From Solirubrobacterales bacterium (GTDB lineage Bacteria; Actinomycetota; Thermoleophilia; Solirubrobacterales; 70-9), in contig JAMLGI010000007.1 in the NCBI GenBank assembly GCA_023958085.1, positions 62,001 through 126,000 of the forward strand: 64,000 nt of DNA, read 5' to 3'. The notes under the pieces are model-generated. The model saw only the letters and a program-made list of their open reading frames with translations, was not told the DNA's origin and made no database searches. Position 1 is the first letter of the stretch, and each line of letters starts with the position of its first letter. The translations under genes were made by a program, and so were the position numbers. This document shows positions 1 to 64,000 of this stretch, one piece after another.

Positions 1-1335
1 GGCGACGGCTGGGTCTGCAGCACGGCTGGATCGGTGGTGACCTGTGACACCAACGCCGAGATCGCGCCGGGCGGGGTGCTTCCCCGCCTGACGGTTCGGG
101 CCCGGGTCGGTGCCGACGCGGCCGCCCAGGTGAGCAACCAGGCCGGCGTGAGCGCGGCCGGCGACGTGATCGCCGGCAACAACGAGGTCTCCTTCGACAC
201 GGATGTGACCGCCGCGCCCGATCTCGCGGTCGAGCTCGAGTCCCGTGCCCCGGCCTTCCGGGTCGGCAGAACCGGCGGCTACGAGCTGCGGGTGAAGAAC
301 GTCGGCAGCAGTCCGGCCGGGGGACCGGTCGAGCTGACGATCGACCTGCCGGCCGGGGCGAGCTTCGCCGGACTCGACCACGGCCAGGGCTGGACCTGCG
401 ACGACAGCGTTGCCGGCGAGGTCACCTGCCGGCGCAACTCCCCGATCGAGCCCGACCAGATCTCCGCGCTCGGCTTCCGGCTCGCGTTCGGCAAGTCGGT
501 TGCGGACACGATCACGGTCACCGCATCACTGACCGCTCCGACTGACGGCAATGCCGCCAACGACGAGGCGTCGGCCACCGACCCGGTGAACCGGATCGAC
601 CTCGCCCTGACCAGGGTCGCCCAGGGCGCCTGGACCAAGGCCGGAACCGGCCGCTACACGCTCGACGTGAAGAACGCGGGGACTGCCGCCACCGACGGAC
701 CGGTGACGATCACCGAAACCCTGCCCTACGGCGCCACCCTGAAATCGGCATCCGGCAGCGGCTGGAGCTGCCAGGTGGACAGGCGCCTGCTGGAATGCGT
801 CAACCCGGGGCCGATCGCCCCGGGCGCCACCTCCCGGCTCGAGATCGAGCTCGACCTCGCCCGTCAGGCGACCTCCCCGGTTGCCGCGACCTCCGCGGTG
901 GCCACCGACGGGGACGTCAACCCGGCCAACGACACCGCCACCGAACGGATCGAGCTGGCCGGGGCGAACCCGGCAGCGCCGGGCCGCGCCACCTTCAGGT
1001 CCGGCAAGGCCCCGATCACCTCGAGCGGCGTGATCACGGTCTGGATGAGTTGCCCGGCCGGGGCGGCCGGGAAGTGCCGCGGCATCCTTTCACTGAAAAC
1101 CGCCGGCAAGATCAGAATCCGGAAGGTCGGCCGCAAGTACCGCAAGGGAAAGATCAGCCTGGGCAAGGGTCCGTACGTGATCGCCCCGGGCCGGAGTGTT
1201 CCGGTCCAGGTTCCGATCAGCAGGAAGGCACTCAAGGCGATGAAGCTGAACCGCACGGTCAAGGTGATTGCCACGGCGACCGGTGAGGGCGTGAGCAAGA
1301 GCCTTGCCCGGATCACGATCAGGAGAACCCGATGA
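1..1335 (+). CDS. Secreted DUF11-type repeat protein, 5' end cut off by the window
   Basis: The reading frame is already open at base 1 and continues a repeat motif (GDGWVCS), so the true start lies upstream. The visible 444 residues hold three or four repeats of the DUF11 kind: a strand ending in LPAGASF or LPYGATL, then GWxC, then an asparagine-rich turn such as NPANDTATE. Such modules are beta-sandwich spacers of secreted or surface proteins. The last ~100 residues form a basic domain with a CPAGAAGKC motif that resembles the C-termini of the proteins at 1332-6062 and 10272-13739. No LPXTG signal is seen. The stop overlaps the next start (ATGA), so the two genes are translationally coupled. 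The role is probably at the cell surface; the ligand is unknown. Confidence 0.8.
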   Translation, partial: GDGWVCSTAGSVVTCDTNAEIAPGGVLPRLTVRARVGADAAAQVSNQAGVSAAGDVIAGNNEVSFDTDVTAAPDLAVELESRAPAFRVGRTGGYELRVKNVGSSPAGGPVELTIDLPAGASFAGLDHGQGWTCDDSVAGEVTCRRNSPIEPDQISALGFRLAFGKSVADTITVTASLTAPTDGNAANDEASATDPVNRIDLALTRVAQGAWTKAGTGRYTLDVKNAGTAATDGPVTITETLPYGATLKSASGSGWSCQVDRRLLECVNPGPIAPGATSRLEIELDLARQATSPVAATSAVATDGDVNPANDTATERIELAGANPAAPGRATFRSGKAPITSSGVITVWMSCPAGAAGKCRGILSLKTAGKIRIRKVGRKYRKGKISLGKGPYVIAPGRSVPVQVPISRKALKAMKLNRTVKVIATATGEGVSKSLARITIRRTR

Positions 1336-4300
1336 ACCGCACCGAAGACCACCGGAACCGGAAAGTGAAACGGACCTTGACGACGATGAAGGGTGACCGG
1401 GTGATCAGGCGGACAGTTCTGGCCGGGATTACGGCGATCCTGCTCGGGTTCGGGTTCACCGCGCCCGCCCTGGCGACCGTCCCCGGAAACAACGGCCTGA
1501 TCGCCTTCTCCTCGACCCGGGACGGCAACGCCGAGATCTACACGGCAACCCGCACCGGCGTGACCGTTGAGCGGCTGACCAACGACGCTGCCGCCGACAC
1601 CCACCCCGCCTTCTCGCCGAACGGCGCGAAGATCGCCTTCACCAGCGACCGTGACGGCGACCGGGAGATCTACGTGATGGATGCCGACGGGACCAACCCG
1701 ACCCGGATCACCAACAACGTCGGGGATGACATGGATGCCACCTGGTCCCCGGACGGGACCCGGCTGGCGATCCGCCGCGACATCGGCAGCAACAACGAGA
1801 TCTTCCTGGTCGACGCGGCCGACGGCGGCAACCCGGTCAACCTGACCAACGACGCCGCCAGCGATTTCGAACCGGAGTTCTCCCCCGACGGCAGCAGGAT
1901 CGCCTTCCAGCGCTACACCTCCGGCGTCGGCGTCGGCTTCGGCAACGAGGTGATGCTGATGGACGCCGACGGTTCCAACCAGGTCAACCTGACCGGCAAC
2001 GTCAACACGATCAACGACGGCCGCCCCTCCTTCGCACCGGGCGGCAGTCGGATCGCCTTCGACAGCAACCGCAACGACGGCCGGTTCGAGATCTACACGA
2101 TGGCCCTCGACGGCAGTGACGTGACCAGGCTGACCAACTCGGCCGAGAACAAGCAGAACTCCGCCTACTCGCCGGCCGGTGATCTGATCGCCTTCAACGC
2201 CGGCGGGATCGGGCTGGTTCCGTCCGCCGGTGGAGCCACCACCGCGGTCACCTCGGATCCCGACATCACCCCGTCCTGGTCGACCGATTCCGATGTCCCG
2301 ACCACCAACATCAACGGCGGTCCGGCCGAGGGTTCGACGACCAACGCCACGACCGCCGATTTCACCTTCGGGGCCAGTGAACCGGAGTCCACCTTCGAGT
2401 GCCGGATCGACTCTTCGCAGGCCGCCGACTGGGCTGCCTGCACCAGCCCGCAGCAGTACACCGGGCTCACCGACGGCAGTCACACGTTCGAGGTCCGGGC
2501 CACCGACCTCGGCGGCAACGTGGAGGCGATTCCGGATCACCGCACCTGGACGGTGGATGCCACCGCCCCGACGGTAACGATCGATTCCGGGCCGACCGGG
2601 GTGGTCGCGACCCAGGACGCCACGATCGCCTTCACGGTCGATGACAACACCGCCACGGTCGAGTGCCGCCTCGACTCGAACGACGTCAACGACTGGGCCG
2701 CCTGCGCCAGCCCGAAGGAACTGACCGGCCTGACCGACGGCGACCACACCCTCGAGGTGCGGGCCACCGACCCGGTCGGCAACGTGAGTCCGGTCGCGTC
2801 CCGTACCTGGACGGTCGACACCACCCCGCCGACCACGACGATCGACAGCACCCCGACCCCGGACATAAACGACGGCAAGGTGCACAGCATCCGGGCCACA
2901 TTCGAGTTCTCCGCGAACGAGCCCGGTTCGAGCTTCGAGTGCCGGATCGACTCGAACGCCCCCGAGGACTGGACCCCCTGCTCCAGCCCGGCCGGGTACA
3001 CCGGCCTGGCCGACACCAGCCACAGCTTCGAGGTGCGGGCCACCGATCCGGTCGGCAACGTCGGCGCCCCGGCAAGCCACACCTGGGAGGTCCTGACCGT
3101 CAAGCCGAACGCCACGATCGACACCGGGCCGAACGGCGCGGTGAACAGTTCCGATGCGACCTTCGAGTTCAGCAGCGATCTCGGGTCGGCCACCTTCGAG
3201 TGCCGGATCGACTCTTCGCAGGCCGCCGACTGGGCTGCGTGCACCAGCCCGAAGCAGTACACCGGCCTCGCTGACGGCAGCCACACGTTCGAGGTGCGGG
3301 CCACCGATCTCGACCAGGGCACCGGTCCGGTCGCCGACCGTCAGTGGACGGTCGACACGGACGCCCCGACGGTCACGATCGATTCCGGACCCACCGGTGC
3401 GGTCGCGACCCAGGACGCCACGATCGCCTTCACGGTCGATGACAACACCGCCACGGTCGAGTGCCGCCTCGACTCGAACGACGTCAACGACTGGGCCGCC
3501 TGCGCCAGTCCGAAGGAGCTGACCGGCCTGGCTGAGGGTGACCACACCCTCGAGGTGCGGGCCACCGATGCGGCCGGCAATGAGGGCACCGCCTCACGGA
3601 CCTGGACCGTCGACACCATCGCTCCGGTGGTGTCGATCGACAGCACCCCGACCGCGGACATCAACGACGGGATGGTTCACAGCATCCGGGCCGCATTCGA
3701 GTTCTCCGCCACCGACCAGACCGCGGTGAGCTTCGAGTGCCGGATCGACTCGAGCGACGAAAATGACTGGGCCGCCTGCAACTCACCGCAGAGCTACGAC
3801 CAGCTCACCGACGGGAGCCACGGCTTCGAGCTCCGTGGAACCGATGCGGCCGGTAACTCCAGCGGAGTCGCAAGCCACACCTGGCAGGTCCTGACCGACC
3901 CGCCGGTGGTGACGATCAGCAACGGCCCGGCCGACCCGACCGCGGCCGATTCGGCCAGTTTCGATCTCTCGATCGATCCGGTTCTCGGGGTGGACTACTC
4001 GCAGGCCACCTACCAGTGCCGGATCGACTCGGTCGAACCGGGCGACTGGACCGCCTGCTCCAGCCCGGCTCCCTACAGCTCCCTGACCGACGGCCAGCAC
4101 AACCTGCAGGTCCGGGCGGTCGATCCGGACCAGGGCACCGGTCCGATCAGCGGCTGGACCTGGACCGTGGACACGACCGATCCGACGGTTGAGTTGACCG
4201 GCACCCCGGCCCCGATCAGCGGCACCGCCGACCCCGAGTTCGCCTTCACCGCCACCGATGCGACCGCGACCACCGCCGAGTGCCGTCTCGACTCGACCGA

Positions 4301-6062
4301 CGTGAACGACTGGGCCGCCTGCTCCTCGCCGAAGTCCTACCTCGGCCTGAGCGAAGGCGAGCACACCTTCGAGGTGCGGGTGACCGACGCGGTCGGCCAC
4401 GTCAGCGCCACCGAGAGCTACACCTGGATCGTTGAGACCACACCTCCCACCGCGACGATCACCTCGACCGCCCCGGAAAACCCGACCACCTTCATCGAGC
4501 AGACGTTCAGCTTCAACTCGACCAACCAGAACGCCTACTTCGAGTGCCGGTTCGACGGTTCCGCCTGGAGCACCTGCACCAGCCCGGTCACCCACGACCA
4601 GCTCACGGACGCCGAACACACCTTCGAGGTGCGGGCGGTCGGGCATGGTGCCGGACCGGGACCGGTCGCCTCGCAGATCTGGACGGTGGACACGGTCGTC
4701 CCGACGCTGCGGATCACCTCCGGGCCGGATGAGGTCACCAACCAGACCGACGCGGATTTCACCCTCGCGATGAACAAGCCCGGCTTCGACCTAGAGTGCC
4801 GGCTTGATTCCTCGGCCCCGGGTGACTGGGTGCCCTGTGACAGCGCAACCTCCCAGCAGTACAGCGGCCTCCCCGCCGGCGATCACTGGCTCGACGTGAG
4901 GGCACTAGACCCGAACAGCAACGAGGTCGACCGGGTCTCCTGGGACTGGAGCATCCTCGCGAATCCGCCGGCCGCGACCCTCGACTGGACCCCACCGGCC
5001 CTGACCGCATCTTCGACCGCGACCGTCAGTTTCAGCTCCGATGTTTCCGCGGCGAGCTTCGAGTGCAGCCTCGACGGCGGCAGCTTCAGCCGCTGCACCA
5101 GCCCGGCCGCCTTCACCGGCCTCGCCGACGGCAGCCACACGGTCGCTGTCCGGGCGACCCTGCCCGGGGGCCCCGCCGGACCGGTGGCCGAGGCGACCTG
5201 GGAGTCCGACACGACCGCGCCCGACGTCCTCATCTCCGGCGGTCCGAACGGCACCGTGACTGCCGACAGCGCCGCCTTCACCGTCACCGTCGATGACCCG
5301 GACGCGAACACCGAGTGTCGGCTCGACGACGCCGCCTGGGCGGCCTGCGGCGGGGTGGTCAACCTGACCGGCCTCGGTGACGGGGAACACCACTTCCGGG
5401 TTCGTTCGACCGACGACGCCGGCAACACCGGAACCGGGCAGCGGACCTGGAACGTCGATCGGGTCACCCCGACCGTGACGATCACCGAGGCCCCGGCCGC
5501 GACCACCACCGACCGCAACGCCGGATTCGACTTCACGGCAAGCAAGGCCGGGGTGACCTTCGACTGCCGGGTCGACGGGGGCGAGTGGCAGAGCTGCTCG
5601 CCGGTCGTCACTCTGAACGAGCTGAAACTCGGGCCACACAGTTTCGAGGTGCGGGCAACCGACCGGCACGGGAACCAGGGCAGCGCGGCAAGCCACGGCT
5701 GGACCGTGATCCGGGTCCCGTACCGGGGTCTGGTGCCGACCGTGAAGATCCGCAAGCGGGTCAAGCTGAACCGCGACGGTGACGGACTGCTGGCAAGGAT
5801 CAACTGCCCCGAGGCCAAATGCCGGGTCACCGCACCGAAGCGGGTCACCTTCCGGATCAAGGGCCGCAAGTTCCGGCCCGGCCTGAAGGTGGTGCGAAAC
5901 GCGTTCGAAGGGAAGACCACCGCGAACCTGATCAGCTCCGCCGGGATCCGCAAGCGGATCGCCAAGGCCGGACCGGTCCGGATCAAGGTCCGGATCACGG
6001 TCCGCTCGGAAAACGGCAAGAGCCGCACGGTCACCGCGAAGGTGACCCTGGTCGCCAGGTAG
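1332..6062 (+). CDS. Secreted TolB-like propeller plus Ig-like repeat protein
   Basis: A 1,576-residue secreted protein. AGGAG six bases upstream supports ATG 1332; ATG 1386 would give a shorter leader. A hydrophobic signal ending in APALA is followed by a TolB/PD40-type beta-propeller (residues ~50-320; blades such as FSPDGSRIAF, EIYVMDADG, VTRLTN). About 13 Ig-like modules follow, each ~88 residues with the pattern FECRIDS, W..C.SP, Y.GL.DG.H.FEVRATD, WTVD..APT; the paired cysteines probably form one disulfide per module. The C-terminal ~100 residues are basic with INCPEAKC. Modules around 2395-3195 and 3195-3990 are a near-identical tandem duplication. The likely role is adhesion or cell-wall binding; no catalytic site is seen. 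Confidence 0.8.
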   Translation: MNRTEDHRNRKVKRTLTTMKGDRVIRRTVLAGITAILLGFGFTAPALATVPGNNGLIAFSSTRDGNAEIYTATRTGVTVERLTNDAAADTHPAFSPNGAKIAFTSDRDGDREIYVMDADGTNPTRITNNVGDDMDATWSPDGTRLAIRRDIGSNNEIFLVDAADGGNPVNLTNDAASDFEPEFSPDGSRIAFQRYTSGVGVGFGNEVMLMDADGSNQVNLTGNVNTINDGRPSFAPGGSRIAFDSNRNDGRFEIYTMALDGSDVTRLTNSAENKQNSAYSPAGDLIAFNAGGIGLVPSAGGATTAVTSDPDITPSWSTDSDVPTTNINGGPAEGSTTNATTADFTFGASEPESTFECRIDSSQAADWAACTSPQQYTGLTDGSHTFEVRATDLGGNVEAIPDHRTWTVDATAPTVTIDSGPTGVVATQDATIAFTVDDNTATVECRLDSNDVNDWAACASPKELTGLTDGDHTLEVRATDPVGNVSPVASRTWTVDTTPPTTTIDSTPTPDINDGKVHSIRATFEFSANEPGSSFECRIDSNAPEDWTPCSSPAGYTGLADTSHSFEVRATDPVGNVGAPASHTWEVLTVKPNATIDTGPNGAVNSSDATFEFSSDLGSATFECRIDSSQAADWAACTSPKQYTGLADGSHTFEVRATDLDQGTGPVADRQWTVDTDAPTVTIDSGPTGAVATQDATIAFTVDDNTATVECRLDSNDVNDWAACASPKELTGLAEGDHTLEVRATDAAGNEGTASRTWTVDTIAPVVSIDSTPTADINDGMVHSIRAAFEFSATDQTAVSFECRIDSSDENDWAACNSPQSYDQLTDGSHGFELRGTDAAGNSSGVASHTWQVLTDPPVVTISNGPADPTAADSASFDLSIDPVLGVDYSQATYQCRIDSVEPGDWTACSSPAPYSSLTDGQHNLQVRAVDPDQGTGPISGWTWTVDTTDPTVELTGTPAPISGTADPEFAFTATDATATTAECRLDSTDVNDWAACSSPKSYLGLSEGEHTFEVRVTDAVGHVSATESYTWIVETTPPTATITSTAPENPTTFIEQTFSFNSTNQNAYFECRFDGSAWSTCTSPVTHDQLTDAEHTFEVRAVGHGAGPGPVASQIWTVDTVVPTLRITSGPDEVTNQTDADFTLAMNKPGFDLECRLDSSAPGDWVPCDSATSQQYSGLPAGDHWLDVRALDPNSNEVDRVSWDWSILANPPAATLDWTPPALTASSTATVSFSSDVSAASFECSLDGGSFSRCTSPAAFTGLADGSHTVAVRATLPGGPAGPVAEATWESDTTAPDVLISGGPNGTVTADSAAFTVTVDDPDANTECRLDDAAWAACGGVVNLTGLGDGEHHFRVRSTDDAGNTGTGQRTWNVDRVTPTVTITEAPAATTTDRNAGFDFTASKAGVTFDCRVDGGEWQSCSPVVTLNELKLGPHSFEVRATDRHGNQGSAASHGWTVIRVPYRGLVPTVKIRKRVKLNRDGDGLLARINCPEAKCRVTAPKRVTFRIKGRKFRPGLKVVRNAFEGKTTANLISSAGIRKRIAKAGPVRIKVRITVRSENGKSRTVTAKVTLVAR
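2395..3990 (+). repeat. Tandem segmental duplication, about 795-801 bp unit
   Basis: Two adjacent stretches of the Ig-like gene repeat with an offset of 795-801 bases, or three modules. Examples are TCGATTCCGG at 2581 and 3379, and the GACAGCACCCCGACC stretch at 2844 and 3639. Long runs are identical at the DNA level, so the duplication is recent or kept alike by gene conversion. Confidence 0.75.
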
Positions 6063-6136
6063 GGGGTGCGGGGAGGGGATCCGGAGGATCTTCCGCCCGC
6101 CCGCTTTCCGGTCCCGGTAGAGTGCCGGGGCATCTC

Positions 6137-6210
<74 letters not shown>

Positions 6211-6305
6211 TCACCCCCGCTGAGGTTCCCTGAAGGACCTGTCGCCGGCACTCCTCGTTGAGAAAGGCACCCTGGGGAGTTTCTACTTAACAGGCCAAGG
6301 CGGCG

Positions 6306-6311
6306 TAGACT
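6306..6311 (+). promoter_or_regulatory. -10 box of hicBA
   Basis: TAGACT lies six bases before the GTG of hicB, which predicts a leaderless transcript. No convincing -35 box is seen. Confidence 0.4.
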
Positions 6312-6317
6312 AAGTAC

Positions 6318-6539
6318 GTGGCCGAAGAGCGTGAGTACGAGATCGTCTTGCAGCCTGAGCCCGAAGGTGGCTTTAGCGTGTTTGTGCCTGAGCTTCCGAG
6401 CGTGGCGACCCAGGGTGAGACTGCAGAGGAAGCGAAGTCGATGGCGCGCGAGGCGATCGAGGCGTATCTCGAAGTGATGCGTGAGGACGGCCTTCCACTG
6501 CCAAGCGTTCAGCGCAGCCGCGTAGCCGTCGACGCGTGA
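6318..6539 (+). CDS. hicB: HicB-family antitoxin
   Basis: A 73-residue protein of the short HicB (UPF0150) type. The partial RNase H-like fold is visible as YEIVLQPEPEGGFSVFVPEL, a GETAEEA turn and a helix ending EAYLEVM. It lacks the C-terminal DNA-binding domain of longer HicB proteins. HicB neutralises HicA by direct binding. GTG 6318 is taken as the start because a TAGACT box lies just upstream. The stop overlaps the start of hicA (GTGA), so the two products are made in step. The order hicB-hicA is the less common one. Confidence 0.85.
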   Translation: MAEEREYEIVLQPEPEGGFSVFVPELPSVATQGETAEEAKSMAREAIEAYLEVMREDGLPLPSVQRSRVAVDA

Positions 6540-6769
6540 ATCCAAGGCTTCCGCCGGTCACCGGAAAGCAGGCCATCGCAGCGCTGGAGAAGGACGGCTG
6601 GTACGTGAAGCGTGTGCGCGGCAGCCACCATGTCATGCGCCACCCGGACATCCCCGACGCGATCCCGGTACCGGTTCACGGGAACCGGGAGATCAAGCGA
6701 GGGACGCTCTCCAGCATCCTGCGGGTTGCCGGGCTCAGCCGTGACGAGTTCGTTCGACTTCTCGGTTAG
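6536..6769 (+). CDS. hicA: HicA-family mRNA interferase toxin
   Basis: A 77-residue protein with the HicA double-stranded-RNA-binding-like fold: GKQAIAALEKDGW, then RGSHHVMRHP carrying the expected catalytic histidine, then IPVPVHGNREIKRGTL and a final helix LSRDEFVRLL. Family members cleave mRNA and tmRNA when freed from HicB. The start is a GTG that overlaps the hicB stop. The catalytic residues appear intact, so the toxin is likely active. The pair probably stabilises the small island it sits in. Confidence 0.88.
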   Translation: MNPRLPPVTGKQAIAALEKDGWYVKRVRGSHHVMRHPDIPDAIPVPVHGNREIKRGTLSSILRVAGLSRDEFVRLLG

Positions 6770-6834
6770 CCGCATGTCGCTGGGCTCAGCGACACTCGAA
6801 ATGGGCTTTTCCCGCCTGGAACCGAGGGGAGGTG

Positions 6835-6867
6835 AGGGGTCAGCGGTTCGAATCCGCTTCCGGGCTT
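6835..6867 (+). repeat. att-like direct repeat, right copy
   Basis: An exact 33-base copy of the tRNA-Thr 3' end with no 5' half, so it is not a functional tRNA. It marks the right edge of the HicBA island. Confidence 0.8.
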
Positions 6868-6916
6868 ACGTTGAGGTTCCCTGAAGGATCGGCTTCTAGG
6901 TTTGGTGTTTCCTCCC

Positions 6917-7543
6917 GTGACCAGAATCGACCGCCATGAATTCTCCGCACCGGCCGGCTCGCCCGAAGGCAGTCCGCTCGCCGCTTCCGGTCCGGAACCG
7001 AAGGCCGGCCCCTTTCGTCCGGGGCGCCGGACAGCGGTGATCGTCACCGTCGCGGTTCTGGTCGGTATCGCCGTGTGGGTCGTCGCCGCCCGCACCGGGG
7101 GAGGGACACCCCCCGGGGTCGGAGCCAGGCTGATCCAGCCGGGAGATCTGACCGCGATCGGGGTGCTGGCCGGACATCCGGTCTTCTGGGCTGGCAGCCG
7201 ACGGGGCACCACACTCGAGTTCAGCGACGACGGCGCCGGAAACGTCCATCTCCGCTATCTCGACTCGGGGGCCGAGGCCGGAACCCGGACCGAGCGTTTC
7301 CTGAACATCGGGACCTATCCCTTCACCGGGGCGTACCGGGCCACCGCATCGCTCGCCCGCAGCAAGGGCCTGACCACGGTGAGGGTGATCCGGGGAGGAA
7401 TCGGCTTCATCGATCCCGATCGTCCCTACAGCGTCGTCCTCGCCTGGCCGACCCACCCCGACCTTCAGGTCGAGGTGTTTGACCCGGTCAGGTACCGGGC
7501 GCTCAGAGTCGTCCGGTCGGGCGATATCGTACCGGTGCCCTGA
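6917..7543 (+). CDS. Single-pass membrane protein of unknown function
   Basis: A protein of ~208 residues that I do not recognise. A proline-rich cytoplasmic head (~35 residues) precedes one hydrophobic segment (AVIVTVAVLVGIAVWVVAA). An outside domain of ~150 residues follows, with motifs VFWAGSRRGTTLEF and FLNIGTYPFTGAY. Starts at TTG 6902 and GTG 6905 are also possible; GTG 6917 is chosen because the residues before it add nothing structured. Its stop overlaps the proposed CTG start of the following membrane protein, so the two are probably co-translated and may act together in the envelope. Confidence 0.65.
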   Translation: MTRIDRHEFSAPAGSPEGSPLAASGPEPKAGPFRPGRRTAVIVTVAVLVGIAVWVVAARTGGGTPPGVGARLIQPGDLTAIGVLAGHPVFWAGSRRGTTLEFSDDGAGNVHLRYLDSGAEAGTRTERFLNIGTYPFTGAYRATASLARSKGLTTVRVIRGGIGFIDPDRPYSVVLAWPTHPDLQVEVFDPVRYRALRVVRSGDIVPVP

Positions 7544-10020
7544 CCGCCGCCTGGATCCTCTTCCCGCTCGTTCTGCTGGCCCTCAGCGCCGGCCTCGGCC
7601 TGCTGCTGGAGGTGGTGCGCGGCCGGACCCTCCCCGGACCGCTGCTTCTGCCCGCCGGTTTTGCCGTCCTGACCGTTGTCGGGGGGCTCATCACCTGTTT
7701 TTCGGGGCTGGCCCCGCTGACCACTCCGGTCAGCACCGTTCTGGCGGTGGCCGGCGGGATCGCCGCGTTCACGATCGGACCCCGCAAGAGTGGGCGCGAG
7801 GACGGTTCCCGCGGGCTCTCCCGGACCGGCATCGCCGCTGCCGCGGTCGCGTTCCTCGTCCTGCTGGTCTACGGGGCGCCGGTCCTCGCTTCCGGTGAAC
7901 CCGGCTTCGCCGGCTACATAAAGCTCGACGACACCTCCACCTGGCTCGCCTTCACCGATCACGTCCTCGCCCACGGACACTCGGTGGCCGGACTCGCTCC
8001 CTCCAGTTACGAGGCAACGGTCCAGATCAATCTCTCGGCCGGGTATCCGGTCGGGGCGTTCATCCCGCTCGCGGTCGGGGGGCAGCTCGCCGGGGTCGAT
8101 CCGGCCTGGGCCTTCCAGCCCTACCTGGCGTTGATGGCCGCCCTGATGGCGCTGGTCTTCTTCGAACTCTGCCGCCCGGCGCTGCCGAACGTCTGGTGGC
8201 GGGCCGGGGCGGCCCTGGTCGCCACCCAGGCGCCGCTGCTGGTCGGCTACGCCTGGTGGGGTGGCATCAAGGAGGTTGCGACCGCCCTGCTGGCGGCGCT
8301 GCTGGCGGCCGGTCTGGCTCTGCTGCTTCCCGATCGCTCCGGGCCGGGGGAGGGGAACGACCCCGCCCCGGAACCAGCCGGCCTCCTCCTGCGCCGGGTG
8401 GTTCCGCTTCCGGCGGTGGCAGGGGCGGCCCTGATCGGGGTGATGGGGGTCGGCGGTGCCCCCTGGATCCTCGGGCTGCTGGCCGGCGGGGCGGTCCTGG
8501 CCGGATTCACCTTCCGCGGCCTGCCCCCGACCCGGTATCTGGTCGCCGGGCTGATCCTGGCCATCGGCATTCTGGTGCTCGGACTGCCGACCGTGTTCGC
8601 TTCCGGTCAGCTCTTTTCACCGAGTCAGGGTCCCCTGACCAGCGGCGAGGAGATGGGCAACCTGGTCGCCCCCCTCAAGCTCGCCCAGTACGCCGGCCCC
8701 TGGCCGGTCGGGGACTTCCGGCTGACCCCCGGCTCGGGCCTCCTGACCGCGGTTCTGGTTGCCGCGACCCTGGTCGCCGCCGGTTTCGGGATTCTCGGTG
8801 CGATCCGCTCCCGGGCCGGGGGCCTGCTGCTCGCCGCGGGCGGGACCGCCGCGGGCTCCCTGGTGGTCTGGCTGGTCGGCTCACCCTGGATTCAGGGCAA
8901 GGCACTCGCCACCGGAACCGCCTCCTTCCTGCTCCTGGCCACGGTCGGGATCGCCGCGCTTCTGGGCGGCGGGTTCCCGAACGGACGGCTGCGAGCGGCG
9001 GGGGCGGTTCTGCTGATCGTCCCGGTCGGGGTGCTCGCCTCCAACGCCCTGGCCTACAGCCACAGCTGGCTTTCACCACACGCTCAAATGGCCGAACTGG
9101 AGCGGATCGGCAGGCAGTTCGCCGGGCAGGGTCCGGCCCTGATGACCGAGTATCAGCCCTACGGGGTGCGGCACTTCCTGCGGGAGCTGGATGCCGAGGG
9201 GGCCTCCGAACTGCGTCGCCGCCAGATTCCCCGGCTGGGTGGCGGTCTGGCAGAGAAAGGCGAGTGGTCGGACACGGATCAACTGGCGCTCGACCCGGGC
9301 GACGAGGGGGTGTTCACCTACCGCACCCTGGTGCTGCGTCGAAACCCGGACCAGAGTCGCCCGCCCTCGCCCTACCGCCTGGTCTGGCGTGGGCGCTACT
9401 ACGAGGTCTGGCAGCGACCGGTCGACTTCGACCCGGCCTCGATCGTCGCCCACCAGCCGCTCGGGGAGGGTCACCAGCCGTCCGCCATCCCGGATTGCGA
9501 TCAGGTCCGCGCGCTGGCCGGCCAGGCCGGACCCGGCGGGGAGGTGGTGGCGGTGGGCCGCCGGCCGAACGCCACCGCCGAGCTGACCGAGTACCCGCCC
9601 GGCTGGGTGCCGGATCCCGCCGCCGGCACGCTCACCCCGCTTTCCGACGGGACCGCCACCGGAACGGTCGTCGTGCCTGCGGCGGGCCGGTACCGGGTCT
9701 GGCTCGGTGGCTCGGTCCGGGGCAGGGCCGAGGTCCGGATCGGCGGGGTTTCCGCCGGCTCGGTCCGGGGCGTGCTCAATAACAACGGGCAGTACATGGA
9801 GCTGGAGGAACTCGATCTCGCCGCCGGGCCGGCCGCCGTCACCGTCACCTACGAGCGGGCCGGGGCGCTCCGTCCGGCGACCCGGGACTACCCGTTCGGG
9901 TTCGGTCCGGTGGTGATCCAGCCGGTCGGCGAGCCGCAGCTGATCCGGCTCCCTGCCGACCGGGCGGAGCAGCTCTGCGGCAAGCGTCTGGACTGGATCG
10001 AGGCGGTCCGAACTCCCTGA
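7540..10020 (+). CDS. Polytopic membrane protein, GT-C-like, unknown function
   Basis: About 826 residues if started at CTG 7540, which overlaps the upstream TGA (CTGA). The first conventional start is GTG 7612, but that would lose a clean first membrane helix (WILFPLVLLALSAGLGLLLEV). Around ten or more hydrophobic segments fill residues 1-510. An early outside loop reads KLDDTSTWLAFTDHVL, an acidic loop placed as in GT-C glycosyltransferases. The ~310-residue C-terminal part is outside the membrane and ends in a beta-rich domain (GRYRVWLGG, YEVWQRP). A sugar-transfer role in envelope polymer assembly is possible but unproven. Confidence 0.65.
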   Translation: MTAAWILFPLVLLALSAGLGLLLEVVRGRTLPGPLLLPAGFAVLTVVGGLITCFSGLAPLTTPVSTVLAVAGGIAAFTIGPRKSGREDGSRGLSRTGIAAAAVAFLVLLVYGAPVLASGEPGFAGYIKLDDTSTWLAFTDHVLAHGHSVAGLAPSSYEATVQINLSAGYPVGAFIPLAVGGQLAGVDPAWAFQPYLALMAALMALVFFELCRPALPNVWWRAGAALVATQAPLLVGYAWWGGIKEVATALLAALLAAGLALLLPDRSGPGEGNDPAPEPAGLLLRRVVPLPAVAGAALIGVMGVGGAPWILGLLAGGAVLAGFTFRGLPPTRYLVAGLILAIGILVLGLPTVFASGQLFSPSQGPLTSGEEMGNLVAPLKLAQYAGPWPVGDFRLTPGSGLLTAVLVAATLVAAGFGILGAIRSRAGGLLLAAGGTAAGSLVVWLVGSPWIQGKALATGTASFLLLATVGIAALLGGGFPNGRLRAAGAVLLIVPVGVLASNALAYSHSWLSPHAQMAELERIGRQFAGQGPALMTEYQPYGVRHFLRELDAEGASELRRRQIPRLGGGLAEKGEWSDTDQLALDPGDEGVFTYRTLVLRRNPDQSRPPSPYRLVWRGRYYEVWQRPVDFDPASIVAHQPLGEGHQPSAIPDCDQVRALAGQAGPGGEVVAVGRRPNATAELTEYPPGWVPDPAAGTLTPLSDGTATGTVVVPAAGRYRVWLGGSVRGRAEVRIGGVSAGSVRGVLNNNGQYMELEELDLAAGPAAVTVTYERAGALRPATRDYPFGFGPVVIQPVGEPQLIRLPADRAEQLCGKRLDWIEAVRTP

Positions 10021-10271
10021 GCGCGTCTCGATCCGCCCGCCCGGATCCAGCTCCGGCAGCGACCTCTGGTTGAGCCTGAACGTGACGCCGATCACATGAC
10101 GCAACCTAAGTGTGGTATAAATCCCCGCAGGTTCTAATGGGAGAAGCCCCCGAACCGGGGCGCCACTTTCAGGGAGAAAACAATTTCGTGGCTCGTAGGG
10201 AGTCGACGGTGGAACCTCGGGACTGCCGTCAACAATTGAGGGACAGACTGTCCAAGGGAGGAAGTACGAAC
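10021..10271 (+). promoter_or_regulatory. Leader region of the Ig-like surface-protein gene
   Basis: About 250 bases without a clear gene. A -10-like TATAAA lies at 10116-10121 and a small GC hairpin (CCCCG/CGGGG) near 10147-10160. Two Shine-Dalgarno-like runs occur: CAGGGAGAAAA before an in-frame GTG at 10188, and AAGGGAGGAA before GTG 10272. Similar runs precede the next two surface-protein genes. No known riboswitch class is recognised. Confidence 0.35.
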
Positions 10272-13200
10272 GTGATTTCTGCGTTTACGGAAGCTGATTC
10301 AGCCGCAGGGAACAATGGTTTCACCAGCCGCATCCGGCTCGCTGCCGCCATGTTCGCGCTCACCGTTGCCGGGATCTTTGCCTTTGCATCGACCTCCCAG
10401 GCGGTCACCATCACCAACCCGGGCGCCAACAACATGGTGATCGAGAAGGGCTTCCTCAAGGTCGGTGACAAGGTGGACAACTCGCTTGACGACCTCGACC
10501 CGAAGCCGAGCCTCGCCGGCAACATCGATGCCGCCGGCAACATCTTCGTCCCGAAGAGTTCCTTCAACTTCGGCACGCTCGAGTTTCCGGTTGACGTGAC
10601 CGATCCGATCTCGGTCCAGGGCGTGATCGGGATCGAGATCATCCCGACCCACGATGTGACCGGCACGATCGACCCGATCACCGGGATCTCGAACATGCGG
10701 ATCCGGTTGAAGATCCGGGCCTTCCGGATCTCCGGCAGCTCACTGCTGAACGTCGGCAACGCCTGTTTCCTCGGTACCGATTCCAACCCGATCGATCTTC
10801 AGATGAGCACCGAGGTCGGTGTGTTCCCGGGCAGCGTCAACAGCCAGGGCGGCCGTCGCTACAGCGTCTCCACCGGGGACGCCCGCTACGGCGACCAGAC
10901 CTTCTCGGTACCCGGCCAGTCCGGCTGTACCGGCCTGCTCTCCGGCCAGATCAACGGGCTGCTCGGCATCCCCTCGGGGGCGGGGGCCAACGCCGGCGAG
11001 TTCGAGATCTCCTTCCACCCGGCACCGATCTCCAACGCGACGATCAACATCGGCTCGAAGCCGGCCAACCCGACCAACCAGACCTCGGCCAACTTCACCT
11101 ACACCACCAGCGTGCCGAGCGGACTCACCCACGAGTGCCGGCTCGACGCCGGCGCCTGGACCGTCTGCCCTCCCGGCAACCCGGTCAACTACCCGACCCT
11201 CGCCGACGGCTCGCACACCTTCAAGGTGCGGGCGGTGGCCGGTGGCAACGATGTGACCGCTCCCGGCAGCCAGAACACCTACACCTGGGTCGTCGACACG
11301 GTGATCCCGGTCTTCACCGTGAACGGTGCGCCGGCCGGCCTGACCAACAACCGGAACGCCAACATCTCGTTCAGCGCGAACAAGACGCTGAGCCCGGCCC
11401 AGACCACCTGCACCCTGGACGGAGTTCCGACCAACCCCTGTTCCAGCCCGCGCACGCTCAGCGGGCTCTCCGACGGGTCCCACACCTGGACCGTCTCCGG
11501 GACCGACTCGGCCGGCAACTCCGGCTCGGCCTCAAGGAGCTGGACCGTTGACGGCACCAAGCCGGTGGTGGACATCACCTCCACTCCGCCCGATCCGTCC
11601 TCGACCGCGAGCGTCGAGTTCGAGTTCACCGCTTCCGACAACATGACCCCGAACCCGGTCACCCAGTGCCGGGTCCTGGACATCAGAAATACCCCGGTCG
11701 TGGTCCAGAACTGGACCAACTGCAGCTCTCCCGACGCGCAGATCCGAGGTACCGGCAAGTGGCGCTACGAGTTGCGTGCCACCGACGACGCCGGCAACGT
11801 CTCCGACGTTGACTCCTACGAGTGGGTAGCGAACACCGCTGAACCGGTGATCGTGCCCGAGACCTACATCGGACCGGGCGGACCGCTCAGCAGCAACACC
11901 GGTGGCTCCACCGATCCCGAGGATGCCGACTTCGAGTTCGAGGCCCTGACCTACGACGTGAACGGTGACCCGATTCCGGGCACCGAGTTCACTTACGAGT
12001 GCTGGCTCGACGGACAGTCCCTCGGTGCCTGCACGGCCCCGATGACCCTGCAGGACATGACCGGCGGCACGCCGCTGAGCGAGGGTCTCCACACCTTCGA
12101 AGTCCTGCCGACCAAGGTCGCACTGCCGACCGGGGTACCCGGTTTCCGCACTGCCTACCAGTGGTACGTGGACACGTCCAACCCGACTGCCGCGTTCGAT
12201 ACGACCCCGCCGGCGCATCACAACTCCGCCACGGCCGAGTTCGGCCTCGACATCGACGGCACCGGCTCCAACGGCACCGCCCGCTGCAAGCTGGACAACG
12301 GGAACTGGGCCGACTGTAATTCGGACACGATCCACACGGTGGTCGTTTCCGACGGCAATCACACCCTCAGGCTGAAGGCGGTTGACCAGGCCGGTAACGA
12401 GAGCCCGGTGGTCACCCACAGCTGGAACGCCGACACCCAGGATCCGACCGCGGCGATCAACTCGACACCGCTGGACAACGATCCCTCCGGCAAGGCGACC
12501 TTCGTCTACAACTCGAACGACAACGAGACCGGTGTCCAGGCGATCTGCAGCCTGGACGGGGTCGCCGTAGCGTGTGACCGGACCAGCCACACCTGGGATC
12601 CGGTCGCGGACGGTCCGCATGAGTTCGAACTGCGGGTGGTTGACGAAGCCGGCAACGAGGTCACCCGCACCCACAACTGGATCGCGGACACCACCGCCCC
12701 GGATCTGGACATCACCGCCCGCCAGCCGGTCGCGCTCTCGAACCAGACCTCGGCCGCCTTCAAGTTCCTCGGAACCGACGGAGGCTCCGGGATTGACGAC
12801 GTGTCCTGCCGGATCGACGGCGGCGCCTGGGAGCCCTGTGACAACGGCAACCAGTGGAACTACTACCCGGGCCCGTACGGTTCCGCCCAGCACCGTTTCG
12901 AGGCGCGGATCACCGACAAGGCCGGCAACGCCACGATCCGTGACTACGTCTGGAAGGTTGATCTGAACCGTCCCGACGTGGCGATCGCGACCGCGCTCGA
13001 CAAGACCAAGTCGACCGATGCCTCGCTCACCTTCCTCAGTTCCTCGAACGACGTCACCGGCTACGAGTGCAAGCTGGACGCCGGCGCCTGGGGCCCCTGC
13101 TCCTCGCCGAAGGACTACAGCGGCCTCTCGGTCGGAAACCACGTCTTCATGGTGCGATCGATCGATCTCGCCGGGAACGTAAGCGTCGAGGACTCACTCG

Positions 13201-13739
13201 GATGGACGATCCAGGCCGAGGATCCGACTCCGGAAACCTGCCCGAGTGGCAAGGTCGGGACCTACCCCGACTGCTACGACCCCTGCCCCGAGGGCTGGAC
13301 CGGCGCCCCGCCGAACTGCGTGAAGCCGCCCCCCGCCAGGTGTGAGGACGGCAAGGTCGGCACCCCGCCGAACTGCAAGTCGCCGCTGCCGCCGCTGCCG
13401 CCGTCGACCACGGTCGGGAGCTACGACCCGGCGACCGGCAAGCTGGCGATCCGGCTGCGCTGTCCGGTTGCGATGAAGCCGCGATGCATCGGCACCGCGG
13501 TCGCGGTGACCGGCAAGGGCAAGCGGGCCAAGGTGATGAGCTCGAAGGTCCGCTCGAGCTCCAGGGCCAACAAGTGGAAGCTGGTCACCCTGGTGATCAA
13601 GCCGCAGTACCGCTCGCTGGTCGAAGGCTGGAGCACGGTCAACCAGAAGAAGCTGATCATCCGCCAGACCGTCAAGTCGAAGCGGGTGAAGAAGAAGCGA
13701 AATGTCTTCCACACCTACAAGGTGCGGGTCAAGGGCTAG
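10272..13739 (+). CDS. Secreted Ig-like repeat surface protein
   Basis: About 1,155 residues. GTG 10272 is preceded by GGGAGG; GTG 10188 is an in-frame alternative. A signal peptide ends at STSQA. The N-terminal domain (~residues 50-255) has a cysteine-containing motif (NACFLGTDSNPIDL) that resembles the start of the next gene's product. About eight Ig-like modules follow (HECRLDAGAW, DGSHTFKVRA, WVVDT). Then come short cysteine repeats of the type CPSGKVGTYPDC and a basic C-terminal domain with LRCPVAMKPRC. It forms a paralogous row with 13794-17135 and 17252-21178. It probably acts at the cell surface; no enzyme motif is visible. Confidence 0.75.
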   Translation: MISAFTEADSAAGNNGFTSRIRLAAAMFALTVAGIFAFASTSQAVTITNPGANNMVIEKGFLKVGDKVDNSLDDLDPKPSLAGNIDAAGNIFVPKSSFNFGTLEFPVDVTDPISVQGVIGIEIIPTHDVTGTIDPITGISNMRIRLKIRAFRISGSSLLNVGNACFLGTDSNPIDLQMSTEVGVFPGSVNSQGGRRYSVSTGDARYGDQTFSVPGQSGCTGLLSGQINGLLGIPSGAGANAGEFEISFHPAPISNATINIGSKPANPTNQTSANFTYTTSVPSGLTHECRLDAGAWTVCPPGNPVNYPTLADGSHTFKVRAVAGGNDVTAPGSQNTYTWVVDTVIPVFTVNGAPAGLTNNRNANISFSANKTLSPAQTTCTLDGVPTNPCSSPRTLSGLSDGSHTWTVSGTDSAGNSGSASRSWTVDGTKPVVDITSTPPDPSSTASVEFEFTASDNMTPNPVTQCRVLDIRNTPVVVQNWTNCSSPDAQIRGTGKWRYELRATDDAGNVSDVDSYEWVANTAEPVIVPETYIGPGGPLSSNTGGSTDPEDADFEFEALTYDVNGDPIPGTEFTYECWLDGQSLGACTAPMTLQDMTGGTPLSEGLHTFEVLPTKVALPTGVPGFRTAYQWYVDTSNPTAAFDTTPPAHHNSATAEFGLDIDGTGSNGTARCKLDNGNWADCNSDTIHTVVVSDGNHTLRLKAVDQAGNESPVVTHSWNADTQDPTAAINSTPLDNDPSGKATFVYNSNDNETGVQAICSLDGVAVACDRTSHTWDPVADGPHEFELRVVDEAGNEVTRTHNWIADTTAPDLDITARQPVALSNQTSAAFKFLGTDGGSGIDDVSCRIDGGAWEPCDNGNQWNYYPGPYGSAQHRFEARITDKAGNATIRDYVWKVDLNRPDVAIATALDKTKSTDASLTFLSSSNDVTGYECKLDAGAWGPCSSPKDYSGLSVGNHVFMVRSIDLAGNVSVEDSLGWTIQAEDPTPETCPSGKVGTYPDCYDPCPEGWTGAPPNCVKPPPARCEDGKVGTPPNCKSPLPPLPPSTTVGSYDPATGKLAIRLRCPVAMKPRCIGTAVAVTGKGKRAKVMSSKVRSSSRANKWKLVTLVIKPQYRSLVEGWSTVNQKKLIIRQTVKSKRVKKKRNVFHTYKVRVKG

Positions 13740-13793
13740 GTGGGGACGTTGAGGAACAGCGAAACCATCCAGATCAGGAATCAGGGAGAAACA

Positions 13794-16700
13794 ATGGGAG
13801 CCACCGAGATGACAGCCAAGGGAACGACCCGCTTCACGCGGCTCGCAGCGATCGTCGCCGGCCTTGTCGCGGCGCTGATGCTGCTGGCCGGGATGCAGGC
13901 GAACGGCGCGAACGCGGCCTACGTCGCGAACCCCGGCACCTTCACGGTTCAGTTCACCAACGGTCCCGGCGACGGGATCCGCTTCTCGAACGGTTCGATC
14001 AGCGAGACCCGCTGGCCGTTCAGCGCGATCACGACCCCTTCGCCGCCCAGCTTCCCGATCACCGTGAACGCGGACGGCACCTTCACTGCGAACACCGACT
14101 CGCTCTCCTTTCAGGAGAAACAGATCCACAACAACTGTCTGACCGGTGCCTTCCTCTGCGTCGGCGCCCCGAAGGGCGTCAGGAGCCTTCCCGAAGACGG
14201 CGGCACCTGGTCCGGCACGATTGACCCGGCCACCGGTGCGATCTCGATGAGCATGCCGCTGCGGATCCGCAACCGTTCCGTTTCCGGCAGCGCGATTGAC
14301 GACTGCTACATCGGTGGTGCGGGCACCGGCCCGATCTCGATCGATCCGTCCACCGCCAACGCCAACGGTGTGGCCTACAACTTCGTTTCAAGGACCGCAA
14401 GACTTGCCGATGCCGGCTGGACCACCCCGATGCCGGGTGGCCTGAACGGCGGCGGCGGCTCCGGAAACTGCGACCGGACCGCCAACTGGAACACCCCGAT
14501 GAACCTGCCCTCCGCGGACACCTGGTTCCGGGCGAATGTGACCATTCAGGACGGCAACGGTGACGGTGTGCGGCCCTTCCCGAAGCCGACCTTCACGGTC
14601 GCCCCGGACCCGGTCGGCGAGGGTGACACGGTCACTCTCGACGCCACCGCATCGAACATGACCGGGTTCCTCGACGCCTGCCCCGACCCGAATGTGGATA
14701 CCGGCTGCGGTTACGAGTGGGACTTCGACAACGACGGCACGATCGACAAGCGCACCAACACGCCGACGGTGACCACCTCCTACGCGACCGCCGGTAACTA
14801 CACTGCCGAGCTGACGATCAACAGCAACAAGGGCACGGTCGAGTCCACCACCCGGTCGCTGACCGTCCAGATCCACCCGGTCGCCCAGATCGACTCCGGG
14901 CCGCCCTCGGTGACCAAGGAGACCCAGAACGACTTCACCTACTCGATTCCGGTCAACCCGGACAACGCCACCACCCAGTGTTCGGTTGACGGCGGCGGCT
15001 GGAGCGCCTGCATCAGCGGTGACGACTTCACCTTCACCCAGGCCGATGACACGACCGGGAGCCACAACTTCCGGGTCCGCGGCATCACCCCGGGCGGCGT
15101 GATCGGTCCGGTGGCGACCCACAACTTCACCATCGACCGGGTCAAGCCGCGGGTGACGATCGCCCCGGGCTCGCTGCCGGCCAACCCGACCACGGTGACC
15201 TCGGCCAACTTCAGCTTCACCGCCGACAAGCCGAACACCACGCTCGAGTGCCAGCTCGACGGTGGCGCCTGGCAGCCCTGCGGCACCAACTCGACCGGCA
15301 GCCAGGGTTACAGCAACCTTGCCCAGTCCTCACCGCGGCCGATCGAGGCCCCGAATCCGCATCAGTTCCGGATCCGGGCGACCGATCAGTACGGCAACAT
15401 CGGCGGTGACGGCAACCCCGGCGGCGGCGCCTTCGACTGGGAGATCGACCTGACCTCCCCGACGATCAACCTGGACACGAAGCCGGCCAACCCCTCGAAC
15501 GTGATCTCGCCGAGTCTCGGCTGGACCAACAACGAGTCGATCCAGCTGGCCCAGTGCCGCCTCGGGATCAACGGCAGCTTCGGCCCCTGGGCGAACTGCG
15601 GCAGCCTCACCGGCAAGAGCTACTCCAATCTGGCCGATGCGACCTACAGCTTCGGTCTGCGGACGCTCGACGTCGCCGGTAACTGGAGCTCCACCACCAC
15701 CTGGAACTGGGTGCTGGAGACGGTCGACCCCGGGCTGACGATCACCAAGGCCCCGCCGCTCTTCTCGAAGCGTTCGCTGGCCCAGTTCTTCTGGGACACC
15801 GATCCGGCCAACACCAACCGCTGCCAGATCGACAGCGAGCCGGTGCAGAATCCCTGTGACCCGGGCATCAAGTACGCCTACCTCAGCGAGGGTTCGCACA
15901 TCTTCACGGTGATCTCGACCGACCCGGCGCTGAACGAGACCACCAAGACGTACAGCTGGTCGATCAAGACGGTCCAGCCGGTGGTCGCGATCGACCCGGG
16001 CAGCCTGCCGGACGCCAACTCGACCGTGGACAGCGCCAACTTCGTGCTGACCACCGCCAACGGCACGGCCGAGTGCAGCCTCGACGGGGCCGCCTTCGGT
16101 CCCTGTGACAGCGACTCGGCCCAGGCCTACACCGGTCTCGGCCAGGGCAACCACACCTTCGAGGTGCGGGCGGTCGATGACTACGGCAACCGGAGCGCCA
16201 CCGACGCCTACTCCTGGCAGGTGCTGACCGCCGGTCCGGTGGTCACCCTGCCGACCACCCCGCCGAACCGGGACCGGCACTCGACCGCGACCTTCTCGAT
16301 CGACGTCGATTCCGCCGACAGCAACGTCCCGACGGTCTGCGCGATCGACGGAATCCCGTTCGGCTGCTCCAACCAGGCGGTGGTCACCGACCTCGCCGAC
16401 GGCAGTCACACCTTCGAGGTGACCGCCACCGACAGCGCCGGACAGACCGACACCGCCAGCTACACCTGGACGGTCAAGGCGAAGATCCCGGGACTCGGCT
16501 TCGATGCCACCCCGGTGGCAGTCTCGAACAGCGATGACGCCACCTTCGAGTTCTCCTCGGACGAGGACCCGAACGTGACCTACGACTGCAGCCTCGATGG
16601 GGCCAGCTGGGCCGGCTGCTCCAGCCCGGTTGATCTCGACTCGCTCTCCCAGGGCAACCACAGCTTCCGGGTGCGGGCCGGTGACGACGTCGGCAACACG

Positions 16701-17135
16701 ATCGTCGAGACCTTCACCTGGAAGGTGGACACGATCGCTCCGACCGTGGCCTTCGACTCGACCCCGCCGGCGAACACCACCGATGTGGCCGAGCTGATCG
16801 CCTTCCACGCCAGCGAGGGTGATGCCACTCTCGAGTGCAAGCTGGATGCCGGTTCATTCGCGGCCTGCACCTCGCCGAAGCTGGTCGCCGATCTCGCGGT
16901 CGGGAACCACAGCCTGAGCGTGAGGGCCACCGATCCGGCCGGCAACACCGGGGCCACCGCAACCACCTCGTGGACTGTGGATGCCTTGCCGGCACCGCCC
17001 GTCGGGAACGGCCTCAAGGCCACCCCGAAGAGCCAGTCCAAGCCGAAGACCGTGAAGTCCAAGGCGAAAGGCAAGAAGGCCAAGGGCAAGAAGAAGGCCA
17101 AGGGCAAGAAGGCCTCGAAGCGGAATAAGCGCTGA
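13794..17135 (+). CDS. Secreted PKD plus Ig-like repeat surface protein
   Basis: About 1,113 residues. ATG 13794 has AGGGAGA upstream. The signal region ends near NGANA. The N-terminal domain resembles that of the preceding gene (RIRNRSVSGS, then a cysteine in DDCYIGG). A PKD domain follows at roughly residues 270-365 (YEWDFDNDGTIDK, YATAGNYTAELTI). About eight Ig-like modules come next (ECQLDGGAWQPC, GNHTFEVRAVD). The end is a lysine-rich tail (KGKKAKGKKKAKGKK) instead of the folded basic domain of its neighbours; such tails can bind anionic wall polymers. It lies directly downstream of its paralog in the same orientation, probably co-transcribed. Confidence 0.75.
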   Translation: MGATEMTAKGTTRFTRLAAIVAGLVAALMLLAGMQANGANAAYVANPGTFTVQFTNGPGDGIRFSNGSISETRWPFSAITTPSPPSFPITVNADGTFTANTDSLSFQEKQIHNNCLTGAFLCVGAPKGVRSLPEDGGTWSGTIDPATGAISMSMPLRIRNRSVSGSAIDDCYIGGAGTGPISIDPSTANANGVAYNFVSRTARLADAGWTTPMPGGLNGGGGSGNCDRTANWNTPMNLPSADTWFRANVTIQDGNGDGVRPFPKPTFTVAPDPVGEGDTVTLDATASNMTGFLDACPDPNVDTGCGYEWDFDNDGTIDKRTNTPTVTTSYATAGNYTAELTINSNKGTVESTTRSLTVQIHPVAQIDSGPPSVTKETQNDFTYSIPVNPDNATTQCSVDGGGWSACISGDDFTFTQADDTTGSHNFRVRGITPGGVIGPVATHNFTIDRVKPRVTIAPGSLPANPTTVTSANFSFTADKPNTTLECQLDGGAWQPCGTNSTGSQGYSNLAQSSPRPIEAPNPHQFRIRATDQYGNIGGDGNPGGGAFDWEIDLTSPTINLDTKPANPSNVISPSLGWTNNESIQLAQCRLGINGSFGPWANCGSLTGKSYSNLADATYSFGLRTLDVAGNWSSTTTWNWVLETVDPGLTITKAPPLFSKRSLAQFFWDTDPANTNRCQIDSEPVQNPCDPGIKYAYLSEGSHIFTVISTDPALNETTKTYSWSIKTVQPVVAIDPGSLPDANSTVDSANFVLTTANGTAECSLDGAAFGPCDSDSAQAYTGLGQGNHTFEVRAVDDYGNRSATDAYSWQVLTAGPVVTLPTTPPNRDRHSTATFSIDVDSADSNVPTVCAIDGIPFGCSNQAVVTDLADGSHTFEVTATDSAGQTDTASYTWTVKAKIPGLGFDATPVAVSNSDDATFEFSSDEDPNVTYDCSLDGASWAGCSSPVDLDSLSQGNHSFRVRAGDDVGNTIVETFTWKVDTIAPTVAFDSTPPANTTDVAELIAFHASEGDATLECKLDAGSFAACTSPKLVADLAVGNHSLSVRATDPAGNTGATATTSWTVDALPAPPVGNGLKATPKSQSKPKTVKSKAKGKKAKGKKKAKGKKASKRNKR

Positions 17136-17251
17136 CCGGGTCTTCAGGGAGAGTCAGTCAGATGGAGCGCAGCAGAAGCAGGGGAATGACCGCAATGTCT
17201 AGTGAAGTCAACTGCCCGGAGAAGTCCGGGCCCAGGGAGGAACAGGAAGCA

Positions 17252-20200
17252 ATGAACAACAGATCAATCAAGGGAAGTTCTCGCCGTCTGCGGGCCTTCC
17301 TGGCAGCGCTGTTCCTGGCGCTCCTGGTGTCTTTCGGGGCGGCTCCGGCCTCCTCACTGGCCGCCGACGAGACTCCGCCGACGCTCTCCCCGCTGGCCCA
17401 GCCGGCTGACTTCACCAAGGCGGTCAACAACACGGTCATCTTCCAGGCCGATGAGCAGGTCACCGGCTTCGAGTGCCGCACCGTGGACAACACCGGCTCG
17501 GATACGAACGGTTTCGCGACCGGTTCCGATCCCGCTGCCGGGTTCACCCCGTGTAACCCCGGCCAGTTCCTCCCCACCCAGGGCTGGAACACGATCAACG
17601 GCCAGACCGACGGTCGCAAGGGCCTCCAGGTCCGGGGGACCGACCTGGCCGGCAACACCCAGGAGACCGATGACGAGGTCCTGAACAACGGCGGCCTGAC
17701 CGTCTACTGGACGGTGGACAACACCGCGCCGACCGCCTCCTTCCAGGCCGGCACCGTTCAGCAGGGCAGCAACACCACCTCGACTGACGCGACGATCAAC
17801 GTGTCCGCGGCCGACACCCCGATCGATTTCGGGGTTGCCGCCAACGGGATCGCCGCTCAGGACCCGGCTTACGAGTGCAGCCTCGACAACGCTCCCTTCG
17901 CGGCCTGCGCCCCGCCGATCAGCCTGACCGGGCTCACCGCCGGTGCGAAGAGCTTCCGGGTGAGGGTGACCGACGAGGCCACCAACGTCTCCTCGATCAT
18001 CGAGCGCACCTGGACCGTGGTCGACACCGGCAACGCCTCGGTGACCCTGGACACCCAGCCCGCCGCGGTGATCGGCAGCCGTGACGCGGCCTACACCTTC
18101 AGCCCCGACAACGGCACCGCCGAGTGCCGGATCGACGCCACCGAGGCCCAGAACGCGGCTGACACCGGCTGGAGCGCCTGTTCCAGCCCGCACACCTTCA
18201 CCGGGCTCGCCGAGGGCAACCACCAGGCCGAGATCCGCGAGAACCCGAGCGCGATCCCGGCGGTGGACAACTTCGCCGTCTACGCGGATCTGCCCAGCGT
18301 GACCATCGACCAACGTCCCGGCCTCCTCCGGCCGGACGGGAAGCGGTACACCGGGCTGACCGAGGACTCCGACCAGATCCTGTTCTCCTCGGCGGACAAT
18401 CCGCCCTACGCGCCCGGTGCGACTACCTTCGAGTGCCGGTACTACCGGGTCGGAGACCTGGCCGGACCGTGGGAAGCCTGCAGCTCCCCTTACGCCGCGA
18501 CCTGGGACAAGCACGACGACCTCGCCGAAATGAAGTTCGAGGTACGGCCGACTTCGTCCACCGGGAATCTCGGCTCGGCCCAGAACACCGCCTGGACGAT
18601 CATGGGCTCCCAGCCGGTCGCATCCTTCGGGGTCAACGGCAACGACGTGATCGCCTGCGGCAACGGTGCCGAAAACGGACCCGGTCCGTCCGGCTGTGAC
18701 GACACCGCAGACAGCACCCAGCCGTGGACCCGGACCCGGGTCGAGCTGCCGCAGTTCAAGGCAACCTCCTCGCGGCCGATCGACGGGCTGGTCGGATTCG
18801 CCTGCCAGCTCAACGACGGCACCGTCCACAACCCCTGCACCGAGCGAACCACTGGCCTTCCGGCCGGCGGAAGCCCGCTCACCGTGGTCGCTGGTGGCAC
18901 CCGGGGGGACAACGACAACCTCGGTGACGAGATCAACCGGAACGCTGCGAACACGTTCAAGGTCTGGGTGATCGACCCGGCCGGCAACATGTCCGATCCG
19001 GTCAGCTACACCTTCACCCACGACACGGTCCAGCCGACCTTCGCGATCACCTCGGCGACTCCGGCCCGGACCAACCTCGGTACCAACGGCGATCCGCTGG
19101 TCGTCGATCTCGAGTCCGACGGGCCGCTCGACGCGATCGGCGCCCGCTGCATGCTGATCCCGGGTGGTGACGCCAGCACCGACGCGACCAGCCCCGGAGA
19201 CTCCGGCACCGATCCGGCGAGCTCAACCTGGCCCGCCTGCACCAGTCAGGGTGACGCCACCCACGCCCAGTGGGTCGGCGACAGTCTCGTCGAGGGCACC
19301 TACGCCCTCGACATCCGCGGCTACGACGAGGTCTGGAACGTTGCCTCCGGCACCGACGCCCTGACTCGTCCATCGGTCACCGACAACGATCCGAACGGGC
19401 GCCGGTACGTGTTCACGGTTGACCGCACCGCGCCGACCGTGTCCATCGATTCCGGTCCGGCCGAGGCCTCGACCGTTCCGGCAACCTCCGGAACGTTCGG
19501 GTTCACCCCGAGCGAGCCGGGCGCCCAGATCGACAAGACCGAGTGTCGCCTCGATCCGGCCGATCCGAATGATCACTCGGGTGGCTGGAGCGACTGCGAC
19601 GACGGCAGCTTCGACTTCTCCGGGCTCACCGACGGTGCCCACGTATTCCAGGTACGGTCACTGGACACCGCCGGCAACCAGGGCCTGCCGGAGACGCGCA
19701 ACTGGACGGTGGATTCAACCCTCCCGTCTGCGGATGTGACGATTGATCCGTCCGCCGCGCTGACCAAGCAGACCGCGGCCGAGCTGACCTTCACGCTCGA
19801 CCCGAACGGATCCACCGCGGTCTGCCGGATCTCGCAGTCACCGGCCGGCTGGACCGACCCGCACAGCAAGATCACCGGGATCGCCTACGACATCAACACG
19901 CCCGAACCGATCACCGACTGGGTGGCCTGCAGCAGCCCGGTCGACCTGAGCGGACTGGCTGACGGAGGCTACACGGTCGATGTCAAGCCGATCAACTACC
20001 TCGACACCCCGGGGCCCGTGGTCAGCAAGAGCTGGACCGTGGACACGGTCAAGCCGGTGGCGACGATCACCGACAAGCCGGCTGTCAACACCAGGCAGAC
20101 CAGCGCCGAACTGAAGTTCACCGCGGACAAGGCCGGCAGCACCTTCGAGTGCGAGTTTGACGGCGGTCCCGCCCAGGCCTGCACCAGCCCGCAGAACTTC

Positions 20201-21178
20201 AGCGGGTTGAGCGACGGCAGCCACACGTTCACCGTCACTCCGACCGACCCGATCGGGAACGTCGGCGATCCGGTGTCACACACCTGGAACGTGGACACCG
20301 TGCTGCCGAACACGTCGATCGATTCCGGCCCGACCGGAACCGTGAACGTGCCGACCGCGACCCTCGAGTTCAGCGCAGACAAGGCCGGGTCGACCTTCGA
20401 GTGCAAGCTCGGCAACGGTTCCTGGGGCGCCTGCTCCAGCCCGAAGGCGTACACCGGTCTGACCGACGGCGACAAGACCTTCGCGGTAAAGGCCACCGAC
20501 CCGGTCGGCAACACCGGCCCGATCACGATCCAGACCTGGACCGTGGACCTGCCGAAGTGCGCTCCCGGCCAGACCGGCACCCCGCCGGACTGTCAGGATC
20601 CGGTCTGCCCGCCCGGCAAGGTTGGCACTCCGCCGAACTGTCAGGATCCGGTCTGTCCGCCCGACAAGGTCGGCACTCCGCCGAACTGTCAGGATCCGGT
20701 CTGCCCGCCTGACAAGGTCGGCACCTACCCGGACTGCTACCCGCCCTGCCCGAGCGGAACGATCGGTACCCCGCCGCTCTGCCACGAGCCGCCGCCGGCC
20801 GTCTGCCCGAGCGGCCAGATCGGCACCCCGCCGAACTGTGTGACGCCGAAGGCGATCTTTGCCAAGCCGAAGGTGAAGGCTCCGAAACGGGTCAAGGCCG
20901 GCAAGAAGTTCAAGGCAAGGGTGAGTGTGAAGAACATCGGCAACGCCAGCGCCACCGGGATCAAGGTGTGCGTCAAGGCACCCAAACGCCTGGTTACCGG
21001 TAAGTGCGGAAAGATCACCAAGGTGGACGCCGGGCGCACCGGGACCGTGGTGCTTCAGCTCAGGGGCACGAGGGTCAAGCTCTTCAAGAAGAACGAGCAA
21101 GCCACCTACACGATCACCGTCAGCGCCGCCGGCGTGAAGAAGAAGACGTACGTCGGTCACGTCACCCTGCTGAAGTAG
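17252..21178 (+). CDS. Secreted Ig-like repeat protein with Cys-rich linker
   Basis: About 1,308 residues. ATG 17252 follows AGGGAGGAACAGG; ATG 17162 is an in-frame alternative with its own GGGAGA. The signal peptide is FLALLVSFGAAPASSLA. Around ten divergent Ig-like modules follow, several with inserts of 20-40 residues. At residues ~1103-1197 there are six repeats of the type CPPGKVGTPPNCQDPV. The C-terminal ~110 residues look like a CARDB/DUF11-type beta domain (VKNIGNASATGIKVCVKAP). It is the last gene of the surface-protein block and is followed by two strong terminators. Confidence 0.75.
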   Translation: MNNRSIKGSSRRLRAFLAALFLALLVSFGAAPASSLAADETPPTLSPLAQPADFTKAVNNTVIFQADEQVTGFECRTVDNTGSDTNGFATGSDPAAGFTPCNPGQFLPTQGWNTINGQTDGRKGLQVRGTDLAGNTQETDDEVLNNGGLTVYWTVDNTAPTASFQAGTVQQGSNTTSTDATINVSAADTPIDFGVAANGIAAQDPAYECSLDNAPFAACAPPISLTGLTAGAKSFRVRVTDEATNVSSIIERTWTVVDTGNASVTLDTQPAAVIGSRDAAYTFSPDNGTAECRIDATEAQNAADTGWSACSSPHTFTGLAEGNHQAEIRENPSAIPAVDNFAVYADLPSVTIDQRPGLLRPDGKRYTGLTEDSDQILFSSADNPPYAPGATTFECRYYRVGDLAGPWEACSSPYAATWDKHDDLAEMKFEVRPTSSTGNLGSAQNTAWTIMGSQPVASFGVNGNDVIACGNGAENGPGPSGCDDTADSTQPWTRTRVELPQFKATSSRPIDGLVGFACQLNDGTVHNPCTERTTGLPAGGSPLTVVAGGTRGDNDNLGDEINRNAANTFKVWVIDPAGNMSDPVSYTFTHDTVQPTFAITSATPARTNLGTNGDPLVVDLESDGPLDAIGARCMLIPGGDASTDATSPGDSGTDPASSTWPACTSQGDATHAQWVGDSLVEGTYALDIRGYDEVWNVASGTDALTRPSVTDNDPNGRRYVFTVDRTAPTVSIDSGPAEASTVPATSGTFGFTPSEPGAQIDKTECRLDPADPNDHSGGWSDCDDGSFDFSGLTDGAHVFQVRSLDTAGNQGLPETRNWTVDSTLPSADVTIDPSAALTKQTAAELTFTLDPNGSTAVCRISQSPAGWTDPHSKITGIAYDINTPEPITDWVACSSPVDLSGLADGGYTVDVKPINYLDTPGPVVSKSWTVDTVKPVATITDKPAVNTRQTSAELKFTADKAGSTFECEFDGGPAQACTSPQNFSGLSDGSHTFTVTPTDPIGNVGDPVSHTWNVDTVLPNTSIDSGPTGTVNVPTATLEFSADKAGSTFECKLGNGSWGACSSPKAYTGLTDGDKTFAVKATDPVGNTGPITIQTWTVDLPKCAPGQTGTPPDCQDPVCPPGKVGTPPNCQDPVCPPDKVGTPPNCQDPVCPPDKVGTYPDCYPPCPSGTIGTPPLCHEPPPAVCPSGQIGTPPNCVTPKAIFAKPKVKAPKRVKAGKKFKARVSVKNIGNASATGIKVCVKAPKRLVTGKCGKITKVDAGRTGTVVLQLRGTRVKLFKKNEQATYTITVSAAGVKKKTYVGHVTLLK
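20558..20839 (+). repeat. 48-nt tandem repeat coding for Cys-Pro modules
   Basis: The block TGTCAGGATCCGGTCTG recurs at 20591, 20639 and 20687, exactly 48 bases apart, with weaker copies on both sides. Each unit encodes 16 residues of the form CPPxKVGTPPNCQDPV. There are no spacers, so this is not a CRISPR array. Confidence 0.85.
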
Positions 21179-21188
21179 CAAGACGCAA

Positions 21189-21217
21189 CCCCGGAACCCT
21201 GCCGGCGGGGTTCCGGG
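21189..21217 (+). terminator. Intrinsic terminator 1 after the surface-protein genes
   Basis: The stem CCCCGGAACCC/GGGGTTCCGGG has a short loop. The U-tract is poor, as is common in actinobacteria. Confidence 0.7.
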
Positions 21218-21218
21218 A

Positions 21219-21257
21219 CGAAACGCCCGTTGGGAATGCCGCCCGACGGGCGTTTCG
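21219..21257 (+). terminator. Intrinsic terminator 2 after the surface-protein genes
   Basis: CGAAACGCCCGT pairs with ACGGGCGTTTCG (12 bp) directly behind terminator 1. The pair would insulate the ribosomal operon from the surface-protein genes. Confidence 0.75.
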
Positions 21258-21429
21258 ATTGCAGGGTGACCCGGCCCTGAGCGCCCCGGTGAAGGGCCGG
21301 GGGAGGCGCATAGCAGCCGGACCGGACACCAGCCACCGCCTGAAGCGGCGAACCGGTATTCTTCACCGGTGCCTCGTGCCCCGGCCGAGGTTTTATTTTG
21401 TCAAGGCACTGCCTGAGTAGCGAGGAAAT

Positions 21430-21594
21430 ATGGCACGCGGAGATGTCCGCATCGCGGTGACGCTTGCTTGCGAAAGCTGCAAGCGCCGCAATTACCAAAC
21501 CAATAAGTCCAAGCGGAACACGCCGGACCGGATCGAAATCCGCAAGTACTGCCGCTGGTGCGGCAGCCACCAGCCCCACAAGGAAACTCGCTAG
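21430..21594 (+). CDS. rpmG: Ribosomal protein bL33
   Basis: A 54-residue protein beginning [20 protein letters not shown]. It keeps both zinc-binding CxxC pairs (CESC, CRWC), so it is the zinc form of bL33, part of the large subunit near the E site. GAGGAAAT precedes ATG 21430. Its TAG stop overlaps the GTG of secE. The order rpmG-secE-nusG-rplK-rplA is the conserved bacterial arrangement. Confidence 0.95.
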
Positions 21595-22106
21595 TGGCGA
21601 AATCCCGGGCACAACGGAAGGCCGAGAAGCGCGCGCGCGAGGCCGAGGAGCGGGCCAGAACCGAATCCGGTGAAGGCCGCGCCCAGCACGACACCCAGGT
21701 GGGCAAGTCGGGCGAGGTAGCCGAGGTTGAAGCGGTCGAGGCCGGCATAGCTGCCGGTGCCCGGGAGCAGGATCTGGAAACCCCCGACGCCCCGCGTCAA
21801 GGGCCTGAATCGAAGGCCAGCCGCCGGGAGAAGCGTCAGGAAGAGAAGCGCAAGAAGAGCGAACAGAAACGCCACGAGGAGCAGCAGCTGGCCAAGCGCC
21901 AGAAGCAGGCCCAGGTCGATCGGCCGCGGAGCGGCGTGGTCGCCTTTCTGTCTTCCTGTGCGGCCGAACTCCGGCGGGTGCAGTGGCCCGACCGCGACAC
22001 CCTGATTCAGGCCTCGGCGGTCACCCTCGTTTTCTGCTTCGTCTTCGCGCTCTACCTGGGGCTGCTGGACCTCCTCTTCAACTGGCTCGTACAGAGGATC
22101 ATCTGA
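21594..22106 (+). CDS. secE: Preprotein translocase subunit SecE
   Basis: 170 residues. The C-terminal ~60 residues are the conserved SecE part: an amphipathic stretch (FLSSCAAELRRVQWPDRDTL) followed by one membrane helix. SecE clamps SecY in the Sec channel; secY itself is at 56012. The first ~100 residues are an unusually long, highly charged extension rich in Lys, Arg, Glu and Gln, probably coiled and cytosolic. The GTG start overlaps the rpmG stop (TAGTG), which favours coupling. Confidence 0.92.
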   Translation: MAKSRAQRKAEKRAREAEERARTESGEGRAQHDTQVGKSGEVAEVEAVEAGIAAGAREQDLETPDAPRQGPESKASRREKRQEEKRKKSEQKRHEEQQLAKRQKQAQVDRPRSGVVAFLSSCAAELRRVQWPDRDTLIQASAVTLVFCFVFALYLGLLDLLFNWLVQRII

Positions 22107-22108
22107 GC

Positions 22109-22630
22109 ATGTATCGCTGGTACGTCGTAAACACATACTCCGGCCACGAGAACAAGGTCAAACAGAAGCTCGAACACCGAATCGAGAACATGGGCCAGGG
22201 CCACCGGGTCCGCAAGGTCGTGGTTCCGACCGAGATGGTCTCCGAGATCAAGGACGGCCAGAAGATCCAGGTCGAGAAGCGGACCATGCCCGGCTACGTG
22301 CTGATCCAGATGGACCTCACCGACAACGCCTGGACCCTGGTCAAGGGGACTCCCGGCGTGACCGGGTTCGTCGGGCCGCGTGACAAACCGGTCCCGCTCA
22401 CCAAGGTCGAGGTCGATCGTCTGCTCCACCGTGAGACGGCGGAACGTCCCCGCACCCAGGTCCAGTTCGAGATCGGTGAGACGGTCAAGATCATCAGCGG
22501 CCCACTCTCCGATTTCTCCGGTGAGATCGCCGAGATCAACGAGGATCAGAACAAGCTGAAGGTCCTGGTCTCGATCTTCGGACGGGAGACCCCGTCCGAA
22601 GTCGGATACGAACAGGTCAAGAAGCTCTAA
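22109..22630 (+). CDS. nusG: Transcription termination/antitermination factor NusG
   Basis: 173 residues. It has the NGN domain (YRWYVVNTYSGHENKV at the start, MPGYVLIQM in the middle) and a C-terminal KOW domain (FEIGETVKIISGPLSDFSG). It binds RNA polymerase near the clamp and couples it to Rho or to ribosomal protein uS10. ATG 22109 comes two bases after the secE stop. It is slightly shorter than many actinobacterial NusG proteins, which carry an acidic N-terminal extension. Confidence 0.95.
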   Translation: MYRWYVVNTYSGHENKVKQKLEHRIENMGQGHRVRKVVVPTEMVSEIKDGQKIQVEKRTMPGYVLIQMDLTDNAWTLVKGTPGVTGFVGPRDKPVPLTKVEVDRLLHRETAERPRTQVQFEIGETVKIISGPLSDFSGEIAEINEDQNKLKVLVSIFGRETPSEVGYEQVKKL

Positions 22631-22660
22631 CCCACCAACTTTCCAAGGTACGCAAGGCTC

Positions 22661-23083
22661 ATGGCAAAAAAGGTAATGACACTCATCAAGCTCCAGATTC
22701 CGGCAGGTGCCGCGAATCCGGCGCCCCCGGTGGGTCCCGCGCTCGGTCAGCACGGGGTCAACATCATGGATTTCTGCAAGGCGTTCAACGCCCAGACCCA
22801 GCAGGACTCCGGCACCATCATCCCGGTCGAGATCACGGTCTACGAGGACCGGAGTTTCGACTTCATCACCAAGACACCCCCGGCGGCCGTCCTGATCAAG
22901 GAGGCCTGCGGGATCAAGAAGGGCTCCGGTGAGCCCCACGTAAACAAGGTGGCGACGATTACCGAGGCCCAGGTCCGGGCCATTGCCGAGCGCAAGATGC
23001 CGGACCTCAACGCCAACGATCTCGATGCCGCCTCGAAGATCATCGCCGGAACCGCCCGTTCGATGGGCGTGGAGGTCAAGTAG
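22661..23083 (+). CDS. rplK: Ribosomal protein uL11
   Basis: 140 residues, the usual length. N-terminal domain [21 protein letters not shown]-terminal rRNA-binding domain with [12 protein letters not shown] and [11 protein letters not shown]. It forms the GTPase-associated centre with the L10-L12 stalk encoded downstream. It is followed two bases later by rplA. Confidence 0.96.
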
Positions 23084-23085
23084 CC

Positions 23086-23850
23086 ATGGCATCCGGAAAG
23101 CGTTTCCGCCAGCAGGCCCAGAAGGTTCAGCGGGACCACATCTACCCGCCTGCGGAGGCGATCAACCTGATCAAGCAGACCGCATCCGCCGGCTTCGACG
23201 AAACGGTCGAGGTTCACATCCGGCTAGGGGTCAACGTGAGGCATGCCGAGGAGCAGCTCCGCGGTACCCTCGCCCTGCCCCACGGGCTCGGCAAGGACGT
23301 TCGGGTCGCGGTCTTCGCCCAGGGTGACAAGGCCCGGGACGCCGAGGCCGCCGGTGCCGACATCGTCGGCAGCGAAGATCTCGCCAAGGAGATCGAGGAG
23401 GGACGTGACGACTTCGATCTGGTCATCGCCACCCCGGACATGATGCCCGTGGTCGGTCGTCTCGGGCGTGTCCTCGGACCGTCCGGCAAGATGCCGAACC
23501 CCAAGGTCGGCACCGTGACCGAAGACGTCGAGAAAGCGGTCGGCGAGTCCAAGGCCGGTAAGGTTGAGTATCGGACCGACCGGCAGGCGATCGTCCACCT
23601 GGCGATCGGCAAGGCCTCGTTCGAGCCGGACGCGCTGCTCGGCAACTACGCCGCGGTGATGGAAGAGATCACCCGGGCTAAGCCGGCCTCGGCCAAGGGC
23701 CGTTACATCATCTCGATCTCGGTCTCCACGACCATGGGCCCCGGGATTCCGGTTGATCCCTCGATGGCGACCGAGAAGGACATCCTCCCGGACGCCGATG
23801 GTTCCGGACCGGCGGTCGAAGCCGCCGACGCCGAGCCGGCCGCTGCCTGA
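23086..23850 (+). CDS. rplA: Ribosomal protein uL1
   Basis: 254 residues. Typical uL1 motifs are seen: GADIVGSEDL, MPVVGRLGRVLGPSGKMPNP, GTVTEDV and KGRYIISISVSTTMGPG. It forms the mobile L1 stalk at the E site. In other bacteria uL1 represses its own operon by binding mRNA. A short acidic, alanine-rich tail extends the C-terminus. Confidence 0.96.
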   Translation: MASGKRFRQQAQKVQRDHIYPPAEAINLIKQTASAGFDETVEVHIRLGVNVRHAEEQLRGTLALPHGLGKDVRVAVFAQGDKARDAEAAGADIVGSEDLAKEIEEGRDDFDLVIATPDMMPVVGRLGRVLGPSGKMPNPKVGTVTEDVEKAVGESKAGKVEYRTDRQAIVHLAIGKASFEPDALLGNYAAVMEEITRAKPASAKGRYIISISVSTTMGPGIPVDPSMATEKDILPDADGSGPAVEAADAEPAAA

Positions 23851-23854
23851 TTCG

Positions 23855-24289
23855 ATGGCGGGCAGGTCACGGACCCTGCTTTCGCTGGCCGCGATCGCCG
23901 CCCTTTCGGTGGTCGGAACGGTCGGCTGCGGGGGCACCTCGGACCCGGCCTCCGGGGAAGATGCCGCCACCCGCAAGGCGGATGATGCTGCGGTCCGTGA
24001 GCTGGCCACCCGGCTGAAGCTCTACACGTTGAAACAGGACCCGAAGGGCATCTGCAGACTGTTTGAACCCGCCCGGATGCGTGCCTGGCTCGGGAAGGAC
24101 TGCGTCAGGATCTTCAAGCGGAGCCTGAAGCAGGTTCCGACGGCCCGGCAGATGCAGGTCAAGGCGGTGACAACCGATGGCGACCGGGGTGCGATCAGCT
24201 TCGCCTACGGCGAGATCGGGGTCACCCGAATCCAGGGCGAGTGGTATCTGGCAACTCCCGATACTGCCGCCCCGGACTCCGAGAGCTAG
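23855..24289 (+). CDS. Putative lipoprotein of unknown function
   Basis: 144 residues from ATG 23855, four bases after rplA. The N-terminus looks like a lipoprotein signal (SLAAIAALSVVGTVGCGG) with a weak lipobox and a candidate lipidated cysteine at residue 25. The rest (~110 residues) has two more cysteines and resembles small NTF2-like lipoproteins: an early helix VRELATRLKLYTLKQ, then later strands GAISFAYGEIG and IQGEWYL. It is not part of the standard ribosomal operon and was probably inserted between rplA and rplJ. Confidence 0.65.
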   Translation: MAGRSRTLLSLAAIAALSVVGTVGCGGTSDPASGEDAATRKADDAAVRELATRLKLYTLKQDPKGICRLFEPARMRAWLGKDCVRIFKRSLKQVPTARQMQVKAVTTDGDRGAISFAYGEIGVTRIQGEWYLATPDTAAPDSES

Positions 24290-24362
24290 CCGGGCCGGCA
24301 CCGGGGAGGATGCGCAGCGGCCGGTGGGCCGGGGCGAGGAGCCGGTGCCTCGCCGGTTCCGC

Positions 24363-24368
24363 TAGAGT
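24363..24368 (+). promoter_or_regulatory. -10 box of the rplJL promoter
   Basis: TAGAGT lies just before the structured L10 leader. The -35 region is not convincing. Confidence 0.4.
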
Positions 24369-24374
24369 TCCGCT

Positions 24375-24474
24375 TCTGCCACAGACCGCTGGTCGGGCGA
24401 TAGTCCGTAATCCCAGCGCAGGTGAAGCCCGAGAGCCAGTTCTCCCGTGCCCGCCTGCGAGCGGGTTTTCTTTT
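24375..24474 (+). promoter_or_regulatory. L10 leader (autoregulatory mRNA structure) with attenuator
   Basis: The stretch has the look of the ribosomal L10 leader: GACCGCTGGTC near its start, CCCAGCGCAGGTGAAGCC in the middle (able to pair with the first part), then a hairpin CCCGC/GCGGG at 24450-24465 followed by TTTTCTTTT. The L10-L12 complex binds such a leader to limit rplJL expression. The terminal hairpin plus U-tract suggests control by premature termination and not only by translation block. Confidence 0.65.
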
Positions 24475-24532
24475 GCCCGACGGTCCGGCAGGTTGCGTCA
24501 GACAGATCAAGTCAGACAGAGAACAGGCAGAT

Positions 24533-25291
24533 ATGAACCGTGAAGAAAAAGTCGCGCTGGTTGATGAGATCAGCGCCGAGATCGCCTCATCCGATGCGAT
24601 CTTCGCCGTCGACTACCGGGGCATCTCGGTACCGCAGGCGGCCGAGTTGCGGGGCAAGCTGCGCGAAGCCGATTCCTCCTTCAAGGTGGTCAAGAACCGG
24701 CTGACCAAACTGGCTGCCGAGAAGGCCGGGGTTGACGGTCTGGGGGATCTCCTCCAGGGTCCGACCGCCCTGACCTTCGTCCGGGGCGACACCGCCCAGG
24801 CGGCCAAGGCGATCACCAGCTTCAACAAGGAGCATGAAGTCCTCACCTACAAGGGAGGCTTCATGGGGGAGACGGTCCTCGATCAGGAGCGTTTCACCGC
24901 GATTTCGAAGCTGCCCTCGCGCGATGTCCTCAACGGTCAGCTGGCGGGTGTTGTCGCCAGCCCGCTGGTGACCCTGACCAGGGGCCTCGGATCGATGGTC
25001 TCCGGGCTGGCGATTCAGCTCCAGCAGATCGCCGAGCAGGGTCTGGTCGGGCAGGACGCCCCGGCGGCCGAACCGGAAGCCGAGGCGAAGGCCGAGCCCG
25101 AAGCCGAAGCGAAGGCTGAGTCCGAAGCCGAAGCCGGGGAGTCCGAGGCGCCCGCCGAGGAATCACCGGCCGAGGCAGAGGCTGAAGCCGAGGCCGACGC
25201 CGGAGCGGATGCCCCGGCAGAGGAAGCCGAGCCCGCCGCGGACCCCGCGGAAACCGACGAATCTCCGGCCGAAGAGGCCGACGGGGAGTGA
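24533..25291 (+). CDS. rplJ: Ribosomal protein uL10 with acidic tail
   Basis: 252 residues, against about 165-180 in most bacteria. The core (residues 1-175) is typical: IFAVDYRGISVPQAAELR, VVKNRLTKLA and GPTALTFV, with a helix that binds L12 dimers. Residues ~177-252 are an extension made almost only of Ala, Glu, Pro and Asp. ATG 24533 is chosen because the leader and core start there. It forms the base of the L12 stalk. Expression is likely controlled by the upstream leader. Confidence 0.95.
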   Translation: MNREEKVALVDEISAEIASSDAIFAVDYRGISVPQAAELRGKLREADSSFKVVKNRLTKLAAEKAGVDGLGDLLQGPTALTFVRGDTAQAAKAITSFNKEHEVLTYKGGFMGETVLDQERFTAISKLPSRDVLNGQLAGVVASPLVTLTRGLGSMVSGLAIQLQQIAEQGLVGQDAPAAEPEAEAKAEPEAEAKAESEAEAGESEAPAEESPAEAEAEAEADAGADAPAEEAEPAADPAETDESPAEEADGE

Positions 25292-25343
25292 CCTGACGGT
25301 CACCGCCCGGATCACTTAAAGCAGAAACGAACAGGAGCAAGAA

Positions 25344-25730
25344 ATGGCAACCAGCACCGAAGAGTGGATTGAGGAACTGAAGGGCATCACCGTGCTCGAA
25401 CTCTCCGAGCGGATCAAGGCGCTCGAGGAGGAGTTCGGCGTTTCGGCGACCGCCGTCGCAGCCGCCGCCCCGGCCGCAGCGGGCGGCGACGCCGGCGGCG
25501 ACGCCGGCGCCGAGGAGAGCTCGACCGTGGACGTGGTCCTGACCTCGCCGGGCGAGAAGAAGGTCCCGGTCATCAAGGTCGTCCGTGCCGCCACCGGCCT
25601 CGGCCTCAAGGAGGCCAAGGCTCTGGTCGACGAGGCCCCCAAGGCCGTCAAGGAAGGTCTGGAGAAGGACGAGGCCGAGAAGCTCAAGGCCGAGCTCGAA
25701 GAGGCCGGCGCCAGCGTCGAACTCAAGTAG
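25344..25730 (+). CDS. rplL: Ribosomal protein bL12
   Basis: 128 residues. N-terminal dimerisation domain ([19 protein letters not shown]), an Ala/Gly hinge, and a C-terminal factor-binding domain ([20 protein letters not shown]). The multi-copy stalk protein recruits EF-G, EF-Tu and IF2. It is followed by two hairpins that probably reduce read-through towards the inserted cassette and rpoB. Confidence 0.96.
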
Positions 25731-25742
25731 TCCCCGTCTCAA

Positions 25743-25770
25743 CCGGACAGCCCGCAGGCGGGCTGTCCGG
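25743..25770 (+). terminator. Hairpin after rplL
   Basis: CCGGACAGCCCG pairs with CGGGCTGTCCGG (12 bp) around a four-base loop. Confidence 0.6.
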
Positions 25771-25799
25771 CCGGCCGCGGCAACCGCCAGCGACCCCCG

Positions 25800-25824
25800 A
25801 AAGGGCGCCCCAGAGGCGCCCTTT
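25800..25824 (+). terminator. Second hairpin after rplL
   Basis: AAAGGGCGCC pairs with GGCGCCCTTT, a symmetric stem that could end transcription from either side. Confidence 0.6.
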
Positions 25825-25841
25825 CCCGCAAAAAAAGCCCG

Positions 25842-25888
25842 CCGAGGTGTCGATTATCCGGTATAGTGCCGGTTCTCCTACACCTCGG
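25842..25888 (+). repeat. 47-nt palindromic repeat, copy A
   Basis: Outer arms CCGAGGTGT/ACACCTCGG (extendable to 11 bp) enclose an inner CCGG-TATAGTG-CCGG. It differs from copy B (26943-26989) at three of 47 positions. Read in one frame it encodes RRGVDYPV followed by a stop. Confidence 0.85.
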
Positions 25889-25927
25889 CGAACTGAGTGG
25901 GCCCCTTGGGGGCGTCCGCCTTTCGTC

Positions 25928-25958
25928 GCAGTTCTGTTCATGAACTGGCAAGAACTGC
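25928..25958 (+). promoter_or_regulatory. Dyad operator-like site before the AbiEi gene
   Basis: GCAGTTCT (25928-25935) mirrors AGAACTGC (25951-25958), and inside lies the perfect palindrome GTTCATGAAC (25936-25945). AbiEi-type proteins are known to repress their own promoters through inverted repeats, so this is a plausible autoregulatory site. Confidence 0.4.
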
Positions 25959-25995
25959 GCACCACCTGTGTTCCTGCGCTGGGCAACCTCGCACC

Positions 25996-26967
25996 ATGCG
26001 CATCAATCCGAAGTACCCGCTTGCCCGAATCCGCCGATATATGTCCAGCCGCCGCTGGGTCGCCCACCGTGCCGAGCTGGTTGCGCTCGGAGTCCGAGAG
26101 AAGCGGATAGACGACCTGGTCAGGTCACAGCGTCTGACCCCTGTGCTGCCCGGCGTATACGCATTCGGGCGAGATATCGAAACCAAGGAAGCGGCATACC
26201 GGGCGGCCTTACTGGCTGCGGGACCGGGGTCGGTCCTGAGCGGCCGGAGCGCCTGTGAGCTCTGGGGCCTGGTTGCGTCCCCGGCGGGTATCCCGCGTCG
26301 GATCACGGTAGCTTCGCCAAGACAGAAGGCGGTCACGGTGTCAAGTCGGTCGAAGGCTCTGGCCCAAACCAGGGTTCGGGTGACCCACCGTAGCCTTGAC
26401 CCGGATGAGCTCCGCCGCCGTAACGGTCTGGACGTGACCTCGCCTGCGCGCTCATTGATCGACTTCGCAGCGGAAGCCACCCCGCGCCAACTGCGATTCG
26501 CCTTCCTTGAGGCCTGTCGTCTCGGGCTGTTCAACCGCCGGGACGTCGCGTACTGCTATCGACGCATCGTGGGTCGCCGAGGGGCGAGAAGACTGAGGCC
26601 ACTGCTGGCCCTCTGGCAACCGGAGCTGGGACGGATCAGATCCGTCCTGGAGGGAACTTTCCTGCTGGCCTGGATCGCGTATGGAGGAGCCATGCCGAAG
26701 GTAAACGCAAAGGTCTTCGGCTACGAAGTCGATGCGTACTGGCCCGACCACGGGCTGGTGGTCGAGCTGGACGGTCGGACCTACCATCGCGGTCCGGTTT
26801 CGCGGGCGCGCGATGCCGAAAAGGACAGATACCTGCGCAGCCGGGGACTCACCGTGCTCCGGTTTGACACCGATGCGGTGAATAAAGCAATCAACCGGGT
26901 GGTCATGGAGGTAGCCAACCATCTGGCACCCTCCCAATCCCGCCGAGGTGTCGACTATCCGGCATAG
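25996..26967 (+). CDS. AbiEi-type antitoxin domain fused to DUF559 nuclease-like domain
   Basis: About 323 residues from ATG 25996. The N-terminal part is an AbiEi-like winged-helix (HRAELVALGVREKRIDDLV, then LPGVYAFG), followed by the usual LSGRSACELWGL segment. The C-terminal ~100 residues resemble DUF559, a Vsr-like PD-(D/E)xK fold: EVDAYWPDHGLVVELDGRTY with RDAEKDRYLRSRGLTVLRF. The acidic pair and lysine expected for such nucleases are visible. No separate AbiEii toxin gene lies next to it. The last residues (SRRGVDYPA) and the stop are encoded within repeat B. Genes of this kind are frequent in actinobacteria; their function is not settled. Confidence 0.75.
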   Translation: MRINPKYPLARIRRYMSSRRWVAHRAELVALGVREKRIDDLVRSQRLTPVLPGVYAFGRDIETKEAAYRAALLAAGPGSVLSGRSACELWGLVASPAGIPRRITVASPRQKAVTVSSRSKALAQTRVRVTHRSLDPDELRRRNGLDVTSPARSLIDFAAEATPRQLRFAFLEACRLGLFNRRDVAYCYRRIVGRRGARRLRPLLALWQPELGRIRSVLEGTFLLAWIAYGGAMPKVNAKVFGYEVDAYWPDHGLVVELDGRTYHRGPVSRARDAEKDRYLRSRGLTVLRFDTDAVNKAINRVVMEVANHLAPSQSRRGVDYPA

Positions 26968-26989
26968 TGCCGGTTTTCCTACACCTCGG
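26943..26989 (+). repeat. 47-nt palindromic repeat, copy B
   Basis: Same design as copy A. The flanks add further pairing (CCCAATCC at 26933-26940 with GGATTGGG at 26991-26998), so the whole forms a long stem at the 3' end of the AbiEi-DUF559 gene. It supplies that gene's stop codon and probably ends its transcript. Confidence 0.85.
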
Positions 26990-27008
26990 TGGATTGGGGG
27001 GGGAGGGG

Positions 27009-27036
27009 TTGATGTCCGCCGTACGAGTGTGATACT
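27009..27036 (+). promoter_or_regulatory. Probable rpoBC promoter
   Basis: TTGATG (27009-27014) and GATACT (27031-27036, preceded by TG) are 16 bases apart. This would give rpoBC its own promoter downstream of the inserted cassette. Confidence 0.5.
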
Positions 27037-27123
27037 TTCTAAGGCTGCGCGAAGTTGCCCCGGTTTTCGCCGCTTTCAGCGCCTGATCACGTGAATCTCT
27101 GACCCCCCGAGGAGTTGCCTCTC

Positions 27124-30648
<3,525 letters not shown>

Positions 30649-30656
<8 letters not shown>

Positions 30657-33600
30657 CGTGATTGACATCAACAACTTCGACGCGATCGAGATCGGTCTCG
30701 CCTCGTCGAAGAAGGTCCGCTCCTGGAGCTGGGGCGAGGTCCTCAAGCCGGAGACGATCAACTACCGGACCCTCAAGCCGGAAAAGGACGGCCTGTTCTG
30801 TGAGCGGATCTTCGGTCCGACCAAGGACTGGGAGTGCTACTGCGGCAAGTACAAGCGGGTCCGCTACAAGGGGATCGTCTGCGAACGCTGCGGCGTCGAG
30901 GTCACCCGGTCCAAGGTCCGCCGTGAGCGCATGGCCCACGTGGACCTGGCCGCGCCGGTTTCGCACATCTGGTTCTTCAAGGGTGTGCCCTCCCGGATCG
31001 GCTACCTGCTCGACATCGCGCCGAAGGAGCTGGAGAAGGTCCTTTACTTCGCGGCATCGATCGTCACCTGGGTCGACGAAGAGGCCCGGGCCAAGGACTC
31101 GGCCGCTCTCGAGCAGGAAGTCGAGAAGGAGATCGCCGAGTACGAGAGCGAAGGCCAGCGTTCGACCCATGAACTCGACGAGTCGCTGAAGCGGCGGATC
31201 AAGTACATCGAGAGTGGCAGCCAGACCAAGTTCAACGACGAGGACCATCTCTGGGCGGATGCGCTCGGCTACACCGCAGCCCAGCTCCGGAAGCTGAGTG
31301 ACGACGACAAGGCGAAGCAGATCAAGGAGCTGACCAAGGCCTTCCAGGCGGAGATCAGCGACACCGAGGCCTACATCGAGGAAGCGATCGAGCGCCTCGA
31401 ACGGGTCTGGAAGACCTTCCAGACGATGAAGCCGAAGGATGTGATCAACGACGAGACCGATTTCCGGGAACTCAAGGACCGGTTCGGCTCGCCGTTCGGC
31501 TGGGGCGAGTACTTCCGCGGCGGCATGGGTGCCGAATCGGTGCGTGACCTGCTCGAACAGGTCGACCTCGAGGCGACCTGCGCCGAGCTCGAAGACCAGA
31601 TCAACACCGCCAAGGGCCAGAAGCAGGCCCGTGCGGTCAAGCGGCTCAAGGTGGCTTCGGCCTTCCTCAAGTCCGAGAACCGCCCGGAGTGGATGGTGCT
31701 CGACTGCATCCCGGTGATCCCGCCGGAGCTGCGGCCGATGGTCCAGCTCGACGGTGGCCGGTTCGCCACCTCGGACCTGAACGACCTCTACCGCCGGGTG
31801 ATCAACCGGAACAACCGCCTGAAGCGCCTGCTCGATCTCGGTGCCCCCGAGATCATCGTCAACAACGAGAAGCGGATGCTTCAGGAGTCGGTCGACGCCC
31901 TGTTCGACAACGGCCGTCGCGGCCGTCCGGTCACCGGACCGGGCAACCGGGCGCTGAAGTCGCTCTCCGACATGCTCAAGGGCAAGCAGGGCCGGTTCCG
32001 TCAGAACCTGCTCGGCAAGCGGGTCGACTACTCCGGCCGTTCGGTGATCGTTGCCGGCCCTTCGCTCAAACTGCACCAATGCGGACTGCCGAAGCTGATG
32101 GCGCTGGAGCTGTTCAAGCCGTTCATCATGGCCCAGCTGGTCGAACGCAAGGCGGTCCAGAACATCAAGGCCGCCAAGAAGATGGTCGAGTCGATGGTGC
32201 CCGAGGTCTGGGATGTGCTCGAGGAAGTGATCGAGGAGCATCCGGTCCTGCTGAACCGCGCTCCGACGCTCCACCGGCTCGGGATCCAGGCCTTCGAGCC
32301 GATCCTGGTCGAGGGCAAGGCGATCCAGGTCCATCCGTTGGTCTGCTCGGCCTTCAACGCCGACTTCGACGGGGACCAGATGGCGGTTCACGTGCCGCTG
32401 TCGGCCGAAGCCCAGGCCGAGGCCCGGGTGCTGATGCTGTCCGCGAACAACATCCTCTCGCCGGCCCACGGGGCGCCCCTGGCCACCCCGACCCAGGACA
32501 TGGTGCTCGGTCTCTACTACCTGACCTACTCGGAGGAGGACGTCGAGGGGGTCGAGGCTGCTTCGATCGAGCCGAGGCCGCACGCCTTCCGGACCGCCCA
32601 GGAGGCTGAGCTCGCCTACGAGAACGGCGTGGTCGCACTCCACGACTTCGCCGAGTTCCGGCAGCCGGGCAAGGATCACTTCCTGACCACGGTCGGTCGG
32701 ATCCTGTTCAACGACGCGATCGAACGGGCCCTCGAAGTGGCACTCGACGGGGAGTTCGATCCTTCGCAGTACGAGTACGTGAACAAGCCGCTGAGGAAGA
32801 AGGACATCAACAGCCTGGTCGGCTGGCTGGTCGACACCTACGGCGCTGCCGCAATCTCCCAGGTGCTGGATGCCTTCAAGGATCTCGGTTTCCGGTTCGC
32901 CTCGCGGGCCGGGATCACGGTCTCCAAGAACAACGTGGTGCCGCCGCCGGAGAAGGACGAGATCCTCGCCAAGTACGACGCCGAGACCGCTCGCATCCAG
33001 GCGGAGTTCGACGAGGGTTGGCACACCGCCGAGGAGCGGCACAAGCAGGTCACCGAGATGTGGAACCAGGCGACCGAGGAGGTCGGGCAGGCGATGGAGG
33101 ACAACCTCCGCCAGCTCAACCCGATCTTCATGATGGCCAACTCCGGCGCCCGTGGCTCCTTCAAGCAGATCCGCCAGCTGGCCGGAATGCGCGGCCTGAT
33201 GGCCAATCCGAAGGGCGAGATCATCGAGCGCCCGATCAAGTCCAACTTCATCGAGGGTCTCTCCGTGGGCGAGTACTTCATCTCGACCCACGGTGCCCGG
33301 AAGGGACTGGCCGACACGGCTCTGCGGACGGCCGACTCGGGTTACCTGACCCGCCGTCTGGTCGACGTCGCCCAGGACGTGATCGTACGTACCGATGACT
33401 GCAAGACCAGGGAGTTCATCGAGATGTCGGTCTTCCAGGACGGCGATGCGAACCGGAATCTGGTCGGACGAGTCGTCTCGAAGAAGCTCGCTGCCCCGGA
33501 TGGGTCCGATCTGCTCAAGAAGAACCAGTTGATCGACAAGGACGATCTGGTCGCCATCGCCGCGGCATTCGAGGGCGAGGAAGCCGCCACCGTTCCGGTC

Positions 33601-34662
33601 CGCTCACCGTTCAAGTGTGAGTCCGAACGGGGCGTCTGCCGTTCCTGCTACGGCGTCGCACCGGCGACCGGCAACCTGGTCGAGATCGGTGACTCGGTCG
33701 GAACCATCGCCGCCCAGTCGATCGGTGAGCCGGGTACCCAGCTCACCATGCGGACCTTCCATACCGGTGGCGTCGCCGGACAGGACATCACCCAGGGTCT
33801 TCCCCGAGTGGTCGAGCTGTTCGAGGCCCGCAAGCCGAAGGGTCTGGCCCAGATGGCGGAAGTCGAAGGCAAGGTCTCGATCGAGTCCACCGAGAAGGCG
33901 GTCACCGTCACCGTCATGGAGTCGAGCGGAGAGGAAAGTTCCTACTCGTTCACCCCGCGGACCCGCCTGCTGGTCAAGAGCGGCGACAAGGTCGAGGTCG
34001 GGCAGCAGCTCAACGAGGGCTCGCTCAACCCGGCCGACGTGCTGGCGATTCGCGGTCGGACCGCGATCGAGCAGTACCTGGTGGCCGAGGTCCAGAACGT
34101 CTACAAGGTGCAGGGCGTCGAGATCGACGACAAGCACATCGAGGTCATCGTGCGCCAGATGCTGAAGCGGGTGGAGGTTGAGACCAAGGGTTCGACCGAT
34201 CTCCTGCCGGGTCAGCTCGAGGACCGGCACGCACTTGCCGCGATCAACAAGAAGGTCAAGGCGGAGGGCGGCACAGCCGCCAAGTCGAAGGAGCGGATCC
34301 TCGGTCTGACCAAGGCCTCGCTGGCGACCAAGTCGTTCCTCTCGGCAGCCTCCTTCCAGGAGACCACCAAGGTGTTGACCGACGCTGCCCTGGAAGGCAA
34401 GCGGGACCGCCTGGTCGGTCTCAAGGAGAACGTGATCATCGGCAAGCTGATCCCGGCCGCAACCGGGCTGAAGCGTTACCGCACGATGACGGTCGAACCG
34501 GCCGAGCCGTTCGTGCCGGCCGAGGAGACTGTTCTGCTCGCCGATGACGATCTGCTGGGCGAGAGTGGCGAGTCGGCCGGTGGCGCCGACGGGTTCGGCG
34601 AAGCCTTCGCCAACGAGCTCGAAGGCATCTCCCAGGAGATCGACGCCGGCTCCGAGCAGTAG
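30649..34662 (+). CDS. rpoC: RNA polymerase beta' subunit
   Basis: 1,337 residues from ATG 30649, overlapping rpoB by eight bases. The N-terminal zinc finger ([20 protein letters not shown]) is present, as are the active-site loop [12 protein letters not shown] holding the Mg-binding aspartates, the bridge-helix region ([14 protein letters not shown]), and the second zinc site ([12 protein letters not shown]). It forms the catalytic core with RpoB and RpoA. The tail is acidic and Gly-rich. A strong terminator follows. Confidence 0.97.
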
Positions 34663-34721
34663 CCGTCCACCCGGCCCGATCCGGGGAGAGCCCCGTCAGG
34701 CCGGGCCGAAAGCAAGCAGCA

Positions 34722-34751
34722 CGAGAAGGGCGCCACATGGCGCCCTTCTCG
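34722..34751 (+). terminator. Intrinsic terminator after rpoC
   Basis: CGAGAAGGGCGCC pairs perfectly with GGCGCCCTTCTCG (13 bp) around ACAT. Confidence 0.85.
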
Positions 34752-34811
34752 ATTGCCGCATCTTCGCGTTGAAACGGTCTTCACCGGGGGAGGGGTCTGC
34801 CGGAGTTTTTC

Positions 34812-34840
34812 TGACCCCTCGCCGGGTTGCGCGATAGCTT
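34812..34840 (+). promoter_or_regulatory. Promoter of the phosphodiesterase gene
   Basis: TGACCC and TAGCTT are 17 bases apart. The -10 box ends seven bases before ATG 34848, which predicts a leaderless mRNA. Confidence 0.4.
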
Positions 34841-34847
34841 GTCCGGT

Positions 34848-36077
34848 ATGGAGTTGCTGCGAAGCAGGGAATCGGGGAGCATTGTCCTGGCGACGATCTG
34901 GGTCCTCGCCGCGTTGCTGGGGTCGGGCTGGCTCTCATCGCCGGCCGGGGCGGCTGACGTTCACGCCCATCGCGGCGGGCCGAACGCGGAGGGAGTCGCG
35001 GCCTACCCGGAGAACTCGATGCCTGCCTTCCGGCACGCCCTGGCCCGGGGCTGGACGATCGAGTTCGACCTGATGCGATCCTCGGACGGGACGGCGGTCG
35101 TCATGCACGACAGCACGCTCGACCGCACCTCGAACTGCGACGGGATGGTGAACTCAAAGACCTGGGCGCAGATCCGCGCCTGTGAACTGGACGTGATCGG
35201 GATCGACGCGGCCGCCGAAAACCTGCCCCAGGGGGACTCCCGCCGTGCCCCGATTCCGCAGCTCTCCGATGTCCTCACCCTGCTCAGGCAGACCGGCGGC
35301 CGGGCGAACATCGAGGTCAAGGACCTGACCAGCGGCTTTCCGGAGCAGGTCTACCGGCAGATCAACTCATCCGGGGTGAAGACCGGGAAGATGATCGTCC
35401 AGAACTTCGCCGCCCCTTTCCTGGAGCCGGTGCCCGAACTGCTTCCCGGAGCCGGGATCTCGCTGCTGATCCTGAACCGCAGCGAGTACTACTTCAACAA
35501 GGCCCGGGAGGTCCACGCGAACTGGATCTCGCCCAACTGGTTCAACGACGTGGTCAACCCGGGGCAGTACGTCGCCAACGCCCACGCCCAGGGACTCAAG
35601 GTGGTCCCGTGGACCCTCGACGAGGAACCCGATCTGCTGGCGGCCGGGACCGCCGGGGTGGACGCCGTGATCTCGAATGATCCGACCCGGGCCCAGCGAC
35701 TGGTCGGCCCCCGTCCGGCGCCGGCCCCGAAACTCTCGATGCGGGTCCGCCGGCTCGGCTCGGGACTGGTCCGACCGGGTCAGCGCCGCACGTTCTCGGT
35801 GACCGTGGTCAACTCCGGACGGGTGGCTTCCGGTCCGGTCCGGCTGAACGCTGCGTTCCCGGGCCGGTTGCTGCGGCTGGACGGCGGGACGAAACGCAGC
35901 CTTTCCAGCCTGCCGGCGGAGGACAGCCGGGTCGTCCGGCTCCGGTTCCGGGTCAGGACGAACGCGAAAGCGAAGCGCAAGGTCCGGATCGTGTTCTCCG
36001 CCCGGCAGAGCGGACCGGACTCCGCACCGACTCTTCGCAGAAGCGCGAACCTCCGCATCCTGCCCCGGCGCAGGTAG
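34848..36077 (+). CDS. Exported glycerophosphodiester phosphodiesterase
   Basis: 409 residues. A signal segment (SIVLATIWVLAALLGSGWL...SPAGAA) is followed by a GDPD TIM-barrel at residues ~45-290: HAHRGG, YPENSMPAFRHAL, EFDLMRSSDGTAVVMHD and LDRT contain the catalytic histidines and metal-binding acids. The family hydrolyses glycerophosphodiesters to glycerol-3-phosphate and an alcohol. The C-terminal ~115 residues form a CARDB/DUF11-like beta domain (VRPGQRRTFSVTVVNSGRV), related in style to the surface proteins at the start of the window. It probably acts outside the membrane on lipid or wall-polymer debris. Confidence 0.85.
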   Translation: MELLRSRESGSIVLATIWVLAALLGSGWLSSPAGAADVHAHRGGPNAEGVAAYPENSMPAFRHALARGWTIEFDLMRSSDGTAVVMHDSTLDRTSNCDGMVNSKTWAQIRACELDVIGIDAAAENLPQGDSRRAPIPQLSDVLTLLRQTGGRANIEVKDLTSGFPEQVYRQINSSGVKTGKMIVQNFAAPFLEPVPELLPGAGISLLILNRSEYYFNKAREVHANWISPNWFNDVVNPGQYVANAHAQGLKVVPWTLDEEPDLLAAGTAGVDAVISNDPTRAQRLVGPRPAPAPKLSMRVRRLGSGLVRPGQRRTFSVTVVNSGRVASGPVRLNAAFPGRLLRLDGGTKRSLSSLPAEDSRVVRLRFRVRTNAKAKRKVRIVFSARQSGPDSAPTLRRSANLRILPRRR

Positions 36078-36125
36078 TGACACGAGAGCGTGTCGTCTGC
36101 CGGGGCAACCTCGTAGGATTCGCCC

Positions 36126-37607
36126 ATGAGCCAGCGTCCTGAATCCCGGGCCGGGTTCAACCCCGCGATCGAAGCCGCGCCGGACGCCGCATCCGGGTCC
36201 GTAGGGGAACCGGGCAGGACCACCTCGACAGCGTCGCGTCCGATCCTCCGGGAGCCCGGCAACTCCGACGTCAGGCCGCGGGTCTGCGTGATCGGGGCAG
36301 GGTCCTCGGGGATGACCGCTTGCCGCAGTCTCGCCGTCCGGGGGATCGACTTCGAGTGCTACGAGCTCGGCTCCGAAACCGGGGGAATCTGGCGCTACGA
36401 GAACGACAACGAGCGGTCGGCAGCCTACCTCTCCCTGCACATCAACACCTCCCGCCAGATGATGTCCTACGCGGCCCACCCGATGCCGGACCACTACCCG
36501 GACTATCCCGATCACTTCCAGATCGCCGACTACTTCGACGACTTCATCGATCGCTTCGGGCTGCGGGAACGGATCACCTTCAACACCGAGGTGACCTCGG
36601 TCCGACCGGACGGGGCGCATCGCTGGCAGGTGACGCTGCTCGATGCCGCCGGGGCAGAGCGGACCGAGGAGTTCACCGATGTGCTCGTCTGCAGCGGACA
36701 CCACTGGGACGCCCGCTGGCCGGAACCGGCCTTCCCGGGTTCGGATCAGTTCGAGGGGCTTCAGCTTCACGCCCACGACTACCGCACTCCCGACATCTTT
36801 GAAGGCAAGCGCGTCCTGGTGCTCGGAATCGGCAACTCCGCCACCGACATCTCGGTCGAGGCATCGCGGGTGGCGGACGCCACCTTCCTCGCAATGCGGC
36901 GGGGAGCGTGGATCCTGCCCAAGTACCTCTTCGGGCGACCGACCGATCGGGCCACCTCCGGTCCGTTCACGCGAGCCCCGATCTGGATTCAGAGCATCTT
37001 CATGTGGCTGCTGCTCCGGATCCACGTCGGTCGGCTCTCCGACTACGGGCTGCCGAAGCCCGATCACCTGCCGCTCCAGGCGCACCCCACCATTTCCGAC
37101 GAGCTCCTTGGCCGTCTCGGGCACGGAGACATCACGGTCAAACCGAACATCGATCGTCTCGAAAAGGACACCGTCGTCTTCACCGACGGGAGCCGTGAGC
37201 GGATCGACGTGATCGTCTACTGCACCGGATACCGAATCACCTTCCCCTTCCTCAGCCCGGAGATCATCGACACCGGCGACAATCGCGTCGACCTCTACCG
37301 GCGGGTCGCATCGCCGGAACACGAGGGCCTGTACTTCATCGGTCTGATCCAGCCACTCGGCGCGATCATGCCGTTGGCCGAGGCCCAGGCCGAGTGGGTG
37401 GCGGAGCTGGTCAGCGGTGTCGGAGCCCTGCCCTCACGGTCCGCGATGGCCCGCGAGATCGCAATCGAGCAGGACCGCATGAAGCGCCGCTACGTGACCT
37501 CACGCCGGCACACGATCCAGGTCGACTTCGAGGACTACCTGCGGCTGGTTTCGGCGGAAAGGGAACGCTCCCGTGAGCGAGCCCTTTCCTTCAGCGCATC
37601 GGCGTGA
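36126..37607 (+). CDS. Flavin-containing monooxygenase family protein
   Basis: 493 residues. The FAD-binding motif VIGAGSSGMTACRSL, a second nucleotide motif VLGIGNSATDISVEAS for NADPH, and the FMO-type linker EGLQLHAHDYR are visible. CSGHHWDARWPE is also typical of the family. FMOs oxygenate soft nucleophiles (N or S) or, in Baeyer-Villiger types, ketones; the substrate cannot be told here. A ~50-residue unstructured N-terminal part precedes the fold. TAGGAT lies six bases before ATG 36126, suggesting leaderless transcription. The 3' end overlaps a small convergent gene. Confidence 0.85.
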   Translation: MSQRPESRAGFNPAIEAAPDAASGSVGEPGRTTSTASRPILREPGNSDVRPRVCVIGAGSSGMTACRSLAVRGIDFECYELGSETGGIWRYENDNERSAAYLSLHINTSRQMMSYAAHPMPDHYPDYPDHFQIADYFDDFIDRFGLRERITFNTEVTSVRPDGAHRWQVTLLDAAGAERTEEFTDVLVCSGHHWDARWPEPAFPGSDQFEGLQLHAHDYRTPDIFEGKRVLVLGIGNSATDISVEASRVADATFLAMRRGAWILPKYLFGRPTDRATSGPFTRAPIWIQSIFMWLLLRIHVGRLSDYGLPKPDHLPLQAHPTISDELLGRLGHGDITVKPNIDRLEKDTVVFTDGSRERIDVIVYCTGYRITFPFLSPEIIDTGDNRVDLYRRVASPEHEGLYFIGLIQPLGAIMPLAEAQAEWVAELVSGVGALPSRSAMAREIAIEQDRMKRRYVTSRRHTIQVDFEDYLRLVSAERERSRERALSFSASA

Positions 37608-37846
37608 GCGGGACGCCGGGCGCGAGCCGGCTCCGGACCGGTCAGCGTGCCACCGTGGGGGCCGCGCCGCGGTCCGAACGGACGTCGGGGCGGCCGATCG
37701 GGACGGATCCTGGCCGAGCCACCGTCATCGGTGCTGGCTTCCGGCTTGGCGTTCTTCGGGTTCGCCCACCAGAGCAGCCAGATCATCCCGAGCACGGGGA
37801 TCTTCAGCACGACGAGCAGGAAGAAGACGGGCAGAAAACCTTCCAT
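37535..37846 (-). CDS. Small single-pass membrane protein
   Basis: About 103 residues from the ATG at 37846 (an ATG at 37864 adds six residues). One hydrophobic stretch ([22 protein letters not shown] in two overlapping parts) is followed by WWANPKNAK and a basic, proline- and arginine-rich tail. The membrane part looks genuine and matches the design of small actinobacterial membrane proteins. The tail end, which overlaps the monooxygenase gene by 73 bases, may be less meaningful. Function unknown. Confidence 0.5.
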
Positions 37847-38058
37847 CCGGGGGAGTGTACCCATTTTCTGCGGGTTTACCCGGAGCCGCAGTTTCGGTTC
37901 TCCCGAGCCCCGGCAGGCTCCTTTCGGCTACCCGATCGGACCTGTCAATCCGAAAAGACCGGTGGGCCGAACCTGCCCTCGACCCGGTGGCCGTCGCCGA
38001 TTCCCGGCCGCAACACCCGGTCGACAGGTCCGACGGGGCGCAGCTCCCATCGGACCTG

Positions 38059-38064
38059 TAGTAT
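38059..38064 (+). promoter_or_regulatory. -10 box of the rpsL promoter
   Basis: TAGTAT ends eight bases before the GTG of rpsL. There is no Shine-Dalgarno, so a leaderless mRNA is likely. No clear -35 box is seen. Confidence 0.45.
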
Positions 38065-38072
38065 CTGCCGCC

Positions 38073-38468
38073 GTGCCTAATACCAATCAACTCGTACGCA
38101 AGGGTCGCAAACGACCCAGCAAGAAAGTGACCACCCCCGGCCTCAAGTCAGGCCAGGGCAACAAGAAGAAGGTCGCCGCTCCGCAGCGCCGCGGAGTCTG
38201 CACCCGTGTTGCCACCGTGACCCCGAGGAAGCCGAACTCGGCCCTCCGGAAGATCGCCCGTGTGCGGCTCGCCCACGGCATGGAGGTCACCGCGTACATC
38301 CCCGGTGAGGGGCACAACCTGCAGGAACACTCCGTCGTCCTGATCAGAGGCGGCCGAGTCAAGGATCTTCCGGGCGTGCGCTACAAGGTTGTTCGCGGCA
38401 CGCTCGACGCGGCCGGCGTGTCCGACCGCAAGCAGGCCCGGTCCCGCTACGGGGTCAAGGCGAGCTGA
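38073..38468 (+). CDS. rpsL: Ribosomal protein uS12
   Basis: 131 residues from GTG 38073 ([15 protein letters not shown]). It sits at the decoding centre of the small subunit. The two lysines linked to streptomycin response are present in [11 protein letters not shown] and [13 protein letters not shown], so this is the sensitive type. Its TGA overlaps the ATG of rpsG. Confidence 0.96.
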
Positions 38469-38938
38469 TGGCCCGCCGTTCCGCCGCTTCGATCCGTCCG
38501 GTCGAAGCCGACACCAAGTACCGCAGCCGGCTGGTCCAGCAGATCATCAACAAGGTGATGCGCGACGGCAAGAAGTCGACCGCCGAGCGGATCACTTACG
38601 ACGCACTCGACCTGGTTGCCGAACGCTCCGGTGAGGACGCGGTCGAGACCCTGGAAGAGGCGATCAAGCAGCTGACTCCGTCGCTCGAGGTCCGGTCCCG
38701 CCGGGTCGGCGGCGCCACCTACCAGGTCCCGGTCGAGGTTCCGACCCGCCGGGCACGCACCCTCGCGGTGCGCTGGATGGTCGATTTCGCCCGCAACCGC
38801 AACGAGTACGCCATGTCCGAGCGGCTCGCCGGCGAGATCCTCGACGCGACCCGCCAGCAGGGCGGCGCCTACAAGCGGAAGGACGACATCTTCCGTATGG
38901 CGCAGGCGAACAAGGCGTTCGCCCACTACCGCTGGTAA
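38468..38938 (+). CDS. rpsG: Ribosomal protein uS7
   Basis: 156 residues, the usual length. Motifs: YRSRLVQQIINKVMRDGKKS and GGATYQVPVEV, with the C-terminal FAHYRW. It starts the assembly of the 30S head. In the usual str operon fusA and tuf follow directly; here an inverted block of three genes intervenes. Confidence 0.96.
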   Translation: MARRSAASIRPVEADTKYRSRLVQQIINKVMRDGKKSTAERITYDALDLVAERSGEDAVETLEEAIKQLTPSLEVRSRRVGGATYQVPVEVPTRRARTLAVRWMVDFARNRNEYAMSERLAGEILDATRQQGGAYKRKDDIFRMAQANKAFAHYRW

Positions 38939-38953
38939 TCGCCGAGGACACCA

Positions 38954-39011
38954 TCGAGGTGTCGCTTATTCGGCATAATCCCGGGTTTTCGACACCTCGG
39001 CGGATTTTTTT
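38954..39011 (+). terminator. Palindromic repeat copy C, acting as terminator
   Basis: The first 47 bases match repeat B at about 38 positions, with arms CGAGGTGTCG/CGACACCTCG. They are followed by a run of eight T, so this copy has the form of a Rho-independent terminator after rpsG. Because the next gene is convergent, it may serve both strands. In the same frame as the other copies it reads RGVAYSA then a stop. Confidence 0.75.
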
Positions 39012-39019
39012 TGGGGGGG

Positions 39020-40201
39020 CTACTCGGGCTTGACTTCTTCGACCAGGGTGTAGCCGCCCTTGCCGTTCATGGCGACGATCCAGATCGGCTGGCGGACGTC
39101 GTGGTCGGAGGTGAAGCTGAAGTTGCCGAGCGGGGTTTCCTCCTCGACCCCCTCGAGCGAGTTGCGGAGAGCATTGCGGTCGGCGACGGGATCCTCGAAG
39201 CCGAGATCCGCGTCTTCCGCGGCCTCGGCCAGCAGCTTCACCCCGGTGTAGGCCTGGGCGGCGAACTGGTCCGGCGCAGTCCCGTAGGCGTCGTCGTAGG
39301 CGGCGATGAACTCCCGGTTGACCTCGGAATCGTTTCCGGCGAACCAGGCCGAGGCGCTCTGGGCGCCCTTTCCGTCGGGTCCCGCGTTCCTTGCGGCCAG
39401 TTGAGAGTTGAACGCATTGCCGCCGGCGATCGGACCATCGAAGCCGAGCTCCCGCAGCTCCTTGATCAGCCCGGCGGCCACCTCACCTGACGATGCGGTG
39501 ATCATGAAGACGTCCGGCTTGGCGCGGAGGGCGAGCTGGATTCCGGCCGAGGTCACCGTGTTGGCGATCACCTTCACCCCCTCTTCGGTGAAGGCGTCCC
39601 GGGCGATTGCGGCGGTACTGGAACCGAAGGGATCCCCCTTGGGATGGACTATCACCGCGGACTTCGCCTTGCTGCTGCCGACCAGGTTCTTCACGTTGGC
39701 CGGGATCGCTTCGGCTTCGCCCAGGGAGTCCCGGAAGATGAACTCGCAGGGGTAGGGGCAGTCACCGACTATGCCCGGGCCGGTGTTGGAGACCGCCAGG
39801 ACCGGGGTGCCAAGACGGTTGGCGACCGGATCGGCCACCGCGGCCGAGTTGGAAAAGGTGGGGCCGAGTACCGCCACCGTCTGGTCGCCCTCGATCAGTT
39901 TTCGCATCAGCTTGGCCGAGCGGGCCGGGACCGAGCGGTCGTTCCTCTGGATCAGTTCGATCCGGGCGCCGTTCACCCCGTCGCTGTCGGCGTTGATCTC
40001 CTGAACCGCGAGCCGGGCCGCCTTGACCTGCTGCGGGCCGAACGCAACTCCGTCACCGGTGGTGGAGAAGACCGATCCGAGCTTGATGGTCTTTCCACTC
40101 CAGTCCGGTTCGCTGTCGCCACAGCCCGAGATGAGTGCCGCGGCACCGAACAGCCCGATCAGGGCGGCGAGGACGGCCGGGAGGCGAAGGCTGGACTTCA
40201 T
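39020..40201 (-). CDS. ABC transporter substrate-binding lipoprotein, branched-chain amino-acid type
   Basis: 393 residues from the ATG at 40201, which has GGAG five bases upstream. A lipoprotein signal (AALIGLFGAAALISGC) gives a lipidated cysteine. The mature part is a Leu/Ile/Val-binding type I periplasmic fold: IKLGSVFSTTGDGVAFG, AVLGPTFSNSAAV, and FGSSTAAIARDAF near the hinge. It would deliver amino acids or amides to an ABC importer, but no permease or ATPase gene is adjacent. It lies convergent to rpsL-rpsG. Confidence 0.85.
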   Translation of the reverse strand: MKSSLRLPAVLAALIGLFGAAALISGCGDSEPDWSGKTIKLGSVFSTTGDGVAFGPQQVKAARLAVQEINADSDGVNGARIELIQRNDRSVPARSAKLMRKLIEGDQTVAVLGPTFSNSAAVADPVANRLGTPVLAVSNTGPGIVGDCPYPCEFIFRDSLGEAEAIPANVKNLVGSSKAKSAVIVHPKGDPFGSSTAAIARDAFTEEGVKVIANTVTSAGIQLALRAKPDVFMITASSGEVAAGLIKELRELGFDGPIAGGNAFNSQLAARNAGPDGKGAQSASAWFAGNDSEVNREFIAAYDDAYGTAPDQFAAQAYTGVKLLAEAAEDADLGFEDPVADRNALRNSLEGVEEETPLGNFSFTSDHDVRQPIWIVAMNGKGGYTLVEEVKPE

Positions 40202-40325
40202 GTGGACTCCTTTGGACTGGGTGCGGGAAGCCGGCGCGGCCGGCTCCATCGAGGTCCGGGCCCGGCCGCATCGACCGAAACGATAAACACCACGTCGGCG
40301 GGTCGAGGCAACCCTGGCCGAGAGT

Positions 40326-40796
40326 TCAGTCCGGATCGGATCTTCCGGATCCGGCTACGCATAGAGCGGCACCGGCCAGCAGCAGGACAATCCCCCCGGT
40401 CAACTCGAGCCAGAGCCCGGCAGTAGCCACCCCGGTCGCGTCGAGGTTGCCCGCCCCCGGAGTGTTGTAGAGGCCGGTGTCACCCACATCCGGCAGATCG
40501 ACCAGCAGGAACACCAGGATCACGGCGAGCCCCATACCGGCGGCGACGATTCCGCTGATCAGGGCAACCCGTCCGGTTTCCTCCGGGGCCCGGGCCTCAA
40601 CCGTGATCAGGAAGATGACCGCGAGGCCGGCGATCGCCCCGAGGATCGCCACCAGCGGACCGTGCTTGTCGAGCAGGTTCAGCTTTGCGATGTCGATTCC
40701 AACCGGATCCTGGAGCGTGAACGCGGTCACGAACTGGGAGAGAATCACGATCAGTGATCCAAGCAGCGCCGTGATCACGGTGAGGCGAAGGCTCAT
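40326..40796 (-). CDS. Four-helix membrane protein of unknown function
   Basis: 156 residues with four hydrophobic segments: VITALLGSLIVILSQFV, LVAILGAIAGLAVIFLI, ALISGIVAAGMGLAVILVFL and LTGGIVLLLAGAALCVA. A conserved-looking outside loop with DLPDVGDTGLYN lies before the last helix. The same plan occurs in the C-terminal half of the gene upstream, so the two are paralogs by duplication. They overlap by four bases. Confidence 0.6.
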   Translation of the reverse strand: MSLRLTVITALLGSLIVILSQFVTAFTLQDPVGIDIAKLNLLDKHGPLVAILGAIAGLAVIFLITVEARAPEETGRVALISGIVAAGMGLAVILVFLLVDLPDVGDTGLYNTPGAGNLDATGVATAGLWLELTGGIVLLLAGAALCVAGSGRSDPD

Positions 40797-41719
40797 GCGG
40801 CACTCCCGCCGGAAACGGCGAGCCGGCGCGTCGTCCGGGTCTTGGTTGGACTGTCGATGGTCAGCAGTACGCCGGATGCGGCCAGCACCGCTCCGGCCGC
40901 CAGTTGCAGCCAGAAACCGGACAGCAGCAGGGCCGAGACACCCGAGTAGCTGACCCCGGCGTCACCGGTATCGAGCCCGGCCGGAAGATCGATCCCGAGC
41001 GAGACCGCGAGGGTCACGATCCCGGAGATCATCAGCAGCGAGGCGAACCCGCGACGTCCCGACCGGATCGTGCCGACTATTCCGACCGCTGCCGCCAGGG
41101 CGGCCAGCAGAAGAAGGACGGAGTGAGAGGCGAACGGGGTGCGGACATCGACCCGTGGGGCGTGGGTCACATCCTCGATCCCGCTGTATCCCGGCTGCCC
41201 GATCGCGGTTGCGCGAAACTCGGTGAACTGGGAGACGACAAGGATCAGGGTCGCCAGCCCGGCGACCGCCAGCAGCGCCCGCCGGGGGGTGAGTTCGCGG
41301 TCCACCAGGCGCAGCCCGCGGCCGACCGCCGCGGAGATCCGGGCGAACGCAACCGCCAGAAACCCCGTGCCCGCCACGACCCCCGACCTGATCCTGGCGG
41401 CCAGAGTCCGAAGTTGCCGTCCGACCGGCCCGGTGGCTTCGAAGGCGGCTGCGACGGCCCGTGCCAGGTACCGGGAGGTCCGGACGATCTCCTGCCCGGT
41501 TGCCCGGACTCCCCGGGAGAGCGCGTTCCCGGGCTGTGACCGACGCTCACGTCGCCGCCGGGCGTCACGACGCCGACGGGCCTCGATCCGCTGGCGTTCG
41601 GTCAGGGTCGGCCGGGGCCGGGCGCTGCCACCAGAGGATTCTGTCCCCGCGGACGCCTTTTCAGAGGAGGAGCGCTGCCGCTCCCGCGCCGGTCCGGTCT
41701 TTTTGGATTCTTCACTCAA
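40793..41719 (-). CDS. Membrane protein with basic head, paralog of its neighbour
   Basis: 308 residues. The first ~80 are strongly basic (RRRDARRRRERRSQ). Four hydrophobic segments follow, with an outside loop DLPAGLDTGDAGVSYSG that mirrors the DLPDVGDTG loop of the gene at 40326. The shared loop marks a small family with no function I can name. It is transcribed away from fusA and overlaps the next gene by four bases. Confidence 0.6.
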   Translation of the reverse strand: MSEESKKTGPARERQRSSSEKASAGTESSGGSARPRPTLTERQRIEARRRRDARRRRERRSQPGNALSRGVRATGQEIVRTSRYLARAVAAAFEATGPVGRQLRTLAARIRSGVVAGTGFLAVAFARISAAVGRGLRLVDRELTPRRALLAVAGLATLILVVSQFTEFRATAIGQPGYSGIEDVTHAPRVDVRTPFASHSVLLLLAALAAAVGIVGTIRSGRRGFASLLMISGIVTLAVSLGIDLPAGLDTGDAGVSYSGVSALLLSGFWLQLAAGAVLAASGVLLTIDSPTKTRTTRRLAVSGGSAA

Positions 41720-42208
41720 ACTCGCCCCCGCCCGGAGCTGACCGGGCCGAGCCGCAGCCTATTGCATCCCGGGGCCACCAGCCGCCCGCTGGCGGCGTCA
41801 TCAACCTCACGCGGGACCCTCACGGACCGGAGTCCTGTCGCGCCCCGCGTTCGGCGGATTCCTTGCCAGCGAACGGCCGGACGGCCCCGGGAAACGGCCA
41901 CCAGCCGCCCCTGCCGCCCCAATCGTCAGTGCTGCCGATCCAAGCCCGACCAGGTCCCCAATCGCCAGTGCTGCCGATCCGAACCGCAAACCTCCCCCTC
42001 CACCATTCTGGAGCCGATAGTGGCGGCCATACCGCCCAAACCGGCTCCAGAACGGTTCACGGGAGACTCGCGGGTGGTTCGCAGGGGCCTCCGAGCGGAT
42101 GGATGCAAGGAACCGGGTGAGCGGGTGCAGGGAGCACACTTTGGCCCGCGAGGTCGATGACGCAGCAGACGCCGCGCAGGTGGCTCCTGAGCCCACCCGC
42201 CGCTCTGG
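41720..42208. other. Gene-free region with direct and inverted repeats
   Basis: About 490 bases between divergent genes. Imperfect inverted repeats lie near 41771-41816 and 42143-42187. A 25-base direct repeat recurs 39 bases apart (41917-41941 and 41956-41980, one mismatch). A nested hairpin at 42006-42052 has outer arms TTCTGGAGCC/GGCTCCAGAA and inner GGCGG/CCGCC. No convincing ORF covers it. It could be a miniature element or a structured RNA. Confidence 0.45.
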
Positions 42209-42367
42209 TATAGTGGCCCGTCGCTCGGGTCCGCCTCGCACGCCGCGGGGCTTTTTATTGGTCCGGAGCCGGACCGTGCCGGGTTGAGAGACGCCGGGAG
42301 CGGCCCGCGACGGTTCCCAGCGGCCGTCGGTACCCATCCGGAAACTCCAAAAGGCAAGAAGAGAAAA
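42209..42367 (+). promoter_or_regulatory. fusA promoter and structured leader
   Basis: TATAGT at 42209-42214 is a good -10 box. The ~150-base leader contains GGGGCTTTTTATT near 42247-42259, which looks like an attenuator end, then a small hairpin GGTCCG/CGGACC at 42260-42275. The -35 box is unclear. Confidence 0.4.
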
Positions 42368-44473
<2,106 letters not shown>

Positions 44474-44510
44474 TCGAACGGGGCTGAATGCCCCGCCCGT
44501 GGCAAAGGGC

Positions 44511-44516
44511 TATATT
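44511..44516 (+). promoter_or_regulatory. -10 box before tuf
   Basis: TATATT in the 159-base gap between fusA and tuf. A GGGGC/GCCCC hairpin at about 44480-44494 precedes it and may weaken read-through from fusA. The -35 box is unclear. Confidence 0.35.
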
Positions 44517-44632
44517 TCCCAAGTTCGCCCGAATGCCGGGCAGCGTGCCCGAGCCACAAAGCTTTAGCAGCACCGCAAGACGTAAAACACCAAGAGAACC
44601 AGAGAACCAAGGTAGAAAGGCCCAGGAGAGCG

Positions 44633-45817
<1,185 letters not shown>

Positions 45818-45829
45818 CGACCGCTTCAC

Positions 45830-45867
45830 CGGGGCGGGTCGGCACGACTGCCGGCCGCCCCGTTTTT
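45830..45867 (+). terminator. Intrinsic terminator after tuf
   Basis: CGGGGCGG pairs with CCGCCCCG, with further pairing of CGGCA and TGCCG inside, followed by TTTTT. Confidence 0.85.
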
Positions 45868-46065
45868 CGCCCCCCGAAAGGGAAAGGGCAGGCAGTACCG
45901 CAGTACCGGCAGTGACAGATACGACCTTTGCAACACCCCGGACGGTCGAACCGCGTCGGGTCCGCAGCAGCGGACCGGGCGTAGGCGGCGGGGGACCTTG
46001 ACAGCAGCGGGATTCGGCGCCATGCCGGTTCACGCCCACAGAACGAGAAAGTAAGAGAAGCCGAA

Positions 46066-46386
46066 GTGGCAGCAATAGCCGCACAGAAAATCAGGATCAG
46101 GCTCAAGGCCTACGACCATGAGGCGATCGACCGCGCCGCCCGCGAGATCGTCGATACCGCTGAACGCACCGGAGCCTCGGTTTCCGGCCCGGTGCCACTC
46201 CCGACCGAAAAGAACGTTTACTGCGTGATCCGCTCGCCGTTCAAGGACAAGGACTCACGCGAGCATTTCGAGATCCGCACCCACAAGCGGCTGATCGACA
46301 TCAAGCAGCCCACCCCGAAGACGGTCGACTCGCTGCAGCGCCTCGACTCGCTCCCCGCCGGCGTCGATATCGAGATCAGGCTCTGA
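46066..46386 (+). CDS. rpsJ: Ribosomal protein uS10 (NusE)
   Basis: 106 residues from GTG 46066 ([14 protein letters not shown]). It is part of the 30S head and, as NusE, a partner of NusG in transcription-translation coupling. It is first in the S10 operon; the ~200 bases upstream hold no gene and probably the promoter. Confidence 0.96.
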
Positions 46387-46388
46387 TC

Positions 46389-47033
46389 ATGTCGGCGATT
46401 CTCGGAAAGAAGCTCGGCATGACCCAACTCTTCAGAGAGGACGGAGAGGTCGTGCCGGTTACCGTGATCGAGGCCGGACCGTGCCCGGTGACCGCAATCC
46501 GGCGCCCCGAGAGGGACGGCTACTCGGCGGTTCAGCTCGGCTTCGACCAGGTCAAGGAAGGCAAGCTGAGCAAGGCCGAACTCGGTCACCTCGCCAAGTC
46601 CGATTCCGCCCCGATGCGGGTGCTGGTCGAGTTCCGTGACGCGGAGCTCCCCGCCGCCGAGGGCAGTGAAGAGGGCGCGGTCGAACTGGGCCAGAAGGTC
46701 ACCGTCGAGTCGTTCGAGGTCGGGCAGAAGGTCAAGGCTGCCGGGATCACGATCGGCAAGGGTTTCCAGGGCACGATCAAGCGGCACAACTTCGGTCGTG
46801 GACCGGAGACCCACGGTTCCCACAACGTCCGTGCGCCGGGATCGATCGGCGCCTCCGCCTGGCCCGCCCGCGTGTTCAAGGGGATGCGCCTGCCCGGCCA
46901 GATGGGCGGCAAGCGTCGCACCCAGGCCGGACTCGAGATCGCCGGCATCGACGGCGAGAAGAACCTGCTGATGATCAAGGGCTCCGTTCCCGGGGCCCGG
47001 AACTCGATTCTGGAGATCCGTACCGATGGCTAG
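46389..47033 (+). CDS. rplC: Ribosomal protein uL3
   Basis: 214 residues. Begins [12 protein letters not shown], with the signature [12 protein letters not shown] near the peptidyl transferase centre. Its 3' end overlaps rplD by eight bases. Confidence 0.96.
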
Positions 47034-47703
47034 CACCAAGGCCCCCAAACTGCCCGTCCTGGGCAAGACCACCAAGGCCGACGCTCCGGCCGGTCTCTTC
47101 ACCGAGGAGTTCCACCAGTCGCTGGTTCATGAGACCGCCCGGGCCGACGCGAACTCGCGTCGCCAGGGGACGGCATCCAGCCTGACCCGCGGCGAGGTCT
47201 CGATGACCACCGCGAAGGCGTGGCGCCAGAAAGGCACCGGCCGGGCCCGGGCCGGCGCGCTCAGCGTCCCGAATCGCTACGGCGGCGGTGCCGCCTTCGG
47301 GCCGAAGCCGCGTCACTACACGGTCAAGGTGAACCGCAAGGCCCGTCGCAAGGCGATGCGGTCGGCCCTCTCGGTCCACGCCGACCGGGGTTCGGTCGCC
47401 GTGGTCAAGGCCAAGGACTTCGAGACCCCGTCGACCAAGACGGCCGCCGAGGCACTGGCCAAGTGGGGCGCCAGGCGATCCACCCTCGTGGTGATCGCCG
47501 GCGACGAGACCGGGATCCTCAAGAGCTTTCGCAACATTCCCCGGGTCAAGGTGCTCGAGGTCGGTGCGGTCGGTGTGGTCGACGTGATCGGCGCCGCCTC
47601 GCTGGCGATCTCGGAAGCGGCCCTGGCCGCGCTAGCCGTCCGCAACGGAGGACAGAACGGCGCGGATGCCGCCGACCCCAAGACCGCAAAGGACGGTGAG
47701 TGA
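47026..47703 (+). CDS. rplD: Ribosomal protein uL4
   Basis: 225 residues. The loop [12 protein letters not shown] reaches the exit tunnel. The early part ([15 protein letters not shown]) is typical. In some bacteria uL4 controls this operon by attenuation; no leader for that is recognised here. The last ~15 residues are an unconserved tail. Confidence 0.95.
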
Positions 47704-47999
47704 TGGATCCGCGCAGCGTGATCATCCGGCCGGTCGCCACGGAGAAGAGTTACGCCCTGATGGCCGCCAACAAGTACACGTTCCGGGTTGACCATCGGGC
47801 CCACAAGCTCGAGATCAAGGACGCGGTCGAGAAGGCTTTCGACGTTGAGGTGATCAAGGTCCGGACGATCAAGGTCCGCTCCAAGCCGAAGCGTCGCGGG
47901 CTCCACCAGGGCCGCAGTCGCTCCTGGAAGAAGGCAGTCGTCGAACTCGCCCCCGGGGACAGCATCGAGCTGTTCGAGGGCGCCGCGGTCGAGGGCTAG
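47703..47999 (+). CDS. rplW: Ribosomal protein uL23
   Basis: 98 residues from ATG 47703 (TGATG overlap with rplD); GTG 47700 is possible. Motifs: [15 protein letters not shown] and [16 protein letters not shown]. It lies at the tunnel exit and docks SRP and trigger factor. Confidence 0.95.
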
Positions 48000-48018
48000 G
48001 AACGAGGAACTTCAAGTC

Positions 48019-48864
48019 ATGGCAATTCGCAAGACAAAACCGACCAGCCCGGGACGCCGCTTCGCGACCTACCAGTTGCGAGAGCAGTTGACCACGGACA
48101 CGCCCGAGCGGAAGCTGACCGAGGGACTGAAGAAGTCCGGTGGTCGCAACGTCAACGGACGGATCACCTCCCGCCACCGCGGGGGAGGGGCCAAGCGGCG
48201 TTACCGCCTGATCGACTTCAAGCGGCTCCGGGACGGAATTCCGGCCAGGGTCGCCACGATCGAGTACGACCCGAACCGGAGCGCCTACATCGCGCTGATC
48301 CACTACGCCGACGGTGCCAAGAGCTACATCCTGGCCCCGGCCCAGATCAATGTGGGGGACGTCGTGACCTCCGGTCCCGGCTCCGACATCCGCCCCGGCA
48401 ACTGCCTGGCGCTCGGCGAGATGCCGGTCGGTACCACGGTCCACAACGTCGAACTGAAGGCCGGCCAGGGCGGCAAGCTCGGGCGGTCGGCCGGCGGCTC
48501 GATCCAGCTGGTGGCGAAGGAAGGGAACTACGTCACCCTGCGGCTGCCCTCGAGCGAGATGCGGCTGGTTCGCAAGGAGTGCCGGGCGACGATCGGCGCG
48601 CTCTCCAACGCGGAGCATCAGAACGTGAAGATCGGCAAGGCGGGACGCAGCCGGCACAAGGGCAGGCGCCCCCAGACGCGGGGGATCGCGATGAACCCGG
48701 TCGATCACCCCCACGGCGGTGGCGAGGCCCACAAGACTCCCGGCGGACACCCGGTCACACCGTGGGGCAAGCCCACCCTCGGGTACCGCACCAGGAAGAA
48801 GAACAAGCAGTCAGACCGCTACATCGTGCGCGGACGCCGACGCGGGAAGAAGAAGGGTAGATAG
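48019..48864 (+). CDS. rplB: Ribosomal protein uL2
   Basis: 281 residues. The C-terminal signature [15 protein letters not shown] carries the conserved histidine near the peptidyl transferase centre. Needed for subunit association. Confidence 0.97.
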
Positions 48865-48867
48865 ACC

Positions 48868-49134
48868 ATGGGTAGGTCAACCAAGAAGGGCCCGTTCGTC
48901 GAGGAACGCCTGATGGGGCGGATCGAGTCGATGAACGAGGCCGGAGACAAGCAGATGGTCAAGACCTGGTCGCGCCGGTCGACGATCTTCCCCGAGATGG
49001 TCGGGCACACGATCGCCGTCCACGACGGCCGCAAGCACGTGCCGATTTTCATCTCGGAGTCGATGGTCGGGCACAAGCTCGGCGAGTTCGCCCCGACCCG
49101 CACCTTCAAGTCCCACACCGGGGGCAAGGACTGA
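48868..49134 (+). CDS. rpsS: Ribosomal protein uS19
   Basis: 88 residues. [13 protein letters not shown] at the start and [16 protein letters not shown] at the end are typical. Binds 16S rRNA in the head next to uS13. Three bases separate it from rplB. Confidence 0.96.
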
Positions 49135-49136
49135 TC

Positions 49137-49514
49137 GTGGCTGCCACCAAGACTGAAGAGCAGGAGGCGCCGGTGCTGGTGCGGGCGAGCGCGAAGTACG
49201 TGCGGGTTTCGCCGCGCAAGGCTCGCCTGATCGCCGACCAGATCCGGGGCCGGCACATCGACGATGTCCGCGCCCTGCTGCGGTTCTCTCCGCGTGCGGT
49301 CTCGACCGAGTTCACCAAAGTGGTCGAGTCGGCCGCGGCCAACGCCGAGAACAACCACGGCCTGATCGGCGACGAGATGGTCGTTCACGAAGTCCGGGTC
49401 GACGAGGGACCGACCCTGAAGCGGTTCCGGCCGCGGGCCCAGGGGCGTGCCACCCCGATCCACAAGCGAACCTGCCACATCTCCGTGGCCCTGACCCCGG
49501 AAGACGAGGACTAG
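49137..49514 (+). CDS. rplV: Ribosomal protein uL22
   Basis: 125 residues from GTG 49137. The motif [17 protein letters not shown] and the tunnel-lining hairpin around [17 protein letters not shown] are visible; that hairpin is where macrolide resistance changes arise in other bacteria. Confidence 0.96.
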
Positions 49515-49522
49515 AAGAAACC

Positions 49523-50235
49523 ATGGGACAGAAGATTCATCCCGAGGGCTTCCGAGTCGGCTACATCCACGACTGGAAGTCCAACTGGTTCGCCGAGAAG
49601 GAGTTTTCCGACCTGCTGATGCAGGACCTGGCGATCCGTGACCACATCGAAAACAAGCTGAGCCACGCCGGACTCTCGGACATCACGATCGAGCGCCGCG
49701 GCGAGGTTGCGGTGGACATCCACACTGCGCGCCCCGGCATCGTGATCGGCAAGTCCGGTTCCGAGGTCGACGCCCTGCGCAAGGATCTCCACCGGATCAC
49801 CGGTTCCCCGGTCAAGGTCAACATCCGTGAGGTCAAGCGCCCCGAGCTCGACGCGAAGCTGGTCGCCCAGTCGATCGCCGAGCAGCTCCAGAACCGGGTC
49901 GCCTTCCGGCGGGCCATGAAGCGGGCCCTCACCTCGGCCATGCGCTCCGGCGCCAAGGGCGTGAAGGTCCAGATCTCGGGCCGCCTCGGTGGCGCCGAGA
50001 TGGCCCGCACCGAGGGTTACTCGGACGGCCGGGTCCCGCTCCACACGCTGCGGGCCGACATCGACTACGGCTTCATCGAGGCCCGGACCGGCACCGGCCG
50101 GATCGGCGTCAAGTGCTGGATCAACAAGGGCGAGGTCATGCCGGAGGGCTTCCAGTCCTCGGCGACCGCCGAGCCCGAGCCGGCCCCGCAGCGTCCCGAC
50201 CGTCGCGGCGACAACCGCAGGGGAGGTCGTCGCTG

Positions 50236-50236
<1 letters not shown>
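49523..50236 (+). CDS. rpsC: Ribosomal protein uS3
   Basis: 237 residues. [18 protein letters not shown], and the KH-domain motif [14 protein letters not shown]. It lines the mRNA entry channel. A short Pro/Arg-rich tail ends the protein. The stop overlaps the ATG of rplP. Confidence 0.96.
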
Positions 50237-50651
<415 letters not shown>

Positions 50652-50655
<4 letters not shown>

Positions 50656-50864
50656 AATCCGGTGCAGCACACGAACTTCAGGACGTGGAACTCGTCGAGG
50701 AACTCAAGAAGGCTCGCGAGGAGGCGTTCAACCTGCGGCTCCGGCACGCCAACAGCACGCTCGAGGACACCGCCTCACTCGGCCGTGCCCGACGTGATCT
50801 GGCGCGGCTGCTGACGATCGCCCGCCAGCGGAACATCGATCTTGAGCGCGAACAGGGCTCCTGA
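50652..50864 (+). CDS. rpmC: Ribosomal protein uL29
   Basis: 70 residues. Two-helix protein: [20 protein letters not shown], then [14 protein letters not shown]. Sits at the tunnel exit beside uL23. Starts within the rplP stop (ATGA). Confidence 0.94.
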
Positions 50865-50881
50865 CCCAGACAGGCATAACG

Positions 50882-51442
50882 ATGGCTGAAGAAGAAACCG
50901 AAAACACAACTGAAGAAACCCCGGCCGAAGCCGAAGCCCCCGAGGCTCCGGTCGAAGCTACCCCGGAACCGGAAGAGGATCCGCTCGCCGACCTTCCCTG
51001 GAAGGAACGGCGGCGGGTGCTCAAGTCCCGCGAATCCGGCCCCGCCGGCCCCGAGCGCACCCCCGAGGAGCGCGAGGCCGACCGGCAGAAGGCCCGGGCC
51101 GCCAAGGCCCGTGCCCGCCGCAAGCGTCGGGCGGACGAGAAGGGCGAGAAGGGCGAGGCCGGAGTCGGCACGCCCCCGGCCGAACGGGTCCGGATCGGCA
51201 AGCCGAAGGAACGCCAGGGCCTGGTCGTGTCGGACAAGTCCGACAAGACGATCACGGTCCAGATCGATTTCGCCCACCGGCACAAGGTCTACGAGAAGAT
51301 CGTGCGGCGACGCCACAAGATTTACGCCCACGATGAGCGCAACGAGGCCAGTGAGGGCGACGTGGTCCGGGTGATCGAGACCCGCAAGCTCTCGAAGTCC
51401 AAGCACTGGCGCCTGATCGAGATCGTGGAAAGGGCCAGGTAG
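50882..51442 (+). CDS. rpsQ: Ribosomal protein uS17 with long N-terminal extension
   Basis: 186 residues, about twice the common length of ~85. The uS17 fold occupies residues ~100-186 (KERQGLVVSDKSDKTITVQI, VVRVIETRKLSKSKHWRL). Residues 1-45 are acidic and Glu/Pro/Ala-rich; residues 45-100 are strongly basic (KARAAKARARRKRR). The ATG at 50882 follows the rpmC stop closely, and no better internal start with a ribosome-binding site is seen, so the extension appears to be real. Confidence 0.93.
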   Translation: MAEEETENTTEETPAEAEAPEAPVEATPEPEEDPLADLPWKERRRVLKSRESGPAGPERTPEEREADRQKARAAKARARRKRRADEKGEKGEAGVGTPPAERVRIGKPKERQGLVVSDKSDKTITVQIDFAHRHKVYEKIVRRRHKIYAHDERNEASEGDVVRVIETRKLSKSKHWRLIEIVERAR

Positions 51443-51811
51443 ATGATCCAGCAGGAATCACGACTCCGCGTCGCCGACAACTCCGGCGCCCGCGAGCTGC
51501 TCTGCATCAGGGTCAAGGGCGGCTCTCACCGTCGCTACGGCTCGATCGGCGACATCATCACCGCGACCGTGAAGCAGGCCAGCTCGCAGGGTTCGGTCAA
51601 GAAGGGCGAGGTGGTGCAGGCCGTGATCGTCCGTACGACCAAGGAACTGGGAAGGCCCGACGGCACCTACATCTCGTTTGACGAGAACGCGGCGGTGCTG
51701 ATCGACGCCCAGAACAACCCGCGCGGAACCCGCATCTTCGGCCCGGTGGCCCGTGAACTCCGGGACAAGGACTTCATGAAGATCATCTCGCTCGCTCCGG
51801 AGGTGCTTTAG
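51443..51811 (+). CDS. rplN: Ribosomal protein uL14
   Basis: 122 residues. [20 protein letters not shown] and [14 protein letters not shown] are typical. Lies at the subunit interface. Directly follows the rpsQ stop. Confidence 0.96.
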
Positions 51812-51813
51812 CC

Positions 51814-52140
51814 ATGAGAATTCGTACCGACGACCAGGTCCAGATCATGGCCGGCAAGGACTCCGGCAAGCAGGGTCGCGTACTGCGTACCGACCCGAAG
51901 AAGGAGACCGTGTACGTTGAGGCTCTCAACATGGTCAAGCGCCATCAGCGCGCCCAGCCTTCCCCCAGCGGACAGGGCCCCGGCGTTGAAGGCGGGATCA
52001 TCGAGAAGGAGGGACCGATCCACGTGTCCAACGTGGCTCTGGTCGACCCCAGTGACAACAAGCCCACCCGGATCGGCGTTCGCCGGACCGAGGACGGACA
52101 GCGCCAGCGGTACTCGAAGCGCACCGGTGAGGCGATCTGA
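51814..52140 (+). CDS. rplX: Ribosomal protein uL24
   Basis: 108 residues with an N-terminal KOW motif ([20 protein letters not shown]). One of the first proteins to bind 23S rRNA. It starts two bases after rplN. Confidence 0.95.
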
Positions 52141-52145
52141 GAAGG

Positions 52146-52787
52146 ATGATGGAAGCAGCTACAGCCACAACCCAGCAGGCAGTGCCGCCACCGCGGCTGC
52201 GTGACACGTACGAAAACGATGTCAAGCCGAAACTGATCGAAAAGTTCGGCTACAGCAGCTCGATGCAGGCCCCCCGCCTGAGCAAGATCACCCTGAACAT
52301 GGGCCTCGGCTCCTCGGTTGATTCGAAGGCCCGCGAGAAAGCGATCGGGGAACTCGCCCTGATTGCCGGGCAGCATCCGAACACCCGGATCGCCAAGAAG
52401 TCGATCGCCTCCTTCAAGCTGCGCGAAGGAATGCCGGTCGGTGCGGCGGTCACCCTGCGGGGAGCCCGGATGTGGGAGTTCCTCGATCGTCTCTGCGCGA
52501 TCGCGATTCCCCGGATCCGCGACTTCCGTGGCCTCAAGGCAACCTCCTTCGACGGCCGCGGCAACTACTCGATGGGTGTCAAGGAACAGCTGATGTTCCC
52601 CGAGATCGATTACGACTCGGTCGATCAGGTTTTCGGGCTCGACATCACGATCACCACAACTGCCGCGTCAGATGCCGAGGCCTTTGAGCTGCTGCTCGGG
52701 CTCGGCATGCCCTTCGCCAAGGAGGGACGGCCCGTAGCCGAGGGCACCGACGTCAACGACCAGGAGAAGCAGGAGGACCAGGGCTAA
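52146..52787 (+). CDS. rplE: Ribosomal protein uL5
   Basis: 213 residues. Motifs: [31 protein letters not shown] and [18 protein letters not shown]. Contacts 5S rRNA. Somewhat longer than usual at both ends; ATG 52149 is an alternative start. The stop overlaps rpsZ. Confidence 0.95.
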
Positions 52788-52972
52788 TGGCCAAGACGTC
52801 CCAGCGGGTGCGCCAGCAGCGCACCGCAAAGTTCAAGACCCGTGAATACAACCGGTGCCGCCGTTGTGGTCGCCCCCGTGCCTACTACCGCAAGTTCGGC
52901 ATCTGCCGGATCTGTCTGCGCGAGGCGGCCCACGAGGGCTACATCCCCGGCATGACGAAGTCGAGCTGGTAG
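52787..52972 (+). CDS. rpsZ: Ribosomal protein uS14, zinc type
   Basis: 61 residues. Both zinc pairs are present (CRRC and CRIC), so this is the short zinc-binding form and not the long zinc-free one. Confidence 0.95.
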
Positions 52973-52975
52973 ATC

Positions 52976-53371
52976 ATGCTTACCGATCCGATTGCCGACT
53001 ACCTGACCCGTCTCCGCAACGGCCTCAACTCGGGGCTGGACGCCGTCGAGATCCCGAGCTCGAAGCTGAAGCTCGAGATCTCGCGGATCCTGCAGGAGCA
53101 GGGCTACATCGCCGGCTACGAAAAGTCCGAGGCCGACGTGGGGGAGAAGATCACCCTGCGGCTCAAGTACACCCGGGATCACCAGCCGGTGATTACCGGT
53201 ATCGAACGGGTCTCGCGTCCCGGGCGGCGGCGTTACGTCACCCACAGCGAAGTCCCGCGGGTACAGGGTGGAACCGGCACCGCGATCGTCACCACCAGCC
53301 ACGGTGTGATGACCGGTCACGAGGCCAGGAAGGAAGGCGTCGGCGGCGAGGTTGTCGCGTACGTCTGGTGA
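52976..53371 (+). CDS. rpsH: Ribosomal protein uS8
   Basis: 131 residues. [16 protein letters not shown] and the C-terminal [11 protein letters not shown] are typical. In E. coli uS8 represses the spc operon; no target site is recognised here. Confidence 0.95.
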
Positions 53372-53381
53372 TGAGGAAGCA

Positions 53382-53915
53382 ATGAGCCGAATTGGAAGAA
53401 AACCGATCGAGATCCCGTCCGGGGTCGAGATCAAGTCAGAGTCCGGCCTGGTCCGGGTCAAGGGCCCGAAGGGTGAACTGACCCAGGAGATCGCGGCCGA
53501 GATGACGGTCAGGATCGAGGACGGCTCGGTCGCGGTCGAGCGTCCGACCGATCGTCCCAACCACCGCGCCCTCCACGGGCTCACCCGCAGCCTGATCGCC
53601 AACATGGTGGTCGGGGTGACCGAGGGCTACCAGAAGGTGCTCGAGATCCAGGGTGTCGGCTACCGCGCCCAGGCCAAGGGCAGGAACCTCGAACTGGCGG
53701 TCGGGTACTCCCACCCGGTCCAGATCGAGTGCCCCGACGGGATCGAGTTCGAGCTTCCCCAGCCGACCGAGATCATCGTCAGGGGGATCGACAAGCAGAA
53801 GGTCGGCCAGGTCGCGGCCAATATCCGCAAGAGCCGGCCGCCGGAGCCGTACAAGGGCAAGGGCATTCGTTACCGGGACGAGCGCGTCCTCAGGAAAGTT
53901 GGTAAGCGCGTATGA
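53382..53915 (+). CDS. rplF: Ribosomal protein uL6
   Basis: 177 residues from ATG 53382 ([17 protein letters not shown]). C-terminal signature [15 protein letters not shown]. Four bases overlap with rplR. Confidence 0.96.
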
Positions 53916-54265
53916 CTGTCATCACCAATCGTCAGCGCCGGCAGCGCCGCCGCTACCGGGTCCGGGCCAAGGTGTCCGGCACCTCCGAGCGTCCGCGGCT
54001 CTCGGTCTACCGGTCAAACCGGGGGATGTTCGCCCAGCTCATCGACGACGTCGACGGGCGCACCCTGGCCGCGGCCAACTGGACCGAGGCGGATCTGCGT
54101 GGCCTCGGCCGGACCGAACAGGCGAAGAAGGCCGGCGAACTGCTGGCCGAACGTGCAAAGAAGGCAGGCGTCGAGCGCTGTGTGTTCGACCGAAGCGGTT
54201 ACCGCTACCACGGCAGGGTCAAGGCCCTCGCCGAAGGTGCGAGAGAGGGTGGGCTGGAGTTCTGA
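53912..54265 (+). CDS. rplR: Ribosomal protein uL18
   Basis: 117 residues. [19 protein letters not shown] and [20 protein letters not shown]. Binds 5S rRNA together with uL5. Confidence 0.95.
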
Positions 54266-54308
54266 TGCCCCGCGCATCGATCGGACTTCGCTACGGTGAG
54301 CAGCTGAA

Positions 54309-55328
54309 ATGAAAGGCATGGATACAGCCCGCGTCGAGATGGTCAGTCCCAAGGGGCTCGACCTTCAGGAGCGCGTGATCGAGATCAACCGTGTGGCCAA
54401 GGTGGTCAAGGGCGGTCGTCGCTTCTCGTTCACCGCCCTCGTCGCAGTAGGAGATGAAGAGTCGGTAGTCGGGATCGGCTACGGCAAGGCCCGCGAGGTT
54501 CCGCTGGCAATTCAGAAAGCGGTCGACAACGCCCGCAAGAATCTGGTTCGCATCCCCAAGTACGGGGACACGATCACCCACCGGATCATCGGTCGCTTCG
54601 GCGCCGGACATGTGGTCCTCAGGCCGGCCAGCCCCGGTACCGGCGTGATCGCCGGTGGCGGCGTGCGTGCCGTGCTCGAGCTGGGCGGGGTTCGCGACAT
54701 CCTGACCAAGTCGATCGGCACCCAGAATCCGATCAACCTGGTCAAGGCGACCATGGACGGGATCGTCCGGCTGCGGCGTCCGGAAGAGGTCGCGGAGCTG
54801 CGTGGTCTCAGCGTGACCGAGGTGCTCGGGATCTACCCGGAGGACAAGGCTGACGAGGCTGGTGAGGCGGGGTCCGTGGCGGACTCCGACGGCGGGCTAT
54901 CGTCGGTGTCCGCTGACGCGGACTCCTCCTCACCCGGAGTTCCGTCGGAGTCCACCACGGACCCCGCTGCGGACGCCTCTGCCGAGTCCCCCGCCGAGGA
55001 TGCTCCGGTGGAAGAGCCCGCTGGGGATTCCGCTGAAACCCCGGTGGCTGTGGCTGAAGTGAAGGACGAGACTCCCGCCGATATCGAGGCGATCGAGGAG
55101 AAGGCGGCCGAAGAGTCGGCTGACACCCCCGCTCCCGAAGCCAGCGAGCCGGCCGCTTCCGAGGTCGAGGCCGAGGTCGCTGCTGACGAGAAGGCCGCTG
55201 TGGCGGAGTCCGTGGAGGACTCCGACGGCGGGCTATCGTCCGAGTCTGCTGACGCAGACTCGTCCTCACCCGGAGTTCCGTCGGAGCCCACCACGGACTC
55301 CGCTGCTGAAGCTGAGGAGGAGTCGTGA
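54309..55328 (+). CDS. rpsE: Ribosomal protein uS5 with long acidic tail
   Basis: 339 residues, about twice the usual ~165-200. The uS5 core ends near residue 178 ([46 protein letters not shown]). Residues ~180-339 are acidic and rich in Ala, Glu, Ser, Pro and Asp. The tail holds two copies of a ~30-residue segment (DSDGGLSS...[12 protein letters not shown]) encoded by 89-nt palindromic DNA elements at 54873-54961 and 55209-55297. uS5 works in decoding and mRNA unwinding; a tail of this size would reach outside the body of the subunit. It overlaps rpmD (TGATG). Confidence 0.95.
54873..54961 (+). repeat. Palindromic element in rpsE, copy 1
   Basis: 89 bases. Outer arms 54873-54892 and 54942-54961 pair at 19 of 20 positions. 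An inner hairpin GTCCGC-TGAC-GCGGAC lies at 54908-54923. 82 of 89 bases match copy 2. Confidence 0.85.
55209..55297 (+). repeat. Palindromic element in rpsE, copy 2
   Basis: 89 bases, 336 bases after copy 1. Outer arms pair at 18 of 20 positions. The inner hairpin is CGAGTCTGC-TGAC-GCAGACTCG (55241-55262): where copy 1 has a C-G pair this has T-A, so pairing is kept. Confidence 0.85.
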
Positions 55329-55507
55329 TGGGTCGCCTTACAATCACCCAGACCCGCTCGCCGATCAACACCAACCCGAGCCAGCGCAAGACCCTTGAAG
55401 CCCTCGGCCTGGGCAAACTGGGCCGCTCGGTCCAGCTTGAGGAGTCGCCCCAGCTGAAGGGCCAGATCCGCGTGGTCGAACACCTGGTCAAGGTCGAGGA
55501 GGCCTGA
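55328..55507 (+). CDS. rpmD: Ribosomal protein uL30
   Basis: 59 residues from ATG 55328 (GTG 55325 possible). ITQTRSPINTNPSQRKTLEA, LGLGKLGRSV and VEHLVKVEE are typical. Confidence 0.94.
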   Translation: MGRLTITQTRSPINTNPSQRKTLEALGLGKLGRSVQLEESPQLKGQIRVVEHLVKVEEA

Positions 55508-55508
55508 T

Positions 55509-56012
55509 ATGGCGAAAGAAAGCGAAAGCCGCGCCGACGAGATCGGCCTGCACAACCTCAGCCCGAAGCCGGGTTCACGCCGCCCGCGGAAGCGGATCGG
55601 ACGCGGACCGGGATCCGGAACCGGCAAGACCGCCGGCCGGGGGCACAAGGGCCAGAAGGCCCGCTCCGGGGCCCGGGACAAGGTCGGCCACGAGGGTGGC
55701 CAGACCCCGATCCAGATGCGGATGCGCAAGCTGCGCGGCCCGCACATGAAGAAGTCGATGCCGTTCGAGAACTTCCGGACCCACACCCAGCCGGTCAACC
55801 TGGCCGACCTCGAGGAACGCTTCGAGGCCGGCGCCGAGGTGACCCCCGAGAGCCTCAAGGCGGTTGGCCTGGCCACCCGCAGGCACCCGGTCAAGGTGCT
55901 GGCCCGCGGTGAGATCACCAAGAATCTGACCGTCAAGGCGCACGGCTTCTCGGCTTCGGCCAAAGAGAAGATCGAGGCCGCCGGAGGCAGCTGCGAGCTG
56001 ATCGAGGACTGA
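55509..56012 (+). CDS. rplO: Ribosomal protein uL15
   Basis: 167 residues. The N-terminal basic part RKRIGRGPGSGTGKTAGRGH is the family signature. Its stop overlaps the secY start. Confidence 0.95.
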   Translation: MAKESESRADEIGLHNLSPKPGSRRPRKRIGRGPGSGTGKTAGRGHKGQKARSGARDKVGHEGGQTPIQMRMRKLRGPHMKKSMPFENFRTHTQPVNLADLEERFEAGAEVTPESLKAVGLATRRHPVKVLARGEITKNLTVKAHGFSASAKEKIEAAGGSCELIED

Positions 56013-57280
56013 TGCTCGCGACGATCGCCAAGGCATTTTCCGTACCGGAGATTCGCAAGAAGCTCCTGTTCGTCTGCGCCATGCTGGCGCTGTATCGCCT
56101 CGGGGCGTACATCCCCTCCCCGGGGATCGATGTCCAGGCGGTCAAGGAACTCGAGGATCAGCTCACCGGATCGAACATCCTCGGCTTCCTCAACCTGTTT
56201 TCCGGGGGCAGCCTCTCCCGGCTCTCCCTGTTCGCGCTCGGGATCATGCCGTACATCACGGCCTCGATCATCCTGCAGCTGCTGACCGTGGTGGTGCCCT
56301 CGCTGGAGCGGCTCCAGAAGGAGGGCGAGGTCGGCCAGCAGAAGATCACCCAGTACACCCGTTACCTCACGGTCGCCCTTGCGGCGATGCAGTCCTTCGC
56401 CTACGTCTTCCTCTTCAACTCGATGTCGACCGGGTCGACCAGCGTGGTCAAGGGCATGAACCCGGCCAACATCCTGCTGATCGTGATCTGCCTGACCGCT
56501 GGCACCACCCTGCTGATGTGGCTGGGCGAGTTGATCACCCAGCGCGGGATCGGTAACGGCATCTCGCTGCTGATCTTCGCCTCGATCGTCTCCGGGGTAC
56601 TGCCCGGAGTCCAGACCTGGTGGAACAACCCGGACCAGGTGTTCGTGGTGATCCTGCCGTTCATCGTGATCGCGGTGGTGGTCGCGGTGGTCTTCATCCA
56701 GGAAGGCCAGCGACGGATCCCGGTCCAGTACGCCAAGCGGGTGGTCGGCCGCAAGATGACCCAGGGCGGCACCACCTACCTGCCGCTGCGGGTGAACATG
56801 GCCGGCGTGATCCCGGTGATCTTCGCCGCCTCGATCATGGCGATGCCGGCGACCATCGCCCAGTTGATCAATACGCCGATGATGGCCGATGTCTCCGCCT
56901 TCCTCTCGCCCAGCGGATGGGCCTACCTGGTCGGCGAAGCCTTCTTCATCATCGTCTTCACCTACTTCTACACCGCGGTCACCTTCAATCCGGTGGACCA
57001 GGCCGACAACCTGAAGAAGCACGGCGGGTTCATTCCCGGGGTGCGTCCGGGCAGACCGACCGCCGAGTATCTCGACCGGGTGCTCTCCCGACTCACCTTC
57101 CCCGGTGCGGTCTATCTGGCCCTGGTGGTTGCGGCCCCGACGATTCTCTTCAACAACATCGGTGGCGGCTTCTTCTTCGGTGGTGTCTCGGTGCTGATCG
57201 TGGTCGGCGTCGCGCTCGACACCGTGAAGCAGCTCGAGGCCCAGCTGATGATGCGCAACTACGAGGGCTTCCTCAAGTAG
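56012..57280 (+). CDS. secY: Preprotein translocase subunit SecY
   Basis: 422 residues with about ten membrane helices. Conserved stretches: YRLGAYIPSPGID, FALGIMPYITASIILQLL (plug region), GIGNGISLLIF, and the cytosolic loop GFIPGVRPGRPTAEYL. Forms the Sec channel with SecE (21594). Its place after rplO is the standard one. Confidence 0.97.
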   Translation: MLATIAKAFSVPEIRKKLLFVCAMLALYRLGAYIPSPGIDVQAVKELEDQLTGSNILGFLNLFSGGSLSRLSLFALGIMPYITASIILQLLTVVVPSLERLQKEGEVGQQKITQYTRYLTVALAAMQSFAYVFLFNSMSTGSTSVVKGMNPANILLIVICLTAGTTLLMWLGELITQRGIGNGISLLIFASIVSGVLPGVQTWWNNPDQVFVVILPFIVIAVVVAVVFIQEGQRRIPVQYAKRVVGRKMTQGGTTYLPLRVNMAGVIPVIFAASIMAMPATIAQLINTPMMADVSAFLSPSGWAYLVGEAFFIIVFTYFYTAVTFNPVDQADNLKKHGGFIPGVRPGRPTAEYLDRVLSRLTFPGAVYLALVVAAPTILFNNIGGGFFFGGVSVLIVVGVALDTVKQLEAQLMMRNYEGFLK

Positions 57281-57290
57281 GGGATCGGCC

Positions 57291-57965
57291 ATGCCCGACC
57301 TCAACCTCATTCTGCTGGGGCCTCCCGGCAGCGGCAAGGGAACCCAGGGCGAACGCCTTGAGCAGGATCTCGAACTGCCCTACTACGCCACCGGGGACAT
57401 CCTCCGGGCGGCGGTCAAGGAGGGCACCGGGGTCGGGCTTGAAGCCAAGTCCTACATGGACCGGGGCGACCTGGTCCCGGACGAGGTGATCATCGGGGTG
57501 ATCGCCGAACGGCTCGATGACCGTGAGGCCGACGACGGCTTCATCCTCGACGGCTTTCCCCGGACGGTTCCCCAGGCCGAGGCGCTCGACGCCAAGCTGG
57601 TCGAGCTCGGCCGTCAGCTCACCGCGGTGATCCTGATCGACGTCGACGACGAGAGCATCGTCCACCGGCTCGGCGGTCGGCGGGTCTGCGAAGCGAAGGA
57701 TCACGTCTACCACGTCGAGTTCAGCCCTCCGGTCGAGGACGGCATCTGTGACATCGACGGTTCGGCGCTCTATATCCGGGACGACGACAAGCCCGAGACG
57801 ATCCGGCACCGGCTCGATCAGTACAACGAGAAGACCGCCCCGCTGATCGACTACTACCGGAAGCAGGCCCTGCTCAACCGGGTCGACGGCGCCACCGATC
57901 CCGATGAGGTCGGTGAAGCGATCCGCACGCTGCTCTCCACCCTGAGCCTCGAGCAGGACTCGTGA
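57291..57965 (+). CDS. adk: Adenylate kinase
   Basis: 224 residues. P-loop GPPGSGKGTQ and GFPRTVPQAEAL are clear; it interconverts AMP + ATP and 2 ADP. The long LID domain is present, but its zinc site is incomplete: of the usual C-C-C-C/D set, CEAKDH has lost the second cysteine, while CDID keeps C and D. The LID may be held by hydrogen bonds as in zinc-free forms. It follows secY by ten bases. Confidence 0.96.
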   Translation: MPDLNLILLGPPGSGKGTQGERLEQDLELPYYATGDILRAAVKEGTGVGLEAKSYMDRGDLVPDEVIIGVIAERLDDREADDGFILDGFPRTVPQAEALDAKLVELGRQLTAVILIDVDDESIVHRLGGRRVCEAKDHVYHVEFSPPVEDGICDIDGSALYIRDDDKPETIRHRLDQYNEKTAPLIDYYRKQALLNRVDGATDPDEVGEAIRTLLSTLSLEQDS

Positions 57966-58014
57966 ACCGACGGCCTGCTTTCGCGGGTCGAGGCGGTTCG
58001 GGGAATCCGACCCG

Positions 58015-58767
58015 ATGATCATTCGCAAGACCCCCGAGCAGATCGAGCAGATGGCCGCGGCCGGTCGGCTCCACGCCCGCTGCATGAAGGTGGTCGAGAA
58101 CAAGATTCGTCCCGGAGTCACCACGCGAGAACTGGACGAGGCCGCGGAGAAGTTCATCCGCTCCCAGGGTGGGGTTCCCACCTTCAAGGGGTATCGCGGT
58201 TTCCCCGGCTCGATCTGCGCCTCGCCGAACTCGATGGTGGTCCACGGCATCCCCGGCCCGCAGAAACTGGAGCGGGGCGACATCATCAGCGTCGACATCG
58301 GGGTAACCCTCGGCGGCTGGGTGGCCGATGCGGCCTCGACCTTCCCGGTCGGGCCGATCGACCCGGAAACGCAGCGACTGCTCGATGTCACCCACGAGTC
58401 CCTGAAGCTCGGCGCGGCCCAGATGATCCCCGGCAACCGGGTGGGGGACGTCTCCCATGCGGTCCAGCAGCACGTGGAGGAGGCCGGTTTTTCGGTGATT
58501 CGCAGCCTGGTCGGGCACGGCGTCGGCCAGGCGATGCACGAGGAACCGCAGATTCCCAACTACGGCACCCCCGGCCGCGGCCCGGTGATCGAGGAAGGCA
58601 TGGTCTTCGCGATCGAGCCGATGGTCAACATCGGCGGTCCCGAGGTCTACATGGACGACGACGGCTGGTCGGTCTTCTCCACCGACAACTCAATGGCCGC
58701 CCACTTCGAGTACACGGTAGCCGCCACCGCCACCGGCCCCCGAATCCTCACCCCCTGGGACCAATAG
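58015..58767 (+). CDS. map: Methionine aminopeptidase, type I
   Basis: 250 residues. The metal-binding residues are seen in ISVDIGVTLGGWVADAAST (two Asp), GHGVGQAMHEEP (His), and the Glu residues in FAIEPMVNIG and SMAAHFEYTV. It removes the initiator methionine from new proteins. It follows adk, as in most bacteria. Confidence 0.96.
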   Translation: MIIRKTPEQIEQMAAAGRLHARCMKVVENKIRPGVTTRELDEAAEKFIRSQGGVPTFKGYRGFPGSICASPNSMVVHGIPGPQKLERGDIISVDIGVTLGGWVADAASTFPVGPIDPETQRLLDVTHESLKLGAAQMIPGNRVGDVSHAVQQHVEEAGFSVIRSLVGHGVGQAMHEEPQIPNYGTPGRGPVIEEGMVFAIEPMVNIGGPEVYMDDDGWSVFSTDNSMAAHFEYTVAATATGPRILTPWDQ

Positions 58768-58948
58768 TACCCGACCAGCCACCAGCACCGAGGGAAGGTC
58801 TTTCAGCCGAACAGGCGGAGAAGGCTCCCGTCGAACGTCCCCAGTGCGGTTGTTGGCTTCCTGGCGTTACGAGAACCTGCCGGGCGATGCAGTAGGCTCC
58901 CGCGGAAGCGGCGGTACCCGTCGCAGACAATCACATAGGAGATGCAAG

Positions 58949-59413
58949 ATGCATACAGCAGTAGGGGGAGTACCAGTCGACACTTCGATGGTGAAGCGGT
59001 CGCTGCTGATTATCGGCCTGCTCGCCGCGTTCATGATGGCGTTCAGTGCCTTTGCCCCGTCGACCGGAGTCAAGGTCGCCGGAGTGACGGTAGCCAAGAC
59101 GGATTCGGCGGAGGCGTTCCAGGCCGGCGTAGACACCAGGAACGGTCGGGCGTGGATCAAGACATCCGTTCGGGAAATAGTCGTGTACGGCGCGTCAGCA
59201 GTCATTGCGGGCAAGTTGTGTGGTGGGGCGGCTAGGGTCCCGTACGTTGGAATTGTTCTTGGATTGGCGTGTACCAAAGCAGTCGGCGCTGCCCTGGTCA
59301 GGGTTGGAAACGACCTCTACCGGAGATATCGAGGTCGCAACATCGGTATCTGGGCCGAACTCGGTCGCTGCAGTAGCGGGAAGACACGTTCACTCTGCAT
59401 GGGGACTTACTAG
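58949..59413 (+). CDS. Orphan exported protein at the usual infA position
   Basis: 154 residues from ATG 58949, which follows TAGGAG closely. A hydrophobic signal (SLLIIGLLAAFMMAFSAFA) is followed by ~40 polar residues. A Gly/Ala-rich, partly hydrophobic stretch comes next (VIAGKLCGGAARVPYVGIVL, LACTKAVGAALV), then a basic end with two more cysteines (GRCSSGKTRSLCMGTY). No family is recognised. The four cysteines could form two disulfides outside the cell. The Gly/Ala-rich hydrophobic core recalls bacteriocin-like peptides, but this is only a resemblance. Codon use is less GC-biased than in its neighbours. It sits where infA is normally found. Confidence 0.6.
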   Translation: MHTAVGGVPVDTSMVKRSLLIIGLLAAFMMAFSAFAPSTGVKVAGVTVAKTDSAEAFQAGVDTRNGRAWIKTSVREIVVYGASAVIAGKLCGGAARVPYVGIVLGLACTKAVGAALVRVGNDLYRRYRGRNIGIWAELGRCSSGKTRSLCMGTY

Positions 59414-59747
59414 CGGCGTTCGAGTCCACCCCGTTTGAAAGTCACGGGGTGGACTTGAACCAAAGGTTGGCCGTCGTCCCATGGGACGACGGCCAGCTCC
59501 AGAACCCACACCGGTAGAACACCGTGTGGCACCCTTTTCGACCGGCCAAAGCGGTGCACTTCTCTGGACCCAAGAGTCCAGGTTCGATGGTGGCGGGTCG
59601 AGGAGTGTGCAGCGGTTGAGGCGCGAGCGGCCGCGAGAGAGCGGTCGGTGCTATTGTTTCCGGTCGGCCGAATAGGCCATTTTTTCACGCCCGTGGCCCG
59701 TTTACTGGGGCTCTCGGGAGATCTCTTTCCAAAGGAACTTGAGGACG
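59414..59747. other. Gene-free region with a row of hairpins
   Basis: Hairpin 1 (59424-59454): GTCCACCCCGT/ACGGGGTGGAC. Hairpin 2 (59468-59495): a perfect 28-base palindrome centred on CCCATGGG. Hairpin 3 (about 59507-59530): CCACA..CGGT/ACCG.TGTGG. Hairpin 4 (about 59571-59590): CTGGAC/GTCCAG. Next comes a possible -10 box TATTGT (59652-59657) and a GGCC/GGCC stem followed by six T. No infA or other ORF was found here. The region probably ends the upstream gene and starts the rpmJ operon. Confidence 0.55.
59424..59454 (+). terminator. Terminator after the orphan gene
   Basis: An 11-bp GC-rich stem (GTCCACCCCGT/ACGGGGTGGAC) eleven bases after the stop codon. Confidence 0.6.
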
Positions 59748-59861
59748 ATGAAAGTCCGAGCCTCGGTAAAACCGATGTGTGAGAAGTGCAAGATCATCCG
59801 CCGGCGCGGGCGCGTGCTGGTGATCTGCGAGAACCCGCGACACAAGCAGAGGCAGGGTTAG
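59748..59861 (+). CDS. rpmJ: Ribosomal protein bL36
   Basis: 37 residues ([20 protein letters not shown] at the start). The zinc set C-C-C-H is intact. ACTTGAGGACG precedes ATG 59748. Heads the alpha operon here because infA is missing. Confidence 0.95.
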
Positions 59862-59864
59862 TAA

Positions 59865-60242
59865 ATGGCGCGTATCGCCGGGGTGAACATCCCCCTGAAC
59901 AAGCGGGCCGAGGTCGGCCTGACCTACGTTTACGGGATCGGTCCTTCGACCGCCCGGAAGCTCCTGGCCGAGGTCGAGGTTGACCCGAACACCCCGGTCA
60001 AGGATCTGACCGAGGACGAGGTGATCCGGCTGCGTACCGCGGTCGAAGACCTCGACGTCGAGGGTGATCTGCGCCGGGAGCGCTCGCAGAACGTGAAGCG
60101 TCTGATGGAGATCGGCTCCTACCGCGGTCTGCGCCACCGGCGCGGCCTTCCGGTTCGGGGTCAGCGCACCAAGACCAACGCCCGTGGTCGCAAGGGCCCC
60201 CGGCGAATGAGCATCGCCGGCAAGAAGAAGCCCGCCAAGTAA
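59865..60242 (+). CDS. rpsM: Ribosomal protein uS13
   Basis: 125 residues. [20 protein letters not shown] and [20 protein letters not shown] are typical. Contacts the P-site tRNA and uL5 across the subunit bridge. Confidence 0.96.
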
Positions 60243-60260
60243 GGAATCTGAGACCAAGTC

Positions 60261-60659
60261 ATGGCAGCCAACAAGCAGTCCAAGTCCCGCCCGCGCCGTC
60301 GCGTCCGCAAGAACATCGCGGTCGGCCAGGCACACATCAAGACCTCGTTCAACAACACGATCGTCACCCTGACCGACCCCGAAGGCAACGTGATCGCCTG
60401 GGAGTCCGCCGGCAGCGCCGGTTTCAAGGGTTCGCGGAAGTCGACCCCGTTCGCCGCCCAGGTGACCGCCGACGCCGCCGCCCGGAAGGGCATCGAGCAC
60501 GGTCTTCAGAAGGTCGAGGTCTTCGCCCGGGGCGCCGGCTCCGGCAAGGACACCGCGGTCCGTTCGCTACAGGCCGCCGGGCTTGAAGTGACCAGCGTCA
60601 AAGACGTCACTCCGCAGGCGCACAACGGCTGCCGTCCGCGCAAGCGCCGTCGGGTCTGA
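60261..60659 (+). CDS. rpsK: Ribosomal protein uS11
   Basis: 132 residues. [20 protein letters not shown] and the C-terminal [16 protein letters not shown] are typical. In most bacteria rpsD follows; here rpoA comes next after 39 bases. Confidence 0.96.
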
Positions 60660-60698
60660 TCGATCCGCCCCCTCCCCAATCGAGACGAGAAGGATCCA

Positions 60699-61661
60699 AT
60701 GAGCACTGATTTCCAGGTACCGAGCATCTCCTCCCAGAAGACCGACGAGCGGAAGGGATCGTTCACGATCGAGCCCCTCGACAAGGGCTTTGGCTACACC
60801 TTCGGTTCCAGCCTCCGCCGGGTACTGCTCGGCTCGCTCTCCGGCGCGGCGATCACCAGCGTCCGGATCGAGGGCGTTTCACACGAGTTCTCGAACATCG
60901 CCGGGGTCAAGGAGGACGTCACCGACATCATCCTGAACCTCAAGGAACTGGTCATCCGGATGGATACCGAGGCCGATGCGGTCGAGGCTCCGATCGTGGT
61001 GACCGGCCCGGGCGACGTCACCGCCGCCGACATCGACCTTCCGGCCGGGGTCGAGATCCTCAATCCCGAGGCTCCGATCGCCACCCTCGAGAAGAAGACC
61101 CGCCTCGAGCTTTACGTGACCATCGGCCGCGGCCGGGGGTACCGTCCCTCGGAGGAGAACAAGGATGACGACCAGCCGATCGGCGTGATTCCGATCGACT
61201 CGATCTTCTCGCCGATCCGGAGGGCCTCGTACACGGTCGAGGCAGCCCGCGTCGGTCAGCGCACCGACTTCGACCGGCTGACCCTGGACCTCGAAACCGA
61301 CGGTTCGATCGAGCCCAGCGCGGCGCTTCGCGAAGCCTCCGAGATCCTGATCAAGAGCCTCGCGATCTTCTCCGACCCCGACCGGGTCGAGGAACTGACC
61401 GCCCGCGATCCGGCTGTCGCCGAGGTCGAGGCCGGTGACGCGGCCTTTATCGGCACCCCGGACGACGACATCCTGATCGACGAGCTCGAGCTTTCGGTTC
61501 GATCCTTCAACTGCCTCAAGCGGGCCGGGGTCGAGACGATCGGCGAGCTGCTCGCCAAATCCGAGTCCGAGCTCGGCGCGATCCCGAACTTCGGGCAGAA
61601 GTCGATCGAGGAAGTAATCGAGACCCTGCAGAGCCGCGGCCACCAGCTGCGCCAGGACTGA
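60699..61661 (+). CDS. rpoA: RNA polymerase alpha subunit
   Basis: 320 residues. N-terminal assembly domain (GFGYTFGSSLRRVLLGSLSG) and C-terminal domain that binds UP elements and activators (LSVRSFNCLKRAGVETIGEL, NFGQKSIEEV). A short flexible linker separates them. Confidence 0.97.
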   Translation: MSTDFQVPSISSQKTDERKGSFTIEPLDKGFGYTFGSSLRRVLLGSLSGAAITSVRIEGVSHEFSNIAGVKEDVTDIILNLKELVIRMDTEADAVEAPIVVTGPGDVTAADIDLPAGVEILNPEAPIATLEKKTRLELYVTIGRGRGYRPSEENKDDDQPIGVIPIDSIFSPIRRASYTVEAARVGQRTDFDRLTLDLETDGSIEPSAALREASEILIKSLAIFSDPDRVEELTARDPAVAEVEAGDAAFIGTPDDDILIDELELSVRSFNCLKRAGVETIGELLAKSESELGAIPNFGQKSIEEVIETLQSRGHQLRQD

Positions 61662-61673
61662 CCAGGAGAGGCA

Positions 61674-62027
61674 ATGCGCCACGCCAAGAAGAGAAACAAG
61701 CTGGGGCGGAGCCCCTCCCACCGCAAGTCGCTGCTCAGCAACCTCTCAAAGGAACTGATCGAACACGAGCGGATCCAGACCAGCCAGGCCAAGGCGAAGG
61801 CGGCCAAGCCGGAGATCGAGAAGCTGATCACCCTCGCCAAGCGGGGCGACCTCCACGCCCGCCGTCAGGCCCTCTCGACGCTGCGTCAGGACAAGTTCGC
61901 GGTCCACAAGCTGTTCGAGGAGATCGCTCCCCGCTACGCCGAACGTCCCGGTGGCTACACCCGGATCGTCAAGATCGGCCCCCGCCGGTCCGATTCGACC
62001 GAGATGGTCTTCCTGGAGCTCGTCTGA
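61674..62027 (+). CDS. rplQ: Ribosomal protein bL17
   Basis: 117 residues. MRHAKKRNKLGRSPSHRKSL and YTRIVKIGPRRSDSTEMVFL are typical. Last gene of the alpha operon; a terminator follows. Confidence 0.96.
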   Translation: MRHAKKRNKLGRSPSHRKSLLSNLSKELIEHERIQTSQAKAKAAKPEIEKLITLAKRGDLHARRQALSTLRQDKFAVHKLFEEIAPRYAERPGGYTRIVKIGPRRSDSTEMVFLELV

Positions 62028-62064
62028 TCTTCGTTCAGACCGGGTTCTGAGCAAGAAAGTTGCC

Positions 62065-62094
62065 GCAAAGGGGAGCCAATGGCTCCCCTTTTGC
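62065..62094 (+). terminator. Intrinsic terminator after rplQ
   Basis: GCAAAGGGGAGCC pairs with GGCTCCCCTTTTGC around AAT. Confidence 0.85.
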
Positions 62095-62160
62095 CTGCTC
62101 CGACCTCGCCGGAATGCTTTCCCGGCTCAAGTCGGGGCGGAAGCGCTCCTTTTTCGGTCA

Positions 62161-62189
62161 TTTGGTGTTTCTGAGGCTGGGCCTATACT
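62161..62189 (+). promoter_or_regulatory. Promoter of the NHL-repeat protein gene
   Basis: TATACT (62184-62189) is a strong -10 box; TTTGGT lies 17 bases upstream as a weak -35. Confidence 0.5.
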
Positions 62190-62226
62190 GGGCTATTACT
62201 GAATTCCGAATTGATCGGGCCAGGCA

Positions 62227-63690
62227 TTGATTTCCTTCAGGGGGCAGCACCAAATCCGGGCGAGAATCATCGCCACAGCGCTAGTGGCAATCGCCGCCAC
62301 TCTCCTGCTGCTTGCTGCCGCGAATCCGGCCCGGGCAACCTGGGGCACACCGATCCTGGGCAATGCCCCGACCGGTGTCGCCACTGACAGCTCCGGCAAC
62401 CTCTATGTCGCCGAGTCCTACGGGAACCGCTTCGTCAAGTACAGCTCGACCGGCACCCAACTGATGGCGGTCGGCTCTTCGGGTAACGGTCAGGCCCAGT
62501 TCAATTCCCCGAACGGGATCGCGGTCGAGTCCGGTGGAGCGATCTTCGTCGCCGACACCGGCAACAACAGGATCCAGCGCTTCTACCCGAACGGCAGCTA
62601 CCAGACCGAATGGGGCGGTTTCGGAACCGGGCTCGGTCAGTTCAAACAGCCTTCGGCCGTGGCGGTCGATGGCGGCGGCAACGTGTACATCGCCGATACC
62701 GACAACAACCGGGTGGTCAAGTGCAACGCCTGGGGTTGGTGCGGCTCGGCCTTCGATTACGGCAGCATCGGCGGTATCGCCGGCCCGCTCGGAGTGGCCA
62801 CCGACTCGAACGGCAATGTCTACGTGTCCGACTCCGGCAACGACCGGATCGTGAAGTCCGATTCGAGCGGCAACGTGATTTCCGTCTGGAGCACCTACGG
62901 TTCAGGCCAGGGCCAGGTCAATGACCCGGCCGGCCTCGCGATCGGGGCCAGCAACAACCTCTTCGTCGCCGACAAGGGCAACTCGCGGGTGCAGAGACTC
63001 TCGACCGGTGGTGCCTTCCTCAGTGAATGGATCGTGCCTTCGCCGTATGTCACCTCGCAGCCGACCTCGGTTGCGATCGGCCCGGGCACGACGATCAACG
63101 TCGCCAATCCCTGGAACAACCGGGTCGAGCGCTGGGACCCGCCGACCGGCCCGACAGGCCCGACCGGACCCACCGGCCCGACCCAGGCGACCGGCCCGAC
63201 CGGACCCACGTCGCCGACCGGACCCACCGGCCCGACCGGATCGACTACCGGGCCCGTGATCAACCCGGACGGGAACAACAACGGCAACAACAACAGCAAC
63301 AACAACAGCGGCAATAACAACAGCAGCGGCAACACGAAGAAGAACAAGAAGAGCAAGGTCAAGCAGGCGGTCATCAAGCCGGTCAAGGTCTGGATGGAAG
63401 GCGGCGGCAGCGTCGTCCGGCCCGGCAGCGCGGTCAACATGAAGGTTTCGATCAAGAACAGCGGCGACCTCACCGCTCGCAACGTCTACACATACATGGG
63501 CAAGAAGGCCCTCGCCGGCCGTCCGAGCGTCGTGGTCAAGCGCGGTTTCAACACCAGGATCATCACCCCGGGATGGACGGTCACCGGAACTGTCACGATC
63601 TTCTTCGGCAAGCGAGCCCATGGCAAGGTTGCGATCACCGCCCAGGCCTGGGGCAACTGGGGCAAGAAGATTCTCTACATCCGCCGCTGA
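62227..63690 (+). CDS. Secreted NHL-repeat protein with collagen-like linker
   Basis: 487 residues from TTG 62227. A signal peptide ([22 protein letters not shown]) is followed by a six-bladed NHL beta-propeller at residues ~40-300 ([34 protein letters not shown]). A collagen-like (GPT)n stretch and an Asn/Gly/Ser-rich linker ([16 protein letters not shown]) come next, then a basic CARDB-like C-terminal domain ([18 protein letters not shown]). It resembles the surface proteins at 1-21 kb in plan: binding domains first, basic beta domain last. The ligand is unknown. Confidence 0.8.
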
Positions 63691-64000
63691 ACTGGCGACT
63701 CGACATCGAGTACGACGGCTCGGTCTTCCGCGGCTGGGCCCGGCAGGACGGCGGGGTGGACACGGTGCAGGCCCGGCTCGAGCGTGCGCTCCAGATCGCC
63801 CTGCGGACCGACCGGTCGATCGAGCTGACGGTCGCCGGCCGAACCGACTCGGGGGTTCACGCGCTCGGCCAGGTCGCCAGCTTCGAATTCGACGGCGAGA
63901 TGCCCGAGATGATCGTCCGCAGCCTGAACGGCCTGACACCGCCACAGATAGCGGTGCGGGCGGTGACTCCGGTCTCCGGCTTCGACGCCCGCCGAGACGC
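63687..64000 (+). CDS. truA: tRNA pseudouridine synthase A, 3' end cut off by the window
   Basis: The frame [18 protein letters not shown] and [14 protein letters not shown] is TruA; the aspartate in GRTD is the catalytic one. It converts U38-40 of tRNA anticodon arms to pseudouridine. The first in-frame ATG (63573) would add a tail unlike TruA, and no GTG or TTG lies near; CTG 63687, overlapping the upstream TGA (CTGA), gives [11 protein letters not shown], the expected start. Lying behind the alpha operon is usual for truA; here the NHL gene intervenes. Confidence 0.88.

What the first reader, a model, noticed from the sequence alone, without database searches (positions are those of the whole stretch)
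25842..26989. AbiEi-DUF559 gene packed between two 47-nt palindromes inside the rplL-rpoB junction
Seen: two directly oriented palindromic repeats (44 of 47 bases equal) flank a single gene, and the gene ends inside the right repeat. rplL and rpoB are normally neighbours, so a 1.15-kb unit has entered an essential operon. Known: DUF559 proteins are Vsr/PD-(D/E)xK-like and AbiEi is a winged-helix antitoxin; no AbiEii toxin is next to it. Inference: the palindromes are the ends of a mobile or domesticated cassette in which a repressor-nuclease fusion is the only gene. That would be a selfish unit without a transposase.
Basis: partly seen in the sequence, partly recalled or inferred. Interest (0 to 1): 0.75.

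Follow-up and report, generated by a model that had tools for sequence, protein, structure and literature searches.

The report
Nuclease gene with private DNA palindromes
In many actinobacteria a DNA-binding nuclease gene sits between copies of its own 45-50 base palindrome, other copies of which are scattered through the same genome, so the pair looks like an undescribed kind of small mobile repeat system that uses a Vsr/homing-type nuclease in place of a transposase.

Summary
The rplL-rpoB palindrome is one of about 12 copies in the 2.44-Mb genome, mostly lone and at gene 3' ends, and was not found in 60 relatives. The genome's second AbiEi-DUF559 gene is flanked by a different palindrome family with at least 58 copies, many in direct doublets 71 nt apart. 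Across the genus most homologous genes have their own palindrome: 27 of 42 pass a strict flanking test, against 2 of 114 control ORFs. Palindrome similarity tracks protein similarity (Mantel r 0.49, 0 of 2000 permutations). Flanking pairs recur elsewhere in Actinomycetota. Some junctions are empty (8 nt) in two species where another has a lone palindrome, and one doublet was copied with clean edges. The protein is predicted to be an AbiEi antitoxin fold plus an EDxHD homing-endonuclease/Vsr domain with invariant active-site residues. I think a dimer binds the palindrome as two half-sites of about 23 bp and spreads it by cutting and repair; that step is inferred. No open-access paper I found describes the pairing.

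The parts
25840..25890 (.). left palindrome (family 1), core 25843-25887, centre ATA
   Evidence: one of about 12 genome copies
25996..26967 (+). AbiEi-DUF559 gene, 323 aa (ORF open from GTG 25897): AbiEi-fold N-terminal part plus EDxHD/Vsr-type nuclease domain
26941..26992 (.). right palindrome (family 1), core 26944-26988; the stop codon of the gene lies in its centre
38955..38999 (.). third, lone copy of the same palindrome family, at the rpsG 3' end before a convergent gene
25344..25730 (+). rplL, left neighbour (context)
27115..30656 (+). rpoB, right neighbour (context; split into two reading frames in this assembly)

Best explanation
A family of AbiEi-DUF559 proteins and a cognate palindrome of about 45-50 bp form a small mobile (or once mobile) repeat system. 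SHOWN: gene lineages have their own palindromes; the gene sits between copies of it; further copies lie alone or as doublets about 71 nt apart elsewhere in the same genome, often at gene 3' ends; and palindromes occur at junctions that are empty in relatives. INFERRED: two protein monomers bind the two half-sites of about 23 bp through the AbiEi part, as AbiEi binds its two 23-bp operator repeats 3 bp apart; this places two EDxHD/Vsr-type nuclease domains at the conserved ATA centre or on an extruded cruciform; a cut or nick followed by host repair copies the palindrome, or a pair of them, to new tolerated sites; the gene persists between two copies as the source, and the upstream copy probably also serves autoregulation. 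It works like REPIN-RAYT (one enzyme gene, dispersed non-autonomous palindromes) but with an unrelated enzyme.
For: Dispersed, species-limited family. Second own gene with its own family of at least 58 copies. Families shared only by species with the related gene: 9, 6 and 12 copies in G010, G013, G015 and none in ten others. Flanking test 27/42 against 2/114 controls. Protein-palindrome co-divergence. Same arrangement in another family of the order and elsewhere in the phylum. Doublet copied with clean edges. Spacing 71-73 nt in unrelated families. Empty and occupied sites. Junction genes not one clade, AU p 0.0044. Nuclease fold and invariant residues, dN/dS 0.09-0.15. AbiEi operator geometry and half-site conservation pattern. 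ATA/TAT centre in 28/40.
Against: No cleavage, binding or movement was observed. The whole gene cassette was not seen at two sites of one genome. Some gene loci and lone sites are shared between species, so movement is not frequent. No target duplication could be defined at species distance. Many homologues outside the genus show no clear flanking pair (only 2 of 17 pass the strict test). The palindromes of the co-divergence test were picked by me. Other transposases in these genomes were not searched for.
Confidence: 0.62

Rival explanations
1. Regulator plus regulon: the protein is an AbiEi-type repressor that controls itself through the upstream palindrome, and the dispersed copies are its other binding sites (regulatory or chromosome-organising). 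Mobility is not involved and the nuclease domain has another role.
For: AbiEi represses its own operon through two 23-bp inverted repeats (PMC7319586). In several other genera a palindrome overlaps the likely gene start. Symmetric blocks are conserved while variable positions pair poorly, as in a duplex binding site.
Against: A second palindrome lies downstream of the gene, and most dispersed copies examined lie at gene 3' ends, often between convergent genes, not in promoters. Sites differ between species at the same junction. A doublet was copied with clean edges. The nuclease residues are invariant.
Confidence: 0.17
2. Palindromes moved in trans by another enzyme (for example a RAYT or IS200/IS605-type transposase); the DUF559 gene merely lies or inserts next to them.
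For: Palindromic non-autonomous repeats are typically moved by RAYT (PMC8049555). Other transposases in these genomes were not searched for.
Against: Palindrome sequence follows the DUF559 protein, separate families flank separate DUF559 genes in one genome, and the link recurs across the phylum.
Confidence: 0.09
3. Defence or conflict module: an AbiE-derived protein armed with a nuclease that acts on invading DNA or RNA, with the palindromes as operators, self-markers or decoys.
For: The N-terminal part matches AbiEi defence models; EDxHD/Vsr-type nuclease domains cut DNA.
Against: No toxin partner or defence genes are adjacent at rplL-rpoB; it does not explain dispersed cognate palindromes, doublets or a copied doublet.
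Confidence: 0.06
4. Ordinary bidirectional terminator family, unrelated to the gene.
For: Positions at gene 3' ends between convergent genes. The inner stem of the right focal palindrome is followed by TTTT and is the only terminator-like hit of the scan.
Against: At the rpsG end of G007 a separate terminator-like hairpin with a T run lies beside the palindrome. Most copies lack a T run. The sequence is cognate to the gene and species-limited, and in family 2 variable stem positions pair at only 14-46%.
Confidence: 0.04

Closest known systems
REPIN-RAYT (repetitive extragenic palindromes and REP-associated tyrosine transposases)
   Same: One enzyme gene per repeat family flanked by its palindromes; dispersed non-autonomous copies in intergenic space; doublets with variable spacers; lone copies; lineage-specific sequences.
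   Different: The enzyme is AbiEi fold plus EDxHD/Vsr nuclease, not an HUH tyrosine transposase; the doublet is two complete palindromes in direct orientation at a fixed distance of about 71 nt, not two inverted REPs; no GTAG or CGTC tag; fewer copies (about 6 to 60).
EDxHD homing endonucleases (I-Bth0305I)
   Same: Catalytic-domain fold (3r3p Z 12.5, 2.5 A over 96 residues) and matching invariant acidic/His residues; a DNA target of nearly 60 bp bound as a dimer (PMC3943268).
   Different: DNA-binding part is AbiEi-like; linked to dispersed palindromes; not in an intron; cleavage and homing not tested.
AbiE type IV toxin-antitoxin (AbiEi antitoxin)
   Same: N-terminal two-domain fold (6y8q Z 12.1); palindrome length close to the AbiEi operator of two 23-bp repeats 3 bp apart.
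   Different: No AbiEii toxin gene; fused nuclease; dispersed operator-like sites.
Vsr mismatch endonuclease
   Same: Nuclease fold (1cw0 Z 10.8, 2.5 A over 100 residues).
   Different: Extra AbiEi part; linked to palindromic repeats; no methylase gene at the locus.

Membership tests
REPIN-RAYT | dispersed intergenic palindromes linked to one enzyme gene | tested here: met
REPIN-RAYT | HUH/Y1 tyrosine transposase as the linked enzyme | tested here: not met
   linked protein is AbiEi fold plus EDxHD/Vsr nuclease; other genes of the genome not searched
REPIN-RAYT | two inverted REPs forming one hairpin | tested here: not met
   family 2 doublets are two complete palindromes in direct orientation, spacer 28 nt in 16 of 17
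REPIN-RAYT | GTAG or CGTC tag at one end of the repeat (the two main REP super-families) | tested here: not met
   not seen at the ends of families 1 and 2 by inspection; tag definition PMC3733652
EDxHD homing endonuclease | EDxHD catalytic fold and residues | tested here: met
   (Z 12.5); invariant E257, D259, H264, D273
EDxHD homing endonuclease | cuts the empty allele of its own site and is copied into it | not testable with these tools
   needs biochemistry and crosses
AbiE type IV toxin-antitoxin | AbiEi-type antitoxin fold | tested here: met
AbiE type IV toxin-antitoxin | adjacent AbiEii (DUF1814) nucleotidyltransferase toxin | tested here: not met
   neighbours are rplL and rpoB
Transposon or insertion sequence | transposase gene within the unit | tested here: not met
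   the only long gene is AbiEi-DUF559
Transposon or insertion sequence | target-site duplication | tested here: inconclusive
   intergenic flanks too diverged
Intrinsic terminator family | stem-loop followed by a T run, without a sequence-specific link to a gene | tested here: not met

The most novel reading that the evidence does not exclude
A widespread class of selfish palindromes in Actinomycetota, each spread by its own AbiEi-type palindrome-binding, homing-like nuclease, each gene lineage coevolving with a private palindrome and building doublets at a fixed spacing of about 71 bp: a transposase-free counterpart of REPIN-RAYT.
Probability: 0.55. Interest if true: 0.92.

Novelty: categorically new. 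Interest (0 to 1): 0.82.

Why it matters
AbiEi-DUF559 proteins were found in 45 of 149 sampled Actinomycetota genomes, up to 12 matches each, and I found no assigned function. Pairing them with private palindromes gives a direct, cheap test of what they bind and cut. If mobility is shown, it adds a repeat-spreading enzyme type unrelated to known transposases and links toxin-antitoxin antitoxins, Vsr repair nucleases and homing endonucleases in one gene. The natural protein-palindrome pairs would also be a ready set for studying long-site DNA recognition.

Tried and rejected
Ordinary terminator: rejected (see rivals). Chance flanking repeats: rejected with control ORFs (2/114); a cruder test without the palindrome requirement was dropped because repeats within the window raised its background. 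The C29/C7 copies of the second own gene as a transposition event: rejected, since gene and upstream flank are the same (99.7-100%) and C29 ends inside a palindrome, so assembly redundancy or a strain variant is likelier. Rfam: nothing near a gathering score. Phage and plasmid carriage: only partial matches, mostly to the nuclease domain. The first protein alignment was too divergent for the collection scan. Apparent internal stops in homologues were overextended hits; the 14 closest genes are intact. Insertions at the L121 site in G015 and at the rpsG site in G010 are unrelated genes; that in G009 shows no palindrome in the part read. Literature: no paper pairing DUF559 or AbiEi-DUF559 with palindromic repeats was found in the open-access library; subscription journals were not searched.

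Full report
WHAT IS THERE. Between rplL and rpoB lies one gene (ATG 25996 to TAG 26967, 323 aa) bracketed by two directly repeated palindromes that agree at 44 of 47 bases. The stop codon is in the centre of the right palindrome. The window lies in a draft genome of 2.44 Mb in 31 contigs; the nearest named relatives are Solirubrobacterales metagenome-assembled genomes, Actinomycetota.

THE PALINDROME IS A DISPERSED FAMILY. Pattern searches of the whole genome find 8 sites exactly and 12 with up to three mismatches, and none for the reversed control pattern; one is elsewhere in the window (38955-38999). Outside the focal locus those examined are single and lie at gene 3' ends, several between convergent genes, for example after metE and rpsG. 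At up to two mismatches none of 60 relatives has the family, while 48 of the 61 genomes searched, own included, encode the protein.

GENES HAVE THEIR OWN PALINDROMES. Homologous genes in the genus are flanked by palindromes of the same size and plan but different sequence. The second such gene of the window's genome is flanked by family 2, with at least 58 copies genome-wide. A family shared by G010, G013 and G015 has 9, 6 and 12 copies there and none in ten other species. In G058, in another family of the order, 21 copies of yet another palindrome include two upstream and one downstream of its gene. With a strict rule (a repeat shared by both 400-nt flanks and palindromic) 27 of 42 genus genes pass against 2 of 114 control ORFs. 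The failures include genes whose palindromes lie farther away or are less regular (for example L003, L072, L077, L078, L053, L059). Outside the genus 2 of 17 pass the same rule. Palindrome similarity follows protein identity: mean score 22.5 above 60% identity and about 6.5 below 35%; Mantel r 0.49, 0 of 2000 permutations. I chose the 40 palindromes for this test, a possible source of bias. In the wider phylum 45 of 149 genomes have the protein, up to 12 matches each, and flanking pairs reappear in other families (for example L225, L230, L234, L237, L238, L239, L243). That last list is by inspection and without a control set.

DOUBLETS AND A FIXED SPACING. In family 2, palindromes often come as direct doublets: 16 of 17 spacers are 28 nt and one is 29 (two of the 17 are the redundant contig), with spacer sequences unrelated apart from one copied pair. 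The centre-to-centre distance is also 71-73 nt in several unrelated families, though not in every one. Two doublets on different contigs are 107/114 identical including the spacer, while their flanks match near chance level (21/60 and 16/60). So a doublet was copied as a unit with clean edges.

SITES WITH AND WITHOUT. At one junction of two convergent genes, G003 and G007 have 8 nt between the aligned ends, G010 has 68 nt holding a lone palindrome of its own family, and G001 has 133 nt holding a different palindrome. At the rpsG 3' end the window's genome has family 1, G007 has a palindrome like that around its own gene L049, and G002 has another. At rplL-rpoB, G004, G006 and G008 have short gaps; G012 has a lone palindrome resembling that around its gene L071, which lies elsewhere; G009 and G010 carry a homologous gene there. 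The three junction genes do not form a clade (AU p 0.0044), which suggests repeated arrival at this junction, with the caution that branches are long. Not everything moves: the gene locus of G010, G013 and G015 is orthologous, and two lone sites are shared between species. At one of these the copy is inverted with different outer arms in an alignable context.

THE PROTEIN. The predicted structure is confident (mean pLDDT 91). Residues 7-208 match the AbiEi antitoxin (6y8q Z 12.1, 4.8 A over 183) and residues 214-315 match the catalytic domain of the EDxHD homing endonuclease I-Bth0305I (Z 12.5, 2.5 A over 96) and Vsr (Z 10.8). E219, D246, E257, D259, H264 and D273 are invariant over 26 divergent homologues; dN/dS is 0.09-0.15 in three pairs, one of them near saturation at synonymous sites. 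AbiEi binds two 23-bp inverted repeats 3 bp apart (PMC7319586), and I-Bth0305I dimerises on a target of nearly 60 bp (PMC3943268). Family 2 conserves symmetric blocks spanning two 23-nt halves around one base, while the variable positions between the blocks mostly pair at 14-46%. That favours duplex half-site recognition over selection for a hairpin stem. The TTGAAG family shows covarying outer arms, so hairpin or cruciform forms are not excluded. An ATA or TAT lies at the centre in 28 of 40 palindromes against 9.6% off centre.

MECHANISM. Shown: cognate pairing, dispersal, copying of a doublet, occupied and empty sites, an apparently intact nuclease. Inferred: dimer binding to the palindrome, cleavage at the centre or on a cruciform, spread by repair, and autoregulation. 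The closest logic is REPIN-RAYT (PMC8049555), but the enzyme, the repeat plan and the spacing differ, so this is not a member of that family. It also fails the AbiE definition (no toxin), and homing has not been tested. The claim that it works like a repeat-spreading enzyme is stronger than any family label. I call it categorically new because no known family passes its membership test; the logic itself has the REPIN-RAYT precedent.

LIMITS. Genomes are mostly drafts and relatives are at species distance; no strain series was available; other transposases in these genomes were not searched; the literature library is open-access only.

Noticed in passing
window 28300-28440: rpoB is split into two overlapping ORFs in different frames (27115-28434 and 28362-30656), near 28310-28330; an indel in the draft assembly is likelier than a real break in an essential gene.
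   Followed up: partly
L136 (G000:C29:1-8668) and L137 (G000:C7:44000-54000): Contig C29 repeats part of C7 at 99.7-100% identity and ends inside a palindrome: assembly redundancy or a strain variant broken at the repeat.
   Followed up: yes
L112 (G010) and L108 (G013), about position 1500: An orthologous lone palindrome is inverted and has different outer arms in the two species while the flanks align; cruciform flipping or replacement by another copy would both explain it.
   Followed up: partly
L021, L024, L028, L033, L034, L036 (other genera), near the gene start: Palindromes appear to overlap the likely start of the DUF559 gene, often with CATATG, CTATGG or CCATGG at the centre; exact start codons were not established.
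   Followed up: no
L212:560-612 (G010:C11): A near-perfect 53-nt palindrome of another family (GACGCAGGTCTTG...CAAGACCTGCGTC) lies between the ends of two genes.
   Followed up: no
L173 (G058:C1, about 279050-279400): An array of at least five palindromes at 70-81-nt spacing; no DUF559 gene was found in the 3 kb held there.
   Followed up: no
L211 (G015:C159): A 597-aa secreted protease-like gene occupies the convergent junction that is empty in G003 and G007.
   Followed up: no
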